Assembly: GCF_900162665.1 (NCBI RefSeq)
Contig: NZ_LT727812.1
Location: forward strand, 415,570 to 479,569
DNA length: 64,000 nt
Direction of reading: 5' to 3'
Source: Oceanobacillus sojae
Lineage (GTDB): Bacteria > Bacillota > Bacilli > Bacillales > Amphibacillaceae
The translations under genes and the position numbers were made by a program. How positions within the stretch are numbered: position 1 is the first letter of the stretch; the number at the start of each line of letters is the position of its first letter. Of the stretch, positions 1 through 64,000 are shown in pieces. The notes under the pieces were generated by a model. That model made no database searches. It saw only the letters and a program-made list of their open reading frames with translations, and was not told the origin of the DNA.

Positions 1-65
1 TTCGCTCCCATCTAAGAAGAAATAAGTTTTATTTACTTTTTTACAAAGAAATAAAGCTAATTTTA

Positions 66-200
66 GCGGAAGAAATACACGGAGACTCCTGTGGGAATGC
101 GCAGTGGGAAGACCCCGCAGAAAAAAAGTGCTCTTCTTTTTTTCGAGGAGGCTGAGCTCAAGCCCACGGAAAGCGTAGTGTATTTCTGCAGCGGCTGACT
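66..200. repeat. Dispersed Bacillaceae intergenic repeat, family 1
   Basis: This non-coding stretch has inverted ends (AGAAATACAC at 71-80, GTGTATTTCT at 178-187). Between them is the succession GGAGACTCCTGTGGGAA, a GACCCCGCAG block, GAGGAGGCTGAG, CCCACGGAAAGCG and TTTCTGCAGCGG. I recognise this pattern from memory as a repeat scattered between genes in many Bacillaceae genomes. It should fold into a branched cruciform or RNA structure. No ORF fits it, and positions 1-65 show nothing else recognisable. Confidence 0.7.
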
Positions 201-230
201 TCAGCATTTTTATATACTTTTTTATCTTTT

Positions 231-266
231 AAAAAAGGCGCGTGATTAAACATCAAACGGCGCCTT
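231..266 (-). terminator. Terminator of tatA
   Basis: AAGGCGC at 235-241 pairs with GCGCCTT at 260-266. On the minus strand the stem is followed by a T-rich run. It lies just past the tatA stop codon. Confidence 0.7.
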
Positions 267-273
267 GTACTTC

Positions 274-489
274 TTATTTTGTTGAATTGTTTCCAGTTTC
301 ATCGTTATTCTCTTGCAGTTCGCTCTTTTTGTCTTCATCAGACATTATATTATTTGCTGAATTTTTGAATTCCCTTAAGGTTTGTCCGGCTGCCTTCCCG
401 ATTTCCGGAAGCTTTTTAGGACCGAAAATAATTAAAGCAAGTACCACAATCAGGATCAAACCTGGAATACCTATATTTGCTGGACTCAT
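274..489 (-). CDS. tatA: Sec-independent protein translocase TatA
   Basis: A 71-residue TatA/E-type component, which forms the translocation pore that exports folded proteins by the twin-arginine route. Residues about 6-22 are one transmembrane helix, followed by the family's [15 protein letters not shown] amphipathic hinge and then a charged, disordered tail. The length is normal for TatA. A GGAGGTG ribosome site precedes the ATG. No tatC lies next to it, so it is probably a stand-alone TatA serving a TatC elsewhere. It is transcribed away from the RocB-like gene's end and has its own terminator. Confidence 0.93.
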
Positions 490-566
490 GGAACTACACC
501 TCCATTCTGATTTTATTATAAAGCATTTCCTTCTATTTTATAATGGTTAAATCAATAAAATTATGA

Positions 567-2183
567 CTAATTGTCTTCTTTTTGTGAAATTTGCAGAATC
601 AGCTGACGAATTAAATACGGAAATTGCTCAAAAGCATTGGTAATATGCAGCCTCTCTGTTCTTTTATGCGCATCATGACCAAATGGCCCTACATTTAAAA
701 CTGGCGCGTTCAGTTCACGCATCGACGAAAACGGTAATTCATAGGAGTCACCCCAGACTGGTGTATTTTCTTCATAAACCTGTAAATCCGTATCACTGCC
801 CTGGTAATTGACATAGCTCAAATCACAAATACCATTGAGGAAATGGCTCCTTTTTATCTCTAATTGAAATTCTCTTTTTGCTTCTTTTTCCACAAAATCC
901 ACACAAGATTCTACAAATAGATTTCCGCTGGAATTTACTGCCGGATAATAAGGCGGCGCAAATAAAATTACAATTGCCGGTGCAAGCTCCTGACAATGAA
1001 TCATCAAACTGTCGGTAATCCGAAGCGATTTTTCTCTGTCATCATAATCATCATTATAATGAATATCTTTTTTCAATTCTTCAATAAATTCTTCACCCAG
1101 CTTATTCCCAGCATACTCCAATAACTCTCTATAAGCAATTACTTTAACATGCCCGATTGGCTGTACTTGATTATCTTTACATATCTGTTTATACCGTTCA
1201 TTGCATTGTAATGCTGCTTTTTTAGCAGTCTGCTCAAATAATGCGAAGGCTTCCTCAACGGTACGCTCTAAAAGAAAAATATTATATAAAGCCGAAGAAC
1301 GATATGGCGTTTGTGTAGAATAGCGCAGCCGTAAATCGGTTTGCTGCAGCGTAACGGGCAGCGGAGCAGTTTCCCCCAGCACCGTTTCCTGAAAAATCGG
1401 ATTCCATTCCATCTCTCTTGTTAAAAATGAGGATATAAATGGAGACGTCATGCCGCTTAAAGGTTCTCCTGCATGTGTTTCCTTCCCGTAGAATAAAGCT
1501 CCTGCCAATACCTTTCCAATTGTTCCGCTATAAATATAGTGCGTATTATCTTTAGGATCATGCCGGAATGTCGGCTCACTATTTAAGAATAAAGTATATT
1601 TTATATCATGCTGTTTCTGTAAATTAATGAGTGCAGGTATAGCAAAGCGCATTCCAGCAGAATTTACTTCTTCATCCGGGACTGTCAATAGAACCAGATT
1701 AATCGGCCATTCCTCTATACTTGCCTGTTCAATCAAGCTCATATGCATGACAAGACCCATCTTCATATCCATTGTCCCGCGTCCAAATAAGAAATCTCCA
1801 GATTCAATATCTGCACGGATATCTCTTGCAAAGGTATCCTTTTGTTCCAGATATATTTTAGTAAGCTCTTCAGGTTGGGTTGCCAGCGGCTCCAAAGAAC
1901 CGTATTCCTCTGTATTCACCGTATCAAAATGGCTAATTAAGCAAATCGTTTGCCTGGCATCCGGATGTTTATATAAAGCAGTTAAAAGCTTACGGCGCTG
2001 ATCTGCCTCATGTAAATTTAAGTAAGAAGGATTTTTATGAAAATAATCTAAATCTTGAAGCTTTGCATACAACTTTCTGGGAAACTGCTTTTCTCCTTCT
2101 GAAAGACTGATACTCTTCCAGCTGACAAGCTCATTTAGCAGCTGCCGCAATTGACCGGCGCTGTTCCATTGAAATTTACCCAC
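567..2183 (-). CDS. rocB: RocB-like M20 family peptidase (arginine utilization protein)
   Basis: A 538-residue member of the M20 zinc peptidase superfamily that most resembles Bacillus RocB, a protein of the arginine-degradation regulon whose exact reaction is unsettled. Metal-site motifs are visible: SHFDTV near residue 85, GRGTMDMKMG near 135 and PDEEVNS near 168. RocB proteins are about this long, clearly longer than ordinary M20 hydrolases. The start is GTG, behind a G-rich ribosome site. A near-consensus cre sequence lies about 50 bases upstream. P5C dehydrogenase and its sigma-54 activator are 4-6 kb away, which supports a role in arginine/proline catabolism. Confidence 0.85.
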   Translation of the reverse strand: MGKFQWNSAGQLRQLLNELVSWKSISLSEGEKQFPRKLYAKLQDLDYFHKNPSYLNLHEADQRRKLLTALYKHPDARQTICLISHFDTVNTEEYGSLEPLATQPEELTKIYLEQKDTFARDIRADIESGDFLFGRGTMDMKMGLVMHMSLIEQASIEEWPINLVLLTVPDEEVNSAGMRFAIPALINLQKQHDIKYTLFLNSEPTFRHDPKDNTHYIYSGTIGKVLAGALFYGKETHAGEPLSGMTSPFISSFLTREMEWNPIFQETVLGETAPLPVTLQQTDLRLRYSTQTPYRSSALYNIFLLERTVEEAFALFEQTAKKAALQCNERYKQICKDNQVQPIGHVKVIAYRELLEYAGNKLGEEFIEELKKDIHYNDDYDDREKSLRITDSLMIHCQELAPAIVILFAPPYYPAVNSSGNLFVESCVDFVEKEAKREFQLEIKRSHFLNGICDLSYVNYQGSDTDLQVYEENTPVWGDSYELPFSSMRELNAPVLNVGPFGHDAHKRTERLHITNAFEQFPYLIRQLILQISQKEDN

Positions 2184-2230
2184 TAAACCCCCGCCTTTCT
2201 CTCAACATTCCTTTCTATTATACCAGCAAT

Positions 2231-2244
2231 TGAATGCGTTTACA
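2231..2244. promoter_or_regulatory. Candidate cre (CcpA) site
   Basis: TGAATGCGTTTACA matches the catabolite-responsive consensus TGWNANCGNTNWCA at all but one fixed position. It lies in the divergent gap between rocB and htpX, closer to rocB. Carbon-catabolite control of amino-acid catabolism would fit, but this is inferred from sequence alone. Confidence 0.45.
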
Positions 2245-2379
2245 TAATTTACAGTTATTCTCTTTTTTAAAAATTTACATTTGCAAGCTAGATAACAGTT
2301 CAGCCTTTAGAAAAGAATATGATATGATTTATATAAGTTGAGTTATATAGAAAAGAAAAATTTCATCAGGAGGTTATTT

Positions 2380-3285
2380 ATGGGGAAAAGAATTACTTTA
2401 TTTCTGTTAACAAATATTTTAGTTTTAACGACAATCGTCATTGTCTGGTCCATTATTACAAGTATATTTGATATTGAACCAAGCTATCGTTCAGATGGTG
2501 GAATTAATTATCTTTCACTTATGTTGTTTAGTATTATTGTAGGTTTTACCGGCTCCTTTATTTCGTTAGGAATGTCCCGCTGGATGGCCAAAACCATGAT
2601 GAAGGTCAAGATAATTGACCCAAATAATGCTGTCAGCGGTCAGGAACGTGCTGTTTATGAAAAAGTAGAACGGTTATCTCGTGCTGCAGGGCTGAGCCAC
2701 ACACCACAGGTTGGTATTTACCCTTCTCATGAGGTAAATGCATTTGCAACGGGACCGAGTAAGAAACGTTCTTTAGTTGCTGTGTCTCAAGGGCTGCTGG
2801 ATAGCATGGATGATGATGCGGTAGAGGGAGTAATTGCGCACGAAGTAGCTCACGTAGCAAACGGTGATATGGTAACAATGACTTTATTACAAGGAATTAT
2901 CAATACATTTGTCGTCTTCTTATCCCGTGTTGCTGCTATGATTGTTTCCAGATTTGTACGTTCTGAGCTGCAATGGATCGTTCAATTCGCTGCTATTATT
3001 ATTTTTCAAATCTTATTTTCTATTTTAGGAAGTTTTGTCGTCAGTGCTTATTCCAGACATCGGGAATATCACGCAGATCGAGGCGGCGCTGATTTAGCAG
3101 GAAAAGATAAAATAACGCATGCTTTACACTCTTTAAAAGCTTATATTAATCGTGCAGAAGCAGATGATCACACAAATGATACAGCAATTCAAACAATGAA
3201 AATCAGTAATAAATCCAGCATTTTTAAAGCCTTATCCTCTCACCCTCCACTGGAGGAACGTATTGCCAGATTAGAAGAGCGTTAA
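2380..3285 (+). CDS. htpX: HtpX-type membrane zinc metalloprotease (M48)
   Basis: A 301-residue integral membrane protease that degrades misfolded membrane proteins. There are hydrophobic segments near residues 5-28 and 40-62, the zinc-binding [11 protein letters not shown] motif near residues 153-163, two further membrane spans, and the [10 protein letters not shown] block that supplies the third zinc ligand. The start at 2380 was chosen because AGGAGG at 2368-2373 is correctly spaced for it. An in-frame start at 2338 has no ribosome site. It stands alone and ends in a strong terminator shared with the convergent pgl gene. Confidence 0.93.
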
Positions 3286-3290
3286 GCAAA

Positions 3291-3336
3291 AAACTTCCTT
3301 CTGCAGAGTGATTTAACTCTTAACAGAAGGAAGTTT
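3291..3336. terminator. Bidirectional terminator between htpX and pgl
   Basis: A 13-bp perfect stem, AAACTTCCTTCTG (3291-3303) with CAGAAGGAAGTTT (3324-3336), has A- and T-runs on either side, so it can end both convergent transcripts. Confidence 0.9.
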
Positions 3337-3348
3337 TTTAATACCTAA

Positions 3349-4383
3349 TTATGAAAGAAACTTCACACAAACTACTTCCGGAACATCAATAACCTGATCT
3401 GTCTGCGCTAGTTTTCCTGTTTCTGTATCTCTGCTAAACAGCACAACATTTCCAGTATTCTGATTAGAAGCAAGCAGGAATTGTTCCGTGGGATCAAGAA
3501 TAAAGTCTCTTGGCCACTCTCCGCCAGATGCAGTAAATTCAAGGAATGTCAGTTCGCCGCTGTTCTCATCGACTTTAAAAGAAGCTATGCTGTTATGCCC
3601 GCGATTACCTGTATAAAGAAACTTTCCGTCTGAAGTGATATGGATAGCACTTGCATCATTTGTTTCTTTAAAATCTGCAGGTTTTGCCAGGATTGTCTGC
3701 TTCTCCGTAAACTCACCTGTCTCACGATTGTAATCTAAAACGATAACTTCCGTAGAAAGCTCTGTAATTAAGTAAGCTATTGGTTTATTCGGATGAAACG
3801 TAATATGTCTTGGTCCGCTTCCCGGCTTTGCATGAAAAGTGCTTACTTCTTTCAAAGAAGAATCTTCTACTTTGTATGTTACTAACCGATCTGTTCCCAA
3901 ATCTGCAACAACAACAAATTTTTTATCTGGTGTAAATCCAGAGAAATGGACATGCGGTTTTTCTTGTCTTTCATGTGGGCCGTTTCCTTCGTGCTTTGTA
4001 AAATGCCCCTGTTCTAATTCTCCATTTTCATTTATAAAATGGAGCCCAATATTTCCTTTATGATAATTTCCTGTTAACACTATATTTTCTGCAGCCTCTA
4101 CATAACAAGGAGGGTTTCCTTCTACCAATTGACCATTTACCGGCAGTAATTCACCGTTTGTTTTATCAACGCGGAAAGCATTTACGCCTCCCATATCCCC
4201 CTCCTGTGCAACAGCATATAAAAAATCTTGCTTTTCATTAAAATTAATATATGTCGGGCTTCCAAGCTCTGCTGCCACCTCAGAAGCAGACAGCTGTCCT
4301 TTATCCGTATCCAATGTAAACCGATATACTCCCTGACTTGTCTTTCTCGTGTATGTTCCTGCGTAACCAAAGTATTTACTCAT
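3349..4383 (-). CDS. pgl: 6-phosphogluconolactonase (lactonase-family beta-propeller)
   Basis: A 344-residue seven-bladed propeller of the lactonase family (YkgB in B. subtilis), predicted to hydrolyse 6-phosphogluconolactone in the oxidative pentose phosphate pathway. The N-terminal YAGTYTRKTSQGVYRF motif, repeated blade motifs (for example SGPRHITFHPNKP and DASAIHITSDGKFLYTGNR) and the total length all fit this family. An AAGGAAGG ribosome site precedes the ATG. It is a single-gene unit, transcribed toward htpX. It is distinct from the NagB-like type of phosphogluconolactonase. Confidence 0.88.
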   Translation of the reverse strand: MSKYFGYAGTYTRKTSQGVYRFTLDTDKGQLSASEVAAELGSPTYINFNEKQDFLYAVAQEGDMGGVNAFRVDKTNGELLPVNGQLVEGNPPCYVEAAENIVLTGNYHKGNIGLHFINENGELEQGHFTKHEGNGPHERQEKPHVHFSGFTPDKKFVVVADLGTDRLVTYKVEDSSLKEVSTFHAKPGSGPRHITFHPNKPIAYLITELSTEVIVLDYNRETGEFTEKQTILAKPADFKETNDASAIHITSDGKFLYTGNRGHNSIASFKVDENSGELTFLEFTASGGEWPRDFILDPTEQFLLASNQNTGNVVLFSRDTETGKLAQTDQVIDVPEVVCVKFLS

Positions 4384-4467
4384 GTAAATGCATCCTTCCT
4401 TAAAGCTAACTTGTTTATTAGCCTATTGTACCATTTAACTTAAAAAGGTTACATTTAAAAGTATTTT

Positions 4468-5469
4468 TTATTCTTTCTTCTTTCGCTTCCCAAGAAAGAA
4501 CAGCAGTGCCAGTACTGCCGAACCAATAATAAGCGGCTGTTTTTTCATCTTATTATCCTCTGTGTAAAAAACATCCTTCACAAGAAGATTCAGATTCTGC
4601 GGTCTTTCTGCCAGACGGCGCATAAAGTAACCGAACCAATCTTCTCCAAACGGAATGTAAGTACAGAATCGATAGCCTTCCTTTACTAATTGTTGCTGCA
4701 TATCTACTCGGAAACCATACAACATTTGGAATTCAAAGTTATCCTTTGAAATATGATGTTCTTCAATAAACTTCTTCAGCTCATTGATAATACGGTGATC
4801 ATGTGTTGCAATGGAAGTATAAGCTTTTCCAAGCAGTCTTTTCTTAGCAATTGCAAGGAAATTTTTATCGATTTCTTCTTTAGAAGAATATGCTACCGTG
4901 CTTTCTTCTTTATAAGCTCCTTTTACAATGCGCAGCCGTACATCCTCGAGCTCTTCTATGTCTTTCTCCACATCGTACAAATAAGTCTGTATAACTGTAC
5001 CGATATTGGAATAGCTTTGACGAAGCTGCTTTAAAATTGCTAAGGTCTTTCCATAGTGGCTATACTTCTCCATATCAATATTCACAAAAATATTATAATC
5101 GTTCGCTTCTTTTAAAATTTGTTCCACATTTTGAATACAGAAAGACTCTTCAATGTCTAAGCCTAATTGTGTTAACTTAATAGACACGTGACAATCCAAA
5201 TTCTCTTTATGAATTTGATGAAGCATATGAATAATTTTCTCTTTAGCACGCTCTGACTCTTCTCTGTCTGTCACGAACTCGCCGAGGTGATCCATTGTAC
5301 AGGATATCTTTTTTTTGTTTAATTCCCTGATAACAGGAATAACTGCATCAAAATCAGTCCCGGCCACAAAGCGCTCCGCTCCAAAGCGCGCCCCGAATTT
5401 TTTAGCACTTTTATTTAAAAAGTCATTATTTGAAAGTCCAATAAAAAAGTCCTTTGCCAAGCTCGCCAT
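4468..5469 (-). CDS. Proline dehydrogenase with C-terminal hydrophobic tail
   Basis: A 333-residue FAD-dependent monofunctional proline dehydrogenase (PutB/FadM type) that oxidises proline to pyrroline-5-carboxylate. Substrate and flavin motifs are recognisable: STMDHLGEFV-like sequence near residue 45, VSIKLTQLG near 96, RIVKGAY near 185, IATHD near 220 and the YIPFGEDWFGYFMRRLAERP block near residues 272-291. The ATG at 5469 follows a GGGGGAAGG ribosome site; an ATG 27 bases upstream lacks one. The last ~26 residues are unusual: a hydrophobic stretch (about 312-327) is followed by GKRKKKE. This looks like a tail anchor and is absent from typical relatives of about 300 residues. Confidence 0.92.
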   Translation of the reverse strand: MASLAKDFFIGLSNNDFLNKSAKKFGARFGAERFVAGTDFDAVIPVIRELNKKKISCTMDHLGEFVTDREESERAKEKIIHMLHQIHKENLDCHVSIKLTQLGLDIEESFCIQNVEQILKEANDYNIFVNIDMEKYSHYGKTLAILKQLRQSYSNIGTVIQTYLYDVEKDIEELEDVRLRIVKGAYKEESTVAYSSKEEIDKNFLAIAKKRLLGKAYTSIATHDHRIINELKKFIEEHHISKDNFEFQMLYGFRVDMQQQLVKEGYRFCTYIPFGEDWFGYFMRRLAERPQNLNLLVKDVFYTEDNKMKKQPLIIGSAVLALLFFLGKRKKKE

Positions 5470-5519
5470 TATACCTTCCCCCATCTCCGAAAACAAACTA
5501 TGTGTTTGCAGAGCTTCTT

Positions 5520-5543
5520 TATATCTGTCCCTATATCTGTCCC
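5520..5543. repeat. Tandem 12-bp repeat in the proline dehydrogenase leader
   Basis: TATATCTGTCCC occurs twice back to back (5520-5531 and 5532-5543), 50-75 bases upstream of the proline dehydrogenase start. It could be a regulator-binding repeat or a slippage product; the sequence alone does not decide. Confidence 0.6.
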
Positions 5544-5604
5544 TGCCGTTTATTATCTTAGAAAAAATGCTGACCCTCTTAAAGAAAACTAAAATGATAA
5601 AAAG

Positions 5605-5651
5605 CTCCCTGTAAGCAGTAAAAAAATGATACTTCCTTCTGCTTACAGGGA
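5605..5651 (-). terminator. Terminator of P5C dehydrogenase gene
   Basis: TCCCTGTAAGCAG (5606-5618) pairs perfectly with CTGCTTACAGGGA (5639-5651). It sits between the P5C dehydrogenase stop and the proline dehydrogenase leader, so the two genes are probably only partly cotranscribed. Confidence 0.8.
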
Positions 5652-5663
5652 AACCTTCATTTA

Positions 5664-7211
5664 TTAAAACTGTTCTGATACAATTTTGGCTTCTAAGAAA
5701 TGCTGCAGATAATCTGGTCCTCCAGCTTTAGAATCTGTTCCTGACATTTTAAATCCGCCAAAAGGCTGATAGCCGACAATTGCAGCTGTACAGCCGCGGT
5801 TAAAATAGAGATTACCTACATGAAAATCTTCCCGGGCCCGTTCTAAATGTGAACGGTTTGTAGATATGACAGCTCCAGTCAGACCGTACTCCGTATTGTT
5901 AGCAATTTCCAACAGTTCATCAAAGTCCTTTGCTTTTGCAAAAGCAACTACCGGCCCAAAAATCTCTTCCTGCATAATACGCGCTTTAGGGTCCAGGTCT
6001 TTGAAGATTGTCGGATAGATAAAGAATCCCTTAGAATCATCTGCTTCGCCGCCAAAAACAAGCTCTCCTTCTTCTTTGCCGACCTCTATATAATTTTTGA
6101 TTTTATCAAATTGCTTTTGGTTAATGACAGAAGCCATATAAACGTTTTCCTCTGATGGATTTCCAACTGTTAAGGTTTTCGCAATTTCAATCGATTTCTC
6201 TATAACTTCATCGTAGACATCCTCGTGAATGATAGCACGGGAGCAAGCAGAGCATTTTTGTCCTGAGAAACCAAATGCAGAATGAACAATGGATTCTGCA
6301 GCTAAATCTAAATCAGCTGTTTCATCCACAATAATGGTATCTTTTCCTCCCATTTCTGCAATAACCCGCTTCAGGTGCTGCTGACCTTCCTGTATTTTAG
6401 CAGCGCGTTCAAAAATACGGACACCTGTCGCTCTAGATCCGGTAAAGTTAATAAAATGTGTATCTTTATGATCTACCAGGTAATCTCCAATTTCCTTTGG
6501 ATCTCCCGGCACAAAATTTAATACTCCTTTTGGAAGACCGGCTTCTTCTAAAACTTCCACAAGTTTATATGCAATAACCGGTGTATTTTCAGAAGGCTTT
6601 AACAATACTGGGTTTCCTGCAACAATTGGTGCTGCAACAGTTCCACATACAATAGCAAAAGCGAAATTCCAAGGCGGGATAACTACGCCCGGCCCCATAG
6701 CTTTATAAAAGTATTTATTATTTTCAGTTATACGATCTTCAACATGCTTACCCTGATCAAGCTCCAGCATCTGACGGCCATAATATTCCAGAAAGTCAAT
6801 CCCTTCTGCAATATCACCATCTGCCTGGTCCCACGGCTTGCCCGCATCTTGAATCAGCCATGCAGAAAATTCATGCTTACGGCGGCGTACAATAGCTGCA
6901 GCCCGGAATAAAACATGCGCACGATCCTCAACTGGAACTTTTCTCCAGGTTTCATAAGCTTTTACCGCAGCTTCAAAAGCTTGTTCTATATGTTCTTTCG
7001 TTGCTTTAGATACTTTTCCAATCACTTCTTCTTTATTTGCTGAGTTAATTGACACCAGCTTATCCTCTGTATAAATCTTTTCTCCGTTGATTACAATCGG
7101 ATATTCCTTGCCCAGCTCTTTACGGACAGCAGTTAAAGCACTCTCAAGCTGTTTTTTATTTTCTTCCACCTTAAAATCTGTAAATGGTTCATGTTTAAAT
7201 GGCAATACCAT
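5664..7211 (-). CDS. rocA: L-glutamate gamma-semialdehyde (P5C) dehydrogenase
   Basis: A 515-residue aldehyde dehydrogenase of the RocA/PutC group that oxidises glutamate semialdehyde to glutamate with NAD+, the second step of proline breakdown and the last of arginine breakdown. Visible motifs are PPWNFAFAI near residue 179, the NAD-site FTGSRATG near 254, the general base in AEMGGKD near 285 and the catalytic cysteine in GQKCSACSR near 320. It has full length. Immediately upstream is a near-ideal sigma-54 promoter (7257-7273), and the divergent neighbour is a sigma-54 activator. Induction by proline or arginine is therefore likely. Confidence 0.95.
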
Positions 7212-7256
7212 GTAAAATACCCCCTAGAAAAATAATTTGATCCTATATTATTTACA

Positions 7257-7273
7257 AGCAAAAATCGTGCCAA
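7257..7273 (-). promoter_or_regulatory. Sigma-54 (-24/-12) promoter of rocA
   Basis: On the minus strand the sequence reads TTGGCACgatttTTGCT, matching TGGCAC-N5-TTGC exactly. Transcription would start roughly a dozen bases further on, about 35 bases before the rocA ATG. The adjacent AAA+ activator makes this assignment strong. Confidence 0.9.
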
Positions 7274-7301
7274 CTTTAGATTCAAATCCAAATAATATTG
7301 C

Positions 7302-7332
7302 TGAAACCTTGAAATATATGATAACGGTTTCA
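7302..7332. promoter_or_regulatory. Inverted repeat, candidate activator-binding site
   Basis: TGAAACC (7302-7308) and GGTTTCA (7326-7332) form an inverted repeat about 30 bases upstream of the sigma-54 promoter. A second pair, GTGTAAAG (7381-7388) and CTTTACAC (7426-7433), lies closer to the activator gene. Either could be the enhancer bound by the neighbouring regulator. This is inference. Confidence 0.4.
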
Positions 7333-7447
7333 TTTTTAAAAATTTTCTATTGCTTTTATCTATATTTTATATTTACAATAGTGTAAAGTATATTTACGCA
7401 TACTGCATAGACGGTTTACATATTCCTTTACACTTTGAGGTGAGCAT

Positions 7448-8809
7448 ATGAATGAAGTTTTTTTCTTTGAAGAATTATTACAATCTGAAGATGATGCTAT
7501 TACTATTGTCGATACGAAGAAAAAAGTAATCTATTGGAATAATGCTGCAGAACAAACTTATCAAATTACCAAAGAACAAATTATCAACCAGTCTATTACT
7601 GATTTTTTTTCACAGGATGACCTTATGGTAATGAAAGTTTTAAAAACCATGAAGCCCGTAAAAAATGCTTATCATCGACCAAGAAAAGACAAACATGTTG
7701 TCGTAAATACTTCCCCTGTCTTCAATCAGGAAAATACATTAATTGGTGTTATTTCTATCGAACGCGATGTTACACATATTGTGAAGCTGAACGACAATTT
7801 AGAAAGCACCTCTCAGGAACTGCAGGAGCTGAAGCAGAAAATGAGTCCTTCCTCCCCCAGTTCTCCGTTTGCAAAATTAGTAGGAGAGAGTCAAGCACTT
7901 CACCAGATGATACGGCTTGCCAGCAAAACAGCTGATACAGATGCAACCACCTTGATTCTTGGAGAAAGCGGTACAGGAAAAGAAGTATGTGCCAGAGCTA
8001 TTCACGATGCCAGTAATAGAAAAAATGCTCCCTTTATTCCTGTCAATTGCGGCGCAATTCCTCAAGCATTGTTCGAGAGTGAATTATTCGGGTATGAGAG
8101 CGGCTCCTTTACAGGTGCAGAAAAAGGTGGAAAAGCAGGAAAAATTGAAATGGCTGATGGCGGGACCATTTTTTTAGACGAAGTTGGAGAGCTGCCGTTA
8201 GATATGCAGGTGAAGCTTTTACGGGTTCTGCAGGAAAATCGTATCTATCGTATCGGTGATTCCCGCGGAAAACAAATTGATGTTCGTTTTATAGCTGCAA
8301 CAAATCAGGATTTAGAAAAATTAATGCAGGAAAATAAATTCAGATCAGATTTATTTTATCGATTGAATGTCATTCAATTAACCATGCCTCCTCTGCGTGA
8401 CAGAAAAAAAGATATCGAGATACTTGCAGAAACATTTTTAAAACAGTTTGCTCTTAAATACCAGACTTCTATCCCTGAGCTTCCTGCAGAAACAATGGAA
8501 GTATTGCGGCATTATCATTGGCCGGGAAATATAAGAGAGATTAGAAATTTAATGGAGCGGGTCATTATCCTGCATGAAGGAACAACCTTAACAAGACAAG
8601 ATATATTAAGCTTCCTCCCTGTTTCGTTTTCAAATCCTCCTTTAACCCATACAGAATCTTTACCACTGGAAAAGGAAAATATGGAGAAAGTATCGATTGA
8701 ACAGGCTTTGGAATTATGTAACGGCAATAAATCTAAAGCTGCCCGGCAGTTGGGTATATCTCGTGTTACTCTGTACCAAAAAATTAAAAAATATAATCTG
8801 GCTGATTAA
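7448..8809 (+). CDS. Sigma-54-dependent transcriptional activator (RocR/PutR-like)
   Basis: A 453-residue enhancer-binding protein. Residues 8-115 look like a PAS sensor. The AAA+ domain carries Walker A GESGTGKE (172-179), the sigma-54 contact loop GSFTGA (219-224, a GAFTGA variant) and Walker B GGTIFLDEVGEL (about 239-250). The C-terminus is a Fis-type helix-turn-helix (about 427-450). It is divergent from rocA, whose promoter is of sigma-54 type, so it most likely activates proline/arginine catabolism in response to an amino-acid signal. Whether the inducer is proline (PutR) or ornithine/citrulline (RocR) cannot be told. A GAGGTG ribosome site precedes the ATG. Confidence 0.88.
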   Translation: MNEVFFFEELLQSEDDAITIVDTKKKVIYWNNAAEQTYQITKEQIINQSITDFFSQDDLMVMKVLKTMKPVKNAYHRPRKDKHVVVNTSPVFNQENTLIGVISIERDVTHIVKLNDNLESTSQELQELKQKMSPSSPSSPFAKLVGESQALHQMIRLASKTADTDATTLILGESGTGKEVCARAIHDASNRKNAPFIPVNCGAIPQALFESELFGYESGSFTGAEKGGKAGKIEMADGGTIFLDEVGELPLDMQVKLLRVLQENRIYRIGDSRGKQIDVRFIAATNQDLEKLMQENKFRSDLFYRLNVIQLTMPPLRDRKKDIEILAETFLKQFALKYQTSIPELPAETMEVLRHYHWPGNIREIRNLMERVIILHEGTTLTRQDILSFLPVSFSNPPLTHTESLPLEKENMEKVSIEQALELCNGNKSKAARQLGISRVTLYQKIKKYNLAD

Positions 8810-8975
8810 CCCTGTTGACTTTGTCGAAAAAAATAACCTATGCAGAAGTTTTGTCGAAAGCATTCCATTTTATTTCACTATTTGCGATAATTCTTTTGGT
8901 ACTTTGATAACAAAACTTTTATTCACGTTATTAATCACAGCCAAATATTACTAAGAAAGGTGCAGAGTATGAGAT

Positions 8976-9155
8976 ATGAATTCTGAAGAGAAAGTTGATA
9001 AGCACAAAAGGGAAGCCATTGTACTTTCCATTGTTCAAAAGAGGAGTGAAATGCTGCAACAGGCCCAGAAGAATGGTCTGGCAGCTCAAGAAACCGTTAA
9101 CTGCAGCCAAGAATTAGATGAGCTGATGAATAGATTAGTTCTTTTAAATAATTAA
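8976..9155 (+). CDS. Spo0E-like sporulation regulatory protein
   Basis: A 59-residue protein with the Spo0E-family signature SQELDELMNRL (SQELD at residues 44-48), preceded by a predicted helix-turn-helix hairpin with KNGL. Members dephosphorylate Spo0A~P and delay sporulation. There is an in-frame stop just upstream, so 8976 is the first possible start. The AGAAAGGTG ribosome site is 13-14 bases away, long for this ATG. It suits better an ATG at 8969, which opens a five-codon ORF (8969-8986) overlapping the gene start. A terminator follows. Confidence 0.8.
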   Translation: MNSEEKVDKHKREAIVLSIVQKRSEMLQQAQKNGLAAQETVNCSQELDELMNRLVLLNN

Positions 9156-9168
9156 CATAAATGGTAAA

Positions 9169-9199
9169 AGGGGCCTTTTTATAAAGAGGCCTCTGTTTT
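9169..9199 (+). terminator. Terminator after Spo0E-like gene
   Basis: AGGGGCCTTT (9169-9178) pairs with AGAGGCCTCT (9185-9194), with two G-U pairs, and a T-run follows. Confidence 0.75.
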
Positions 9200-9296
9200 A
9201 TTATAATAATACATAAGATAAAACTTCATTCACAGGAAATTTTTCACGTTTATTTATGATAAAATAGAATCTGTCTCCCGGTAAGAACCAAAAATT

Positions 9297-9323
9297 TGAA
9301 ACCAAAAGAAAGTTTAAAACGTA
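9297..9323 (+). promoter_or_regulatory. SigW-type promoter of yuaF-floT
   Basis: TGAAAC (9297-9302), a 17-base spacer and CGTA (9320-9323) match the extracytoplasmic sigma factor W consensus. It lies 36 bases before yuaF. In B. subtilis the yuaF-floT operon belongs to the SigW regulon, so context and sequence agree. Confidence 0.8.
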
Positions 9324-9358
9324 TTATAACTAAGATAAAGAGCAAGGGAGGTTACATA

Positions 9359-9886
9359 ATGACGTTATTTGGTTATGCTATACAGGATTTATACTTATGG
9401 GTGCTTATTATAGCAGCAATTCTAACCGCAGTTGTCCTGCTGTTTGGAGATTTGTTGGATGGTATTTTTGAATCAGTTCCTTTCTTACATCCTGTAATTG
9501 TTCTTTCCTTTTTCATTTTTTTATCCGCCATCGGGTATGTTCTTGAATGGTTTATGAACTGGGGAAGTCTTGTTATTCTCATTGTTTCTTCTATATTAAG
9601 TATTATCTTTGTAAGCCTCCTGCATATATTTGTGCTTGTTCCAATCCGCTCCGCTGAGCAATCCTGGGGCTATTCTGAGGAAGCCTTAATGGGTAGTGTG
9701 GGAACAGTGATTGTATCTATCCCGATAGATGGCTACGGAGAAGTAATGGTGCAATGGAAAAGCGGGGTTATTTCTAAACCGGCTGTAAGCTATGACAATG
9801 AAGCACTCCCTCAGGGAGAACGCGTTTTAATTATCGAAATTAAAGACGGTGTCTTCTATGTCAGCCCTTATGAAACGTTGGATTAG
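9359..9886 (+). CDS. yuaF: NfeD-like membrane protein YuaF
   Basis: A 175-residue membrane protein of the NfeD family, the usual partner of flotillin. Three or four hydrophobic helices cover about residues 8-100. A C-terminal OB-fold-like beta domain follows (GSVGTVIVSIPIDGYGEV through GERVLIIEIKDGVFYV), facing the cytoplasm or membrane surface. The start at 9359 follows GGGAGG; a longer in-frame reading lacks one. It is the first gene of the SigW-type unit. A hairpin without a T-run (9923-9930 with 9940-9947) lies between it and floT. Confidence 0.88.
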   Translation: MTLFGYAIQDLYLWVLIIAAILTAVVLLFGDLLDGIFESVPFLHPVIVLSFFIFLSAIGYVLEWFMNWGSLVILIVSSILSIIFVSLLHIFVLVPIRSAEQSWGYSEEALMGSVGTVIVSIPIDGYGEVMVQWKSGVISKPAVSYDNEALPQGERVLIIEIKDGVFYVSPYETLD

Positions 9887-10030
9887 CTAATATATATTAG
9901 CTTTTCACATATAATGAAACTTCATTCCTTATTCATTGAAAGGAATGCTAGTGGATGAAATCAGCTTGTTCTCATCAATGGGTAGACAGGTGACAGCAGG
10001 CTGAAAATTAAAACATAGAGGAGGAAAAAA

Positions 10031-11575
10031 ATGTCAGAACTTTGGATTGTCATTATTGTAGCAGCAGCGCTTCTGTTAGCTTTACTTGGGCTATTTGTAA
10101 CAAAGTATCGTACAGCGGGACCTGATGAAGCGCTTATTGTTACAGGAAGTTATCTTGGAGGAAAGAATGTTCATGTTGATGAAGCCGGAAATAAAATTAA
10201 AATTATTCGCGGCGGCGGAACATTCGTCGTTCCTGTTTTTCAACAGGCTGAACCTCTTAGTCTACTATCCAGTAAATTGGAGGTAACTACCCCGGAAGTA
10301 TACACAGAGCAAGGTGTTCCTGTTTTAGCAGATGGTACAGCAATTATAAAAATAGGTGGATCTATCAGTGAAATTGCTACAGCAGCAGAACAATTCCTTG
10401 GAAAATCCAAGCAGGACCGGGAAATGGAAGCGAAAGAAGTACTGGAAGGTCATCTTCGTTCTATCCTCGGCTCCATGACGGTTGAGGAAATTTATAAAAA
10501 TCGCGATAAGTTCTCGCAGGAAGTACAGCGCGTTGCTTCTCACGATCTGGCAAAAATGGGATTAGTGATTGTATCTTTCACCATTAAAGATGTAAGAGAT
10601 ACAAATGGATACTTAGAATCTCTTGGTAAGCCCCGTATTGCTCAAGTGAAGCGTGATGCTGATATTGCGACAGCTGAAGCAGAAAAAGAAACACGTATTA
10701 AACGTGCGGAAGCTGCAAAAGATGCTAAACGTGCCGAATTACAGCGAGCAACGGAGATTGCCGAATCAGAAAAAGAAAATCAATTAAAAACCTCCGAATA
10801 TCGCCGTGAGCAGGATACTGCCAAAGCACGTGCAGACCAAGCTTATGATTTTGAAACAGCCCGTTCTAAACAGGAAGTTACAGAACAGGAAATGCAAATC
10901 AAAATTATCGAGCGTCAAAAACAAATTGAATTAGAAGAAAAAGAAATTCTGCGTCGTGAAAAACAATATGACTCAGAGGTTAAGAAAAAAGCGGATGCAG
11001 ACAGATATTCTGTGGAGCAATCAGCTATTGCAGAAAAAGCGAGAGAAATGGCTACTGCAGATGCAAACCAATATCGTATTGAAACAGCTGCCCGGGCAGA
11101 AGCTGAGAAAATCCGCGTGGATGGTCTTGCAAAAGCGGATGCAGAACGTGCGCAAGGGGAATCTGAAGCAGAAGTTATCCGCTTGAAAGGTCTTGCGGAA
11201 GCGGAAGCAAAAGAAAAAGTTGCGCAAGCCTTTGAAAAATACGGTGAAGCAGCAATCCTTGATATGGTTATCAAAATGCTTCCTGACTATGCAAAACAAG
11301 TTGCCAGCCCATTATCTAATATTGATAAGATTACGGTGGTCGATACTGGAAGCAACGGCCCAAATGGCGGAGCAAACAAAGTCTCCAGCTATGCAACCAA
11401 TCTAATTAGTACACTGCAGGAAAACCTGAAGGAAACTTCCGGAATTGATATTAAAGAGTTACTGGCTGGTGCATCAAAAGGAAAAATCAGTCCTGAAACT
11501 CGGGAAGCACCTGCAGCAACAGCAACTTCTGAAGCGGCTGCAGCGAAAACAGATAAAGAAAATACGGATAGCTGA
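10031..11575 (+). CDS. floT: Flotillin FloT
   Basis: A 514-residue SPFH/PHB-domain scaffold protein (YuaG) that organises membrane microdomains. A short N-terminal membrane hairpin (residues 3-22) precedes the SPFH domain (about 25-200). Then comes a long coiled coil rich in Glu-Ala repeats (about 205-400, e.g. KADAERAQGESEAEVIRLKG), and a C-terminal Ala/Thr-rich tail. Length and order match FloT. GAGGAGG precedes the ATG. It follows yuaF as in B. subtilis. The third gene there, an acetyltransferase, is replaced here by an unrelated small membrane protein. Confidence 0.95.
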   Translation: MSELWIVIIVAAALLLALLGLFVTKYRTAGPDEALIVTGSYLGGKNVHVDEAGNKIKIIRGGGTFVVPVFQQAEPLSLLSSKLEVTTPEVYTEQGVPVLADGTAIIKIGGSISEIATAAEQFLGKSKQDREMEAKEVLEGHLRSILGSMTVEEIYKNRDKFSQEVQRVASHDLAKMGLVIVSFTIKDVRDTNGYLESLGKPRIAQVKRDADIATAEAEKETRIKRAEAAKDAKRAELQRATEIAESEKENQLKTSEYRREQDTAKARADQAYDFETARSKQEVTEQEMQIKIIERQKQIELEEKEILRREKQYDSEVKKKADADRYSVEQSAIAEKAREMATADANQYRIETAARAEAEKIRVDGLAKADAERAQGESEAEVIRLKGLAEAEAKEKVAQAFEKYGEAAILDMVIKMLPDYAKQVASPLSNIDKITVVDTGSNGPNGGANKVSSYATNLISTLQENLKETSGIDIKELLAGASKGKISPETREAPAATATSEAAAAKTDKENTDS

Positions 11576-11673
11576 CAAAATAAACTATTAGATACAATGT
11601 GACACAGAGCTGTTTTCAAATGATTCAAGTACTATTATGCTTTACTTTGAAAAAGAGGTGTTAATTACCTGAT

Positions 11674-11967
11674 GTGACGAAAAAACATGGTCTAATTAGC
11701 TATAGTTCTCTTATTGTAGGTATTATCTGCTTTTTCATTGTTTTCATAACGCCTACAAGGATAGCTAATATCGGGAATGTAGTTGGAGATTATATTACAT
11801 TTTTCCTTACAGCAGCAGGTATCATATTATCGATTATTGGGTTAGGAAAGAAAACAGAGAAAAATATCGTTCCTTTTATCTCATTAATTTTTTCCTCATC
11901 CTTCTTTATATTTTGGATAATTGTATTTTTCTTATTAATTACTGGTCAAATGGACTTTGCTCCATAG
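11674..11967 (+). CDS. Small membrane protein of unknown function
   Basis: A 97-residue hydrophobic protein with three predicted transmembrane helices (about residues 8-28, 38-55, 65-92) and no motif I recognise. The only start in this frame is GTG at 11674. GAGGTG at 11655-11660 is the likely ribosome site but is rather distant (13 bases). It follows floT by about 100 bases with no clear terminator between, so cotranscription with yuaF-floT is possible. It looks like the DUF-type short membrane proteins common in Bacillaceae. Function is unknown. Confidence 0.6.
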   Translation: MTKKHGLISYSSLIVGIICFFIVFITPTRIANIGNVVGDYITFFLTAAGIILSIIGLGKKTEKNIVPFISLIFSSSFFIFWIIVFFLLITGQMDFAP

Positions 11968-12051
11968 TACAATCATAGCTCTCTGATTTGAAGTAAGCGA
12001 TATTTAGAAACAACCTCTATTTCTTTATCACTTTCTATGCGTCTTTACAGC

Positions 12052-12091
12052 AAAAAAACTCTGTTCATTTCAAAATGAGCAGAGTTTTTTT
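12052..12091. terminator. Bidirectional terminator
   Basis: AAAAAAACTCTGTTCATTT and AAATGAGCAGAGTTTTTTT form a 19-bp stem with one wobble. It separates the small membrane protein gene from the convergent HIT gene. Confidence 0.9.
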
Positions 12092-12135
12092 ACTTAAAAT
12101 GTATTATTATATAACTTTTTTTGGCAACGGTCAAA

Positions 12136-12555
12136 TTAACTTTTCTTTTGCCCAGCACGACTATTTGACGCATTCTTAAATAAATATCGTATTCCCTTCC
12201 CTCTCATTTGCTCATCCTCATAACGAGGCAATACATGCAAGTGCGCATGCATGATATGCTGTCCTGCGACTTCACCGCTATTCCAGCCAATATTGTAACC
12301 AGATGGAGCATATTTTTCATCAATTATATATTTGACTCTTTGTAAAAGCTCTTTGACGGCCAGCCATTCTTCATCTGTTAAGTCAAATGGAGAGACACGA
12401 TGCCCTTTGGTCACAATCACTCCAGCTCCTTCAAGTGCAATACCTGACTCCTGCGCCTCATCCAATTGTAAAAACATTGCTTTTTCATTTTCCAATATAA
12501 TTTGCTGATTCTTTATTAAATACGGATAGCAAAAAGGACATTCAGATGGATTCAT
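12136..12555 (-). CDS. HIT family protein (nucleotide hydrolase/transferase)
   Basis: A 139-residue histidine-triad protein. The catalytic motif HAHLHVLP (about residues 103-110) fits the HxHxHxx signature, and an N-terminal CPFCY pair suggests a zinc site. Such proteins hydrolyse nucleoside phosphoramidates or dinucleotides. It is the second gene after the XRE-cupin regulator, with an 18-base gap, so the two form an operon. It is distinct from the canonical hit gene at 61447, and its substrate is unknown. Confidence 0.85.
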   Translation of the reverse strand: MNPSECPFCYPYLIKNQQIILENEKAMFLQLDEAQESGIALEGAGVIVTKGHRVSPFDLTDEEWLAVKELLQRVKYIIDEKYAPSGYNIGWNSGEVAGQHIMHAHLHVLPRYEDEQMRGKGIRYLFKNASNSRAGQKKS

Positions 12556-12573
12556 TATTTTGCCTCCCTTTAC

Positions 12574-13143
12574 TCAGACCCTATCAATAAAACAGGTTAA
12601 TACCTTTGCTTCCTGATCGTCCACCGGAAGAAATAAATGTGGCTTGGAGCCTGCAAAATAAGCACTGTCTCCTGTTTGGAGCAGCTGTTTTTTTCCATCG
12701 TATAATAATTCAATTTCCCCTTCTAATATGTAAATAAATTCATCCTGTGAATGCGTATACGTTTTTTCATCACGTAAATTCTGTGATTTCGGAGTAACAT
12801 GTACAATAGTCGGTTCAATTCCACTGTATTGGGAGCGGTTAGCAAGGATTTCATAGGAATAGCCCATGCTTTCGTCCCCTACTTTTTGCGGGCGGTTTCT
12901 CTTCTTTTGAATGACAATATCCTGCTCCTCTTTGTCATCCAATACCCATGTCAGCTGTATATGCAGACTATCACAAATCCTGGATAAAGTAGCTATCGCT
13001 GAAGCTGTTTGTCCGTTCTCTATTTTGGAGAGAAGGCTCTTAGAAATTTTGGAAGCGTCCGCAATTTCCTGCTGTGTTTTATTCTCCCTACGTCTTGCAT
13101 ACTTAATTTTTTCACCGATTTTATGTAATTCGATATTGCTCAT
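12574..13143 (-). CDS. XRE family transcriptional regulator with cupin domain
   Basis: A 189-residue two-domain regulator. Residues 5-63 form a Cro/C1 helix-turn-helix (KTQQEIADASKISKSLLSKI). Residues about 105-185 form a cupin barrel (HSQDEFIYILEGEIELLYDG, GDSAYFAGSKPHLF) that probably binds a small effector. Proteins of this layout commonly control amino-acid or polyamine metabolism genes. It is cotranscribed with the downstream HIT gene. The effector and targets cannot be read from the sequence. Confidence 0.88.
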   Translation of the reverse strand: MSNIELHKIGEKIKYARRRENKTQQEIADASKISKSLLSKIENGQTASAIATLSRICDSLHIQLTWVLDDKEEQDIVIQKKRNRPQKVGDESMGYSYEILANRSQYSGIEPTIVHVTPKSQNLRDEKTYTHSQDEFIYILEGEIELLYDGKKQLLQTGDSAYFAGSKPHLFLPVDDQEAKVLTCFIDRV

Positions 13144-13291
13144 TCCTTCCTGCTAAACTGCATTCGTATTCTATATAATATATTTAATCATAAGCCAGAC
13201 AAACCAATGTAGTCAATCTAAACTCTTGCACTATTCAAAAAAATAACAGTCTTTGAAAAAGGATATTTTTACTTTGCTTATTATACTATAA

Positions 13292-13480
13292 TTACTCCGT
13301 ATCCATGTCAGGCAACAAGATGAAGAAGCAAAGCGCACGGATAACTACCAGGAAGAAATGGAGCATGTTTTATCTTTATATATAACAGGAGATAGCTCTG
13401 CATTAAACACTTGGATGGAGTCAACTGAATTGAAAGCATTAAAGAAATTTATGCAGCAATTAAAAGAAATGAATTTCTGA
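13292..13480 (+). pseudogene. Remnant ORF lacking a start codon
   Basis: An open stretch of about 62 codons encodes an acidic, helical C-terminus (QDEEAKRTDNYQEEMEHVLS to LKKFMQQLKEMNF). It has no ATG, GTG or TTG before residue 23 and is preceded by a stop. The internal ATG at about 13360 has no convincing ribosome site. A strong terminator directly follows, as for a real gene. It looks like the 3' end of a gene that lost its front; the family was not recognised. Confidence 0.4.
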
Positions 13481-13488
13481 TGCATAAT

Positions 13489-13523
13489 AAAAGTCTTGTC
13501 AAAAAAGAATTGACAAGACTTTT
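13489..13523. terminator. Bidirectional terminator
   Basis: AAAAGTCTTGTCAA (13489-13502) pairs perfectly with TTGACAAGACTTTT (13510-13523). It serves mvaB on the minus strand and the remnant ORF on the plus strand. Confidence 0.9.
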
Positions 13524-13532
13524 TCCGCTATT

Positions 13533-14435
13533 TCAAGCATTTTTCAAATAAGCTACTGATCTGCTGGGCAGCGTTTTTCCCAGTTTATTTTGAATATAAA
13601 TACTTGCTTCCTGAATCCGTTTTTCATTAATTCCTGTTTCAATTCCAAGCCCATTTAATAAATACAAAACATCATTGGTGGCAACATTTCCCGCAGCCCC
13701 CGGCGCATAAGGACAGCCTCCTAAACCGCCGACAGTACTGTCAAACCGGGTAATTCCCATATGAAGTGCAGTCATAATATTAGCAATTGCCATTCCCCTC
13801 GTATCATGGAAATGCAGAATCAGCTTATCCTTTGGAAAATAAGGAAAAAGCCCCTCGAGCAGCTTCTCCACCTGCGTCGGCACAGCAGTTCCAATGGTAT
13901 CTCCAAGGGAAAGATAATCTACTCCGCTGTCTATTAATTGATCGCACACCTGGAGTACATTATCCACAGCAATCCGCCCTTCGTATGGACAATCAAATAC
14001 CGTGGAAACATAGCCCGTAACAATTTTTCCTGCATTTTTAGCTGCTTTAATGACCTCTGTCAATACCGGGTATGTCTCAGAAATACTTTTATTAATATTT
14101 TTCCGGTTATGCGTTTCACTTGCCGACATAAATACGGATGCTCCATCGATACCTGCCTCTAAAGCGTACTCTAACCCTTTCATATTTGGAACTAAAGCAG
14201 AATATGTTACCCCGCTTTTTCGAATAATCCGCTTCCCTACTTCCCTTGCATCCTTTAATGCGGGGATCATTTTGGGATGAACGAAGGAAGAATACTCAAT
14301 CTCCGAGACACCTGTTTTTGAAAGCATATTAATCCAGGCAACCTTATCATCTGTAGAAATCCATTGCTTTTCATTCTGTAGTCCGTCTCTTGGCCCAACT
14401 TCCTTCAAATAGACATTACTTGGTAAGCCGCGCAT
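13533..14435 (-). CDS. mvaB: Hydroxymethylglutaryl-CoA lyase
   Basis: A 300-residue TIM-barrel enzyme of the HMGL-like family (YngG), cleaving HMG-CoA to acetyl-CoA and acetoacetate in leucine or ketone-body catabolism. The N-terminal EVGPRDGLQNE metal-site motif and the active-site GGLGGCPYAPGAAGNVAT loop with its catalytic cysteine are intact. The start at 14435 was chosen because GGGAGGG is spaced correctly; an ATG 30 bases upstream is not so served. It is a single gene here, without the acyl-CoA carboxylase or dehydrogenase genes that usually accompany it. Confidence 0.92.
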   Translation of the reverse strand: MRGLPSNVYLKEVGPRDGLQNEKQWISTDDKVAWINMLSKTGVSEIEYSSFVHPKMIPALKDAREVGKRIIRKSGVTYSALVPNMKGLEYALEAGIDGASVFMSASETHNRKNINKSISETYPVLTEVIKAAKNAGKIVTGYVSTVFDCPYEGRIAVDNVLQVCDQLIDSGVDYLSLGDTIGTAVPTQVEKLLEGLFPYFPKDKLILHFHDTRGMAIANIMTALHMGITRFDSTVGGLGGCPYAPGAAGNVATNDVLYLLNGLGIETGINEKRIQEASIYIQNKLGKTLPSRSVAYLKNA

Positions 14436-14647
14436 CAAAATCCCTCCCATTGTATCCGTTTTCATTTTAATTTATGAAAATAGAAATCAAATGTTATTTG
14501 TACAAGTACAACTAAAACTAAGGAGTGCCCTTTTTTCTAATGAAACGAAGAAGCGTAGATGCTGTACAATTTAACTGGAAAATAATTAAATTAAAATTAC
14601 AACAACTGCTCATTTAAGTTTATTTATAATTCAATTCAGTTTCATTT

Positions 14648-14666
14648 TATTCAACTTTGTTGAATA
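14648..14666. promoter_or_regulatory. Palindromic operator candidate
   Basis: TATTCAAC-TTT-GTTGAATA is a perfect 8-3-8 palindrome in the 450-base gap between mvaB and the amidohydrolase. TATAAT lies 16 bases after TTCAAC, so the palindrome would cover the -35 region of a plus-strand promoter. The rest of the gap (14436-14888) shows nothing recognisable. Confidence 0.45.
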
Positions 14667-14888
14667 CAGTATATAATAAAATTTCTGAAAATGTCAATCT
14701 TCCCTGCTGTCAAAATGAAACAATTTTGGTAAGATGGATTACAGTAGTGTTCTTCAGATTACCTTTGTACAAAGGGATTGGGAATATCTCTGAGAATCCG
14801 GCTTAAGTTTAGAAATATTCATCCTTTTAATTTAAACAAGCTACTAAATAAATCTTAATATATGATAGTTTAGACAAGGAGAATCTCA

Positions 14889-16484
14889 ATGATAACGTTA
14901 TATACCAATGGAGTCATACATACATTTCAATTATCTCAGCCAATTGTTGAAGCTGTTGCTGTCAAAGATGGCCGCTTTATTGACATGGGGTCAAGTACTC
15001 AAATACTTGCTTTTTGGGGAACAAAAAGCGATACAATTATTGACCTTGAGGGAAAAACAGTTACTCCCGGGTTAACTGATACCCATCTCCATCTTTCTAT
15101 GCAGGCAATGAAGTTTATCGATTTAGATGTGACCGGAGTTACAAAGAAAGAAGAATTATTAAATAAAATTAAACAGCATGCCAGCACCCTGGAAAAAGGA
15201 GCGTGGCTGCTTGGTGCCGGCTGGGACGAAAATTTATTTACAGATGGCGGTCTGCCGACAAAACAGGAGCTGGATGCTGTTACCCCGCATCACCCGCTTT
15301 TTCTTACAAGAATATGTGAACATGCTGCAGTGGTTAATTCCAAAGCTCTTGAGCAAATTAATTATTCCAGCGATCTTCCTGTTCCGGAGGGCGGCGAAAT
15401 TGTGACTAATCCAGATGGAGAAGCTAACGGATTAATATTGGAATCGGCATCCGTATTATTTAAAGCAAAAATTCCTGATAAATCCTATGACACGTGGAAA
15501 AAAGCACTTCGAAAAACCATTACCACTGTTATTCAATATGGTGTGACCAGTGTTCATTCCAACGATCCAGCCTATTTAGGAGGGTTACAGCAAACCTATC
15601 AACTCTATCATGAATTATTAAATCAAGAAAAAATGGGATTGCGGACAAATCTCTTAATTGATTATGATTTCCTGGAAGATCTTCATAAAGAAGGTATGTA
15701 TGCCGGCTACGGAAATAATACGCTGCAAATTGGAGCAGTTAAAATATTTGCAGACGGTGCATTTGGCAGGAGAACAGCATTATTAAAAGAGCCTTATTCT
15801 GATCAACCCGGACAATTCGGAGAGGCCATGCTTTCTCAGGATACCCTTTATAATATTGTGAAACGTGCAAGAGAGCTTGCGATGCCTGTTGCTGTTCATA
15901 CGATTGGTGATCAGGCATTGGAAAATGTGCTTGACATTCTGGATCAATTTCCTTCTGCTGCATATAGAGACCGGCTGATACATGCGCAGGTTATCAATAC
16001 TGATTTAGTAAAGCGTCTCGCAAGCCCTGACCGTATCGTTGACATTCAGCCCCGCTTCCTAGCCAGTGATTATCCATGGGTAAGAGATCGTCTTGGAGAA
16101 GCTCGAATGCCCTATGCCTATGCCTGGAAAACCCTGCTGGACAATGGCGTTATTTGCGGAGGCGGATCAGATGCACCTGTTGAACCATTGAATCCTTTAC
16201 TCGGAATTCACGCTGCTGTTACAAGAAAAGCTCCGGGAGAGATTCATAACGGCTGGTATCCTGAGCAGAAGTTAAGCATGCAGCAGGCATTTTATTTATT
16301 TACAAAATACGCTGCCTATACAACCAATGAAGAAAAAATAAAGGGAACCATCTCCCGCGGCAAGCTCGCAGATATGACAGTCTATTCTGCTGACCCATTT
16401 CAATTAAAAGATGCTGATAGATTACTGGATACCAGTATTGAAATGACAATTATTAACGGAGATATTGTGTATAGAAAAGGATAA
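14889..16484 (+). CDS. Amidohydrolase, YtcJ/AepA family
   Basis: A 531-residue metal-dependent hydrolase of the amidohydrolase superfamily (amidohydro_3, YtcJ-like). The N-terminal metal motif PGLTDTHLHLS is near residues 60-70, later ligands are in AVHTIGDQA (about 335) and GGGSDAPVEPLNP (about 420). A C-terminal small beta domain ends in DMTVYSADPF. Family members remove N-formyl or other amide groups from small compounds; the substrate here is unknown. AAGGAGAAT precedes the ATG. It is monocistronic. Confidence 0.85.
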   Translation: MITLYTNGVIHTFQLSQPIVEAVAVKDGRFIDMGSSTQILAFWGTKSDTIIDLEGKTVTPGLTDTHLHLSMQAMKFIDLDVTGVTKKEELLNKIKQHASTLEKGAWLLGAGWDENLFTDGGLPTKQELDAVTPHHPLFLTRICEHAAVVNSKALEQINYSSDLPVPEGGEIVTNPDGEANGLILESASVLFKAKIPDKSYDTWKKALRKTITTVIQYGVTSVHSNDPAYLGGLQQTYQLYHELLNQEKMGLRTNLLIDYDFLEDLHKEGMYAGYGNNTLQIGAVKIFADGAFGRRTALLKEPYSDQPGQFGEAMLSQDTLYNIVKRARELAMPVAVHTIGDQALENVLDILDQFPSAAYRDRLIHAQVINTDLVKRLASPDRIVDIQPRFLASDYPWVRDRLGEARMPYAYAWKTLLDNGVICGGGSDAPVEPLNPLLGIHAAVTRKAPGEIHNGWYPEQKLSMQQAFYLFTKYAAYTTNEEKIKGTISRGKLADMTVYSADPFQLKDADRLLDTSIEMTIINGDIVYRKG

Positions 16485-16879
16485 ACATGGTAACGTCAAT
16501 AGTTTTTTATAAGGATAGCCTCGCTCCAATAAAATCTTTTAAGCTCTGCGGAAGGTTTGCTGACCAGCCCTTACCTCCCTCCCGCAGGAGCTTATTTATA
16601 TTTTCTGTCTTCAGCTTATTTTTCATGCTTATTTAAAAGTGGAACTTTATTCAGTGCTTCTTTTCGATGTAAAGCTCCTGATTTTCTCCTTATAAAGTTG
16701 AAATTTCTTTCGGCTGTATTAAGTCAGTCACCTCATTTTTGATACCTCTCCTTCAAAGCACACCTTTTATTTCCAAATAATTGAATAAAGCAGGAAATTT
16801 TATTCAAAAAAGGATAATTATTTATAAATTAGTACTTTTTTCCATATTAAATTATGTTACTATTATACATATTACAAAA
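16485..16879. other. Intergenic stretch without a supported gene
   Basis: Short open stretches exist on both strands, but none has a ribosome site. On the minus strand a 34-codon stretch around 16590-16710 (LNTAERNFNFIRRKSGALH and onward) ends in a stop and might be a decayed coding fragment. I could not identify it. Confidence 0.3.
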
Positions 16880-17680
16880 ATGGAGGTATTAGATGTCAAA
16901 AGAATGCTTTACGTTCTTCTGTCAGCAGTATTTGCAATTGCTTTAACTGCTTGCGGGTCTGGTAATGAAGAAGATGCTGCCGATGCAGAAGAACAAGAAA
17001 CAAATCAAGAAGAAAAACCGCAAACAGATTCTTCTAATGCAGAATTTGATGCACTGGTTTCCGCAATGGAAGAAGAAACAGAAGATACTGCTACACTTCT
17101 TTTCGAAAACAATGAATCTCAGTCTCATGAGATGGAAGGTTTAACATTAACACTGGATGCTTACCAGCTGGTGGAATTAGAAGATTTCCATACTAATTTC
17201 AGTATTCCTTTTGAAGACCAGACAGATGGCGGGGTTATCCTGGCACAATATACTGTTAAGAATGATTCAGATCAGGATTTACATTATATGCCTACCTTGG
17301 ACATAGATTATGTTGGAGCAACAAAATATTATAGTAATTATCGGGATCTGATTCCTTTAGAGGAACAATTACCCACTATATTATCTCCGGATAATGAATA
17401 CTTAGTTGAAGCTGGAGACGAAGTAACCGGCTATTACGCTTATCCTTTTGGTCAGAAGCAATTAGACGACATATTGGCTGAAGGAAATGTTATTGTTGAT
17501 GTACCAGCCCCAACTACGGAATATAATGAATATTCTTCCACAATTGGTTCTGGTACTGAATTTACTCTGCCTTTAGATGATGACAGTGCTGAAAAAAGTG
17601 CTGAAACAGAAAGTCAAGGCTTTTATCAAGATAGAATCAGCGCTGAAAATATGGGTGACAAAGAAATGATTGAGCAGTAG
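16880..17680 (+). CDS. Lipoprotein with Ig-like (DUF5068/DUF4352-type) domain, front part of an amber-split gene
   Basis: A 266-residue reading frame starts with a lipoprotein signal peptide and lipobox LTAC, followed by an acidic linker (EEDAADAEEQETNQEE). A beta-rich domain follows (EGLTLTLDAYQLVELEDF, ILAQYTVKNDSDQDL) resembling extracellular Ig-like lipoprotein domains. It ends at TAG (17678-17680); the same frame continues without further stops to 18115. The start is also odd. GGAGGT at 16882-16887 suits ATG at 16893, which is out of frame, while in-frame ATGs at 16880 and 16904 have no ribosome site. The gene may be decaying. Confidence 0.6.
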   Translation: MEVLDVKRMLYVLLSAVFAIALTACGSGNEEDAADAEEQETNQEEKPQTDSSNAEFDALVSAMEEETEDTATLLFENNESQSHEMEGLTLTLDAYQLVELEDFHTNFSIPFEDQTDGGVILAQYTVKNDSDQDLHYMPTLDIDYVGATKYYSNYRDLIPLEEQLPTILSPDNEYLVEAGDEVTGYYAYPFGQKQLDDILAEGNVIVDVPAPTTEYNEYSSTIGSGTEFTLPLDDDSAEKSAETESQGFYQDRISAENMGDKEMIEQ

Positions 17681-17704
17681 GATGGTATTGGGGAAAGTGA
17701 AGAG

Positions 17705-18115
17705 TTGGCAGATGTGAACATTACATTAGATGGTTATCAAATTGTCGATTTTACTCCGAATGCTGACGAAGCACCCCGCTATACGGATCCAGATAATGTA
17801 GCTATTGCTACGATAAGATTCGAGATTGATAACCAAAGTGATGAGGAAATTGGTCTGGAAGATATATCTTCAAAGCTCACTGTAAATGACGGAACACAAT
17901 ATCTTTTAAATGAAGGAATGCTGGAGCCTTATGACAATAGCGACACTGTTCCATCCGGTGAAGAAGGCGAGCTGCTGCAAACCTTCTTATTAGACAAAGA
18001 AATGTATGAAAAAATTTGGAAGGATAAGAGTATGGAAATTGAAATTGGTCCAATGAGAAATACGGATGCGAAAGATATTTCCAAAGGCAACAAAGCCACT
18101 TTCCAGCTTAAATAA
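17705..18115 (+). pseudogene. Back part of the amber-split lipoprotein gene
   Basis: It is in the same frame as the preceding ORF, separated by a single TAG and 24 bases. TTG at 17705 is the only nearby start and has a weak ribosome site. The 136 residues form a second domain with the same pattern as the first (DVNITLDGYQIVDF, ATIRFEIDNQSDEEIGLEDI), so the intact protein would be a lipoprotein of about 410 residues with a duplicated domain. It lacks a signal peptide of its own and would stay in the cytoplasm if made separately. A nonsense mutation is the simplest reading. Confidence 0.6.
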
Positions 18116-18116
18116 A

Positions 18117-18157
18117 AGAAAAAAATACTAATGGGAAAATCCTGTTAGTCTTTTTCT
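18117..18157. terminator. Weak bidirectional terminator
   Basis: An A-run with ACTAA (18127-18131) can pair with TTAGT followed by a T-run (18145-18155). It lies between convergent genes. Confidence 0.5.
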
Positions 18158-18162
18158 CAATA

Positions 18163-18963
18163 TTATCTCATTACTGCTCCACCCGATATTTTCACAGGCT
18201 CCCCGACAATATTCTGTGCTGCATCAGTCAGCAGAAAAGCTATTGTATTGCCCACCTCATCGGCAGCTGTAATTCTTTTTGAGGGTAAAGATTCTTCCGC
18301 TGACTTTCTTACTTTTTCATATGATTGATTCGTGTTTTCCGCTTTTGCTTCAAATAATCCCTGTACCATTTCTGTATCGACAAATCCGGGACAAACAGCA
18401 TTCACACGAACGTTATAAGCAATTGCCTCCAGCGCCATCGACTGTGTCCAGCCAATCACCGCAAATTTAGAAGAAGCATAGGCGGTATTTCCATATGTAC
18501 CGCGCAGGCCGGACAATGATGCTACATTAACAATATTTCCCTGCTTTTTCTCCTGCATTTCCTTATATATTTCTTTTGTTAAACTGAAAGCCGATAAATA
18601 GTTAATATCGAGCATTGCTTTGATATCTGCTTCCTCGAGCTGGTCTACCGTCTTATTTCCTGCAACGCCGGCAGCATTTACTAAATCAGAGATAAATCCT
18701 AACGCCGCCTGTGCATTTCGGACTAATTGTTCCCTATCTGCTTTATTTGTTATATCTGCTTTTTGAACAAATATTTCTGAAGCATCCATGAAGGTTTCAA
18801 GCTCTTTTCTGAGCTCTTCAAGCTTATTTGTATTCCGCCCGGTAATAGTAACTCTGGCCCCCATGCCTGCAACAATTTTTGCTGTTTCCATCCCTATCCC
18901 ACCGGTCGCTCCTGTTATTAATACATGTCTTCCTTTCAACGCATCCTTTGCAAATACAGACAT
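18163..18963 (-). CDS. Short-chain dehydrogenase/reductase
   Basis: A 266-residue classical SDR with a Rossmann fold: the TGATGGIGMETA cofactor motif (residues 17-28), the NAAG-like segment NAAGVAG near 90, catalytic Ser in NVASLSGLRG (about 146) and YASSKFA (Tyr/Lys about 161/165). The layout resembles 3-hydroxybutyrate dehydrogenases and acetoacetyl reductases, but the substrate cannot be assigned. A GGGAGG-type ribosome site precedes the ATG. It is monocistronic. Confidence 0.85.
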   Translation of the reverse strand: MSVFAKDALKGRHVLITGATGGIGMETAKIVAGMGARVTITGRNTNKLEELRKELETFMDASEIFVQKADITNKADREQLVRNAQAALGFISDLVNAAGVAGNKTVDQLEEADIKAMLDINYLSAFSLTKEIYKEMQEKKQGNIVNVASLSGLRGTYGNTAYASSKFAVIGWTQSMALEAIAYNVRVNAVCPGFVDTEMVQGLFEAKAENTNQSYEKVRKSAEESLPSKRITAADEVGNTIAFLLTDAAQNIVGEPVKISGGAVMR

Positions 18964-19090
18964 TTTTTCCTCCCTCTTTCATCCAATTCTTTGGTTTGGT
19001 TTCTTATTATATCATGTCTGCCCATGATTATTAAAAACGTTACGTTCTAAGGAGAATCGTTTGTAAAGCTTCTATTTTTTATTTTCTAAT

Positions 19091-19129
19091 TATTTTGTCG
19101 ATATCTGAGCATAAAACGTTGACAAAATA
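19091..19129. promoter_or_regulatory. Inverted repeat upstream of guaC
   Basis: TATTTTGTC (19091-19099) and GACAAAATA (19121-19129) form a 9-bp inverted repeat. The right arm overlaps a TTGACA -35 candidate (19119-19124). It could be an operator for a purine-responsive regulator of guaC. No purine riboswitch fold was recognised. Confidence 0.4.
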
Positions 19130-19209
19130 TCCTTATTGGGTTAAATTACTAAAGGCGAATGTTTTTAATATATAATACAAATTTTATTCGTGTTTAGGAG
19201 TGTTTTTTC

Positions 19210-20193
19210 ATGGAAAATGTTTTTGATTATGAAGATATCCAGTTAGTTCCCGCAAAATGTGTTGTAGATAGCCGCTCAGAATGTGATACATCCATTGAGT
19301 TTGGTGGAAGATCTTTTAAGTTACCGGTTGTTCCTGCAAATATGCAGACCATTATAGATGAAAAAATTGCAACCTATTTAGCTGAAAATAATTATTTCTA
19401 TATTATGCACCGCTTTGAACCGGAAAAGCGAGTTGACTTTATTAAAACGATGCAAGAGCAGGATTTATACGCTTCTATCAGTGTCGGTGTAAAAGATGAA
19501 GAGTATACATTTGTTGAAGAGCTTGCTAATGACAACCTTATACCTGAATATATTACAATTGACATTGCACACGGGCATTCTGATTCCGTTATCCGTATGA
19601 TCAGACATATTAAAAAGCATTTACCTGATAGCTTTTTAATCGCTGGAAATGTCGGTACACCGGAAGCTGTCCGTGAGCTTGAACATGCCGGAGCGGATGC
19701 TACAAAGGTTGGTATCGGACCTGGTAAAGTATGTATTACTAAAATCAAAACCGGTTTTGGAACTGGGGGCTGGCAACTAGCAGCACTTCGCTGGTGTGCA
19801 AAAGCAGCAACCAAGCCTATTATTGCAGACGGCGGCATCCGGACACATGGTGATGTTGCAAAATCTGTACGTTTTGGAGCTTCTATGGTCATGATTGGTT
19901 CTTTATTTGCAGGCCATGAAGAATCACCAGGAGAGACAATTGAAAAAGACGGTAAAAAATTAAAAGAATACTTTGGTTCTGCCTCAGAATTCCAAAAAGG
20001 GGAAAAGAAAAACGTAGAAGGCAAGAAAATGTATGTGGAGCATAAGGGTGCACTTCAGGATACATTGACTGAAATGGAACAAGATCTTCAATCTTCTATT
20101 TCTTATGCCGGCGGCAAGAAATTAGATTCGATCCGCACAGTAGATTATGTAGTAGTGAAAAACTCCATCTTTAATGGCGATAAAGTATTTTAA
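19210..20193 (+). CDS. guaC: GMP reductase
   Basis: A 327-residue NADPH-dependent enzyme that reductively deaminates GMP to IMP in purine salvage. It belongs to the IMPDH/GMPR TIM-barrel family without a CBS domain. The N-terminal [12 protein letters not shown], the phosphate/cofactor loop GPGKVCITK with the active-site cysteine (about residue 177), and [14 protein letters not shown] are intact. AGGAGTG precedes the ATG. It stands alone with a strong terminator. An antisense ORF of about 208 codons opposite it is a frame shadow. Confidence 0.95.
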
Positions 20194-20209
20194 TAAAATA
20201 ATTCAAAAA

Positions 20210-20260
20210 AGAAAAGCTTATGTCTGAAGGAGATTCCTCCTGCCTGACATAAGCTTTTCT
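20210..20260. terminator. Bidirectional terminator between guaC and ubiB-like gene
   Basis: AGAAAAGCTTATGTC (20210-20224) pairs perfectly with GACATAAGCTTTTCT (20246-20260). Confidence 0.92.
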
Positions 20261-20265
20261 CTTCC

Positions 20266-21981
20266 CTAAAATCTCCCCGACCTGAAAATCGAAAAAATTA
20301 ACCATATAAACAGCAGTACTGCAACAACAAAACCAATTTCAATAACTGGCAGGCTCCAGAAGTAAGACACTTCTCCGGCAATTGCCGAGCCGATAATTAA
20401 TCCAACCATGATAATACTAAAAGATAACAGTACAATACTGAAAGATAGCCGGTTACTGACTCTATCAAGCTTCTTAAGAATCATGTCCACCCTGGCAACC
20501 GATATTTCCAGAGGAAACTTCCCCGAACGTAACAGTTTATAAATCGCATTAATATGCTCTGGTAAATCCAGAATAATATCTTTATAATCATCGACCTGCT
20601 CATAAACTTCCTCAGCTATTTTTTTCGGACGATATTTCTCTTTTATTAACCTTTTACCAAAAGGCTGTGCAATTTTAACAATACTTATATCCGGGTCCAA
20701 TCTTTCCACTGTCCCCTCAAGCGTTAAGAGCGTTTTTCCGACTAAAGAAAGATCAGCAGGAATCCGGATCCGGTGTTTGGAGGCAACTCGAAACAAATCA
20801 TTGACTGCTTCTCCCAAGCTTACCTGACTAAACGGGATATCATAATATTTATCACGCAGCTCTTCCATATCTGCACGCATCATATCGTCATCTACATCGT
20901 CAGGAACAACCCCCATTTTATAAATAGCCTTCACAATGGCATGTGTATTTTGACGTGCCAGCGCAATAATCATATCTGTTAAATGATCCTTCATCATCGG
21001 TGTCAGCCGGCCGACCATTCCAAAATCCATAAATAATAATTGATGTCCCGGAAGAACCATTACATTTCCCGGATGCGGATCGGCATGAAAAAAACCATCC
21101 ATCAGAATCTGTTCAAATAAGTTATGAATTAATTTTTCAGCAATAACCTTGGGCTGATAGCCTTCCCTGAGGAGCTGTTCATTCTCATCCAGCTTTATAC
21201 CTTTGACAAATTCCATCGTCAAAACGCGTTCTGTCGTATACTCCCAATAGACGTCGGGAACTTTGACACCTTCTTTATCATTTTTAAAGTTCATTGCAAT
21301 TTTATGTGCATTTCTTCCTTCCAGCGTATAATCTAATTCAGCCAGGATAGATGCCTTAAACTCTTCAATGATTTCTGTAATTTTATATTGCTTTGCCCAC
21401 TCTAAACGTGTTTCTGCCAGTGCTGCAAAATTCATTAAAATTTCTAAATCTGTATGAATCTTCTTTTCAATATTGGGGCGCTGTACTTTTACAGCCACCT
21501 CTTCCCCGGTCTGCAGAACCCCATGATGGACTTGTCCTATGGATGCAGCCGCTAAAGGAGTTTTATCAAAATCCTTAAATATTTCCTGAACAGGCTCCCC
21601 TAATTCCCGCTCTACAATTTCTTGTATATCAGCATAAGGAATTTTTCCAACCTGATCCTGCAGCTTTTCCAATTCTTTTATAATATCCGGTGGAATCAAA
21701 TCATTTCTTGTACTGGCGATTTGGCCCAGCTTGACAAAGGTCGGTCCTAATTCCTCCAGGAAATGTCTGATTCGCTCCCCTGTTGTTTTATTATGTATTT
21801 CTTTTTTGCCTTTGAGCACTCTCTCAGGTAAAGAAACCACTTTTTGAAGTCCTAATTCTTTTACAATATAACCAAAACCATTTCGGGAAAAAGCTACCAG
21901 TATTTCACGATAGCGCTGTATATGGCGAATACGTTTATTGAAAATGGTACGTCCCCTCCCTTCGAATTTACTTCTATTCAT
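20266..21981 (-). CDS. UbiB/ABC1-family protein kinase-like membrane protein
   Basis: A 571-residue AarF/ABC1/UbiB ATPase, a lipid-associated atypical kinase linked to quinone or isoprenoid lipid biology. The family KxGQ motif is in FVKLGQIASTR, the Ala-rich nucleotide loop in AAASIGQVHHG, and the metal site in HADPHPGNVM and MDFGMVGRL. The C-terminus has two transmembrane helices. An ATG at 21981 is used here. However, a much better ribosome site (GGGAGGGG) lies inside the frame, seven bases before an ATT codon at 21945 that opens FNKRIRHIQRYREI, where homologues usually begin. That makes an AUU start possible. Confidence 0.88.
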   Translation of the reverse strand: MNRSKFEGRGRTIFNKRIRHIQRYREILVAFSRNGFGYIVKELGLQKVVSLPERVLKGKKEIHNKTTGERIRHFLEELGPTFVKLGQIASTRNDLIPPDIIKELEKLQDQVGKIPYADIQEIVERELGEPVQEIFKDFDKTPLAAASIGQVHHGVLQTGEEVAVKVQRPNIEKKIHTDLEILMNFAALAETRLEWAKQYKITEIIEEFKASILAELDYTLEGRNAHKIAMNFKNDKEGVKVPDVYWEYTTERVLTMEFVKGIKLDENEQLLREGYQPKVIAEKLIHNLFEQILMDGFFHADPHPGNVMVLPGHQLLFMDFGMVGRLTPMMKDHLTDMIIALARQNTHAIVKAIYKMGVVPDDVDDDMMRADMEELRDKYYDIPFSQVSLGEAVNDLFRVASKHRIRIPADLSLVGKTLLTLEGTVERLDPDISIVKIAQPFGKRLIKEKYRPKKIAEEVYEQVDDYKDIILDLPEHINAIYKLLRSGKFPLEISVARVDMILKKLDRVSNRLSFSIVLLSFSIIMVGLIIGSAIAGEVSYFWSLPVIEIGFVVAVLLFIWLIFSIFRSGRF

Positions 21982-22036
21982 AGTATACCCATTCTTATCT
22001 ATCTGCTAACAGAAAATCCGGGCTTTAATTAGAAAA

Positions 22037-22067
22037 AGGAACTGTTCCTTTGTTAATCGCAGTTCCT
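22037..22067 (-). terminator. Terminator after membrane protein gene
   Basis: AGGAACTG (22037-22044) pairs with CAGTTCCT (22060-22067), and on the minus strand the stem is followed by TTTTTCT. Confidence 0.75.
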
Positions 22068-22137
22068 CTTTCTTTTCATTTACTTCGGAGGATCATCTGT
22101 CACATTCGTTCCAAATAATGTTCCTGTTAATGACATA

Positions 22138-22557
22138 TTAATTTTTAAAACTGGTCATCAATACTTTCACGTATAACCCGATCAGCATACAAATAGATGG
22201 GAATATAACTGCTAAATATATTAATTGCCCATTTATAAAACCTAAATAAATATATGGCAGAGAATAAAACATCAGCGCCTGTGGCAGCACTACAGGAAGC
22301 AGTGTATAAAATATCAGATTAATAATGAAAACCAATGAAACAGATTGCATATTTTTCAATAACGTCCCTTGATTTTTCAAAAACAATCCAAACAAAGCAT
22401 ATATAACTAAAATACTGAAAAATATTCCTTTTACCTGATTTGTAAAAAGTACCAGCAGCATTGCAGACACGGTCAGGAATAAATGAAACATTACTGATGG
22501 CAGGTTGCTTTGTAAGTAAGCTTTAACATTATTTTTTTCTGTTTTGCCGCTAGACAT
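22138..22557 (-). CDS. Membrane protein of unknown function
   Basis: A 139-residue protein. A short polar N-terminus (MSSGKTEKNNVKAYLQ) is followed by four hydrophobic helices (about residues 21-40, 44-60, 72-95 and 103-132). No conserved motif was recognised. It lies 39 bases downstream of ddl on the same strand, so it is probably cotranscribed with that peptidoglycan gene, which hints at an envelope role but does not prove it. A terminator follows. Confidence 0.65.
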   Translation of the reverse strand: MSSGKTEKNNVKAYLQSNLPSVMFHLFLTVSAMLLVLFTNQVKGIFFSILVIYALFGLFLKNQGTLLKNMQSVSLVFIINLIFYTLLPVVLPQALMFYSLPYIYLGFINGQLIYLAVIFPSICMLIGLYVKVLMTSFKN

Positions 22558-22596
22558 TCAATCATCCTTTTACAACTTTTAATCTTGAAAACACAA

Positions 22597-23688
22597 TTAA
22601 ATAGAGCTCTTTAATTGCTGGTCTCTCTGATGGCGTTCGATTGCCAGTTCAATTAATCTCTCAATCAGTTCCCGGTAGGAAACGCCGCTTTCTTCCCAGA
22701 GTTTAGGGTACATACTTATTTTCGTGAAACCTGGCAATGTATTAATTTCATTAATAATAATCGTATTGTCCTCTTTTAAAAATACATCTACCCTGGCCAG
22801 ACCTTCACAATTCAAAGCTTCAAAAGCTTCAACGGCCGTAGCTTGAATTTTTTCGGCCACATCTTTTTCTAATGAAGCCGGAATTTCCAGATTTGCTCCA
22901 GACTCATCTATATATTTCGCTTCATAAGAATAAAATTCGACAGTCGGGAGTATTTCTCCAGGTACAGAAGCAATTGGATGATCATTACCTAAAACCGAGC
23001 ATTCAATCTCTCTTCCTTCGATAGCCTCCTCTACTAAAACTTTATGATCGTACATAAAAGCATCCTGGATAGCATGGTTAAATTCTTCTTCTGTTTCTAC
23101 TTTGTGCACACCAACAGAAGATCCCTGATTGGCCGGCTTGATAAACAATGGTGTGCCTAATTCCGCCACAATGTCCTGATAGACTATTTGCCCCTGCTTC
23201 GCTTTACGGAAGCTGTAACCGGAGGCAACATTTAAACCTGCATCCTGTAGCAGGCGTTTGGCAATATCCTTATCCATACTGATCGCTGAACCGAGTACAC
23301 CAGAACCGACAAATGGAATATTAGCCATCTTCAGCATTCCCTGCAGGCTTCCGTCCTCTCCGAGTGTTCCATGTACAATAGGAAAGATAACATCTAATTG
23401 ATCCATGCTTATATCAGAGCCAGTCTGGATAATCTGGTTCTCTTCTGCTCCAGGAACAATAGCAATTCCCTTCCCTGTTTTATTTAATGCAATCAGGCTT
23501 GGGTCCTCTTCATTTATTAAATAACGGGAACGGTCATTTACATGCCAGTTTCCCTGTTTATCAATCCCCAGCAAATGTACTTCATACTTATCTAAATTAA
23601 TAGCATCTACAATATTTTTGGCAGATTGTAAGGAAACCTCATGCTCAGATGATTTCCCCCCAAATACAATACCAACTTTTTTCTTCAT
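22597..23688 (-). CDS. ddl: D-alanine--D-alanine ligase
   Basis: A 363-residue ATP-grasp ligase making D-Ala-D-Ala for peptidoglycan. Recognisable blocks are the N-terminal VGIVFGGKSSEHEVS, HGTLGEDGSLQGML (about residue 110), FIKPANQGSSVGVHKV (about 182), EEAIEGREIECSVLG (about 223) and the metal/ATP site INEINTLPGFT near 323. The length and the tyrosine-containing YSYEAKY loop fit a D-Ala-specific enzyme rather than a D-Ala-D-Lac one. It is divergent from the amine oxidase gene. Confidence 0.95.
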   Translation of the reverse strand: MKKKVGIVFGGKSSEHEVSLQSAKNIVDAINLDKYEVHLLGIDKQGNWHVNDRSRYLINEEDPSLIALNKTGKGIAIVPGAEENQIIQTGSDISMDQLDVIFPIVHGTLGEDGSLQGMLKMANIPFVGSGVLGSAISMDKDIAKRLLQDAGLNVASGYSFRKAKQGQIVYQDIVAELGTPLFIKPANQGSSVGVHKVETEEEFNHAIQDAFMYDHKVLVEEAIEGREIECSVLGNDHPIASVPGEILPTVEFYSYEAKYIDESGANLEIPASLEKDVAEKIQATAVEAFEALNCEGLARVDVFLKEDNTIIINEINTLPGFTKISMYPKLWEESGVSYRELIERLIELAIERHQRDQQLKSSI

Positions 23689-23849
23689 CTAAATCCTCTC
23701 CTTGTTGACTCTAATAACATAATTATTATACTCATCACATAATATGTTCTTATATCAGGATTTGTTTGACCTGTATCGCTATTTTATCACAGAGTTCATT
23801 TCGACGGGGAATTTAATGTGCTAAATTAATAAGAAGAGGGGCATCCTGC

Positions 23850-25292
23850 ATGGATAGAAATAAAGAGGTGCTTAAATACCCATCTAATTACTTAGAAATT
23901 ATCTCAGATGGTTTAAAAGTAACCGGCAAGTCAAAAAAAATTATCATTATTGGAGCTGGGCTGGCAGGACTGGTTGCAGGAAGCCTGTTAAAAGCAGCAG
24001 GGCATGATATTGTCATCCTGGAAGCAAATGAACGGATTGGAGGCAGAATTCTGACAATCAGAAAAACCTTCCGTGATGAAAATTACCTTAATGCCGGTGC
24101 CATGCGCATTCCAGATTATCACTATTTGGTACACGCTTATTTACATAAATTCTCACTGCAGACACACCCCTTTATAAATGAAACTCCAGAAGATATTATT
24201 TTCATCAACCATGTTCGGACAACACGTCAAATATATGAGAAAAATCCAGATATATTACAGATTCCTCTCCCCCCGTCGGAAAGAGGTAAAACCGCTTCTA
24301 CTTTATTTGAAGAAGCAATCCATCCATTCCTTATACAATATCAGCAAGCAGACAGCGGCGAAAAAAAAGAATTAGAGGAAGCCTATAAAAATTATTCCAT
24401 TGAAGAATTTTTGCTTCATAACCCCGTCAGTCCTTCGCTTTCTAGAAATGCAGTTTTTCTAATCAGCATCATGTTAGGTATTGAAGGTTTTTCGCAAGGC
24501 AGTTTTGTAGATATATTAACGGATATTTTGGAGCCTTTAACACAAAAGGATGTATCCTTTTCAGCAATAGATAATGGAAATGATTTATTACCACTATCTA
24601 TCTATCAACAGGTAAAGAAAGATACCTGTATGCATCATAAGGTGATTGCTATCGACCAGTCGTCTGCTTCCTATGTTGAAATTCATACGAATCAAAAAGC
24701 CAGTTTCCGAGGAGATTTCGTTATCTCCGCAATTCCTTTTCCCCTGCTTCAATTTATAGACATCTATCCCAAGCAATCTATCCCATTTCAAAAATGGCAG
24801 CTGATTCGCAGATTAAATCATGTTCCTTCATTAAAAATTGGCATAGAATTCCACTTCCGTTTCTGGGAAAAATATTCTTTAGGAAATGCCGTCACTGACT
24901 TACCTATATCCTTTGCCTATATTCCCAGTCAAAAAGGGATAAATGTGATGACTGTCAGCTATACCTGGGGAGAGAGGGCTCTTCTCTGGACAAGTGCTCC
25001 GCCTAAGTCCATATACGAATATGTAATGAAGGATTTATCAAAAATATATGGCAATGTTGTGTATCGGGCATTCAAAAAGCTTGTTTATTTTAATTGGAGT
25101 TTAAATCCCTACTCTGCAGGCTGTTTCAGTTTACTTACTCCTGCTCTGGGCGCAGCAAAAGCAGAAGCAGAAATGGAAAAGCCCGAGGGCAGATTATATT
25201 TTGCCGGTGATCATGTTTCAGGCTTCAATGGCTGGATGGAAGGAGCCATTGAATCAGGAATCCGCACTGCCTTTGAAATCAATAATAAGTAA
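23850..25292 (+). CDS. FAD-dependent amine oxidase (YobN-like, L-amino-acid oxidase type)
   Basis: A 480-residue flavin monoamine oxidase family protein. The dinucleotide-binding GAGLAGLVAGSLLKAAG motif (about residues 36-52) leads to ILEANERIGGRI. The C-terminal FAD segment YFAGDHVSGFNGWMEGAIESG is typical. The unusual N-terminal KYPSNYLEIISDGLK segment is shared with YobN and other L-amino-acid-oxidase-like proteins. Predicted to oxidise an amine or amino acid with hydrogen peroxide release; the substrate is unknown. GAGGGGC precedes the ATG. No signal peptide is seen. Confidence 0.82.
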   Translation: MDRNKEVLKYPSNYLEIISDGLKVTGKSKKIIIIGAGLAGLVAGSLLKAAGHDIVILEANERIGGRILTIRKTFRDENYLNAGAMRIPDYHYLVHAYLHKFSLQTHPFINETPEDIIFINHVRTTRQIYEKNPDILQIPLPPSERGKTASTLFEEAIHPFLIQYQQADSGEKKELEEAYKNYSIEEFLLHNPVSPSLSRNAVFLISIMLGIEGFSQGSFVDILTDILEPLTQKDVSFSAIDNGNDLLPLSIYQQVKKDTCMHHKVIAIDQSSASYVEIHTNQKASFRGDFVISAIPFPLLQFIDIYPKQSIPFQKWQLIRRLNHVPSLKIGIEFHFRFWEKYSLGNAVTDLPISFAYIPSQKGINVMTVSYTWGERALLWTSAPPKSIYEYVMKDLSKIYGNVVYRAFKKLVYFNWSLNPYSAGCFSLLTPALGAAKAEAEMEKPEGRLYFAGDHVSGFNGWMEGAIESGIRTAFEINNK

Positions 25293-25321
25293 AAACCTTC
25301 ATAATCACGTTGAAGGTTTTT
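25291..25321. terminator. Bidirectional terminator
   Basis: AAAAACCTTC (25291-25300) pairs with GAAGGTTTTT (25312-25321), between the convergent amine oxidase and rodA genes. Confidence 0.88.
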
Positions 25322-25376
25322 ATGTTTTCTTATAAATTTAAATTCCATGTTCCACTCTTTCACAAGTATCCCCTGC

Positions 25377-26543
25377 CTAATCACTGATAGCTTTTTTCCG
25401 GAATAAATCATCTCTGGAAGAACGAATTTGCACACTAATTACTAATCCAACCATCATCAGATTGGTTATTAGAGAGCTTCCGCCATAACTGATAAATGGT
25501 AAGGTAATCCCTGTAATTGGCATTAATCCTATCGTCATTGCAATATTTTGGAAAACTTGAAAAGCAAGAATTCCAATAACACCGATACAAAGATAGACGC
25601 CAAATAGGTTATTTGTCTCATAAGCTACCTTTGTAATCCGGTAAAGAAGCAGAAAGTACAGCAGAATCAGAATGCTTGCACCAATAAAACCATATTCCTC
25701 CCCGACTACTGTAAAAACAAAGTCTGTATGTGCTTCCGGAACCTTCCCATTTTGAATCTGCTTCCCCTGATTAAACCCGGCACCGCTTAATTGACCTGAA
25801 CCAATACCCATCACTGCCTGCTGAAGCTGATATCCATAGTCAGACGCATACTCTGACGGATTTAACCAGCCATAAATTCTTTCCATTTGATGCGATTGAA
25901 ACAAACGGGAAAAAGTATCGGAATAATAAGCATATATAAAAACTAAACCGGCTACCGAAGCAGCCATTGAAAAAAGGATTGGTAAAATAACTTTTATCGA
26001 TATGCTGGAAACAATAATCATTGTAAAAGCAATGGCAAATATAGTCAGAGCAGAACCTAGGTCCGGCTGAAGAAAGATAAAAACAAACGGAATAAGGGTT
26101 ACTGCCATTATTTTCAACGTTAAATGAATACTCATTTTTAAAGACAGCTTTCGATTACCATGACGTTCCAAAAGGACTGCCAAATAAATGATAAGAAATA
26201 TTTTGATAAACTCCGACGGCTGCACTTCAAAAAAACCCAAATTAAGCCAGCGTTGCGCTCCATTGCGAAAGACACCAAAAAAATGAACACAAATCAGAAG
26301 AAAAATACCAGCAGCATACAGTCTGAATGCCTGGTGTTTCAAAAGCTCATAATCAAAGAAAATAACTGCCATCATGATGAGGATACCAAAAACATACCAA
26401 ACGGTCTGACGGATCACAAAATAATAAGGCTGTGACTGTGCATACTGCCCTGAACCGCTATAGATAGCAATTAAACTAATTAAAAACAATAAAAATAAGA
26501 TTGTTATAATACTATAATCCAAATTATATTTCTTCCGCCGCAT
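25377..26543 (-). CDS. rodA: RodA/FtsW-type SEDS peptidoglycan glycosyltransferase
   Basis: A 388-residue polytopic membrane protein of the SEDS family, which polymerises lipid II for cell elongation. About ten transmembrane helices are apparent. Conserved loops are GAQRWLNLGFFEVQPSEFIKI (split here as GAQRWLNL and QPSEFIKI), QPDLGSAL with its catalytic aspartate near 160, and the C-terminal LPFISYGGSSL. The length fits RodA more than FtsW. It is preceded on the same strand by the XRE-DUF1232 gene with a 16-base gap, so they form an operon. Confidence 0.9.
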   Translation of the reverse strand: MRRKKYNLDYSIITILFLLFLISLIAIYSGSGQYAQSQPYYFVIRQTVWYVFGILIMMAVIFFDYELLKHQAFRLYAAGIFLLICVHFFGVFRNGAQRWLNLGFFEVQPSEFIKIFLIIYLAVLLERHGNRKLSLKMSIHLTLKIMAVTLIPFVFIFLQPDLGSALTIFAIAFTMIIVSSISIKVILPILFSMAASVAGLVFIYAYYSDTFSRLFQSHQMERIYGWLNPSEYASDYGYQLQQAVMGIGSGQLSGAGFNQGKQIQNGKVPEAHTDFVFTVVGEEYGFIGASILILLYFLLLYRITKVAYETNNLFGVYLCIGVIGILAFQVFQNIAMTIGLMPITGITLPFISYGGSSLITNLMMVGLVISVQIRSSRDDLFRKKAISD

Positions 26544-26559
26544 ATCAAAAACCTCATTA

Positions 26560-27189
26560 CTAGTATTTATTAGAAAGTAAATTCATTACCACCTGTACTG
26601 CTATAGCGTCATCTAAGTATCCAACCGGAAAAAGATAGTCAGGAACAACATCTGCTGTACTGATAAAATAAATTAGTGCCGCTCCCATTAAAATCAATTC
26701 CTTACGTGTGCCCTTTTTATGACAAAATCGATGAAAAAACGATGTAAGCTGCTGCATATATGCTCCTTGGCTCCCAGCATTTTCTTTCTTTTTTTGGAAA
26801 TTTTCAATTATCAGATGCTGACCTTTTTCTGTTTCAGCATCCTGCTCATATTCATATAATTTCTCCTCTATTTTTTTCATAGAAAAAGAATCGTGCTGAT
26901 CACCTGACTGCTTTAAAAAATGTTGAACCATTGCAGTATAATCCTGTTCATCATTTGTATTTTTCTCCGTTGTTTTTACCGGAAGCCCATTTTTCTGAAG
27001 CAGCTCTTCAAAAGGTATATCCAGAGCCTTTGAGATTTCCATTAAATGCTGATTTGTGGGCTTACGCTTGTGGTTAATAATGCGTGATACAGTAGATATA
27101 TTAATATTTGTCTGCTTACTTAGCGCCCGCATTGAAATTTGTTTTTCCTCTAATTTCTCTTTGATGAAATCTCCAATTCTATGACTCAT
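26560..27189 (-). CDS. XRE helix-turn-helix protein with C-terminal DUF1232 domain
   Basis: A 209-residue fusion. Residues 3-62 are a Cro/C1 DNA-binding domain (MRALSKQTNINISTVSRII). A charged linker follows. Residues about 145-205 match DUF1232/YkvA-type sequence (ELILMGAALIYFISTADVVP, YLDDAIAVQVVMNLL), a short membrane-associated domain of unknown role. The combination suggests a membrane-linked regulator. It lies directly upstream of rodA on the same strand, so an envelope connection is possible. The target is unknown. Confidence 0.8.
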   Translation of the reverse strand: MSHRIGDFIKEKLEEKQISMRALSKQTNINISTVSRIINHKRKPTNQHLMEISKALDIPFEELLQKNGLPVKTTEKNTNDEQDYTAMVQHFLKQSGDQHDSFSMKKIEEKLYEYEQDAETEKGQHLIIENFQKKKENAGSQGAYMQQLTSFFHRFCHKKGTRKELILMGAALIYFISTADVVPDYLFPVGYLDDAIAVQVVMNLLSNKY

Positions 27190-27308
27190 TAACTATCCAG
27201 ACCTTTCTATCATTCCAAATATTTTCTTTTGTTACTCCTAATATAAGAGTAGTGTTGACAATATGTCAAACTTTGTTGTGATTTTATTAGAAACATGAAA
27301 ATTTCTCA

Positions 27309-27350
27309 GAAAAAAATCGCCTTTATATACAGATGTATATAAAAGACGAT
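27309..27350 (-). terminator. Second hairpin downstream of signal peptidase gene
   Basis: TTTATATACA (27322-27331) and TGTATATAAA (27334-27343) form a perfect stem with a 2-base gap, extended outward by ATCG/CGAT. A run of seven T follows on the minus strand. It could be a back-up terminator or a palindromic operator for the XRE-DUF1232 gene. Confidence 0.55.
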
Positions 27351-27423
27351 ACTCCAGTAAGTCCTATTTTATTTTGAATAGCGTAAGCCAGATGTACAGT
27401 GTAACATCCTTGATAAATAAAAA

Positions 27424-27460
27424 ACCCCATGTAAAGGTATATCCGTCCTTCACATAGGGA
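27424..27460 (-). terminator. Terminator of signal peptidase I gene
   Basis: On the minus strand CCCTATGTGAAGG pairs with CCTTTACATGGGG (two G-U pairs), then TTTTTTATTT. It directly follows the stop codon. Confidence 0.85.
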
Positions 27461-27461
27461 T

Positions 27462-28010
27462 TTATTGTGGTCTGCCAATATTACTGAATGGATAAATACG
27501 GAATGTTACTTCACCAATAATTGCCTGTTCATTTAAGAATCCAAAGAAGCGGCTGTCATTACTGTTTCCGCGATTGTCTCCCAATACAAAATAAGTATTT
27601 TCAGGAACTGTAGAGTAGCCTGTAAGCTCTTCTAAAGTAAAATTCCCGGTTTGAAAAGCAAGCTTTGCAGGACTGTTTTCGTTCAGGAGGTACGGCTCAT
27701 CTACCGGTTCTCCATTTAAGTATAAAACATTGTTTATATATTCAATTTGATCGCCAGGCATGCCAATCACACGCTTTACATAGTAATTATCAGAGTCAGG
27801 AGCATGAAATACGATCACATCAAACCGGTCAATGGACGCGACTTTATTGACAATAATCTTATCCTGATCCGAGAAGGTAGGCTGCATGGATTCTCCCCAG
27901 ACAACAGAGGGAGCAAGAAGGAAATTTTTTACAAAAAATACAGTAACAATAATAATCACTGCTATTCTGCATAACAGATAAATTTTTCTCTTCAGAAGAC
28001 CCTTCTCCAT
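27462..28010 (-). CDS. Signal peptidase I
   Basis: A 182-residue type I signal peptidase (SipS/SipT family) that removes Sec and Tat signal peptides outside the membrane. One N-terminal helix (about residues 10-30) anchors it. The catalytic serine is in WGESMQPTF (about residue 41) and the lysine in YVKRVIGMPGD (about 78), followed by the conserved LGDNRGNSNDSRFFG box. GGAGGTA precedes the ATG. A second paralogue lies at 40292-40840, so the organism has at least two, as is common in Bacillus. Confidence 0.93.
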   Translation of the reverse strand: MEKGLLKRKIYLLCRIAVIIIVTVFFVKNFLLAPSVVWGESMQPTFSDQDKIIVNKVASIDRFDVIVFHAPDSDNYYVKRVIGMPGDQIEYINNVLYLNGEPVDEPYLLNENSPAKLAFQTGNFTLEELTGYSTVPENTYFVLGDNRGNSNDSRFFGFLNEQAIIGEVTFRIYPFSNIGRPQ

Positions 28011-28100
28011 GCCCTGTACCTCCTTTAAACGAATTATATCTCTCGTTATATTTCAATTTCATTATACTATATAATCAGGTGAAATGTCACAAAAATAAAA

Positions 28101-28199
28101 ATTACTGTACAAACAGACTAGATACTTTGGTATATAAGTTTTCTCGTAAAGATAAACATAAAAACCATATCATACAGTATCGATTTGTACAACAGTAAT
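28101..28199. repeat. Long imperfect inverted repeat
   Basis: ATTACTGTACAAA (28101-28113) is matched by TTTGTACAACAGTAAT (28184-28199), with a 3-base insertion, around a ~70-base interior that can itself partly pair (GATACT with AGTATC). On the minus strand it follows the YolD-like gene and leads into TTTTTATTTTTG, so a large terminator-like RNA structure is plausible. Confidence 0.45.
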
Positions 28200-28240
28200 A
28201 TATGGGCAGATGCTTAAAGAAAGGACTCTCTTCTCTTTTT

Positions 28241-28468
28241 TTACAAGATAGAAACCTTGACGATATTTTCAAATTTTATTTTGACAAAATCGGTATGACC
28301 AAACTTTTCAACGATTTTTATGTACTTGCCTTCATAATTAATGCTGTCAATATATCCCTGCTCCATATAAAAATTATTATTCTTACAGTGTTTAATGTTA
28401 ATTAGCAGGTTATCTTTATGCACCATCAACAACTGAAAACCAATTTCTTCTTGCACGTGTATATTCAA
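28241..28468 (-). CDS. Small protein resembling the C-terminal half of YolD
   Basis: A 75-residue protein. Its last 45 residues (EQGYIDSINYEGKYIKIVEK, then VKIKFENIVKVSIL) resemble the C-terminal beta domain of YolD-like proteins, which in B. subtilis are encoded beside SOS-induced Y-family polymerases. The usual YolD N-terminus is missing. The start is TTG, overlapping the stop of the upstream gene (TTGA), with GGAGTG seven bases before, so translation is coupled. The family call is from pattern memory and tentative. Confidence 0.55.
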   Translation of the reverse strand: MNIHVQEEIGFQLLMVHKDNLLINIKHCKNNNFYMEQGYIDSINYEGKYIKIVEKFGHTDFVKIKFENIVKVSIL

Positions 28469-28680
28469 GCACCGACACTCCTTTTCAACTGGCCAAATGA
28501 CAGTATGTTATCAATTTTAAAGCTTCTCACCTGTTTACGATAGTAGCAGTAAGCTAAAACTTTGGGGCTATTTATGCCAACCATTCTTATTATTCGTTGG
28601 CTGATCTTACCTTTAGAGTCTATATAATAGATCATTATCTTTTCTTTTTTCTCCATCGCCCTTGTTAAGAAACTGATCAT
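28465..28680 (-). CDS. Small WYL-like protein, first gene of a LexA-boxed operon
   Basis: A 71-residue protein starting at ATG 28680, chosen for its GAGGTGG ribosome site (a GTG three codons earlier overlaps that site). The segment KIMIYYIDSKGKISQRIIR, then VLAYCYYRKQVRSFKIDNIL, matches the beta-barrel pattern of a WYL domain, a ligand- or nucleic-acid-binding module, here without any helix-turn-helix. Two tandem LexA-type boxes lie directly between its promoter and start. Translation is coupled to the YolD-like gene downstream. Confidence 0.65.
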   Translation of the reverse strand: MISFLTRAMEKKEKIMIYYIDSKGKISQRIIRMVGINSPKVLAYCYYRKQVRSFKIDNILSFGQLKRSVGA

Positions 28681-28697
28681 TTTAACCACCTCAATAA

Positions 28698-28722
28698 GAA
28701 CTTTTGTTCTGAACGTTTGTTC
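28698..28722 (-). promoter_or_regulatory. Two tandem LexA (SOS) boxes
   Basis: GAACTTTTGTTC (28698-28709) and GAACGTTTGTTC (28711-28722) both match the Gram-positive LexA/DinR core GAAC-N4-GTTC exactly and are separated by one base. They sit immediately after the -10 element, where LexA would block transcription. Confidence 0.85.
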
Positions 28723-28724
28723 TT

Positions 28725-28752
28725 ATTATATCAAAACAGATGTAATTGTAAA
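28725..28752 (-). promoter_or_regulatory. SigA promoter of the SOS operon
   Basis: On the minus strand TTTACA (28747-28752) and TATAAT (28725-28730) are 16 bases apart, just upstream of the LexA boxes. Confidence 0.7.
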
Positions 28753-28847
28753 CATGAAATAAATGGATAAAATTATATCAAAAATAAATTAACCTTTATT
28801 TACTCTACCTAACGTAGGTTCGCATTAACAGGTCTATTTGTGCGCAA

Positions 28848-28877
28848 AAAAATAAGCCCTCGCAGGGACTTATTTTT
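28848..28877 (-). terminator. Terminator of GH13-like gene
   Basis: AAAAATAAGCCCT pairs with AGGGACTTATTTTT across a 3-base loop, 17 bases after the stop codon. Confidence 0.85.
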
Positions 28878-28893
28878 AATTAATGATTCGTTT

Positions 28894-30399
28894 TTATTTT
28901 CCGCTTTCTTGACGTTCCCTTATTTTTTGTTTTCTTTTTAACAATATAACTGCAATAACAAACAATGCGAGAACAGAAACCATAAAGCCGATAAACAGCC
29001 AATTAAAGCCTTTATCTTCTTCTAAAATATACACTTCAACGGATTCTCTCGGTATTCCAATCCGGTAGTTGCCTTCTTTGTTTTCACGAACTAAATTATC
29101 CTCTAAAATACCTTTTAACTGCATACCAGATTCTATATTATCTACATCTATATATGCTGATTCACTTCCGTTATTTATAGCTGCGTACATTACCTCATCT
29201 TGATAGCTGCGACGGAACACCAGCATCGATCCATCAGACCCGACATATTCAAAATCACCGAATCTTAATGCAGGAAATTCATTATGCAGGGAAGCAATAC
29301 GTTTATGAAATTCCTTTAAATCGTCATCTCCGCTATTAAACGGAACAAGCCGCTGAGACTCTTCAGCATCGCCTCCATACATTGGAAGCTCTGTCCCTTG
29401 CGTAATCATCGTTGCACCTGGTGTTGTATACATATATGTTAATGCCAGCGTCCAGGCAGTTAAAGCATTACGCTGATTTCCTGAAAAAATATTTGTAAAA
29501 CGTTCCTGCCCGAAACCGTCTATCTGTTTATAAAAATCGGTTAATCCCTGTTCTTTCCAGGTATCATAAATCGCAGAAACATCATTGTCACTTTCTGCAA
29601 ATGTTTCACTTAATTCTTGATTCAACTCCGGATAATTAATAATATCAAGCGATGTATTTTCCAACAAATTCTCTGCTTCATCCATAGTTGCTTCTGTTAT
29701 ATCACCAATAAGATAAAAATCAGGCCGATTTTCTTTTAAAGCGGCAGTAAAATCTTTGATAAACGCTTCTGGTGCAGCATCAAGATCAGGCAGCTTGAAT
29801 CCATCAATATCCGTTTCCGACTCCCAATACATAGCAGCGTCTAATATATAATCTGCAGCATCAGGATTCGTTAAGTCTAATTGAACCGTTTCGGATAAAT
29901 GTTCATCATCTGAAGCAGGTGCTCCCAGCCACCAGTCTTCTTTATCCGGCTCCTCCGTCAAAGGGCTTGTATCAGCAGCATAGTTAAGCACAAAATCAAT
30001 AACTATTTTCATATCACGCTGGTGCGCTTCTGATACAAGACGCTCAAAGTCTTCCATTGTTCCAAATTGTGGATTTACTTGATAGAAATCCGTAATCCAA
30101 AATCCATGATAACCTTTTTCTTTATTCTCCATAATCGGTGACAGAGAAATCGTAGTAATCCCGAGATCCTTCAGGTCATCTAATTTATTTATGATTCCTT
30201 GAAAGTCACCGCCATGATAGTTATAAGGATCATCAATATCTATTTCTCCCTGAATTTCAGTGTCCCCATTATTAAACCGGTCAACCAATATTTGATAAAA
30301 TATTTCATTATGTATATCCTGGTCCTGCGCATGAGCTGGTACTTGTATGATGAACATACTTATGAAAGCAGCAAGTCCCATACTTATTTTTTTAATCAT
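28894..30399 (-). CDS. Membrane-anchored GH13 (alpha-amylase-like) protein lacking catalytic residues
   Basis: A 501-residue exported protein with a signal peptide (1-24), an amylase-type barrel (EIFYQILVDRFNNGD, YHGGDFQGII, GITTISLSPIMENKEKGYHG) and a C-terminal transmembrane anchor (about 471-490) with a basic cytoplasmic tail. The GH13 signature regions are degenerate. Region I reads DFVLNY instead of DxVxNH. Region II has GFKLPD where GFRxD carries the nucleophile (Pro204). Region III has IGD for GE. Region IV has DGFG for DNHD. All three catalytic acids appear replaced, so it is probably a non-hydrolytic surface protein. A cre-like site lies upstream. Confidence 0.8.
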   Translation of the reverse strand: MIKKISMGLAAFISMFIIQVPAHAQDQDIHNEIFYQILVDRFNNGDTEIQGEIDIDDPYNYHGGDFQGIINKLDDLKDLGITTISLSPIMENKEKGYHGFWITDFYQVNPQFGTMEDFERLVSEAHQRDMKIVIDFVLNYAADTSPLTEEPDKEDWWLGAPASDDEHLSETVQLDLTNPDAADYILDAAMYWESETDIDGFKLPDLDAAPEAFIKDFTAALKENRPDFYLIGDITEATMDEAENLLENTSLDIINYPELNQELSETFAESDNDVSAIYDTWKEQGLTDFYKQIDGFGQERFTNIFSGNQRNALTAWTLALTYMYTTPGATMITQGTELPMYGGDAEESQRLVPFNSGDDDLKEFHKRIASLHNEFPALRFGDFEYVGSDGSMLVFRRSYQDEVMYAAINNGSESAYIDVDNIESGMQLKGILEDNLVRENKEGNYRIGIPRESVEVYILEEDKGFNWLFIGFMVSVLALFVIAVILLKRKQKIRERQESGK

Positions 30400-30438
30400 A
30401 GATTTTCCCCCAATGATAATAAAACTGTCATTTTTATT

Positions 30439-30463
30439 GGACTTTTTGAACTTCCTCTATTAT
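30439..30463. repeat. Solo end of repeat family 2
   Basis: GGACTTTTTGAACTTCCTCT and adjoining bases match the right end of the element at 31085-31245 with one or two changes. It lies in the leader of the GH13-like gene. Confidence 0.5.
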
Positions 30464-30506
30464 TACTTATTTTTTAAAAAAATCATACCTTGATTTAAAG
30501 GATGTA

Positions 30507-30520
30507 GAAAAGCGTTCACA
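30507..30520 (-). promoter_or_regulatory. Candidate cre (CcpA) site upstream of GH13-like gene
   Basis: On the minus strand TGTGAACGCTTTTC fits the cre consensus except at its last two positions. Catabolite control would be expected for an amylase gene. It is about 110 bases before the start codon. Confidence 0.4.
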
Positions 30521-30536
30521 ATTATCTTTGAAAATA

Positions 30537-30574
30537 AATAAAGCGCCTCAGCCAGCTGACTAAAGCACTTTATT
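30537..30574 (-). terminator. Probable terminator of yisL
   Basis: AATAAAG (30537-30543) pairs with CTTTATT (30568-30574), with an inner GC extension and a T-rich downstream sequence on the minus strand. Confidence 0.6.
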
Positions 30575-30622
30575 CTATCCTGTTCATCAGGAATTTACAG
30601 GTTTACCATAATCCCTCTTAAT

Positions 30623-31000
30623 TTAGAAATAAAAGCCCATTGGCAGGCGGAAGAAGCCTAAAACAATGACAATAATCAGTGCAATAAAGAATTGAATCCA
30701 TTTGCCTGTTGCCGGCTTGCCTTTTTTCGCAGAAACTAATATCATTTCCATCATTACTACAATCCAAATACCAGCAAGTGCTTTTACAATTACTTCACCT
30801 AGTATCGGCATGGAGTAGCCTTGAAAATAATCCCAGGTTAATAACCCACCGGTGATGATGATAAATAAATACACAAGACGTAAAATCATATGAACAATCG
30901 TTGCAGGCTTATTACTGCTTTTTTTGTATAAGACTAATGCAATAATAAAGAGAATCAGTCCCAGTGCCCACGCAGTAATATGCAGATGTGTTGCTCCCAT
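30623..31000 (-). CDS. yisL: UPF0344 membrane protein YisL
   Basis: A 125-residue integral membrane protein matching the DUF1516/UPF0344 family. It opens with THLHITAWALGLILF and has four predicted helices (about 6-22, 34-56, 68-92, 103-122) with the family's MILRLVYLFIIITGG segment. The function of the family is unknown. The length fits. GGAGGAAAC precedes the ATG. It is monocistronic, between the GH13-like gene and an intergenic repeat element. Confidence 0.85.
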   Translation of the reverse strand: MGATHLHITAWALGLILFIIALVLYKKSSNKPATIVHMILRLVYLFIIITGGLLTWDYFQGYSMPILGEVIVKALAGIWIVVMMEMILVSAKKGKPATGKWIQFFIALIIVIVLGFFRLPMGFYF

Positions 31001-31084
31001 TTAAGTTTCCTCCTTCGTTTTTATAAGTACATGTAATAATCATCTTCCACATTTAACAAAAATGACTAATAATCCGTTTACTAT

Positions 31085-31245
31085 AAGTGCTTGTTTAAAA
31101 AGTAATCAAATTAGAAGCAAGAAGATCAAGGCGACGTGACTTTTACGAACAGAGCGTATGCTTTTAAATACGTGAGTATCGAAAAAGATACGTCAACGCA
31201 GAGATTCGCAGCTTATCATTTGGGGACTTTTTGAACATCCTCTAT
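31085..31245. repeat. MITE-like intergenic element, repeat family 2
   Basis: The element has terminal inverted repeats: TGTTTAAAAAGT at 31092-31103 against ACTTTTTGAACA at 31226-31237, with weaker similarity for about 40 bases inward. The interior carries GAAGATCAAGGCGACGTGAC and TACGTCAACGCAGAGATTCG. No ORF is inside. A diverged copy lies at 51329-51440 and a solo end at 30439. I recall closely similar repeats from Oceanobacillus-type genomes. Confidence 0.65.
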
Positions 31246-31305
31246 AATACCATTTTCTTCCCTAAGATGACATTTTAATGTCCCATTGTCAACAAATCGC
31301 CATGA

Positions 31306-32463
31306 TTAACGTCTGAACGGCTGCATTTTTTTATATGTGATACATCTCCATAACCACTCAACAGGTCCAAACTGAAAATAACGAAGCCAAATCGTACTGC
31401 CGATAATTTGCAGGCAGAAAATAACAAGGACAATCAAAATTTGCTGAAAAGGACGAACTTCTCCGTAAAGTCCGAAACCGACACCGTAGAAAAGCCAAAA
31501 GGAAATAACAGATTGCAGCAAATAATTGGACAGTGCCATTTTACCGATCGGTGTCAGAACACGAAGTACTTTTCTTGAGATACTCTTTTGCCATAATAAC
31601 GTGATGCTGGTCAGATAGAAGACTGCGGATGCTGTCCCTCCGATATTATCTTGCACCAGAGCAAACCAGAGCGGATTACCAAATAGATAAGGTCCAATTT
31701 TAAACAGAATAAATACAATCAGTGAGATAACCCAAATCTTTTTCAATATACTCCTGTAGGAAAGCGGGTCATGAAACCATCTCTTTCTTGCCAGGTACAT
31801 CCCAAATAAAAATAGAGGGAGAATAATGAATGGGTATATAATAAAGCCTAAAAATCCATTCGACAGCTGCCAGTCTTGAAAATTCTGCGCCATTATAATA
31901 GAAAAATCATTGGATCGATAGCTTTGAAAGGCCTGCTCTATTTCGGATGTATTACCCAGAACGATAAAATCCCTCGCTGCGTATTGCAGACTTGTGAATG
32001 CAATTGTTGAAAATCCTAATAGACCAACTCCCCAGCCTGCCAGGGCTTTATCCCCGCTATTTAAGAATAAAAGCAGTAAAAATCCCATCGTTCCATAGGT
32101 TAAGAGAATATCTCCATTCCACACCGCAAAAGCATGAATGATTCCAAACACAATTAAGGTTCCCAATCTTCTTCCGAAAAAAGCATACGGTGAAATTTCT
32201 TTTTTGTCCAGGCTATCCTTTTGAATTTGAATCCCGAAGCCAAAGAGAATGGAGAATAAAGTATAAAAGCTGGCTTGAAAGAAAATATCAATAAAAGCCA
32301 GGCTGAATTGATCCATTCCAGCAGTCCAGATATCTTCTGCTCCGCCATAGAGAAAATAAGGTGCAGAAAATGATCCTATATTAACCATAAATATACCTAA
32401 AATCGCAAAACCTCTCGCAGCATCTATCCATTCTAATCGTTTATTCACTTGGTAAGGTTGCAC
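31306..32463 (-). CDS. DUF418 family membrane protein
   Basis: A 385-residue polytopic membrane protein of the YeiB/DUF418 family, related to acyltransferase-3-like proteins. It begins with RLEWIDAARGFAILGIFMVN, contains about nine or ten helices, and ends with the DUF418 block (LTPIGKMALSNYLLQS, GPVEWLWRCITY). The biochemical role is unknown; an envelope function is usually supposed. It starts two bases after the addA stop codon, so it is the last gene of the addBA transcript. Confidence 0.83.
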   Translation of the reverse strand: MQPYQVNKRLEWIDAARGFAILGIFMVNIGSFSAPYFLYGGAEDIWTAGMDQFSLAFIDIFFQASFYTLFSILFGFGIQIQKDSLDKKEISPYAFFGRRLGTLIVFGIIHAFAVWNGDILLTYGTMGFLLLLFLNSGDKALAGWGVGLLGFSTIAFTSLQYAARDFIVLGNTSEIEQAFQSYRSNDFSIIMAQNFQDWQLSNGFLGFIIYPFIILPLFLFGMYLARKRWFHDPLSYRSILKKIWVISLIVFILFKIGPYLFGNPLWFALVQDNIGGTASAVFYLTSITLLWQKSISRKVLRVLTPIGKMALSNYLLQSVISFWLFYGVGFGLYGEVRPFQQILIVLVIFCLQIIGSTIWLRYFQFGPVEWLWRCITYKKMQPFRR

Positions 32464-32465
32464 TA

Positions 32466-35400
32466 TTATTCTCCTTTAATAAGAAGCTTTTTAGAAAAGA
32501 AATAGAGATATGTTTCCTTAACAGGCCGCTTCCAGATTTCTTCAATTGCATACCGGTAAAGCTCCAGCTGTGTTTTATACCGTTTTCTCAGCTTCTCCTC
32601 TAATTTTTCTGTGACATCTTCTGTTATCATATCTGTTTTATAATCAAGGATAATACAGCCTTCTTCCAAAGGGATAACACAATCGATAACCCCCTGGATT
32701 AATACCTTTTCTTTCACAGGATCCTTCCAATCCGGATATACTTTTTCAGCCGGCAGCATCAAACTGAATGGTACTTCCTTAAATACGTTGTTCTCTGCAA
32801 AAATTTTCCGGGCGATCGTTGATTCTAAAAAGTCTACAATAGCTGAAGCAGAGACACTTTCCGCTTCTGGAGCTGTCATTTTCTCCTCTTGAACCAGTTT
32901 CTCTATAAACTCCTCCACTTCTTCTTTGGAGAGTATCCCCTTCAAAGGAAGGTGCTGCATCACAGTATGAAGTGCAGTCCCTTTCTCAGCCGGAGTTAAT
33001 TTCTTTTCAGCCTGCATAAATCTCGGCCTGTTTGTAATCGGACGTATCGCAGATTGTGGAATCATTCTCTCATCGCTGTACGCATCCTTCTGCTCCTGCT
33101 GCCGTTTTAATTCTGTGACGGATTGCTTTGCACGGGAGTGTACAGCCTGTTGATATGGATATTGATAGGAAAGCCGTCTGTCGACCCACGTATCCAGTTC
33201 TTTATTATCCTGTTCAAGCCTGTCCCAATTTCTGATTTGATTTTTTAACGCATCTTGTTTTTGCTGCAGCGTATTCTCAAGGAAAACAAGATCCTGACTC
33301 GGATGAATTTGTACATACCACTTTGATGAATCATCTGTGATTTCAGATAAAACGCCGGTTCCAATCTCCTCTTCTCTCAAAATTTCTGCTTGCGGATGAC
33401 GAATTAGTGCTGGTCCGACCCAATCAAGATAATTCTTTGCTCCGACCCGAAAATACGCAGGCAATACCCAGTCTGCATGATGTACAAGCCATGACCATGA
33501 TGCTTTCCGCTTCTCTGCAGAATTGACTGTTCCTACCATGAACAACTTCTCTTCTGCACGCGTTAATGCTACATACAATAAGCGGATTTCCTCCGACAGC
33601 TGCTCTCTTCTGATTTTTTCTCTCATCGCATGATAAAATAAAGTGGAATATTGAATCCGTTTATCTGGATCAATAAATTTACTGGCAAACCCCAAATCTT
33701 TATGAAGCAGATATTTCTCGTTTAAATCCATCATATTAAATTCTTTATCCATACCCCCGAGAATCACAACAGGAAATTCCAGACCTTTACTTTTATGAAT
33801 CGTCATTATCCGGACAACATCTTCCTGTTCACTAAGCGCACGTGCAGCCCCTAGATCCTTCTGCTCTTCTTCCATCCTTTCAATAAAGCGAAGAAAACGA
33901 TATAAACCGCGAAAGGAGGTCTCTTCATAGCTTCTTGCCCGGTCATATAAAGCCCGTAAATTTGCCTGGCGCTGTTTACCGCCGGGGATACCGCCAACAA
34001 AATCATAATAGCCGGTTTCCCGATAAATTTGCCATATTAATTCTGACAATGCTCCTTGCTGGGCAGATAGTCTGAAAGTATCCAACAGCTCCAGAAATTC
34101 CTTTAATTGTACGGTAACCTGATTCGCTTCTTGTTCCAAGTATGCTATCAGTGCATCATAAAAATTTCCGTGCCGGTTCGCTAAACGGATGGACGCTAAA
34201 TCATTTTCCTTCAAACCGACAACAGGTGAACGCAACACAGCTGCCAGCGGAATATCCTGACGCGGATTATCAATTATCTTTAATAAACTGATCATGACCC
34301 TGATTTCAATCGCTTCAAAGTAGCCCGATGTTAATTCTGCATAGACAGGGATACCTTGTTTTTTCAGCTCATCCATAATAACAGGTGCCCACGTCATCGA
34401 ACGCATTAAAATGACAATATCCCGGTACATCAGATTTCTATGCTGACCAGTTCCCTTATCCACCACTTGCATCGGTGTATCTGTACCTTCAGTGCCAATC
34501 CATTCCCGGATTTTTTTTGCATAAGCCCGCGCTTCAATTTGTGCTTTTTCTAAATCTTCTCCCATCTCTTCCCCTTCTCCGGATTTCTGTCCTTGAGGAT
34601 TATCAATCATCAATAATTCCGGATTAGAGTGGAGCGGAAATTCATCATAAATACGATTACCGTAAACAAGCTCGGCATCCTGGTCGTATTCAATATCGCC
34701 GACCTCTTCATCAAAAAGCTGACGGAATAGATAGTTAGCGCCAACCAGCACCTCTTCCCTGCTTCGGAAATTCCGGTTCAAATCAATTCGCTCGGCCGGA
34801 TAATTGACTGTGGCAAACTGTTTATATTTCTCAATAAAGAGGGAAGGCTCTGCATGACGAAAGCCATAAATGCTCTGTTTCACATCACCAACCATAAACA
34901 TATTTCCATTATCCTCTGGATTACGGACTAACTGAAGAATACTTTCCTGCACAAGGTTCGTATCCTGATATTCATCAACAAGCACTTCTTTAAACTGCTT
35001 TTGCAGCTGAATAGCAATGGAGGAAGCACCAATTGGAGCACCTTCTTCATCAGTCTCCATTAAAACCTCCAGACAATAATGCTCTAAATCGTTAAAATCA
35101 ACAATAGCCTGTTCCTTTTTCCGATGTTGAAACTGATCCATATAGTTTTCTACCATAGAGGTCATCTGTTTTAAAACAGGAGCCATTCCCTGCATATCCT
35201 GAATGTGAGCAGCCAGACTGCGGACAAACCATTTTTCCTTCATTTTGTCCCATCTGTCTTTGACTTTTTTCCGGAAAGCCTTCACCTGTTCCCGTTTTTC
35301 TGGATTATCTTCTACTTTTTTTCTTGATAACGCTGCAAACTTCGTATCATGAACAAATTGGTGTAATTCATCCCACCCAGATAATTTTTCCGTTGCCGCT

Positions 35401-36182
35401 TCCAGCACCGCCGTATCCTTTTCCAAAGCATCCAAATAATGATATGGTCCGTCCGGCTCTCTTGCCACAGCAATAGCTAAAGCATTCTCCTGCTTCATTG
35501 CTTTCAATTGATTGGAAATCTCTTCCTTGACTTCCTGGAGCCACGGAATTGTTTCTTCTGTCCAATCTTCCTCTATTTCGTAATTTGCTGTCAGCTGGTG
35601 CAGCCATTTTTTGGGAGACGGATGTTGAACTGCAAAATTCGCTGTTTTCAGGATTAATTCTTCCACATCCCGATCACTTCTATCATTTGAAAAGCGGTTT
35701 ACTACTTCAAAAAACTGTTCCTGCTCCTGGTTTGAATCATCGTACCAGCCTTCCAGCAGATCATCCAGAACCTCCCGCTTTATCATATCCATTTCTACAT
35801 CATCCGCAATCCGGAAAGAAGGATCTAAATCAATCATATAGGCATTTTTACGTACAATATCTAAGCAAAAGGAATGCAGCGTTGAAATAGATGCTCTCTG
35901 CAATAAAGACAGCTGTTTTTTTAAATGAAGAGATCCCGGTTTTTCAGCCAGGGACTTCTCCAGTGCCGCTCCTACTCTCGCCCGCATTTCCTGTGCTGCT
36001 GCGTTCGTAAAGGTAACAACGAGCAGTTCATCAATATTAATCGCATCTTCTTCTTTTAAGAGTTTCTGAATAATACGTTCTACGAGGACAGCTGTTTTTC
36101 CGGAGCCGGCTGCAGCAGCTACAAGGATATCCGTACCGCTTTGATAAATTGCCTGTTCCTGTTCTTTTGTCCATTTAACCAC
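32466..36182 (-). CDS. addA: ATP-dependent helicase/nuclease subunit A (AddA)
   Basis: A 1238-residue UvrD-type helicase with a C-terminal RecB-family nuclease. With AddB it resects double-strand breaks for recombination. Walker A is AAAAGSGKTAVLVER (about residue 19), helicase motif II is VDEYQDTN (about 410), later motifs are GDVKQSIYGFRHAE and MTIHKSKGLEFPVV, and the nuclease core is VIDCVIPLEEGCIILDYKTD (about 1175). Its start overlaps the end of addB by eight bases, which suggests coupled translation. It has full length and no visible damage. Confidence 0.96.
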   Translation of the reverse strand: MVKWTKEQEQAIYQSGTDILVAAAAGSGKTAVLVERIIQKLLKEEDAINIDELLVVTFTNAAAQEMRARVGAALEKSLAEKPGSLHLKKQLSLLQRASISTLHSFCLDIVRKNAYMIDLDPSFRIADDVEMDMIKREVLDDLLEGWYDDSNQEQEQFFEVVNRFSNDRSDRDVEELILKTANFAVQHPSPKKWLHQLTANYEIEEDWTEETIPWLQEVKEEISNQLKAMKQENALAIAVAREPDGPYHYLDALEKDTAVLEAATEKLSGWDELHQFVHDTKFAALSRKKVEDNPEKREQVKAFRKKVKDRWDKMKEKWFVRSLAAHIQDMQGMAPVLKQMTSMVENYMDQFQHRKKEQAIVDFNDLEHYCLEVLMETDEEGAPIGASSIAIQLQKQFKEVLVDEYQDTNLVQESILQLVRNPEDNGNMFMVGDVKQSIYGFRHAEPSLFIEKYKQFATVNYPAERIDLNRNFRSREEVLVGANYLFRQLFDEEVGDIEYDQDAELVYGNRIYDEFPLHSNPELLMIDNPQGQKSGEGEEMGEDLEKAQIEARAYAKKIREWIGTEGTDTPMQVVDKGTGQHRNLMYRDIVILMRSMTWAPVIMDELKKQGIPVYAELTSGYFEAIEIRVMISLLKIIDNPRQDIPLAAVLRSPVVGLKENDLASIRLANRHGNFYDALIAYLEQEANQVTVQLKEFLELLDTFRLSAQQGALSELIWQIYRETGYYDFVGGIPGGKQRQANLRALYDRARSYEETSFRGLYRFLRFIERMEEEQKDLGAARALSEQEDVVRIMTIHKSKGLEFPVVILGGMDKEFNMMDLNEKYLLHKDLGFASKFIDPDKRIQYSTLFYHAMREKIRREQLSEEIRLLYVALTRAEEKLFMVGTVNSAEKRKASWSWLVHHADWVLPAYFRVGAKNYLDWVGPALIRHPQAEILREEEIGTGVLSEITDDSSKWYVQIHPSQDLVFLENTLQQKQDALKNQIRNWDRLEQDNKELDTWVDRRLSYQYPYQQAVHSRAKQSVTELKRQQEQKDAYSDERMIPQSAIRPITNRPRFMQAEKKLTPAEKGTALHTVMQHLPLKGILSKEEVEEFIEKLVQEEKMTAPEAESVSASAIVDFLESTIARKIFAENNVFKEVPFSLMLPAEKVYPDWKDPVKEKVLIQGVIDCVIPLEEGCIILDYKTDMITEDVTEKLEEKLRKRYKTQLELYRYAIEEIWKRPVKETYLYFFSKKLLIKGE

Positions 36183-39100
36183 GGATTTCCCCTCCTTTTA
36201 GCCGCTCAATTATTTCTTTTTCTTTTATATTTGGTATTTTTCTATAATTATTTCCTTGCAATGCCGGGTCAAATTGACAAACTGCATGAAAAGGACAGTA
36301 CGTACATGCCTCTGTATCCTTCTTCAAAAATGGATTAATTTCCACCCCGCCGGATGTCATATCCAGTCCTGCCTTTTCAAGCAATACATGGATATGGTTT
36401 TTAAGCTGCTCAAAGGTATCATTATCCGCAATTTTCGAATGATGGTTGAATGTCCCATCTTTTTTCAGACCAGCAGGAATAATATTACTTGTTCCCGTTT
36501 CTAAGGATTCGTCCATCGCCCTGGCGATTTCTTCTTCTGATAAAAGCAGCCCTCTCATTTTATAAGACTTAAAGATTTGCCCCTCTATATCACTATCTAT
36601 GTTTTCTTTATCGAGATTAATCATTGGATTATGCACATGGAAATAAAGGACGCCTGCCGGGTTCGCCTGCTGACCGAGCCATTTTTCTGAGTGTGTCAAT
36701 ACAACGTCTAAATAAGTTAACATTTGCAGAGCAAGACCATAATAAACCTCAAGCAGATCTAATGCACGTGAGCTGGATTTATAGTCAATAATCCGAAGAT
36801 ATAAATCCTGGTGAAGCTCTGCTTTATCTACACGGTCAATCCTTCCGCGCAAGAGAAGCTCATAGCCATTTTCCAGCGGCAGAATAAGCGGCGGCAGCGG
36901 GCTGTTCTTCTCTCCAAAACTCAGCTCCAGACCTACCGGGCTAAAATCTGTCTGTCTTGCCTGCTCACTTAAGATAAATGCTGCTCTGGCAATTATTTCT
37001 TCCAGTTTCTGCTGAATATAGGTGTAGCGGTTGGAGCTATGCAGAATTTGATGCTGGAGTACAGGTGATAATTTCTGAATGGCCCGGTGTGCATAACTCG
37101 CTGACGTTTCCCTCGTAAGCTGCTTGAAATCTGTCTTTTCACTTTGAACCCACTCTGTAATTAAACGCAACGCCTCATGAAATAGTTGTCCGATATCAGG
37201 AGCATCTAATTTATAAGTCTGCCGTTCCTGCAAATTCAGACTGTACCGTGCAAAATGCTGATAGGAACAGCGATAGTAGGATTCCAGGCGGCTGACACTT
37301 GCTTTGATTTGTTTTGGATAAAGCTCTTCAGCTGTTTCTTTATTTAATTGCTCCGGCAGATTTTTATAAAATAAACCTTGTAAAATACGATAGGTCATCC
37401 CATACTTTGGCTGATTTTTGACATACCAGTTATAAACAGCAAACCAGGCCTCATTAATTTCATATCCCCGCTGCATCCTGGCAAATTGCGTTGTCAGAGC
37501 AGCCCGGGTTTTCGTTTTAGTAGTAATAAATCTTAGTGTATCTGCTGTATCTTCCACATCCTGAAACAATAAATGCTCCTGGCATTTTGGAAACAGATCC
37601 TCTATCCTGCTGATTACTTGAGAAGGCACTTTTGCTTTTCCTTCTTCATCACTGATTGGATAACTAATCATTAACCTGTCTTTGGCAATAGTTAACGATA
37701 AATAGATATAAAACCAATCATCAAGCAGCTGTCTTTTTCCATTCTCGGCAAGCTTCAAGCCATTTTGCTCCAATAGCTCTCTTTCTTCATCATCAATCAT
37801 GCCGTCTACCGGCGGCTTCATTGGCCATACGCCTTCATTGACACCAAGTAAAAAAGCGCAGCGGACATCAGACATCCGCGATCTGTCGATGGTACCAACT
37901 AAGACATGATCCATCGTCGGCGGAACGTGCGAAAATTCTAATGCTTCAAATCCGGCATTTATCGATGCATTGAAGGTAGACATATCCAGCTCTTCATCAC
38001 CGGCAATCTCGACCATTTCATCCATCAATTGGATAAGTGCGTCCCATACCTGCTGCTGTTCCCTTCCTCTTTCAGGAATACCCTGCTCATCAAAAGAGAC
38101 ACGCATTTCCTCCAGCTTTTCAGGAACACCCAGCGATTCGAGCCAAATAAATATAGCTTCACAGCGTTCTTTCACGCTGGATGCAGTACGAAAGCTCTCA
38201 TCAAAATATCGGAGCGCCTCTGTGATTTGATTCCGGTATCTGTTGATTTCCTCCTGCATTTTGCTTTCAAAGCTCGTCTGCGCAGCCTGATCAAATCCGC
38301 GGAAACGCTGATATTTCCAAGGCTTATTATCTAACCACTGCTTCCGGTAACGGATTCCGTATTCTATTGTATAATTCTCCAGCTGATCAATTGCGTCCCT
38401 TGTTAATGGAAGCTCCTTATCATTGGCAGGTATAAATCCTGTTTTTAAAACACGAAAAACTGCATCCGACCGCCAGCCGTTTTCAATTGCTTCCAGCATC
38501 GAACGGACCAATTCAATTAAAGGGTGATGCAGCATCGAACGTTTCTGATCAAGAAAGACAGGAATATTATAATCTCCAAAGATTGTTTCAATTAAATCAG
38601 CATATACATCCGATTGTCTTACTAAAATAGAAATATCACGATAACGGTATCCCCCGTCTCTTACCAGAGAAAGGATTTCCCCGGCAACACCTTCCACTTC
38701 TGCACGGGGATGAACCGCTTCAGCTATTTGAATTGGCGCATCCTCTGTATACTCAGGAGAAGGACGGACATCGAAATTTTGCTCCAGATGAGCAAAATAG
38801 GCACGATCTCTAAATTGATCATCTGCCGGATCTAAATAAAACGGCTGTTCGAACGAAATGCCAATTTCTTCGGCAACAGCTGTTAATTGCTGATAGGTCT
38901 GGTTTGTCTGATAAAAGATATCTAATTCCTCCAGCTCTTCCGCATTAACCGGATCTAATGTCAAGCCGATATGAACCGCAGCACACTTTTTCATCAATTC
39001 GGCAATGACGGATATTTCCTGAGGCGTAAAACGATGGAAGCCGTCTATATAAATATGCGCTCCTTCCAGTATGCCGGCTTTTGGAATTTTTTCCTTTAAT

Positions 39101-39672
39101 ATTTGTAATCTGTCTTCATTATCCATATAAGTATGCTGCAGCTGTTTAAGCAGCTGATCATAAATATAAATGAAATCATCCAGTTTTCGTACTAATCCCA
39201 TTTCCGATGGAGATTGATGGACAAATTTATTTAATTGATCCTGCTGTATTCGAAGTGTGTCAGGTGTAATTTCATATCTTTTAAATTCTTGAATAACGGA
39301 TTCCAGCTGATCAAGAAATCCCTGCTTTTTCATTGCCTTTTGAAATGCCATCCAATCTCCATTCTTCTCAGCAATAATTTTCCGAAGCATCATTTGTGTT
39401 CCAACCGAGCTGATAAAAGGCTTTAGTCCTCCCCCTGTTTCTTGTAAAACACGCCATGCAAGTCTTGAAAAACTGGCTACCTGAGCCCGGATACTTCCAC
39501 TTAAATGCTCCCGGCTAAATAAAGCTGTTTCTAATTGAAATGTCATCTGATCCGGAACGATGTAAAAAATAGCCGGCCCGATTGGCTCTTTTTGCAAACG
39601 ATTTTCAATATCGTTCATCATCCACTCGCTTTTATCTGTACCGGATCTGCCTAAAATAAACTGTACAGTCAA
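36175..39672 (-). CDS. addB: ATP-dependent helicase/deoxyribonuclease subunit B (AddB)
   Basis: An 1165-residue partner of AddA, with an inactivated helicase domain that recognises Chi and a C-terminal iron-sulfur nuclease. TTG at 39672 is preferred as start because AAGGAG is nine bases before it; the upstream ATG at 39699 has none. The nuclease motif IDYKSSSRALDL and the cluster cysteines (CSYQ near residue 800; ACTYCPFHAVC near 1120) are present. The N-terminal Walker A reads GRSGTDKS instead of GxxGxGK(T/S), with Asp in place of a glycine (codon GAT). Confidence 0.95.
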   Translation of the reverse strand: MTVQFILGRSGTDKSEWMMNDIENRLQKEPIGPAIFYIVPDQMTFQLETALFSREHLSGSIRAQVASFSRLAWRVLQETGGGLKPFISSVGTQMMLRKIIAEKNGDWMAFQKAMKKQGFLDQLESVIQEFKRYEITPDTLRIQQDQLNKFVHQSPSEMGLVRKLDDFIYIYDQLLKQLQHTYMDNEDRLQILKEKIPKAGILEGAHIYIDGFHRFTPQEISVIAELMKKCAAVHIGLTLDPVNAEELEELDIFYQTNQTYQQLTAVAEEIGISFEQPFYLDPADDQFRDRAYFAHLEQNFDVRPSPEYTEDAPIQIAEAVHPRAEVEGVAGEILSLVRDGGYRYRDISILVRQSDVYADLIETIFGDYNIPVFLDQKRSMLHHPLIELVRSMLEAIENGWRSDAVFRVLKTGFIPANDKELPLTRDAIDQLENYTIEYGIRYRKQWLDNKPWKYQRFRGFDQAAQTSFESKMQEEINRYRNQITEALRYFDESFRTASSVKERCEAIFIWLESLGVPEKLEEMRVSFDEQGIPERGREQQQVWDALIQLMDEMVEIAGDEELDMSTFNASINAGFEALEFSHVPPTMDHVLVGTIDRSRMSDVRCAFLLGVNEGVWPMKPPVDGMIDDEERELLEQNGLKLAENGKRQLLDDWFYIYLSLTIAKDRLMISYPISDEEGKAKVPSQVISRIEDLFPKCQEHLLFQDVEDTADTLRFITTKTKTRAALTTQFARMQRGYEINEAWFAVYNWYVKNQPKYGMTYRILQGLFYKNLPEQLNKETAEELYPKQIKASVSRLESYYRCSYQHFARYSLNLQERQTYKLDAPDIGQLFHEALRLITEWVQSEKTDFKQLTRETSASYAHRAIQKLSPVLQHQILHSSNRYTYIQQKLEEIIARAAFILSEQARQTDFSPVGLELSFGEKNSPLPPLILPLENGYELLLRGRIDRVDKAELHQDLYLRIIDYKSSSRALDLLEVYYGLALQMLTYLDVVLTHSEKWLGQQANPAGVLYFHVHNPMINLDKENIDSDIEGQIFKSYKMRGLLLSEEEIARAMDESLETGTSNIIPAGLKKDGTFNHHSKIADNDTFEQLKNHIHVLLEKAGLDMTSGGVEINPFLKKDTEACTYCPFHAVCQFDPALQGNNYRKIPNIKEKEIIERLKGGEIRG

Positions 39673-39734
39673 TCGCACACACTCCTTGTTTAGTGACATA
39701 TATATTTATAAGCTGATTCTATGATGTCCTATAT

Positions 39735-40001
39735 TTAACGCAGGTTTTCTTTATTTTTTTCCAGCAAATAATCTATTTTATGATCTGCACGTTTCAACAC
39801 ATGCTTTATTTCCTTTATTTGTCTTTCTTGTTCGAACATTTGCTTATATTTATTTTGGAAAAGGATCTTGATCTGCTTCAGATTTTCTATTTCTTCTTTT
39901 GTCAGCCGTCTTTTATGATCAGCATTTTTTGACCAGTCTAAAAGAGTTCTGATCTCATTTAGTGAAAAACCAGTTTGTTTCAGCTTGATGATCGTATCCA
40001 G
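39735..40001 (-). pseudogene. Truncated MerR-family regulator
   Basis: An 88-codon frame begins LDTIIKLKQTGFSLNEIRTL and continues into a long coiled coil. This is the second half of a MerR-type DNA-binding domain plus its dimerisation helix. A TGA stands directly before it, and the first helix-turn-helix (TIGEVAKxTG-type) is not found in any frame upstream. There is no start codon or ribosome site. It is most likely the remnant of a deleted regulator, lying between addB and a signal peptidase gene. Confidence 0.7.
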
Positions 40002-40142
40002 TCAATTATATTCTGTATTTCCAATTATTATTTCTTTTAAAAGGTATTCCAATGTTTTCAGAAAGACTTCTTCACACCCATGTTTGCAACATGATGAAAC
40101 GGACTTGTTGTATGTTGGGTTTAATCTTTTTTCAGGTGCGAA

Positions 40143-40178
40143 AAAAGCTCCTATCTTTATTTTAGCAAAGATGGGAGC
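40143..40178 (-). terminator. Terminator downstream of second signal peptidase gene
   Basis: GCTCCTATCTTT (40147-40158) pairs with AAAGATGGGAGC (40167-40178), with one mismatch or wobble. TTTTTTCG follows on the minus strand. Confidence 0.75.
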
Positions 40179-40291
40179 CTGTTCCTAATAAAAGTATTTT
40201 ATATTTTCTTCTGTTTTGCAATGATAAAATTCTGCCTGTCAATACGAATGTTCAATGATTATAATCCCCAGTATTGAAATATTCACCTGAA

Positions 40292-40840
40292 TTAATGCTG
40301 CTGCTTAAATAATTCTGTTATCGGCCAGTAGGTAATGTCAACCTTTCCAACTACCTCATCGACAGGAACAAAGCCAATGGACCTGCTGTCTAAGCTGTCT
40401 CCGCGATTATCACCTAATACAAAAATCTGGTCTTCTGGCACAGTCTCCTCACCTGTTACTTCGAGGAGTGTAAAATCTTCTGTTAATGGTTTTGTTTCTG
40501 CATTCTCTTTTTCTTCCTGCAGAAAATCCTCAGAAATATACTCACCGTTTACATATAACTGATCATCCTTGTATTCTATTGTTTCTCCCGGTAATCCGAC
40601 TACCCGTTTTACATAATCATTTTCTTCGGTTGCATGAAATACAATAACATCAAAACGATGAAGGTTTGATATATTATTTGTAACCGTATTAACCATCATT
40701 AAATTACCGTCATAGAGGGTCGGTTCCATGGATTTTCCATTGACAACATAGTTCTCAAATAAAAATGCCCGGACAATTAAAAACACAGCGATTAACGAAA
40801 CAGCTACAATGGAAACCCTTAAATAATTATATTTTTTCAC
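40292..40840 (-). CDS. Signal peptidase I (second paralogue)
   Basis: A 182-residue type I signal peptidase, the same length as the one at 27462-28010. It has an N-terminal membrane anchor (about residues 7-27), the catalytic serine in VNGKSMEPTL (about residue 38), the lysine in YVKRVVGLPGE (about 77) and FVLGDNRGDSLDSRSIG. The regions between motifs differ clearly from the first copy, so this is an old duplication and not a recent one. It appears monocistronic. Confidence 0.93.
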   Translation of the reverse strand: MKKYNYLRVSIVAVSLIAVFLIVRAFLFENYVVNGKSMEPTLYDGNLMMVNTVTNNISNLHRFDVIVFHATEENDYVKRVVGLPGETIEYKDDQLYVNGEYISEDFLQEEKENAETKPLTEDFTLLEVTGEETVPEDQIFVLGDNRGDSLDSRSIGFVPVDEVVGKVDITYWPITELFKQQH

Positions 40841-40941
40841 TGTTATTCTTCCTTCGCTTTAGTTTATTACTTACATCATACCCCAAAGCAAAGGAATCTA
40901 ATCTTTCACCCGCGCCAACAGGAAGTAGTTATGCATCGAAA

Positions 40942-40984
40942 AACCCCACTGGATAATGTTTTGCTTTATTTTCCAGAGGGGTTT
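40942..40984 (-). terminator. Terminator of TVP38-like gene
   Basis: AAACCCCACTGGA pairs with TCCAGAGGGGTTT; on the minus strand the stem is followed by TTTTTCG. Confidence 0.85.
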
Positions 40985-40998
40985 GATCATATAATATA

Positions 40999-41637
40999 TT
41001 ATCCACTATGCTTATCCACTTTTTTATGAAGCCTTTTCTCTAAATACTTGCCGAACATCCAAAATACAATAATACCTATACCGACTACGATTGTCCGTAC
41101 CGGATTCTGAGCAAATTCCATGATGCTGGAGCCAACGTAGGAAATGGAGAAAATCATCACTGTCTTCCCTAACAGTACAGCTAATATAAATGGATAGATG
41201 CTGATTTTAGACAAGCCTGCCACGACATTGATAACAGACGACGGAGAAAACGGGAAACAAAGTAATAAAAACAAAGGCCCGAACCCATGTTTTTCTACCC
41301 ATGCGGTAATCTTACTCACCTGTTTATTATGACGAATCTTTTTTAACAGTCTTGTATTTCCTAAACGGCGAATAACCAAAAACACAATGACAGCACCAAG
41401 ACTTGCACCAAGCCAAGAGTACAAAAAGCCTTCAAATAACCCGTAAGCAGCTGCATTTCCAAGTACAAATACAATGAGCGGCAAGAATGGCAAAAACGCT
41501 TCAAAAAAAGGCAATGCAATACCGGGCAAGGGGCCAAGCCCTTCATATTGCTCCAGCAGCTGACGAATAAATTCCTCCCAGCCTTCTTCTTTTAAATATG
41601 CCTGCCAATTTGAAAATGTGATATTCATTACGTACAT
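40999..41637 (-). CDS. TVP38/TMEM64 family membrane protein
   Basis: A 212-residue membrane protein of the DedA-like VTT/SNARE-associated superfamily, proposed to act on lipid distribution in the membrane. Five or six hydrophobic helices are present. The family core is at LLLCFPFSPSSVINVVAGLS (about residues 128-147), with the conserved arginine-rich VIRRLGNTRLLKKI loop before it. The start at 41637 has GAGGGAG; a TTG reading six codons earlier lacks one. Relatives include B. subtilis YdjX-Z and YtxB. Confidence 0.82.
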   Translation of the reverse strand: MYVMNITFSNWQAYLKEEGWEEFIRQLLEQYEGLGPLPGIALPFFEAFLPFLPLIVFVLGNAAAYGLFEGFLYSWLGASLGAVIVFLVIRRLGNTRLLKKIRHNKQVSKITAWVEKHGFGPLFLLLCFPFSPSSVINVVAGLSKISIYPFILAVLLGKTVMIFSISYVGSSIMEFAQNPVRTIVVGIGIIVFWMFGKYLEKRLHKKVDKHSG

Positions 41638-41968
41638 GCGGTCCGTCTCCCTCAAAATTCCAACAATCTTATTGATGATTATATGCTACTGCAGATTTTT
41701 TGAAAAGTATAAACTTCTCTATCAAATGAAGCTTAACAAACTCAAATTGTCACCAGGGTTTACTTTTTTATTATATTAATATTTATTATACTTCAAGAAA
41801 GAAATAAGCAGAGAAGTATTCATAATGATATTCTTAGAAAATAACATTATTTTATGCAGTTTTTATTATAAAGGGATTTTTTACACGATCTAGGTAAGGG
41901 GAAAATCTTAAGCTAGTGAGAATCTTTGGAGGGAAAGCACTACGTAATAAATAGAATCATACCGGGTG
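41638..41968. other. A+T-rich gap between comK and TVP38-like gene
   Basis: These 330 bases contain no ORF with a ribosome site. The longest ATG-led frame, from about 41828, runs 22 codons. No terminator stem was found for comK. An A+T-rich stretch (41760-41800) and TCTAGG/GCTAG pairing near 41890 were noticed but not interpreted. Confidence 0.3.
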
Positions 41969-42442
41969 TCATTTATCGATAAATGCAGTGCTCCGCTCAT
42001 CGATAAGAAATCGAATTTGGGCTGTCCGCTGCATTTGATTGATTACAATACCATGAGAAACCTCTACATTAATCGTTTTTCCATTTTTAAATAAAATTTG
42101 TGTGGATGTACTGTCTATTTTCTTCACTTCATCTATATGAGAATGCGAGATCCAGGAACAGCTTTCATGTGACGGGGATTTCGTGGGGAAGAAATACATT
42201 CTGTTTCTTGGATCAACCGGTATTGGCGTTTTATGTGTGATACCGGAAATACTTTTAATGCCATTCTGTCTGCCTTTTAAATCAGATCCAAAGTAGGCAC
42301 ATGCATACTCAATTACTTTTGTCGGTTTTCCTTCTAATACGTACTCCACTTCGTCTTCTAAAACTCTGGAAACATATTTTCCGTTTTCATCTTTATCAGA
42401 TATTACCGCCATGGTGTAGGGTGTAATTTCTCTCATTTTCAT
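41969..42442 (-). CDS. comK: Competence transcription factor ComK
   Basis: A 157-residue member of the ComK family, the master activator of DNA uptake genes, which binds paired A/T-rich boxes. The signature YFFPTKSPSHESCSWISHSH (about residues 84-103) and the YACAYFGSDLKGRQNGIK segment (about 45-62) are characteristic. It is shorter than B. subtilis ComK, lacking part of the C-terminal tail, as is usual in genera outside Bacillus. AGGAGG precedes the ATG. The A/T-rich upstream region (42480-42580) has near matches to AAAA-N5-TTTT but no clean box. Confidence 0.88.
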   Translation of the reverse strand: MKMREITPYTMAVISDKDENGKYVSRVLEDEVEYVLEGKPTKVIEYACAYFGSDLKGRQNGIKSISGITHKTPIPVDPRNRMYFFPTKSPSHESCSWISHSHIDEVKKIDSTSTQILFKNGKTINVEVSHGIVINQMQRTAQIRFLIDERSTAFIDK

Positions 42443-42594
42443 TTCTATATTCCTCCTAATTACCTGGTGACATAAGTGAGGTTGAGATTATTATAGCACC
42501 AAAATAAGTAAAAAGATATATTTATTTTGAATTTTTGTATTAATTTTAAAAATAAAAAGATATTAATAAAGCTATACCTCAATTTTTGCACCTA

Positions 42595-42647
42595 AAAAAA
42601 CTCCATTCTATTCAAGGCTTTAATCTGCCCTTCAGAATGAAGTTTTT
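42595..42647 (-). terminator. Terminator of lplJ
   Basis: AAAAAACTCCATTCT pairs with AGAATGAAGTTTTT (one mismatch), just after the lplJ stop codon. Confidence 0.8.
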
Positions 42648-42672
42648 CTTCAAGTTATTTATCATAAATAGA

Positions 42673-43668
42673 TTAATAAAGCAGTTCTAAAAATTCTTCT
42701 TTAGAAATTCTTCCAAGATAATGTGACACGTCAACCTGGTCCAGCGCTTCTTTGATGGCATCGCGATTATGACGAATGCCGGTTAAAGCATCCTCCAGCT
42801 CTTTTACATTACCTATGCCAAAGAAATCACCGTAGATAATACAATTTTCAATAATACCTTTTTTAACATCTAAACGGACATCTACCAGTCCTCCAGGAAA
42901 TTTCTTAGATTCCTGATAGTTGAATGAAGGTGATTTACCATAATTCCAATCCCATTGCTGATAGCGTTTCTCCGAGATTTCATAAATTTTTGCCCAATCA
43001 TCTTCTGTCAGCACATATTGAGGGACATCCTTAACATCTTCTACATCAAAGATATATCGTAAAATTAATTCCTTGAACTCGTCCATTGATATCGGGTTAT
43101 CAAGATATTCCGCAATATTTGCTACACGGCTGCGGATGGATTTAATTCCTTTAGATTCAATTTTGATTTTCTTTACCTTCAGTGCTTTAGTTAATTCTTC
43201 TAATTGTGAATCCAGCATTAAAGTTCCATGACTGAACATGCGTCCGCGAGTAGAGAACATGGCATTACCTGAGATTTTTCTTCCTTCCACTGCTAAATCA
43301 TTTCTTCCCTGTAATTCAACCGGAACACCGATATTATTTAAAGCATCTACAACAGGCTGTGTAAACTTAGCAAAGTTTTGAAAGCTGTCGCCATCATCCT
43401 TTGTAATGAAGCTGAAATTTAAATTCTGTTCATCATGATAAACAGCTCCGCCGCCGGAAAGACGCCGGACAACTTTAATTCCTTTTTCGTCTACATAGTC
43501 CGTATTAATTTCTTCAATGGTATTTTGGTTTCGTCCAATAATAATAGAAGGACTATTCACATAAAATAATAAATATGTATCTTTCTCACCAAAATTTTCT
43601 AAAATATACTCCTCAATTGCTAAATTAATACGGGGATCAGTAATTCCTTTATTATCAATAAATTTCAA
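42673..43668 (-). CDS. lplJ: Lipoate--protein ligase
   Basis: A 331-residue LplA/LplJ-type ligase that attaches free lipoate to the E2 subunits of dehydrogenase complexes and to GcvH. The catalytic domain shows IGRNQNTIEEIN (about residue 45), RRLSGGGAVYHDEQNLNFSF (about 68-87) and the lysine region GRKISGNAMF near 130. A C-terminal accessory domain is present (about 245-331). It lies downstream of yhfI on the same strand, as in B. subtilis where the neighbours are yhfI and yhfJ (lplJ). Confidence 0.94.
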   Translation of the reverse strand: MKFIDNKGITDPRINLAIEEYILENFGEKDTYLLFYVNSPSIIIGRNQNTIEEINTDYVDEKGIKVVRRLSGGGAVYHDEQNLNFSFITKDDGDSFQNFAKFTQPVVDALNNIGVPVELQGRNDLAVEGRKISGNAMFSTRGRMFSHGTLMLDSQLEELTKALKVKKIKIESKGIKSIRSRVANIAEYLDNPISMDEFKELILRYIFDVEDVKDVPQYVLTEDDWAKIYEISEKRYQQWDWNYGKSPSFNYQESKKFPGGLVDVRLDVKKGIIENCIIYGDFFGIGNVKELEDALTGIRHNRDAIKEALDQVDVSHYLGRISKEEFLELLY

Positions 43669-43743
43669 CTTAATTCCTCCCTCATTTTCACTAGTCTCAT
43701 TTTAACGCATATACTATTGCAAATCAAAACTTCTATCTGGCTC

Positions 43744-44472
43744 TTATTCCCATACATATCCTTCTTCTGCTAACTTAATTTCACCTGTATAAATCTGTTG
43801 TGCTTCTTCCTTCAACTGTTCTAGTACACCAAATTGCGGCAAATGACTGAGTATTAACTGCTTCACACCGGCAGCCTGCGCAATACCGGCAGCTTCCTCA
43901 CTGTTCATATGTCCTGCCTTTGTCCCATCCTGTCCTTTAAAATAGTTACAGTCTGTTATCAGTAGATCCACTTCCTTCGCAAACGGAATCCATGCTTCTG
44001 TATAACTGCTGTCCGCAGTGTATACAATTGTCTTTTCACCATCTGTAATACGCATTCCGAAGCACGGAACCGGATGCTCTGTTCTTAAGAATGTAATCTC
44101 AAATGGTCCTATTTTTAACGCGTCATCTGGTTGATAAGCTATTCCTTCTGTATATTGATGTGGCAAAGAGAGAAAGCCTTCTTTATCTTCTGTATGACCA
44201 TATATCTTTAATTTTTTTTCATTATTATGAACGTAATAATCAATGAGCTTTGCATATTGTAATACGCCGATATCTGCTACGTGATCATGATGATAATGTG
44301 ACAAAATCACTGCATCTAATTCGGATATAGAAAGGAATTTCTGAAGCTTGGACAAAGATCCGCTTCCCATATCCAGCATTAGTTTATAATTATCTTTTTC
44401 TAATAAGTAGCTTGATGTAGCGCCATCCTTATTGGGATATCCGCCCCAAAATCCGATTATGGTTAATTTCAT
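43744..44472 (-). CDS. yhfI: MBL-fold metallo-hydrolase (YhfI-like)
   Basis: A 242-residue metallo-beta-lactamase-fold protein of the RNase Z-like subgroup. The zinc motif LSHYHHDHVAD (about residues 57-67) and later ligands in LRTEHPVP, YTADSSYT and LILSHL are intact, so it should be an active hydrolase or phosphodiesterase. The substrate is unknown. It is upstream of lplJ and divergent from yhfH, which reproduces the B. subtilis order. Confidence 0.85.
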   Translation of the reverse strand: MKLTIIGFWGGYPNKDGATSSYLLEKDNYKLMLDMGSGSLSKLQKFLSISELDAVILSHYHHDHVADIGVLQYAKLIDYYVHNNEKKLKIYGHTEDKEGFLSLPHQYTEGIAYQPDDALKIGPFEITFLRTEHPVPCFGMRITDGEKTIVYTADSSYTEAWIPFAKEVDLLITDCNYFKGQDGTKAGHMNSEEAAGIAQAAGVKQLILSHLPQFGVLEQLKEEAQQIYTGEIKLAEEGYVWE

Positions 44473-44519
44473 TCTGACATCTCCTTCATACTTTTTTTAA
44501 AAATTGTATCAATACAGTA

Positions 44520-44548
44520 TTGACATCAATAAACTGTTATAGTACAAT
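44520..44548 (+). promoter_or_regulatory. SigA promoter of yhfH
   Basis: TTGACA (44520-44525) and TACAAT (44543-44548) are spaced by 17 bases, 36 bases upstream of the yhfH start. Confidence 0.8.
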
Positions 44549-44584
44549 ACTTTTAAATCAATTAAAACCTTAGGAGGAATTGAA

Positions 44585-44716
44585 ATGACTGGAATTATCG
44601 AATTTTTTAAAAATCTGCCAAAAAAGAAATGTGCAAAATGTGGTAATGCAATAGTAAATGAAAAAGCAGACTGTTATGGTAATATTTGCGACGATTGTGA
44701 TTATCCAGGACGTTAA
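44585..44716 (+). CDS. yhfH: Small zinc-ribbon-like protein YhfH
   Basis: A 43-residue protein, MTGIIEFFKNLPKKKC at its front, with two Cys pairs (CAKCG and CDDC) that could bind zinc. It matches the short YhfH family found beside yhfI in Bacillaceae. The function is unknown. It has its own promoter, an AGGAGG ribosome site and a terminator (44807-44829), so it is a genuine gene despite its size. Confidence 0.82.
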   Translation: MTGIIEFFKNLPKKKCAKCGNAIVNEKADCYGNICDDCDYPGR

Positions 44717-44806
44717 TTTATCAGTAATTCAGCAGTTATAAATTACTTTTCTTAACGGCCTGTTTAATAGATTATGATTTCCCATAAGTTACAATCCTTC
44801 TTCTGG

Positions 44807-44837
44807 ATAGCCTGTTGTTATAAGGCTATTCTTTTTT
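44807..44837 (+). terminator. Terminator of yhfH
   Basis: ATAGCCT (44807-44813) pairs with AGGCTAT (44823-44829), followed by TCTTTTTTT. Confidence 0.8.
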
Positions 44838-45007
44838 TGTATTCTCTCATTTTGCAAATTAACTTTTGAATTATTTAAAAAATCCTATAATTTTTTCTTC
44901 TCCTGTACTATAATTAATTAGGTAGTCGAATTAATTGATAAAGTATTGCTGCATCTTTATTTTCTTTTACATGGGGCAATATTTCAAGTATTTGGGGAGG
45001 AATGAAA

Positions 45008-46822
45008 ATGTCAAATGCAAACAGACAATATCGGAAAAATGTTCCAGTCGAACAAACATGGGATTTAACAGATCTTTTTCCAGACAAAGAAAGCTGGGAA
45101 AAAGCATTACAGGAAGCCGTTCAGGGAGCGGAGCAAATAACGGCTTTTAAAGGTAAGCTTTCTGAGAGCGCACAGACTTTGTCCAAGGCTTTGAAAGCAA
45201 CAGAGGCTTATCAGCAGAAGGTTATTCACGTTGCTGTCTACGCTAACTTACTAATAAGCGCAGACGGAAGTGACCCTGCTAACCAGAGTGCAGCAGCTAA
45301 AAGCGGTGCCGCTCTTGCAGCAATCAGTTCGAAGCTTTCTTTCTTTGAAACAGAGCTCCTAAAGCTTACTTCATCTGACATAGAGCAGTTTATAAAAGAC
45401 GAACCTGTTCTCGAAACATACCGTAAATATTTATTTGATATTCTTGAAGAGAAAGATCATATACTCTCACCTGAATTAGAGGAAGCTCTTTCTGCATTGA
45501 GCGAGGTATTAGATGCTCCGCATAATATCTTTTCACGCAGCAAGCAGTCCGATATGCAATTTGAAGAAATTGTTGATGGTCAGGGAAATACACAGCCGAT
45601 GAGCGAACCATTATATGAAGAAAGCTATGAATATTCAGAGGATGCTGTGTTGAGAAGAAATGCCTATGAATCTTATGTAAATACATTTGAACAATATAAA
45701 AACACGTATGCAGCAACCTATCAGACCGAGGTTACAAAACAGGTACAGCTTTCTAAGTTAAGAAATTATGATTCTGTTACAGAGATGCTTCTAGCTCCGC
45801 AGCAGGTAACGACGGAGATGTACCATAATCAATTAGATGTTATTCAAGAAAAATTAGCGCCGCATATGCGGAAATACGCAAAGTTATTAAAAGAAAAGCT
45901 GGGCTTGGAAGAACTGCGGTTCTGTGATTTAAAAGCACCGCTGGATCCTTCTTTTAATCCGAGTACATCTTATGAAGATGCTTCGGAAACAATTTTAAGT
46001 GCATTAGATGTTATGGGACCGGAATATTTAGAAGGAATGAAAAAAGCATTATCAAACCGCTGGGTAGACCGCGCTCAAAATGTCGGCAAGGCTAATGGTG
46101 CTTTCTGTTCCAGTCCATATGGAGCACATCCATATATTCTCGTAACCTGGGCTGATAAGATGCGTAACGCCTTTATTTTAGCCCATGAGCTGGGACATGC
46201 AGGACATTTCTACTTAGCCGGTAAATATCAGAGTTTATTTAATACCCGTCCATCAACTTATTTTATCGAAGCTCCTTCCACATTAAATGAATTACTGCTT
46301 GCAGACCATTTAATGAAAACAAATAAAGACGATCCGCGGATGAAACGCTGGGTTATTACACAATTATTAGGAACATACTATCATAACTTTATTACGCATT
46401 TATTAGAAGGAGCATTCCAGCGTAGAGTTTATGATCTTGCTGAAGCAGGAACGCCGTTGACTGCCGATGTGCTATGCAGGGAAAAACGTGATGTATTAGA
46501 ATCCTTCTGGGGCGATACAGTCACATTTGATGAGGGCGCCGGGTTAACCTGGATGCGTCAGCAGCATTATTATATGGGCTTATATCCATATACTTACTCT
46601 GCAGGACTTACCGTTTCTACAACAATGGCTAAACGAATTCGGGAAGAAGGACAGCCGGCTGTTGAAGACTGGTTAAATGTCTTAAAATCAGGTGGTACAA
46701 AGAAACCGCTTGACCTGATTAAAGATGCGGGCATTGATATGTCCAATCCGGAAAATATTGAAATAGCTGTTAATTATGTCGGCTCTTTGATTGATGAATT
46801 AGTCGAAAGCTATTCCGAATAA
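45008..46822 (+). CDS. pepF: Oligoendopeptidase F
   Basis: A 604-residue cytoplasmic M3-family zinc peptidase that cleaves short peptides. The N-terminal VEQTWDLTDLFPDKESWE is typical. The zinc site is FILAHELGHAGHFY (HExxH at about residues 389-393), with the downstream glutamate in STLNELLLAD. A second ATG (45008) is taken as start because GGGGAGG ends seven bases before it, while the ATG at 45002 is too close. It is monocistronic and ends in a perfect terminator. Confidence 0.95.
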   Translation: MSNANRQYRKNVPVEQTWDLTDLFPDKESWEKALQEAVQGAEQITAFKGKLSESAQTLSKALKATEAYQQKVIHVAVYANLLISADGSDPANQSAAAKSGAALAAISSKLSFFETELLKLTSSDIEQFIKDEPVLETYRKYLFDILEEKDHILSPELEEALSALSEVLDAPHNIFSRSKQSDMQFEEIVDGQGNTQPMSEPLYEESYEYSEDAVLRRNAYESYVNTFEQYKNTYAATYQTEVTKQVQLSKLRNYDSVTEMLLAPQQVTTEMYHNQLDVIQEKLAPHMRKYAKLLKEKLGLEELRFCDLKAPLDPSFNPSTSYEDASETILSALDVMGPEYLEGMKKALSNRWVDRAQNVGKANGAFCSSPYGAHPYILVTWADKMRNAFILAHELGHAGHFYLAGKYQSLFNTRPSTYFIEAPSTLNELLLADHLMKTNKDDPRMKRWVITQLLGTYYHNFITHLLEGAFQRRVYDLAEAGTPLTADVLCREKRDVLESFWGDTVTFDEGAGLTWMRQQHYYMGLYPYTYSAGLTVSTTMAKRIREEGQPAVEDWLNVLKSGGTKKPLDLIKDAGIDMSNPENIEIAVNYVGSLIDELVESYSE

Positions 46823-46835
46823 ATTTCAACATGTC

Positions 46836-46869
46836 AAAACCAGGCTGGATCTAATGTCAGCCTGGTTTT
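46836..46869. terminator. Bidirectional terminator
   Basis: AAAACCAGGCTG (46836-46847) pairs perfectly with CAGCCTGGTTTT (46858-46869), followed by CTTG. It lies between pepF and the convergent acetyltransferase gene. Confidence 0.88.
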
Positions 46870-46921
46870 CTTGTAATTAAAATTATTATGCTGCTAAGCT
46901 AAAATGACTGAAGAGGATTTT

Positions 46922-47470
46922 TTAATCTCTTCTCTCCCATTCCTCTCCCAGCATGCCGTAGACTTCTCTGTCATGTAATATATCTCCAATCACTTCATCA
47001 GCCCGGATTGTCCCCTCGTGTTTAAACCGGAGTTTTTTAGGAATAGCTGCGCTTTTACTGTTCTTTACTGCTGTCTTTATTTCAATTTTATTTATTTCCA
47101 GTTCATTAAACGCGTAATCTGCCATTGCAGCACAGACGCTTGTCATAATCCCCTTCCCTGTGTAAGCCTCTCCAAGCCAATATCCAATTTCCGTTTTCTT
47201 TACCTTCCAATCAAAATATAAAAAACCAGCAGAACCGGCTAAGTTTCCCTTATACCAAATGCCCACCCAAAAACCTTCCCTATTCACAAAACGAAACAAT
47301 GACCTTTGAATAAAGTATTTTGAGTCTTCCAGCTTATTTGTTGCAGACGGAAAGGTTAGCCACTTACTTAAAAATTCTTTATTTGCTGTTACTAAATCGA
47401 ATAAGGTCTGTGCGTCATTTTCTTCCAGTAAAGAAAGCATAATGTCTGGATTAACTTGATTATGAAGCAT
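46922..47470 (-). CDS. GNAT family N-acetyltransferase (RimJ/RimL type)
   Basis: A 182-residue acetyltransferase. The acetyl-CoA site is recognisable at YWLGEAYTGKGIMTSVCAAM (about residues 98-117), followed by the RimJ/L-type NKIEIKTAVKNSKSAAIPKK block. The start at 47470 follows the purine-rich AAGGAGAGGAGGAGAAAG leader. RimL-like proteins in Bacillaceae acetylate ribosomal proteins, other proteins or small amines; the target cannot be assigned. It is monocistronic. Confidence 0.85.
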   Translation of the reverse strand: MLHNQVNPDIMLSLLEENDAQTLFDLVTANKEFLSKWLTFPSATNKLEDSKYFIQRSLFRFVNREGFWVGIWYKGNLAGSAGFLYFDWKVKKTEIGYWLGEAYTGKGIMTSVCAAMADYAFNELEINKIEIKTAVKNSKSAAIPKKLRFKHEGTIRADEVIGDILHDREVYGMLGEEWERRD

Positions 47471-47646
47471 TCTTTCTCCTCCTCTCCTTTTCGCGATACT
47501 ATTCAAAATTGAGGTTTTCTAATCCTGTCTATAAAGTTTCTTTTTTAAAGTATAAAACAAAACTTCACCCAATGGGGCTTTTTGTTCTTTTTCCGTCAAA
47601 CAGGAAGTACAATTACTATTCCTATTAAGTCCATTGCCCCATAATA

Positions 47647-47686
47647 AAAACAGCCATGAAATAATTTTCTATTTCACAGCTGTTTT
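47647..47686 (-). terminator. Terminator of the hem operon
   Basis: AAAACAGCCATGAAAT pairs with ATTTCACAGCTGTTTT (two mismatches), 11 bases after the hemY stop codon. Confidence 0.85.
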
Positions 47687-47697
47687 AAATCAATTGT

Positions 47698-49110
47698 TTA
47701 TTTATTTTCGGTTAATGCTTTAAGCGCTAATTCAGCACCTTTTTGCCCATGCTCAATACAATCCGGTAGCCCCGTTCCATCATAGGAGCTGCCAATTAAC
47801 GCCACGTTTGGAAGATGGCCGGCTACATAGGCTCTGACACGGCTGATAAGCTCTAAATGACCGGTGTGATACTGCGGGCGGGCCTCGATAAACCTAGTAA
47901 TCTCATAGAATAAAGGCCGCCCTTTGATTTTCATTACTTTATTTAAATCCTTCAACACAATATCAACTAGCGCCTCATCGGATTCGTTCACTATCTCCTG
48001 ATCATCAGGCTTACCGACATAACAGCGCAGTAAAGCTTTCCCGGCAGGTGCAGTTCCCTCCCATTTACGATGAGTCCAGGTGCATGCAGTAATTCGGTAA
48101 TTACTGTTTCTTGTTACCAAAAAGCCGGTTCCGTCTAAATCGCGTTTAATTTGTTTTTCATCAAATGCAAGTACAACATTGGCTGTTGATGTCGCAGGAA
48201 TATCAAATAATTCCTGTAATGGCGGATGCTTGCTTAGCATTCCCGGAACCTGCGTATGCGGCACGGCAACTAAAACAAAATCTGCTGCTAAAACATTTCC
48301 GGAATCTAAAAGAACATGATATCCCGCTTCTTTTTTCTCAATATGATTTACTCTATTTTCCCGGATGATTTCTACAGCATCCAATTGTGCTTCAAGTTCA
48401 TCAACCAATGTCTGCAAACCATTTGTAAAAGAGAAAAATTGGCCTTGAGCAGGCTTTCCTTTTTTATTTTTTTCAGGCTTTGGCATTGTCCTGGCAAGAC
48501 CTTTCATTACACTGCCGTAATCCTGCTCCATCTTCCCAAAGATAGGGTAAATTGCCTGAAGACTCATTTTATCAATATCACCAGAATGAATTCCAGAAAG
48601 CAAAGGATCAATTTGGTTATCCACAATTTGATTTCCAAAACGGCGCCGCATAAAATGCCCTAAGGATTCATCTTCTGTACTTTTATTCTTTGGTTTAATT
48701 AAATCCATCAAACCACGGATTTTACCTGACAATGTAAATGATTTTGAACGCATGAGCGGCCCGATTTGTTTTGGCACACCCATAAAAGCACCCTTTGGCA
48801 TTTTATGTAACTTATTTTTTATAAGCATAAAGGATTGACCTGTAGAATTATATCTCGTCTGATTAAGAATATCTAATTCTTTAACCAGCTCCATTGCAAT
48901 CGGTTTACGTGCTAAAAGAGAGTCTGGTCCCTTTTCAATTGTAAATCCATCCCGTTTTATCGTATGAATCCGGCCGCCCAGGCGGTTTGAACCTTCTACC
49001 AGAGTAATTTCGATTGGAAGCTTTGCTGATTGCACCTGTTTTTGAAGATGATAGGCGGCAGACAATCCTGTCACACCGCCTCCAACAATGACTACTCTTT
49101 TTTTATCCAT
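47698..49110 (-). CDS. hemY: Coproporphyrinogen III oxidase (HemY/CgoX)
   Basis: A 470-residue FAD enzyme of the HemG/HemY family. In Gram-positive bacteria it oxidises coproporphyrinogen III to coproporphyrin III in heme synthesis. The N-terminal dinucleotide fold VVIVGGGVTGLSAAYHL (residues 5-21), GSNRLGGRIHTIKRDGF, and the C-terminal LIGSSYDGTGLPDCIEHG are conserved. Its ATG overlaps the hemH stop codon (TGATG), so translation is coupled. It is the last gene of hemE-hemH-hemY. Confidence 0.95.
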   Translation of the reverse strand: MDKKRVVIVGGGVTGLSAAYHLQKQVQSAKLPIEITLVEGSNRLGGRIHTIKRDGFTIEKGPDSLLARKPIAMELVKELDILNQTRYNSTGQSFMLIKNKLHKMPKGAFMGVPKQIGPLMRSKSFTLSGKIRGLMDLIKPKNKSTEDESLGHFMRRRFGNQIVDNQIDPLLSGIHSGDIDKMSLQAIYPIFGKMEQDYGSVMKGLARTMPKPEKNKKGKPAQGQFFSFTNGLQTLVDELEAQLDAVEIIRENRVNHIEKKEAGYHVLLDSGNVLAADFVLVAVPHTQVPGMLSKHPPLQELFDIPATSTANVVLAFDEKQIKRDLDGTGFLVTRNSNYRITACTWTHRKWEGTAPAGKALLRCYVGKPDDQEIVNESDEALVDIVLKDLNKVMKIKGRPLFYEITRFIEARPQYHTGHLELISRVRAYVAGHLPNVALIGSSYDGTGLPDCIEHGQKGAELALKALTENK

Positions 49111-50045
49111 CAGGAAGCACGCTTAACTTTCTTTAATACCACATTTGCTAAGGTTTCAATAAATTCCGGACGGGCATTTGGCATTTCCGGACGATAGTAG
49201 CTTGCTCCAATCTCGTCACAGACCACTTTACATTCATGATCGTTATCATATAAAACTTCCAGGTGATCTGCTACAAATCCAACAGGTGTATAAACAAATG
49301 CTTTATATCCATCTTTGTTATACAATTCACGTGTTAAGTCCTGAACATCCGGTCCAAGCCATGGATCTGGTGTATTTCCTTCACTTTGCCAGCCAACTTC
49401 ATAATTCTTCACATCTGCTGCTTCAGCTACTAATTGTGCTGTTTCCTCTAGTTGCTGTTTATACGGGTCTCCATTTTGAAGAATTTTTTCCGGCAGACTA
49501 TGAGCAGAAACAATTAATATAGATTTTTCTTTTTCTTCTTCAGGCATTTCCGCAAAAGCTTTCTTGACGCCCTTTGCCCAGAAGTCAATAAACCCTGGTT
49601 CTGTATACCAATCCTGTACGGATTCAATTTTCATACCATGCTTTTCTGCTGTACTATTAGCCCGTTCGTTATATGATTTAACGCTGAATGTAGAGTAATG
49701 TGGTGCTAAAACAATAGAAACAGCTTCCTTTATTCCATCTTTCGCCATTTCTTCTACTGCATCCTCAATAAACGGTGCAATATGTTTTAATCCGATATAT
49801 GCTTTAAATTCATACTCGTTCTGTACTTCATTCAGCTTGCTTTCTAACGCATAAGTTTGTTCTTTTGTAATTTTAGCCAAAGGTGAAATGCCGCCGATTG
49901 CTTCATAACGGTCTTTTAAGTCCTGCAGCGCTTCAGGTTCAGGCTTTCTGCCATGACGAATATGTGTGTAATAAGGCTCAATATCTTCTTCTTTGTATGG
50001 AGTTCCGTATGCCATTACCAATAGTCCTAATTTTTTCTTTTCCAT
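49110..50045 (-). CDS. hemH: Coproporphyrin III ferrochelatase (HemH/CpfC)
   Basis: A 311-residue class I ferrochelatase that inserts iron into coproporphyrin III. The N-terminal LLVMAYGTP, the active-site histidine in [11 protein letters not shown] (about residue 183), and the glutamate region [16 protein letters not shown] followed by [11 protein letters not shown] are present. The ATG at 50045 is chosen because GAGGTG lies eight bases before it. It is the middle gene of the operon, about 110 bases after hemE. Confidence 0.95.
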
Positions 50046-50158
50046 TTTCAATACACCTCGTTACGTTTTGTTTAAGAGTAAAAATTTAACTTTTTATGAA
50101 TCTGATCTAAAGGCTAATAACTATTTAAAACCAGTTATAAGCATGCTTTGAACATTTC

Positions 50159-51196
50159 TTACTTTTGCTGTGAATAGTTGTGAATAAGATCTGTCAGCCG
50201 TTTTAATGTTTCCGGCTTAATATCAGGAGTAACACCATGACCAAGATTAAAGACATAACCTTCTGTGTTCATACCCTGGTCAAGAATTGCTTTCGTTCTT
50301 TTTTCAATTGTCTCCCAATCACTAAGTAAAATAGCAGGATCCAGATTTCCTTGTAATGCTTTTGTTACTCCTAAGCTTCTCGCTTCTTCTACAGAAGTAC
50401 GCCAATCCAGACCAATTACATCTACCGGCAAGTCATTCCACTCCAATAACAGATGACTTGCACCTACGCCAAAGGTAATCAGCGGGACATCATACTTTTT
50501 TAATGCTGAAAAAATATCTGTCATTACCGGTTTAATAAAATAACGGTAATCTTCCACGTTTAAAGCGCCGACCCAAGAATCAAAGATTTGAATAGCACTT
50601 GCACCAGCTTTAATTTGTGCTTCCACATAACGAATAATCATACTTGCTAACTTATCCATTAATGCAAACCAGGTTTTCGGCTCACGATACATTAATGCTT
50701 TTGTTTTCGTATAATTTTTAGAAGGGCCCCCTTCAATCATGTAGCTCGCTAATGTAAACGGCGCACCTGAAAAGCCGATTAACGGGACATCAAGCTGCTC
50801 CTCTGTCAATAAACGGATTGTATCAAGGACATATGGAACATCACTTGACGGATTAATCTCACCGAGTTTTTCTACATCCTGAATGGTGCGGATTGGCTTT
50901 TCAATAACCGGGCCAATTCCACTTTTGATCTCTACATCTACTCCAATAGCCGGAAGAGGCGTCATAATATCTTTATAAAGGATTGCCGCATCTACTCCGT
51001 AGTTTTCTACCGGAAGTCTTGTAACATAAGCACAAAGCTCTGGCTGATGTGTAATTTCAAAAAGAGAATACTTTTCTTTTAATGCCCGGTATTCTGGCTG
51101 AGATCTTCCAGCCTGACGCATAAACCAGGCTGGAGTGTAATCTGTTTTGTTTCCGCGATAAGCGTCTAAAATTGTTGTGTTTTTCACTTTTACCAT
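50159..51196 (-). CDS. hemE: Uroporphyrinogen decarboxylase
   Basis: A 345-residue cytosolic enzyme that removes four carboxyls from uroporphyrinogen III to give coproporphyrinogen III. The signature [16 protein letters not shown] (about residues 23-38) holds the substrate-binding arginines. The catalytic aspartate lies in [13 protein letters not shown] near 75, and GLDWRTS and [10 protein letters not shown] are near the C-terminus. It is the first gene of hemEHY, with pbpF upstream in the same direction and a degenerate repeat copy in between. Confidence 0.96.
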
Positions 51197-51328
51197 GCAA
51201 CGTTCATCCTTTTATATTCTTTTTCCATCTCTAACTATATCTATTTATCACGCTCATGTATAGGGAAGAGAATTGTTTGTCATTAAATTGTCTCATTTTA
51301 AAATCATTCTAAAGAAATATCTTTTATA

Positions 51329-51440
51329 ATGCGAGTTCAAAAAGGTACTAAATTTGAAGCAGGAAGATCAAGTCAACGTAAAAGGCAAGGCTATTACTTC
51401 GCCGCCCACCATTCAGTGCTTTTTGAACATCCTCTTATAG
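51329..51440. repeat. Diverged copy of repeat family 2
   Basis: The left part (GTTCAAAAAGGTACTAAATT, then GAAGCAGGAAGATCAAG) and the right end (CTTTTTGAACATCCTCTTAT) match the element at 31085-31245. The interior is shorter and different. It lies just after the pbpF stop, before hemE. Confidence 0.6.
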
Positions 51441-51444
51441 CGTA

Positions 51445-53646
51445 TTAGTAAAACGATACGGATTCAGAATGCGATCCTTCCATATTCGTAATCGGGTCAA
51501 ATGGAACAACGTAATAGTATTCATTACGGAACCAGATATCATCAATGATAAATTCTGTTTCCCCTTCTACTTCTCCCACCAGTTCATCTGGACCCTCTTC
51601 CTTCTTATAAATACGGTATACAATACGGTCATCTGCCGACCCGCTCCAGGTAAGCTTTCCTTTCACCAATGCCATTCCGCCAAAGGTATAGCTTGCATCT
51701 ACATTCTCAATAGCTGGTAAATCAATTGGATCCGGCAAAGGCTCGACATCCCCCGGCATTGAAAAGGAAGCTGTCAATGCTGAGCCGGTTTGGTTATCAA
51801 TATCTGTCAGTATTTTCTTAGTCAACGATGTAGGATAAGCACTCCCGCCTGTTAAATAATGTTTTTCGTCTGACTTATCATACCCCATCCACGCAGCTGT
51901 AACATAATCCGGTGTATATCCGACAAACCACGCATCCTTAGATGCCCCATCTACATAAGTATGTTGTGTTGTTCCTGTTTTACCTGCAAGCTCTTTGGCA
52001 TAATAGCCGGAGCTCGCTGTTCCCGTCCGGACATTTTCCTTGAGCATTTCTGTCATATCCCAGGCAACCTGTGGTGTAAATACTTCTTTGTTACCTGTTT
52101 CTGATTGATATATCACTTCTCCGTTACGGTCTTTTATCTCTGCAATAGCTGTTGCTTCAGACATGCTTCCATTATTGGCAAAAGCTTGATAACTTTGCGC
52201 CATTTGTAGTGGCGTAACACCTTTTTCCAAGCCTCCTAAAGCAATAGATGTCCCTTTATCCTTATCATCCAGCGGCAACTCCAATTTATTCAGATAAGAC
52301 TTAGCATAGTCTATGCCAATCTCATCGAGCAGCCAGACAGCAGAGGTATTTGTTGATTCTACAATAGCCTGATAAATTGTAATATTATTCTTATATTCTC
52401 CACTAACATTCCTGACATCATACTCCTCCATATATTGATCCGGGATAATCGTAAAAGGATTATATTTATCTTCCTTCATCAATGCCGGGCCATAAACAGC
52501 GACCGGTTTAAAGGTGGAGCCCGGCTGGCGCTGCACATTTACCCGGTTTAAATCACCCAGGGTGAAATTGCGTCCGCCGATAGCTGACACTATATGGCCG
52601 TTATCCTTATCCAGCATTACAAAAGAGCCTTCCGTCCCCTCTGTATTTCCAGGGAAAAAAGCATTCTCCTGAAAGTCTTGATAAGCAATCTGCTGAAAAT
52701 CATCATTCATATATACAGTAATTTCATATCCGCCGCTTTGTAAATCTGAAAAGCTTAAATTATGCTTTTCCGCAGCTTCTTTTATTGCTATATCAACATA
52801 GCTGTCAACCCAGGGATTTGTTCCCCTTTCTTCTTCTGACAGGTTTATCCCTAAGCCTTTTTCCTGCTCAAGTACTCTTGTTTCTTCATCTATAAACCCT
52901 GCCGATTCCATTGTCTGAAGGACGACATTTCTGCGCTCAGCTGCTTTTTCAGGATGATTCAAGGGAGAATATCCATTCGGTGCTTTCATCAAACCGGCAA
53001 GCAATGCTCCTTCAGAAATAGTTAAATCATCAACATCCTTAGAAAAGAAATATTGTGAAGCCTTTTGGATCCCGTATACTCCCTCTCCAAAATAAACCTG
53101 GTTTACGTATAATTCCAATATCTCATCCTTACTAAGTCTTCTCTCCAGGTAAAGAGAAGCCATTGATTCCTTTATTTTTCTGGTCCATGATTTATCATTT
53201 GTAAGAAAAAGATTTTTGGATAATTGCTGTGTAATTGTACTGCCGCCTTCTACTTTGCTTCTCGCTAATATGTCTCGATAGACAGCCCGTCCAATGGACT
53301 GCAAATCAATCCCCTGATGCTCATAAAAACGGCGGTCTTCCACAGCAACAAATGCTTGCAGCACATGATCCGGAATGTGGTCTACCGATACATATTCCCT
53401 GTTTTCGTTATATAGAGTTTTGACCACCTCTCCATCCTCTGTACGAACAGTGGTTGTCAAATCAAGCAGCAAATCATTCTCATCAGCGACCATTTTACCT
53501 CCTAAAATCAGCAGTCCATAACCGCTTAACAAGAACACGAAAACAGCAGTAATAGCAATACCCAGCCACTTTATTTTTTGTCGAAATACATTCTTTTGAT
53601 TTTTTCTTCTGTCTTTTCTTTTTTCATTTCTTCGTTCACTTCTCAT
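51445..53646 (-). CDS. pbpF: Class A penicillin-binding protein (PbpF-like)
   Basis: A 733-residue bifunctional peptidoglycan synthase. A basic cytoplasmic N-terminus and one transmembrane helix (about 25-50) are followed by the GT51 transglycosylase (AVEDRRFYEHQGID, GGSTITQQLSKNLFL, RKIKESMASLYLERRLSKDE). The transpeptidase follows, with SxxK in QPGSTFKPV, SxN in STNTSA and KTG in AGKTGTTQ. A C-terminal beta domain completes it. Start 53646 is preferred over an ATG six codons upstream because of GAGGTGAG. Position next to hemE and hmoB matches B. subtilis pbpF. Confidence 0.9.
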   Translation of the reverse strand: MRSERRNEKRKDRRKNQKNVFRQKIKWLGIAITAVFVFLLSGYGLLILGGKMVADENDLLLDLTTTVRTEDGEVVKTLYNENREYVSVDHIPDHVLQAFVAVEDRRFYEHQGIDLQSIGRAVYRDILARSKVEGGSTITQQLSKNLFLTNDKSWTRKIKESMASLYLERRLSKDEILELYVNQVYFGEGVYGIQKASQYFFSKDVDDLTISEGALLAGLMKAPNGYSPLNHPEKAAERRNVVLQTMESAGFIDEETRVLEQEKGLGINLSEEERGTNPWVDSYVDIAIKEAAEKHNLSFSDLQSGGYEITVYMNDDFQQIAYQDFQENAFFPGNTEGTEGSFVMLDKDNGHIVSAIGGRNFTLGDLNRVNVQRQPGSTFKPVAVYGPALMKEDKYNPFTIIPDQYMEEYDVRNVSGEYKNNITIYQAIVESTNTSAVWLLDEIGIDYAKSYLNKLELPLDDKDKGTSIALGGLEKGVTPLQMAQSYQAFANNGSMSEATAIAEIKDRNGEVIYQSETGNKEVFTPQVAWDMTEMLKENVRTGTASSGYYAKELAGKTGTTQHTYVDGASKDAWFVGYTPDYVTAAWMGYDKSDEKHYLTGGSAYPTSLTKKILTDIDNQTGSALTASFSMPGDVEPLPDPIDLPAIENVDASYTFGGMALVKGKLTWSGSADDRIVYRIYKKEEGPDELVGEVEGETEFIIDDIWFRNEYYYVVPFDPITNMEGSHSESVSFY

Positions 53647-53843
53647 AAGCTCACCTCGGTGCATATACGTTCCTATTATACGTTATTCTAACTTTTTGAT
53701 AAAGAATGGACATCTCTGAATTACATGAGTTGAACCAAGATTCGACATAAGACAGGTATTATTTTCAATATTATTTGTATTTGTGTACAATTTAATTATA
53801 AATACATATTCAAAATAGATTGTCAAAACAAGGAGGAATTTTT

Positions 53844-54341
53844 ATGAAAGCGTTTATGTCAAGAGGAACCATCAATTTTTTGGAAACATTGGAGAAAAAA
53901 AATACAGATATTGATTTTTACTTTATCTCCAGCAATGATGGCGGTATTGCCTATTATGAAAATAGCTCCAAAAATATTTTTTCAGCCGGTCAAGCCTTTG
54001 AAGTATTAAAAGCTGTCGGAGAATTATCCAAAGAAGGATATGTCGTTATGAACCATCTTCCTGTTTCCGAAGACAGCAGTTCAACCTTTGAATATCGCAT
54101 GAAGCAAAGTGACAGCGGCATTGAAAATATGGATGGGTTCCAGGCATGGCGCTTTTTACGTCAGGAAAAGACGAGCAAATACGTTGTTTTGACACAATGG
54201 AAATCCTTTGCCGACTTTGAGAACTGGAAAAACTCCGACCAATTTAAAAAAGCACATGATTCCCAAAAAGCAAAGCAGCCGAGCTACTTTATGGAACGGC
54301 CCTTTGTTATTACCGGTCATATGCATGAAAAAGAAGATTAA
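53844..54341 (+). CDS. hmoB: Heme-degrading monooxygenase HmoB
   Basis: A 165-residue member of the antibiotic-biosynthesis-monooxygenase fold, equivalent to B. subtilis HmoB (YhgC), which opens heme to release iron. The N-terminal MKAFMSRGTINFLETL, the ABM core (EDSSSTFEYRMKQ-like strand, then YVVLTQWKSFADFENWKNSD) and the length fit. AAGGAGGAA precedes the ATG at 53844. It is divergent from pbpF-hemEHY, placing heme breakdown opposite heme synthesis. Confidence 0.86.
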   Translation: MKAFMSRGTINFLETLEKKNTDIDFYFISSNDGGIAYYENSSKNIFSAGQAFEVLKAVGELSKEGYVVMNHLPVSEDSSSTFEYRMKQSDSGIENMDGFQAWRFLRQEKTSKYVVLTQWKSFADFENWKNSDQFKKAHDSQKAKQPSYFMERPFVITGHMHEKED

Positions 54342-54427
54342 ATTATCCCCTGAAGCATTAATAAACTTGAAAAAAAGCTGAGATAGCAGCAGGACTGTAT
54401 GCATGATTCTTCACTTTTATAATTCAA

Positions 54428-54483
54428 CTTATAGATTAAGAAAAGGTTATCCCTCGTTGGATAACCTTTTCTTAATCTATAAG
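54428..54483. terminator. 25-bp perfect inverted repeat, terminator-like
   Basis: The arms 54428-54452 and 54459-54483 are perfectly complementary around a six-base loop (CTCGTT). The core AAAAGGTTATCC/GGATAACCTTTT resembles a terminator for hmoB on the plus strand or liaR on the minus strand. The stem is much longer than others in this window. Confidence 0.75.
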
Positions 54484-54514
54484 CGATTTTCTCGATCTAT
54501 AAGTGATTTTCTCG
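54475..54514. repeat. Tandem 20-bp direct repeat
   Basis: ATCTATAAGCGATTTTCTCG (54475-54494) is followed directly by the same unit with one change (54495-54514). The first unit overlaps the right arm of the inverted repeat. Confidence 0.8.
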
Positions 54515-54569
54515 GCAAAAGCTAGATGAAGAGCACGTCCCTCGGAAAGTAAGTCTTCCATCAAACAGA

Positions 54570-55211
54570 TCAATCCCCTGTTGCTTTAAACAATTGATTC
54601 CGGTGCACATAAACAGCAGCCTGCGTTCTGTCATTCACTTCCAGTTTACTTAAAATATTGCTCACATGGGTTTTGACCGTTTTTATACCAATATAAAGTT
54701 TTTCACTGATTTCCTGGTTTGTCATGCCGTCTCCAATACATAAGAGCACCTCTAATTCCCGTTCCGTAAGGTCTTCATGAGGTTTTTTAACCGTAGAACG
54801 AAAACGGCTCATCATCTTTTGGGCAACTTTTGGTTCAATCACATTTTCATCCTTGGCAGCTTTACGCACTGCATCAGCAATTTCCTGCGCGTTTGATGTT
54901 TTTAATAAATAACTGAACGCTCCTGCCTCTAATGCAGGGATAACCTGTTCATTATCATAATAGGATGTCAGGATAATGACTTTACATACAGGATAAGCGG
55001 ACATTATTTTCTTTGTCGCTTCTATCCCATTTCCGTTCTCCATTATCAGGTCCATCAGAACCACTTCCGGCTGCTTCTTTAATACGAGTTCAGCACCATC
55101 AAATCCACTGTCAGCCTGCCCGACAACCTCCATATCATCTTCTGTCTGCAGAAAAGATATGATTCCTTTCCGCACTATATCATGATCATCAATGACTACA
55201 ATACGAATCAT
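54570..55211 (-). CDS. liaR: LiaR/VraR response regulator
   Basis: A 213-residue NarL/FixJ-type regulator for cell-envelope stress. The receiver domain holds the phosphorylation aspartate in VVLMDLIMENG (about residue 54) and the LTSYYDNEQVI switch region. The C-terminal LuxR-type helix-turn-helix is DLTERELEVLLCIGDGMTNQ, then VKTHVSNILSKL. It is the last gene of liaF-liaS-liaR, 17 bases after liaS. Its usual targets, liaI and liaH, are not in this window. Confidence 0.92.
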   Translation of the reverse strand: MIRIVVIDDHDIVRKGIISFLQTEDDMEVVGQADSGFDGAELVLKKQPEVVLMDLIMENGNGIEATKKIMSAYPVCKVIILTSYYDNEQVIPALEAGAFSYLLKTSNAQEIADAVRKAAKDENVIEPKVAQKMMSRFRSTVKKPHEDLTERELEVLLCIGDGMTNQEISEKLYIGIKTVKTHVSNILSKLEVNDRTQAAVYVHRNQLFKATGD

Positions 55212-55228
55212 AAAATATTCTCCCCTTT

Positions 55229-56287
55229 TTAACTCCCCTGATTAGGAATTCGAATATGAATATATGTACCCTGGCCCTGCCTTGAACGGATAGCAAAAGT
55301 TCCGCCCAGCTCTTCGCTGCGTTCCTTCATTGTTTTCAGTCCATAAGAAGCTTTATTACCCTGTTGATTTTCAGATTCAAATCCTATCCCATCATCTTCA
55401 ATACGGACATAAAGCTCATCCTGCTTCCGTTTTATTTCTATCTTTACTATATTTGCATTCGCATGCCGTAATATATTTGATAGAGATTCCTGAATAATCC
55501 GAAAAAGATGTTCCTCCACCACTTCTTTTAAATCCGGCATTTCATCAATATCAACTTGGAATGTCAGGTTGCTCTTCTGCTCCAGAGCATCTATCAGCTT
55601 CTGAACTCCTTCTTCCAATGTTTCCCCGCTTGTCAGATAAACCGGCCGTAGATGAAGCAATAATGCACGCATTTCTGCCTGAGCCTGATGTGCTGAATGT
55701 ACAGCCTCCTGCATTTGCTCTCTTGCTGTGGCAGGATTTTTATCAAATAGCTTTAATGCTGTTTCTGATAACATTGCCAGCCCGAAAAGCTCCTGACTGA
55801 CAGCATCATGAAGGTCTCTGGCAATCCGCTGTCTTTCCTCAATAACTGCTGCTTTATGTGCTGATTTCGCATAATCTGCTTTCTCATCAGCCATCCGCTG
55901 CAACGACTGAACCTGGCGCTGTAGTTTATCCCCTAAATCATTGAGCTCGTCAATGATTCGATCTGTTTCATCTACATCTTCATGAATTTTCGAAATTTTG
56001 GAATTGTAGTTCCCGTTGGCAAATTGTTTGATCTGAATCGAGATGGCATCTAAACGCATTTTTAGTAAGTTCCCGATTTGAGTAAATCCCGCTTGTAAGG
56101 ACAAAATAAAACCGATAATCAGATACAGACCGATAAATAAAAAGATGCTTTGTGCTGTTAACCATTCCGGATCCCAAATAACAAATAAAGATAGAATAAT
56201 TGCCAGCAGGATACAGGTCGTTAAAAATAAATTATATAGATGTAATCTGATAAAACTGAATCGGACACTTCTCCACCGTTGTTTCAT
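55229..56287 (-). CDS. liaS: LiaS/VraS sensor histidine kinase
   Basis: A 352-residue HisKA_3-type kinase of the intramembrane-sensing group. Two N-terminal transmembrane helices (about residues 15-33 and 44-65) have only a short extracellular loop. A HAMP-like linker and coiled coil lead to the phosphoacceptor in RIARDLHDAVSQELFG (about residue 155) and an ATPase domain (NILRHANANIVKIEI, IEDDGIGFE). It partners LiaR and is held off by LiaF in unstressed cells according to the B. subtilis model. Confidence 0.93.
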   Translation of the reverse strand: MKQRWRSVRFSFIRLHLYNLFLTTCILLAIILSLFVIWDPEWLTAQSIFLFIGLYLIIGFILSLQAGFTQIGNLLKMRLDAISIQIKQFANGNYNSKISKIHEDVDETDRIIDELNDLGDKLQRQVQSLQRMADEKADYAKSAHKAAVIEERQRIARDLHDAVSQELFGLAMLSETALKLFDKNPATAREQMQEAVHSAHQAQAEMRALLLHLRPVYLTSGETLEEGVQKLIDALEQKSNLTFQVDIDEMPDLKEVVEEHLFRIIQESLSNILRHANANIVKIEIKRKQDELYVRIEDDGIGFESENQQGNKASYGLKTMKERSEELGGTFAIRSRQGQGTYIHIRIPNQGS

Positions 56288-56298
56288 TTTATCCCCCC

Positions 56299-57087
56299 TT
56301 ATACCCGATCAATACGAATAGAACCCGCCTTTAAACGTATCTCGATATACAATTTTTTAGTAGCACTTTCAAACTGATCCGTTTCATAAAATAATTCTGT
56401 ATTAATCCCGGCAGATTCTTCACCTGAAATGTTTATATCTCCTGCTTTGGCTGTTGCACTGGCTTGAAATTCCACTTCTTCCGGGATAATAATAGTGACG
56501 TCACCTGCTAATGAGCGGATATTTATTTCCGTTTCCTCATCAGGGATATACGCATCTGTTAAATCCAGATAATAAGTGCCTACCATCGTATTTATGTTCA
56601 TTGGCTCCAGATTCCAATTCCCCTTTTTCTCCATATCGCCTATAGTAAATGGATTATCTTTGTTTTTAGAATATACAGCAATTTTCCTACGATCTTTTTT
56701 TGCTTTTTTATGTTTGTTAGAGCCGCTGCTGTACAATACTAAAAAGTGAAATCCGCGAAATAAACTGAGTCCTATAAAAATTAAAATCATCGGCCAGAGC
56801 TTAAACACACTCCAAAATGTAAAATCAACCAATCCAAACCTGTCCGCTAATAAAAGCCCTCCGAAAACAAGCAGAAAAATCCCGCTCATCCAAGCTCCAC
56901 GTCTATTGATAATAGCTGTCCCCAGAAGTACAACTCCTGTCACAACAAAGAACAGCGGATAAATATATCCCCAGCCGAAGCTTAATTCAAAACCATCTAT
57001 ATTCAAACTGTTTACAATTAACATGACTCCAATCCAAATAAAGCAGATCGCAATAAAATAAGATAAAATTCTCTTCATACGATTCAT
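56299..57087 (-). CDS. liaF: LiaF-type negative regulator of the Lia system
   Basis: A 262-residue membrane protein. Four hydrophobic helices cover about residues 6-112. A C-terminal cytoplasmic domain of the LiaF family follows (MVGTYYLDLTDAYIPDEETE, IRSLAGDVTIIIPEEVEF). It inhibits LiaS in the absence of envelope stress. AAAGGGG precedes the start region; TTG 57090, ATG 57087 or ATG 57078 are possible. It is 11 bases upstream of liaS. Confidence 0.88.
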   Translation of the reverse strand: MNRMKRILSYFIAICFIWIGVMLIVNSLNIDGFELSFGWGYIYPLFFVVTGVVLLGTAIINRRGAWMSGIFLLVFGGLLLADRFGLVDFTFWSVFKLWPMILIFIGLSLFRGFHFLVLYSSGSNKHKKAKKDRRKIAVYSKNKDNPFTIGDMEKKGNWNLEPMNINTMVGTYYLDLTDAYIPDEETEINIRSLAGDVTIIIPEEVEFQASATAKAGDINISGEESAGINTELFYETDQFESATKKLYIEIRLKAGSIRIDRV

Positions 57088-57144
57088 CAACCCCTTTCTC
57101 TATGGTTCTATTTTACTTGAGAAAACTGTTTGGAGAGAACCAGC

Positions 57145-57795
57145 TTAAGAATGTTTCCTTCTCCGTCTTAGGTCTGAGATTATTTTATCTAAACGTATAA
57201 AAATATAAAGCAGTGCAAAACCAAGGGTAAACCCGGCTATAATATCTGTTAAATAATGTACATTGATAAAAAAGCGGCTGATTCCTATCAAAAATACAAG
57301 TGTACCCAGCCCAATCTGTATAATAAGTGCTATTTTTTTTGAACGGATCTTTTTACAAAGTAAATACGCAATCAGGCCATAGCAGACCATTGAAATCATA
57401 CTGTGTCCGGATGGAAAACTGAACCCTTCTGCATTTAGTGCAACAGAAATACTCGGTCTTTCTCTGAAAACCAGTTGCTTTATAAATGAATTCAGCAGGT
57501 GCGCAAATAAAGAGCCTCCTAAAAGCAATAGTCCCGGATACCAGTGCTTATATATAAGCATCAGTCCTATAGCGGCTGCAATAGCTATTGGTATAAGTAC
57601 GTGTGAAGATCCAAGCTCCGTAACAGCCCGGAAAAAATCATATGTACCTGTTCCATGAACAAGGGTGACTATCGATCTTGTCCATTGATCGGTATAAGGA
57701 AGCATTTCCATTTTTATTTGTATTACCCAACCAATACTTAATAAAAATCCAGCTGTCCATATACTGAATAAAATGGCTGCAGATTTATTCTTCAT
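57145..57795 (-). CDS. PAP2 family phosphatase, putative undecaprenyl-diphosphatase
   Basis: A 216-residue membrane phosphatase with six helices and the three PAP2 motifs: KQLVFRERPS (about residue 109), FPSGHSM (about 128) and SRFFINVHYLTDI (about 174). Such enzymes (BcrC, YodM) recycle undecaprenyl pyrophosphate and can give bacitracin tolerance. It lies 55 bases upstream of liaF on the same strand without an obvious terminator, so it may share the envelope-stress transcript. The exact lipid substrate is inferred. Confidence 0.85.
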   Translation of the reverse strand: MKNKSAAILFSIWTAGFLLSIGWVIQIKMEMLPYTDQWTRSIVTLVHGTGTYDFFRAVTELGSSHVLIPIAIAAAIGLMLIYKHWYPGLLLLGGSLFAHLLNSFIKQLVFRERPSISVALNAEGFSFPSGHSMISMVCYGLIAYLLCKKIRSKKIALIIQIGLGTLVFLIGISRFFINVHYLTDIIAGFTLGFALLYIFIRLDKIISDLRRRRKHS

Positions 57796-57895
57796 GCTAT
57801 CTCTCCTTCTGTTCTCTCTTTTATGCTAAACAGGTTTACTGAAAATAACAACGGTAAATATACATATGGAAGCAAAATTTTATATTCTCTTATAT

Positions 57896-57930
57896 GAATA
57901 ATATATTTCAACACACGAAATATATTATTC
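57896..57930. repeat. 14-bp perfect inverted repeat in divergent gap
   Basis: GAATAATATATTTC (57896-57909) and GAAATATATTATTC (57917-57930) flank a 7-base loop, midway between the PAP2 gene and the M20 amidohydrolase gene. There is no T-run, so an operator is more likely than a terminator. Confidence 0.6.
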
Positions 57931-58028
57931 TACAGTACAATTAATTAGTGATATAATAAAATAGATTGGAAATAAAATGAGATTTCACACAATTCTCAGT
58001 CGTACTACAATACTTAAGAGGTGATCAA

Positions 58029-59204
58029 ATGTTATCAGCTATTCATTCGCTAATTGATAACACATATGAAGAAATGGTTGACATTCGCAGATATTTGCAT
58101 CAGCATCCGGAATTGTCATTTCAAGAAACGGAAACAGCTAAATACATTGCGAATTATTATGAAAAATTAGGTATCCCATATGAAAAAAATGTGGGCGGAA
58201 ATGGTGTTGTAGCCACACTTAAAGGGGCAAAACCGGGGAAAACAGTTGCCTTCCGCGCTGACTTCGATGCCCTGCCGATACAGGATGAAAAGGATGTCCC
58301 TTATAAATCACAGGTTCCGGGTGTCATGCACGCTTGCGGCCATGATGGACACACAGCTATTCTGCTTACATTTGCAAAGGTTATGCAGCAGTTTCAGAAT
58401 GATTTGGAAGGAACCATTGTTTTTATTCATCAGCATGCGGAGGAGTATGCCCCGGGCGGAGCCAAGCCAATTGTTGAAGCAGGCGCCTTAAAAGATGTAG
58501 ATGCTGTATTCGGGACACATTTATGGGCTCCTCTCCCGCTTGGCACTATATACTCTTCGCATCAGGCAATCATGGCCGGTGCAGACCGGTTTGAAATTAC
58601 CATTCAAGGGAAGGGCGGACATGGCGCTATTCCACAGGATACAAAAGATGCTATTGTAATTGGTGCTGAGGTGGTGTCACAATTCCAGCAGATTGTCAGC
58701 AGACGATTAAGCCCGCTGGCATCCGCTGTTATCTCTATCGGCATTTTTGAAGCAGGAAATGCTTTTAATGTGATTGCAGACCAGTCGAAGCTGGTTGGAA
58801 CAGTCAGACATTTCGATATTGCTGTTCAGGAAAAAATCATTGGAGAAATGGAACAAATTCTGAAAGGGATTTGTGATTCTTTTGGCGCTTCCTATGAATT
58901 TAACTATGTTAAAGGGTATCCGCCAGTTATTAATCATCCGGAACAAACGGATCTCGTCCTGGAAGCAACAAAGGAAATTGACGGGGTAGATCTCACTGCT
59001 ATTACAGAACCATTAATGGTCGGAGAGGATTTTTCTTATTATTTATTAGAAAAACCCGGCTCTTTCTTCCTGACAGGTGCTAATCTGGAAGGTAATGATT
59101 ACCCGCATCATCATCCTAAATTTGATATTGATGAAAGATCAATGGTCATTGCTGCAAAAGCGTTCGCCAATATTTATTTATCTTATCAGGATCAAGCAAA
59201 ATAA
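58029..59204 (+). CDS. yhaA: M20 family amidohydrolase (YhaA-like)
   Basis: A 391-residue M20D zinc hydrolase of the N-acyl-amino-acid/hippurate hydrolase group. Features are RRYLHQHPELSFQE near residue 20, the metal-ligand cysteine-histidine in HACGHDGHTA (about 102), QHAEEYAPGGA (about 137) and MVGEDFSYYL near 350. A dimerisation domain sits in the middle. AAGAGGTG precedes the ATG. The position beside ecsB corresponds to yhaA in B. subtilis. EcsC, usually between them, is absent. Confidence 0.88.
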   Translation: MLSAIHSLIDNTYEEMVDIRRYLHQHPELSFQETETAKYIANYYEKLGIPYEKNVGGNGVVATLKGAKPGKTVAFRADFDALPIQDEKDVPYKSQVPGVMHACGHDGHTAILLTFAKVMQQFQNDLEGTIVFIHQHAEEYAPGGAKPIVEAGALKDVDAVFGTHLWAPLPLGTIYSSHQAIMAGADRFEITIQGKGGHGAIPQDTKDAIVIGAEVVSQFQQIVSRRLSPLASAVISIGIFEAGNAFNVIADQSKLVGTVRHFDIAVQEKIIGEMEQILKGICDSFGASYEFNYVKGYPPVINHPEQTDLVLEATKEIDGVDLTAITEPLMVGEDFSYYLLEKPGSFFLTGANLEGNDYPHHHPKFDIDERSMVIAAKAFANIYLSYQDQAK

Positions 59205-59249
59205 AAAACAAGCTGACGGCTATATCACATGGCCCTCAGCTTGTTTTTT
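59203..59249. terminator. Bidirectional terminator
   Basis: AAAAAACAAGCTGA (59203-59216) pairs perfectly with TCAGCTTGTTTTTT (59236-59249). It includes the last bases of ecsB and serves both convergent genes. Confidence 0.9.
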
Positions 59250-60468
59250 ATACTTTATCTAATTTAGGTTTTACATAGAGCTTAATATAAGCCCAAACAA
59301 AGGTAAGACCTCCAAGTAATATGATCAAACTTCCCAGCCACTCCAGCTGGAAGATAAATAAAAAGGTAAAAGCAAATGCCTGTACATAGCCGAGCTTCCG
59401 AATAATCCGGATAACAGCTGTCTGCTTCAAACCCGGGTCAACCGGATAAAGATCCAGCCACATTTGGGTACGGTGATGCTGATAAAGAGTCATCATTTGA
59501 AAGACACTTAAATAGATAAACAGAATAGCAAATACCATTTTAATCCAAATGTTAGGAATCACCCAAATAAAAATACCGCCAATGACGACAAGCCGGATAT
59601 ACATTCCTAAATAATCCCCGCTGCGCAGAAAGGAAATCTGATATAAATAATCATAGGTTGCCGACCGTTCAAATGGAATTCTGCTGATAAACGTTTTCGT
59701 CAGCCAGTCCCTTCTCTTTACTTTATTTTTCAAATGCGGAACATCTGCAAATAAATTAGCAATACGGTAAAAGGATTGTAAACGGATCTGATCCTTCTCA
59801 ATCAACAAGTCCCAAAAAATTCCGGGCTGCTTCGATGCGACAATAAAATCATATACAATAACCAGAAAAAGCAGCACAATCGTTATAACAGCATATAAAG
59901 CCTGCCCCTCAATAACAAAATAGGCTATGACAATATTTAGCAGCGTCCGTACTGTTAAATCAATAGTTCTTGAGTTTTTATCCCGGACTTTCAGCATGTA
60001 CCAGTTTATCAGCATATTCATCCCTTTTAAAAGAAGAAATAAAAGAACTGTAACAAGAAAAACACTCCCTGCCCGTTCGTCGAAACTGGTAAAATACAAT
60101 GGACTGAATGCAGCGGATGCTAACACAATCAAATATGTCTGAATGACGAAGCTATAAATTATACTATTACGGAAATACGGACCCATCTGCTGTTCTGCCG
60201 CAAGAAGAAATACCAGATCCGGCTCCTGCAGCAGCGTCCTTATTGGATTATAGCTTATCATCAGTCCTAATACGATTCCCATGATAATGCCTGTCGGGAA
60301 ATTAGGCGGCAGCTGTTCCAGCCACTGCTGATAGTAATAAGCTGTTGCAGCTATGAAAAAAAACATAGCAAATGCAATATGCCCGTTAAACATATACTTT
60401 AAATACCTGCTTAAATTCTTCACATGTGCAGATAAGCGTTTTTTATAGAATGCATGGGAATCAAACAT
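59248..60468 (-). CDS. ecsB: ABC transporter permease EcsB
   Basis: A 406-residue polytopic membrane subunit of the Ecs transporter, which affects protein secretion, intramembrane proteolysis (RasP) and competence in B. subtilis. About eight to ten hydrophobic helices in two clusters are separated by a soluble stretch (LLIEKDQIRLQSFYRIANLF). The ATG at 60468 is preferred because AAGGAAG is suitably spaced; it overlaps the end of ecsA by eight bases. Confidence 0.9.
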   Translation of the reverse strand: MFDSHAFYKKRLSAHVKNLSRYLKYMFNGHIAFAMFFFIAATAYYYQQWLEQLPPNFPTGIIMGIVLGLMISYNPIRTLLQEPDLVFLLAAEQQMGPYFRNSIIYSFVIQTYLIVLASAAFSPLYFTSFDERAGSVFLVTVLLFLLLKGMNMLINWYMLKVRDKNSRTIDLTVRTLLNIVIAYFVIEGQALYAVITIVLLFLVIVYDFIVASKQPGIFWDLLIEKDQIRLQSFYRIANLFADVPHLKNKVKRRDWLTKTFISRIPFERSATYDYLYQISFLRSGDYLGMYIRLVVIGGIFIWVIPNIWIKMVFAILFIYLSVFQMMTLYQHHRTQMWLDLYPVDPGLKQTAVIRIIRKLGYVQAFAFTFLFIFQLEWLGSLIILLGGLTFVWAYIKLYVKPKLDKV

Positions 60469-61204
60469 GATCATCTTCCTTTGTCAGCTGAACATATAAA
60501 TCATCCAGTGTTGCATCCGGCATCTGGAACTCTCCACGAAGTTCCCCCAAGGTCCCTTCTGCCCGTAATTTCCCATCATGTAAAATGATAAAACGGTCAC
60601 AGTATCTTTCCGCTGTGGCCAGGATATGTGTGGACATTAACACCCCTGCCCCCTGCTGCTTCATGGAATCCATCATCTGCAGATAAGATTGGATTCCCAA
60701 TGGATCCAGTCCAACAAATGGTTCATCGACAATATAAAGCGGCGGTTCAATAAGAAAAGCACACATAATCATGACTTTCTGCCGCATTCCTTTTGAAAAA
60801 TGAACCGGGAACCAATTCAATTTCTTTTCGAGCCGGAATTCTTTTAAAAGCTTAGGCAGCCTCTGCTCAAACACCTCTTCCTCAATTCCGTAAGCCATTG
60901 CGGTCAGCCTGAGATGTTCGTATAAAGTCAGTTCATCATAGAGGATAGGCATCTCAGGAATATATGCCATCTGATTACGATACGCTTCCGGATCATTCTG
61001 AAAGCTTTTTCCCTGAACCAGCACTTCTCCTTTTTTGGGCTGCATTAAACCGATAATATGTTTAATGGTTGTACTTTTTCCAGCCCCATTTAGTCCAATG
61101 AGTCCGACGATTTCTCCTTTATTTAAATCAAATGATATATCATGTAAAACATTTTTATGGGTATAGCCCCCATATAAGTTTTCTATATGTAATAAGGTAG
61201 TCAC
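60461..61204 (-). CDS. ecsA: ABC transporter ATP-binding protein EcsA
   Basis: A 247-residue ABC ATPase. Walker A is GLNGAGKSTT (about residues 37-46), the signature is a variant, FSKGMRQK (about 139), as usual for this group, Walker B is LYIVDEPFVGLDP (about 158), and the switch histidine is in STHIL. It is the first gene of ecsAB and divergent from hit, as in B. subtilis. Cargo is still unknown for the family. Confidence 0.93.
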   Translation of the reverse strand: MTTLLHIENLYGGYTHKNVLHDISFDLNKGEIVGLIGLNGAGKSTTIKHIIGLMQPKKGEVLVQGKSFQNDPEAYRNQMAYIPEMPILYDELTLYEHLRLTAMAYGIEEEVFEQRLPKLLKEFRLEKKLNWFPVHFSKGMRQKVMIMCAFLIEPPLYIVDEPFVGLDPLGIQSYLQMMDSMKQQGAGVLMSTHILATAERYCDRFIILHDGKLRAEGTLGELRGEFQMPDATLDDLYVQLTKEDDHV

Positions 61205-61446
61205 CCTGTCATCCTCCTTTGTTCATTACTTTGATTTTATCATCATTCCAGAAAGATTCCAAAATGAACCGTTCTACAAATTACGGGAGCTTTTGCTAAA
61301 GATATTAGCTGATAAGTTATATCTCGTATTTAAAGAAACCTTTTACACTTCCTTCTTTAAGAATAATATAGAATCCTTTACTTTACCCGGCCTAACTCTT
61401 TACAATAGAAAAAAGAATATTTTTTTCTATTGATAAGGAGGAACAA

Positions 61447-61881
61447 ATGATGGCTCATGAAGATTGTATTTTTTGCAAAATTGTCGATGGAGATATACCT
61501 TCCGCAAAGGTCTATGAGGATGAAAAGGTATATGCTTTCCTCGATATCAGTCAGGTAACGAAAGGACATACACTTGTTATTCCAAAGGAACACTCAAAAA
61601 ATATTTATGAAACTTCACCAGAAACAGCAAAAGAACTATTTAGTAGAATACCCGCTATTGCTAAAGCCATTCGTGATGCATACCAGCCGCTGGGAATCAA
61701 TCTGCTCAATAATAATGAAGCAGCAGCAGAGCAGTCAGTTTTTCATCTGCATGTACATTTAATCCCGCGTTACGGCGACGGAGACGGTTATTATCCAAAC
61801 TGGACAACACATACAGAGGACTATTCATCAGAGGATTTACAATCTGTTGCTAAAGCAATTAGCGGGCAGATAAAGCAATAA
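61447..61881 (+). CDS. hit: HIT family protein Hit
   Basis: A 144-residue histidine-triad hydrolase. CIFCKIVDGDIPSAKVYEDE opens the protein, and the catalytic HLHVHLIPRY (about residues 98-107) gives HxHxH. It hydrolyses adenosine phosphoramidate-type nucleotides. AAGGAGGAA precedes two adjacent ATGs (61447, 61450). It is divergent from ecsA, the standard Bacillus order. Confidence 0.93.
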   Translation: MMAHEDCIFCKIVDGDIPSAKVYEDEKVYAFLDISQVTKGHTLVIPKEHSKNIYETSPETAKELFSRIPAIAKAIRDAYQPLGINLLNNNEAAAEQSVFHLHVHLIPRYGDGDGYYPNWTTHTEDYSSEDLQSVAKAISGQIKQ

Positions 61882-61969
61882 AAGCAGCAAATTTAGTTCT
61901 TTTTATTTTAATCAGTATTTGATATACTGGCTGTATCCTTTCGCGGCTGGCAATAAGCGCACAGCCGGA

Positions 61970-62002
61970 AAGCAGAGTTTAGAAAAGCAGAGGAGAGTTA
62001 AG
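61970..62002 (+). promoter_or_regulatory. TRAP-binding NAG-repeat array over the trpP ribosome site
   Basis: Triplets AAG, GAG, TAG, AAG, GAG, GAG, AAG start at 61970, 61975, 61980, 61985, 61990, 61995 and 62000, an exact 5-base period. More NAG triplets occur at 61955, 61962 and 62008. The array covers the ribosome site (AGGAGAG, 61991-61997) and ends three bases before the ATG. Tryptophan-bound TRAP should block translation, as known for B. subtilis trpP. Confidence 0.85.
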
Positions 62003-62004
62003 TA

Positions 62005-62523
62005 ATGAAGACAAAAATTTTAACAATGCTTGCCCTATTGGTGAGTATCGGAACCGTATTACATCTGGTAATGCCCCCGCTATTATTTGGAGTGAAGCCT
62101 GACATGATGCTGGCAATGATGTTCTTAGGAATTATTTTATTCCCCAAATGGAATTATGTACTTCTGATTGCATTTGCAACTGCAGCTATTTCCGCATTAA
62201 CTACAGCTGCTCCTGGAGGACAAATCGCTAATCTGATTGATAAACCAATAACCGCAATTGCTTTCTTCCTGTTGTTTTTACTGGCAGGAAAGCATTGGAA
62301 TACAAAGGTGACGGCATCTGTATTAACGTTTGCAGGAACACTGATCAGCGGCAGTATCTTTTTATCCGTAGCACTTTTTATTCTTGGATTTTTAGATGGC
62401 GGTTTTCTCGCTTTATTTGCAGCTGTTGTTCTTCCTGCAGCAGTAATGAATACAGTAATCATGTTAGTTGTCTATCCAATTGTGGAAGGTATTTTGAAAC
62501 GAAGTAAGATGGCTGCGGTTTAA
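62005..62523 (+). CDS. trpP: Tryptophan transporter TrpP
   Basis: A 172-residue membrane protein with five hydrophobic helices (about 5-22, 32-60, 75-95, 105-130, 138-162), matching the TrpP (YhaG) family of tryptophan importers. Features are LVMPPLLFGVKPDMMLAMMF, TTAAPGGQIANLIDKP and a C-terminal VYPIVEGILKRSK. The leader carries a TRAP-type NAG array, which strongly supports the assignment. It sits between hit and yhaH and ends in a terminator. Confidence 0.92.
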   Translation: MKTKILTMLALLVSIGTVLHLVMPPLLFGVKPDMMLAMMFLGIILFPKWNYVLLIAFATAAISALTTAAPGGQIANLIDKPITAIAFFLLFLLAGKHWNTKVTASVLTFAGTLISGSIFLSVALFILGFLDGGFLALFAAVVLPAAVMNTVIMLVVYPIVEGILKRSKMAAV

Positions 62524-62575
62524 ATGAAGAAGAGTGGAAAAGAAAAATCCTTTCCCCCTTTCTTCGTCTTCAAAG

Positions 62576-62612
62576 GCATTCGTTCCATTTTTATTTGAAC
62601 GAATGCTTTTTT
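62576..62612 (+). terminator. Terminator of trpP
   Basis: GCATTCGTTC (62576-62585) pairs with GAACGAATGC (62597-62606), followed by TTTTTTCT. Confidence 0.88.
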
Positions 62613-62726
62613 CTTTTATTGCAACGCATATTTATCATATATTCACTGTTTTGTGTTAAGATAATGGTAAGTTAAAAATATTAACACTAGCAGAAAATGA
62701 TTCCATTTCCTATAATAAGTATGTAT

Positions 62727-62761
62727 GGTTCATTTTATGAACCTCCTATTTATTGTATAAT
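62727..62761 (+). promoter_or_regulatory. Palindrome and -10 element upstream of yhaH
   Basis: GGTTCATTTTATGAACC (62727-62743) is a perfect 7-3-7 palindrome. TATAAT follows at 62756-62761, so the palindrome would cover the -35 region. It is a candidate operator; the regulator is unknown. The remainder of 62613-62821 shows nothing else. Confidence 0.5.
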
Positions 62762-62821
62762 GTTTAATTACATGTGGTAAAAGGAAAAGGTATATGGAAA
62801 GAAGAAAGGAGTGCGTTTCCT

Positions 62822-63193
62822 ATGTCTAAGAAAAAATCATTAACTATCGGATTCCTGGTCGGAGCATCTGTCAGCGCTGGTATTGCATTACTAAGCACAC
62901 CTGAATCCGGTAAGGACATCCGCTTAAGAGTTAAAAACCAATCCTTAGAATTAAAAGATTTACTGATGAACTTAAAAGAGGACAGTATCCGAATTAAGGA
63001 ACAGCTGCTTCGAACTTCTAAAGAAGGTGCCGTTCTGGTCAGAGAATTGACAGAAGAAATGCGAAAATCTGTGGAAGACTGGAAAAACGCGGTAGAGCCT
63101 CAGCAGGAAAATATTCATCAATCGCTGGAACAAATTGAATCAAGTATTCGTGAATTAGAAGAAAAAATTAAAAACACAAATGCCAATTCATAA
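62822..63193 (+). CDS. yhaH: YtxH domain protein YhaH
   Basis: A 123-residue protein. A short basic start and one hydrophobic segment with a glycine zipper (IGFLVGASVSAGIALLSTPE, about 8-27) are typical of YtxH/YhaH proteins. The rest is a charged helix predicted as coiled coil. Its role is unknown; B. subtilis yhaH is a stress-associated gene in the same neighbourhood. AAAGGAGTG precedes the ATG at 62822. A palindrome overlaps its promoter, and a strong terminator follows. Confidence 0.87.
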   Translation: MSKKKSLTIGFLVGASVSAGIALLSTPESGKDIRLRVKNQSLELKDLLMNLKEDSIRIKEQLLRTSKEGAVLVRELTEEMRKSVEDWKNAVEPQQENIHQSLEQIESSIRELEEKIKNTNANS

Positions 63194-63236
63194 AAAGAAA
63201 GCTTTTGCCTGAAAACCGTCGGCAAAAGCTTTCTTT
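63194..63236. terminator. Bidirectional terminator after yhaH
   Basis: AAAGAAAGCTTTTGCC (63194-63209) pairs perfectly with GGCAAAAGCTTTCTTT (63221-63236), with T-runs on both strands. Confidence 0.9.
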
Positions 63237-63245
63237 TTTCTGCAG

Positions 63246-63344
63246 TTAAACGGGGATACCACCTTCTGTGCCCAAATAAAATTTAGCAATATCTGGATAT
63301 TTATTATAATGAATATGAAAAGCTGTACTCAGAAAACTGGGCAT
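63246..63344 (-). CDS. Possible 32-residue protein, convergent with yhaH
   Basis: The frame begins MPSFLSTAFHIHYNKYPD and ends GTEGGIPV. It has a good AAGGAAGTG ribosome site five bases before its ATG and ends ten bases from a bidirectional terminator. These signals favour a real gene, but 32 codons is short and no family was recognised, so coding status is uncertain. Confidence 0.35.
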   Translation of the reverse strand: MPSFLSTAFHIHYNKYPDIAKFYLGTEGGIPV

Positions 63345-63463
63345 CTTTTCACTTCCTTCGATAAAGAAATTAGAAACCTGTATAACTTTATTACTGTTCA
63401 ACACTATTTGTTTTTGATAGAGTTATAGGAGTATCATTATTGTAAAGGGGCGTTACATAGAAC

Positions 63464-63649
63464 ATGGCTATCTTCTATATTATTTTTGGTTTTTTAATAT
63501 TACTTATTTTTAATGTCATGATCAGTGCTATTTGTACGAAGATGGGACTGTCCAGACAAAAGTCAGAAAGGATGGACCGGGTCACGAACATGATACTGGT
63601 AGCTATGCTTGTTTGTTCATATATCCGCATTTTAAATGTGACAGTTTAA
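63464..63649 (+). CDS. Small membrane protein of unknown function
   Basis: A 61-residue protein with two hydrophobic segments (about 2-20 and 43-58) joined by a basic loop (CTKMGLSRQKSERMDRV). No family recognised. AAAGGGG lies about 13 bases before the ATG, which is a long spacing. It precedes prsA by 114 bases on the same strand; B. subtilis also has a small membrane protein gene near prsA (yhaL), but I see no clear sequence match. Confidence 0.5.
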   Translation: MAIFYIIFGFLILLIFNVMISAICTKMGLSRQKSERMDRVTNMILVAMLVCSYIRILNVTV

Positions 63650-63763
63650 TGTGATTTTTAAGTAAATTGTTGAAAATATTTATTTAAAATGGAAAAGTAT
63701 GATATATTAATCATGGTAAACAATAAAAGTAATATTAGGAAAGAGTAGGAGTGTATATCAGAC

Positions 63764-64000
63764 ATGAAAAAATGGACATTAGCAGCAACAATATCTGCCA
63801 GCTTGCTTGCATTGGCTGCATGTAATTCTTCGGACGGCGATGTAGTTGCAACTACGGACGCCGGCGATATCACGAAAGAAGAATTTTACGATGAATTGAA
63901 AGACCGTAATGGAGAAGCTGTTCTTGAAGAGCTTGTTACTATCAAAGTTCTTGAGGATAAATACGATGTTACTGACGATCAGGTAAATGACGAAATTGAA
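63764..64000 (+). CDS. prsA: PrsA-type foldase lipoprotein (partial, cut by window end)
   Basis: The first 79 codons of a PrsA-like peptidyl-prolyl isomerase lipoprotein, which folds secreted proteins outside the membrane. The signal peptide ends in the lipobox LAAC (cysteine at about residue 20), followed by SSDGDVVATTDAGDITKEEF and EELVTIKVLEDKYDVTDDQV, typical of the PrsA N-terminal domain. The parvulin domain would lie beyond the window. AGGAGTG precedes the ATG. The neighbourhood (hit, trpP, yhaH) supports prsA. Confidence 0.9.
   Translation, partial: MKKWTLAATISASLLALAACNSSDGDVVATTDAGDITKEEFYDELKDRNGEAVLEELVTIKVLEDKYDVTDDQVNDEIE

Follow-up and report, generated by a model that had tools for sequence, protein, structure and literature searches.

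Twin LexA-type boxes precede two small overlapping genes

The DNA analyzed here, a 64,000-nucleotide stretch hereafter called the window (genome G000, contig C17, positions 415570 to 479569), carries an operon of two small genes behind twin LexA-type boxes. The first gene encodes a stand-alone WYL-type protein, here called mini-WYL, and the second encodes a YolD-like protein. The boxes, the overlap of the genes, their conservation, their association and the predicted folds were all seen in the sequence. Given these features, we put at roughly one-half the probability that the two proteins are a LexA-repressed, damage-induced accessory pair for UvrX/PolY2-type translesion synthesis, often acting in trans. 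Under this reading, LexA would bind the boxes, DNA damage would induce the operon, mini-WYL would bind single-stranded DNA (ssDNA), and both proteins would be partners of the polymerase.

The window genome is Oceanobacillus-like, its best matches among named proteins being from Oceanobacillus. The pair (C17:443816-444258) is flanked by genes for a signal peptidase (PF10502) and an alpha-amylase (PF00128), and its features are listed in Table 1. The WYL open reading frame comprises 71 codons from the ATG at 28680; an alternative GTG start would give 74 codons, and comparison with relatives favored the ATG. The yolD-like gene starts with a TTG that overlaps the WYL stop codon (TTGA), giving a 4-bp overlap. 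The first-pass annotation had described two tiny translationally coupled genes in one operon, and the operon held. The WYL domain fills the whole protein, and there is no fused helix-turn-helix (HTH) DNA-binding domain.

Table 1. Features of the operon, in window coordinates
Feature	Position	Strand	Evidence
Stand-alone WYL-type protein (mini-WYL), 71 aa	28465..28680	-	PF13280, 21.6 bits (cutoff, 21.8)
YolD-like protein, 75 aa	28241..28468	-	PF08863, 29.5 bits (cutoff, 27.5); profile positions 30-94 of 94
Shine-Dalgarno GAGGTGG of WYL gene	28686..28692	-	Read from sequence; 5 bp upstream of ATG
LexA-type box 2, GAACTTTTGTTC	28698..28709	.	Exact match; one base from box 1
LexA-type box 1, GAACGTTTGTTC	28711..28722	.	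Palindromic motif, exact match; 2 bp past -10
Sigma-A-type promoter	28725..28752	-	TTTACA, 16-bp spacer, TG-extended TATAAT; consensus scan, 11/12 matches

The family labels given to the two proteins at first sight were upheld when profiles were run. The YolD-like protein scored above the PF08863 cutoff, and all 48 aligned YolD relatives matched that model at an E value of 0.01 or better. The WYL protein fell 0.2 bits under the PF13280 cutoff, but its predicted fold and its relatives agree with the label, 55 of the 77 aligned WYL relatives matching at an E value of 0.01 or better. Neither protein matched an NCBIfam model. Among the PHROGs, mini-WYL matched phrog_6785 (unknown function; E value, 1.2e-14), and both proteins weakly matched phrog_3352 over the same part. 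A second mini-WYL gene of the window genome (C15:239653-239862; locus L002) has neither a YolD gene nor an upstream box with one mismatch or fewer, and O. sojae locus L029 resembles it in both respects.

GAACN4GTTC is the LexA (DinR) operator consensus. Two exact copies of it, one base apart and right behind a SigA promoter, had been reported in the window, and the exact-match search and the consensus scan returned this very arrangement; the promoter, with TTTACA from 28752 and TATAAT ending at 28725, reads on the minus strand. The window holds three exact sites against 0.48 expected, and three or more occurred in 1 of 100 shuffles. Genome-wide, the exact 12-mer was not enriched (35 sites versus 34 for a reversed control), and taken by themselves the boxes are therefore weak evidence. 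Nor are promoter-like sites rare in this region, with 12 in 951 bp versus 5.3 in shuffles. The same scan found no terminator-like site, and Rfam gave no match between 27000 and 30500. Two exact boxes also lie upstream of this genome's lexA gene.

The boxes and the gene pair recur among relatives

The significance of the boxes comes from their conservation upstream of relatives. We assembled 133 distinct WYL loci from a search of the family and a scan of named contigs (17 of the 133), starting from 153 WYL matches and removing repeats and E values above 1e-5; eighteen of the matches listed (among them sequences with stops, fragments and weak matches) are left out of this set. An exact box lies within 150 bp upstream of 103 of these 133 genes, and a box with at most one mismatch lies upstream of 130. 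At the same loci, the reversed motif was found 0 times exactly and 3 times with at most one mismatch, three other rearranged motifs reached at most 2 and 7, and shuffled sequence gave means of 0.16 and 4.92. The 150 bp downstream contained GAACN4GTTC at 0 loci exactly and at 6 with at most one mismatch. Chance occurrence of the boxes was rejected on the strength of this recurrence. The 13-bp offset between the window's boxes is shared by 14 neighboring box pairs among the 133 relatives, the window's own pair included.

Boxes were also frequent in a wider sample of 75 order-wide, phage and plasmid loci, which included 40 loci picked from the matches listed, chiefly the top-scoring ones. An exact box was present at 51 of the 75 loci and a box with at most one mismatch at 71; without the 4 rows that repeat family loci, the counts were 47 and 67 of 71. 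As a separate observation, a pair of one-mismatch boxes, GTACAYTTGTTC and GAACNNNNATTC, recurs 42 to 43 bp apart (39 bp in L069) upstream of the Oceanobacillus WYL paralogues L020-L025, L036, L066 and L069.

WYL matches were found in 109 of 159 genomes of the family and in 294 of the 397 genomes that make up the order sample. A YolD gene lies directly downstream of the WYL gene at 75 of the 133 loci, its match starting between -58 and +82 bp from the WYL stop, so the pair as well as the boxes was recovered from related genomes. Counting against the accessory-pair reading, the other 58 of the 133 loci yielded no YolD next to WYL, and outside the family sample YolD is directly downstream at only 12 of 71 loci. 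(The 75-locus set has 16 YolD rows, of which two are on the opposite strand, one is upstream and one is a repeat.)

Together, these comparisons support the earlier proposal that the operon is under LexA-type control. With LexA on both tandem boxes, the transcription start would be covered and the operon repressed until LexA is cleaved under RecA stimulation. WYL and YolD would then be made together, through translational coupling.

Y-family polymerases lie beside the pair at some loci and far from it at others

The first-pass annotation had presented the operon as one without a polymerase. A PF00817 profile search of the genome agreed with this for the window itself, where no Y-family polymerase was found; its two matches (C17:222630 and C17:31252) are on the same contig as the pair, and the nearer gene is about 220 kb away. 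The statement is only locally true, because UvrX adjoins the pair at other loci, and the idea of a module apart from polymerases in general was abandoned because other loci have a Y-family polymerase adjoining the pair or in its operon. A UvrX-type gene is the divergent neighbor of the pair at 8 of the 133 loci (L077, L115, L116, L121 [a fragment], L123, L144, L151 and L159), and all eight have an exact box on the polymerase side, 107 to 131 bp from the WYL start. WYL, YolD and UvrX follow one another on one strand at 3 of the 75 further loci (L170, L171 and L185). Two loci have other arrangements: a Y-family gene that overlaps the WYL stop (L188), and a gene for a LexA-DNA-binding-like protein between WYL and a polymerase (L169). 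Both polymerases score better with DinB than with UvrX.

A UvrX-type gene (E value of 1e-40 or better) was detected in 157 of the 159 family genomes, the window genome included. There, the gene (C17:31177-32496) is followed by a YolD-like gene (C17:32549-32869) that matched the 48-row YolD alignment, of which it is not a member, with an E value of 4.9e-8. The Pfam YolD model misses this gene, and the match of another YolD profile to it is circular, that profile having been seeded with it. A third, weak YolD match lies at C17:798816 (E value, 9e-4). Co-occurrence with UvrX was discarded as evidence for the pair; it says little when nearly every family genome has a UvrX-type gene (157 of 159, versus 109 with mini-WYL).

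Twenty genomes in which the pair lies elsewhere were examined at their UvrX-type loci. No YolD was found within 1.5 kb of the fetched locus in 19 of the 20, a box with at most one mismatch was present in 18, and a similar C-terminal tail was recognized by eye in all 20 polymerases. Among 40 polymerases compared, 6 scored higher with DinB than with UvrX (L256 and L276-L280), and L256 belongs to these 20 genomes. We set aside complementarity between a lone UvrX and the pair, the contrast being weak: of 20 genomes with no mini-WYL match, 13 likewise had a polymerase with no YolD close by, and genomes that carry the pair are thus not alone in having a solitary UvrX.

In a hand tally, the WYL-paired YolD was the only YolD detected in at least 15 genomes (G021, G061, G071, G082, G092, G121, G122, G123, G125, G142, G144, G146, G149, G150 and G152), the YolD counts per genome being lower bounds that missed the YolDs beside UvrX in G003 and G008. 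In these genomes the polymerase gene is at least 48 kb from the pair or on another contig.

Mini-WYL appears to keep much of an ssDNA-binding groove

The mini-WYL model (pLDDT, 90) has a fold that matches the WYL domains of PafBC, BrxR, CapW and DriD, including ssDNA-bound DriD and CapW entries. The YolD model (pLDDT, 93) is a predicted SH3/Sm-like barrel. A passage in the literature places YolD in the WYL superfamily (PMC4012209), and the shared superfamily rests on that statement and on the folds. Sequence profiles were rejected as proof of homology, hhalign having aligned only 22 columns of WYL and YolD (E value, 0.077). A search of solved structures with the YolD alignment returned nothing useful. 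No sequence relation was found between the pair's proteins and Sm/Hfq proteins, and the shared fold alone shows no function.

WYL domains are described as sensing ssDNA in PafBC, and an arginine pair, R211/R214, as needed in PafB, in passages of PMC11804915. Every one of the 77 aligned mini-WYL sequences has a basic residue at each position matching PafB R181, R204 and R208. At the R211/R214 equivalents, the first residue is basic in 62 of 77 and the second in only 4 of 77, which would count against an accessory pair with an ssDNA-binding member. The conserved positions suggest that mini-WYL keeps much of the basic groove with which WYL domains bind ssDNA and that it may do so too.

Other partners of mini-WYL and its mobile copies

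HTH-like proteins were noticed beside mini-WYL at 9 of the 75 order, phage and plasmid loci; when eight of the small HTH-like next-gene proteins were scanned, with L213 left out, seven exceeded the PF01726 (LexA_DNA_bind) cutoff. At seven loci in plasmids and chromosomes (L169, L182, L184, L187, L196, L198 and L199), a LexA-boxed mini-WYL gene is followed by one for a 71- to 92-amino-acid, near-bare LexA DNA-binding domain; such a combination is possibly a split ssDNA-sensing SOS regulator or a LexA competitor. On the Aneurinibacillus thermoaerophilus plasmid pAT1 (L200; 2351-3192), mini-WYL starts 12 bp after an annotated lexA, and the 150 bp before the WYL start contain no box with at most one mismatch. 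LexA-boxed mini-WYL genes also lie upstream of an sbcD-like nuclease gene at four loci (L153, L156, L163 and L234); the two sbcD-like genes scanned, those of L153 and L234, both exceeded the TIGR00619 cutoff. These alternative neighbors of WYL genes, LexA-DNA-binding-like proteins and sbcD, count against the accessory-pair reading.

Such neighbors would be expected if mini-WYL were an SOS-induced subunit that senses ssDNA and belongs to a split WYL transcription factor, the DNA-binding parts of which are separate proteins; YolD and polymerases would then be other LexA targets that share the operon by chance. The HTH-like next genes in plasmids, a phage and several chromosomes and the one plasmid gene directly after lexA argue for this explanation, as does the ssDNA sensing by PafBC cited above; a passage of PMC4012209 adds that the commonest companions of WYL domains are DNA-binding winged-HTH (wHTH) domains. 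We nevertheless regard it as rather unlikely for the pair, since the window locus is without an HTH-like partner, YolD is the commoner neighbor in the family sample (75 of 133 loci), and an HTH-like neighbor was noticed at only 9 of the 75 further loci.

Mobile elements carry the gene as well. Virgibacillus phage Mimir87 has a WYL-YolD pair (annotated as a hypothetical protein and a YolD-like family protein), WYL matches were found in 24 phage and 12 plasmid records (with at least 80 percent query cover in only 1 and 10 of them), and some genomes have several copies, with 4 matches each in G073 and G077 and 7, counting fragments, in G143 among those listed. These records raise the possibility that the operon is mobile-element-derived SOS cargo, for phage or plasmid damage survival or as a small stress- or toxin-type module, that multiplied in Bacillales chromosomes with no host translesion role. 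The presence of WYL matches in 294 of 397 order genomes, mostly as one match per genome among the matches listed, makes this improbable, as do the placement of the window copy between signal peptidase and alpha-amylase genes (judged by flanking genes) and dN/dS values below 0.25 against O. sojae for both genes.

The window YolD lacks an N-terminal arm

The alignment made here revealed an N-terminal arm of full-length YolD (DRG..KW..MLPEH) that is present in 65 of the 75 adjacent YolDs and absent from that of the window. Ten of the 75 are armless, nine of them in Oceanobacillus (L019-L024, L027, L066 and window 28241-28468); L080 makes up the tenth and is broken across two frames. Among Oceanobacillus loci, L026 retains its arm. 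In the armless-YolD genomes G000, G073, G077, G078, G085 and G089, all UvrX matches are of the G000 type, with at least 80 percent identity. It is possible that loss of the YolD arm is linked to a change of polymerase in Oceanobacillus, perhaps in a single event.

Because its YolD lacks the arm, the window copy may be specialised or decaying. Against O. sojae, dN and dS were 0.064 and 0.39 for WYL (dN/dS, ~0.16) and 0.155 and 0.657 for YolD (dN/dS, ~0.24). Against O. neutriphilus, the values for WYL were 0.061 and 0.105 (dN/dS, ~0.58, on few changes), and at the locus of that species (L018) the WYL gene was followed by no detected YolD. The armless YolD, this ratio and the YolD-less locus all count against the accessory-pair reading. 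They would also fit a decaying remnant, in which the boxes are kept and the pair is a worn duplicate, redundant beside the UvrX operon at C17:31177 with its own YolD-like gene (C17:32549-32869), but with low dN/dS against O. sojae and with boxes and promoter intact, this is the least probable of the explanations.

Relation to known systems

UvrX-YolD has been proposed as the Gram-positive counterpart of Pol V, and a conserved C-terminal tail of the UvrX-type polymerase is the YolD-binding site proposed by Timinskas and Venclovas, as passages of PMC6511836 state. The window operon resembles the UvrX-YolD and YqjW-YqjX operons in its LexA-type control, its YolD protein and the presence of a UvrX-type polymerase in the genome; it differs in having no polymerase, a stand-alone WYL gene in first place and an armless YolD. 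A 2026 study of Bacillus subtilis saw no PolY2-YqjX interaction, cited the lack of any significant change in mutagenesis when yqjX is lost and took up whether PolY2 uses YqjX or YolD (PMC13335488).

The first-pass annotation also raised the possibility of an undescribed module. This stood only in part. A stand-alone, LexA-controlled yolD away from a polymerase is already described for Staphylococcus aureus (SACOL1986; PMC6511836), which like the window YolD is distant from the polymerase and has its own LexA site. The passages on SACOL1986 mention no WYL partner, whereas WYL and YolD overlap in an operon in the window. A search of openly licensed literature on WYL with YolD, UvrX, LexA or mitomycin found no stand-alone LexA-boxed WYL gene. 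What is new here is thus the LexA-boxed mini-WYL partner and its wide spread. Mini-WYL shares the WYL fold with PafBC, DriD, CapW and BrxR and keeps most of the basic ssDNA-groove positions, and it differs from them in having no HTH or further domain and in lying behind LexA-type boxes.

Model and significance

On the reading that we prefer, an accessory pair for translesion synthesis, two small Sm-like barrel proteins would help a UvrX/PolY2-type polymerase. Mini-WYL would mark or hold the ssDNA of a gap through its basic groove, and YolD, as a UmuD-like small subunit, would bind the conserved tail of the UvrX-type polymerase. In many relatives the polymerase is a separate LexA-boxed gene, and the pair would act in trans. 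In the clade of the window, the armless YolD and the YolD-like neighbor that UvrX has of its own may point to a specialised role for this copy.

More tentatively, mini-WYL could be the missing ssDNA-binding third subunit of a Gram-positive Pol V-like machine (UvrX/PolY2, YolD and RecA), LexA induced across the Bacillales, which elsewhere pairs with free LexA-type DNA-binding domains as an ssDNA-sensing SOS brake. The pair bears on the question of a Pol V-like mutasome in Gram-positive bacteria. In G082, G149, G150 and G152, the pair holds the only YolD detected, which opens this question to a single-deletion test. A LexA-boxed gene that is often beside YolD and sometimes in a UvrX operon is a concrete candidate for the missing mutasome component, and the recurrence of the boxes and the gene, sometimes immediately next to an error-prone polymerase, suggests an overlooked helper of mutagenic DNA repair.
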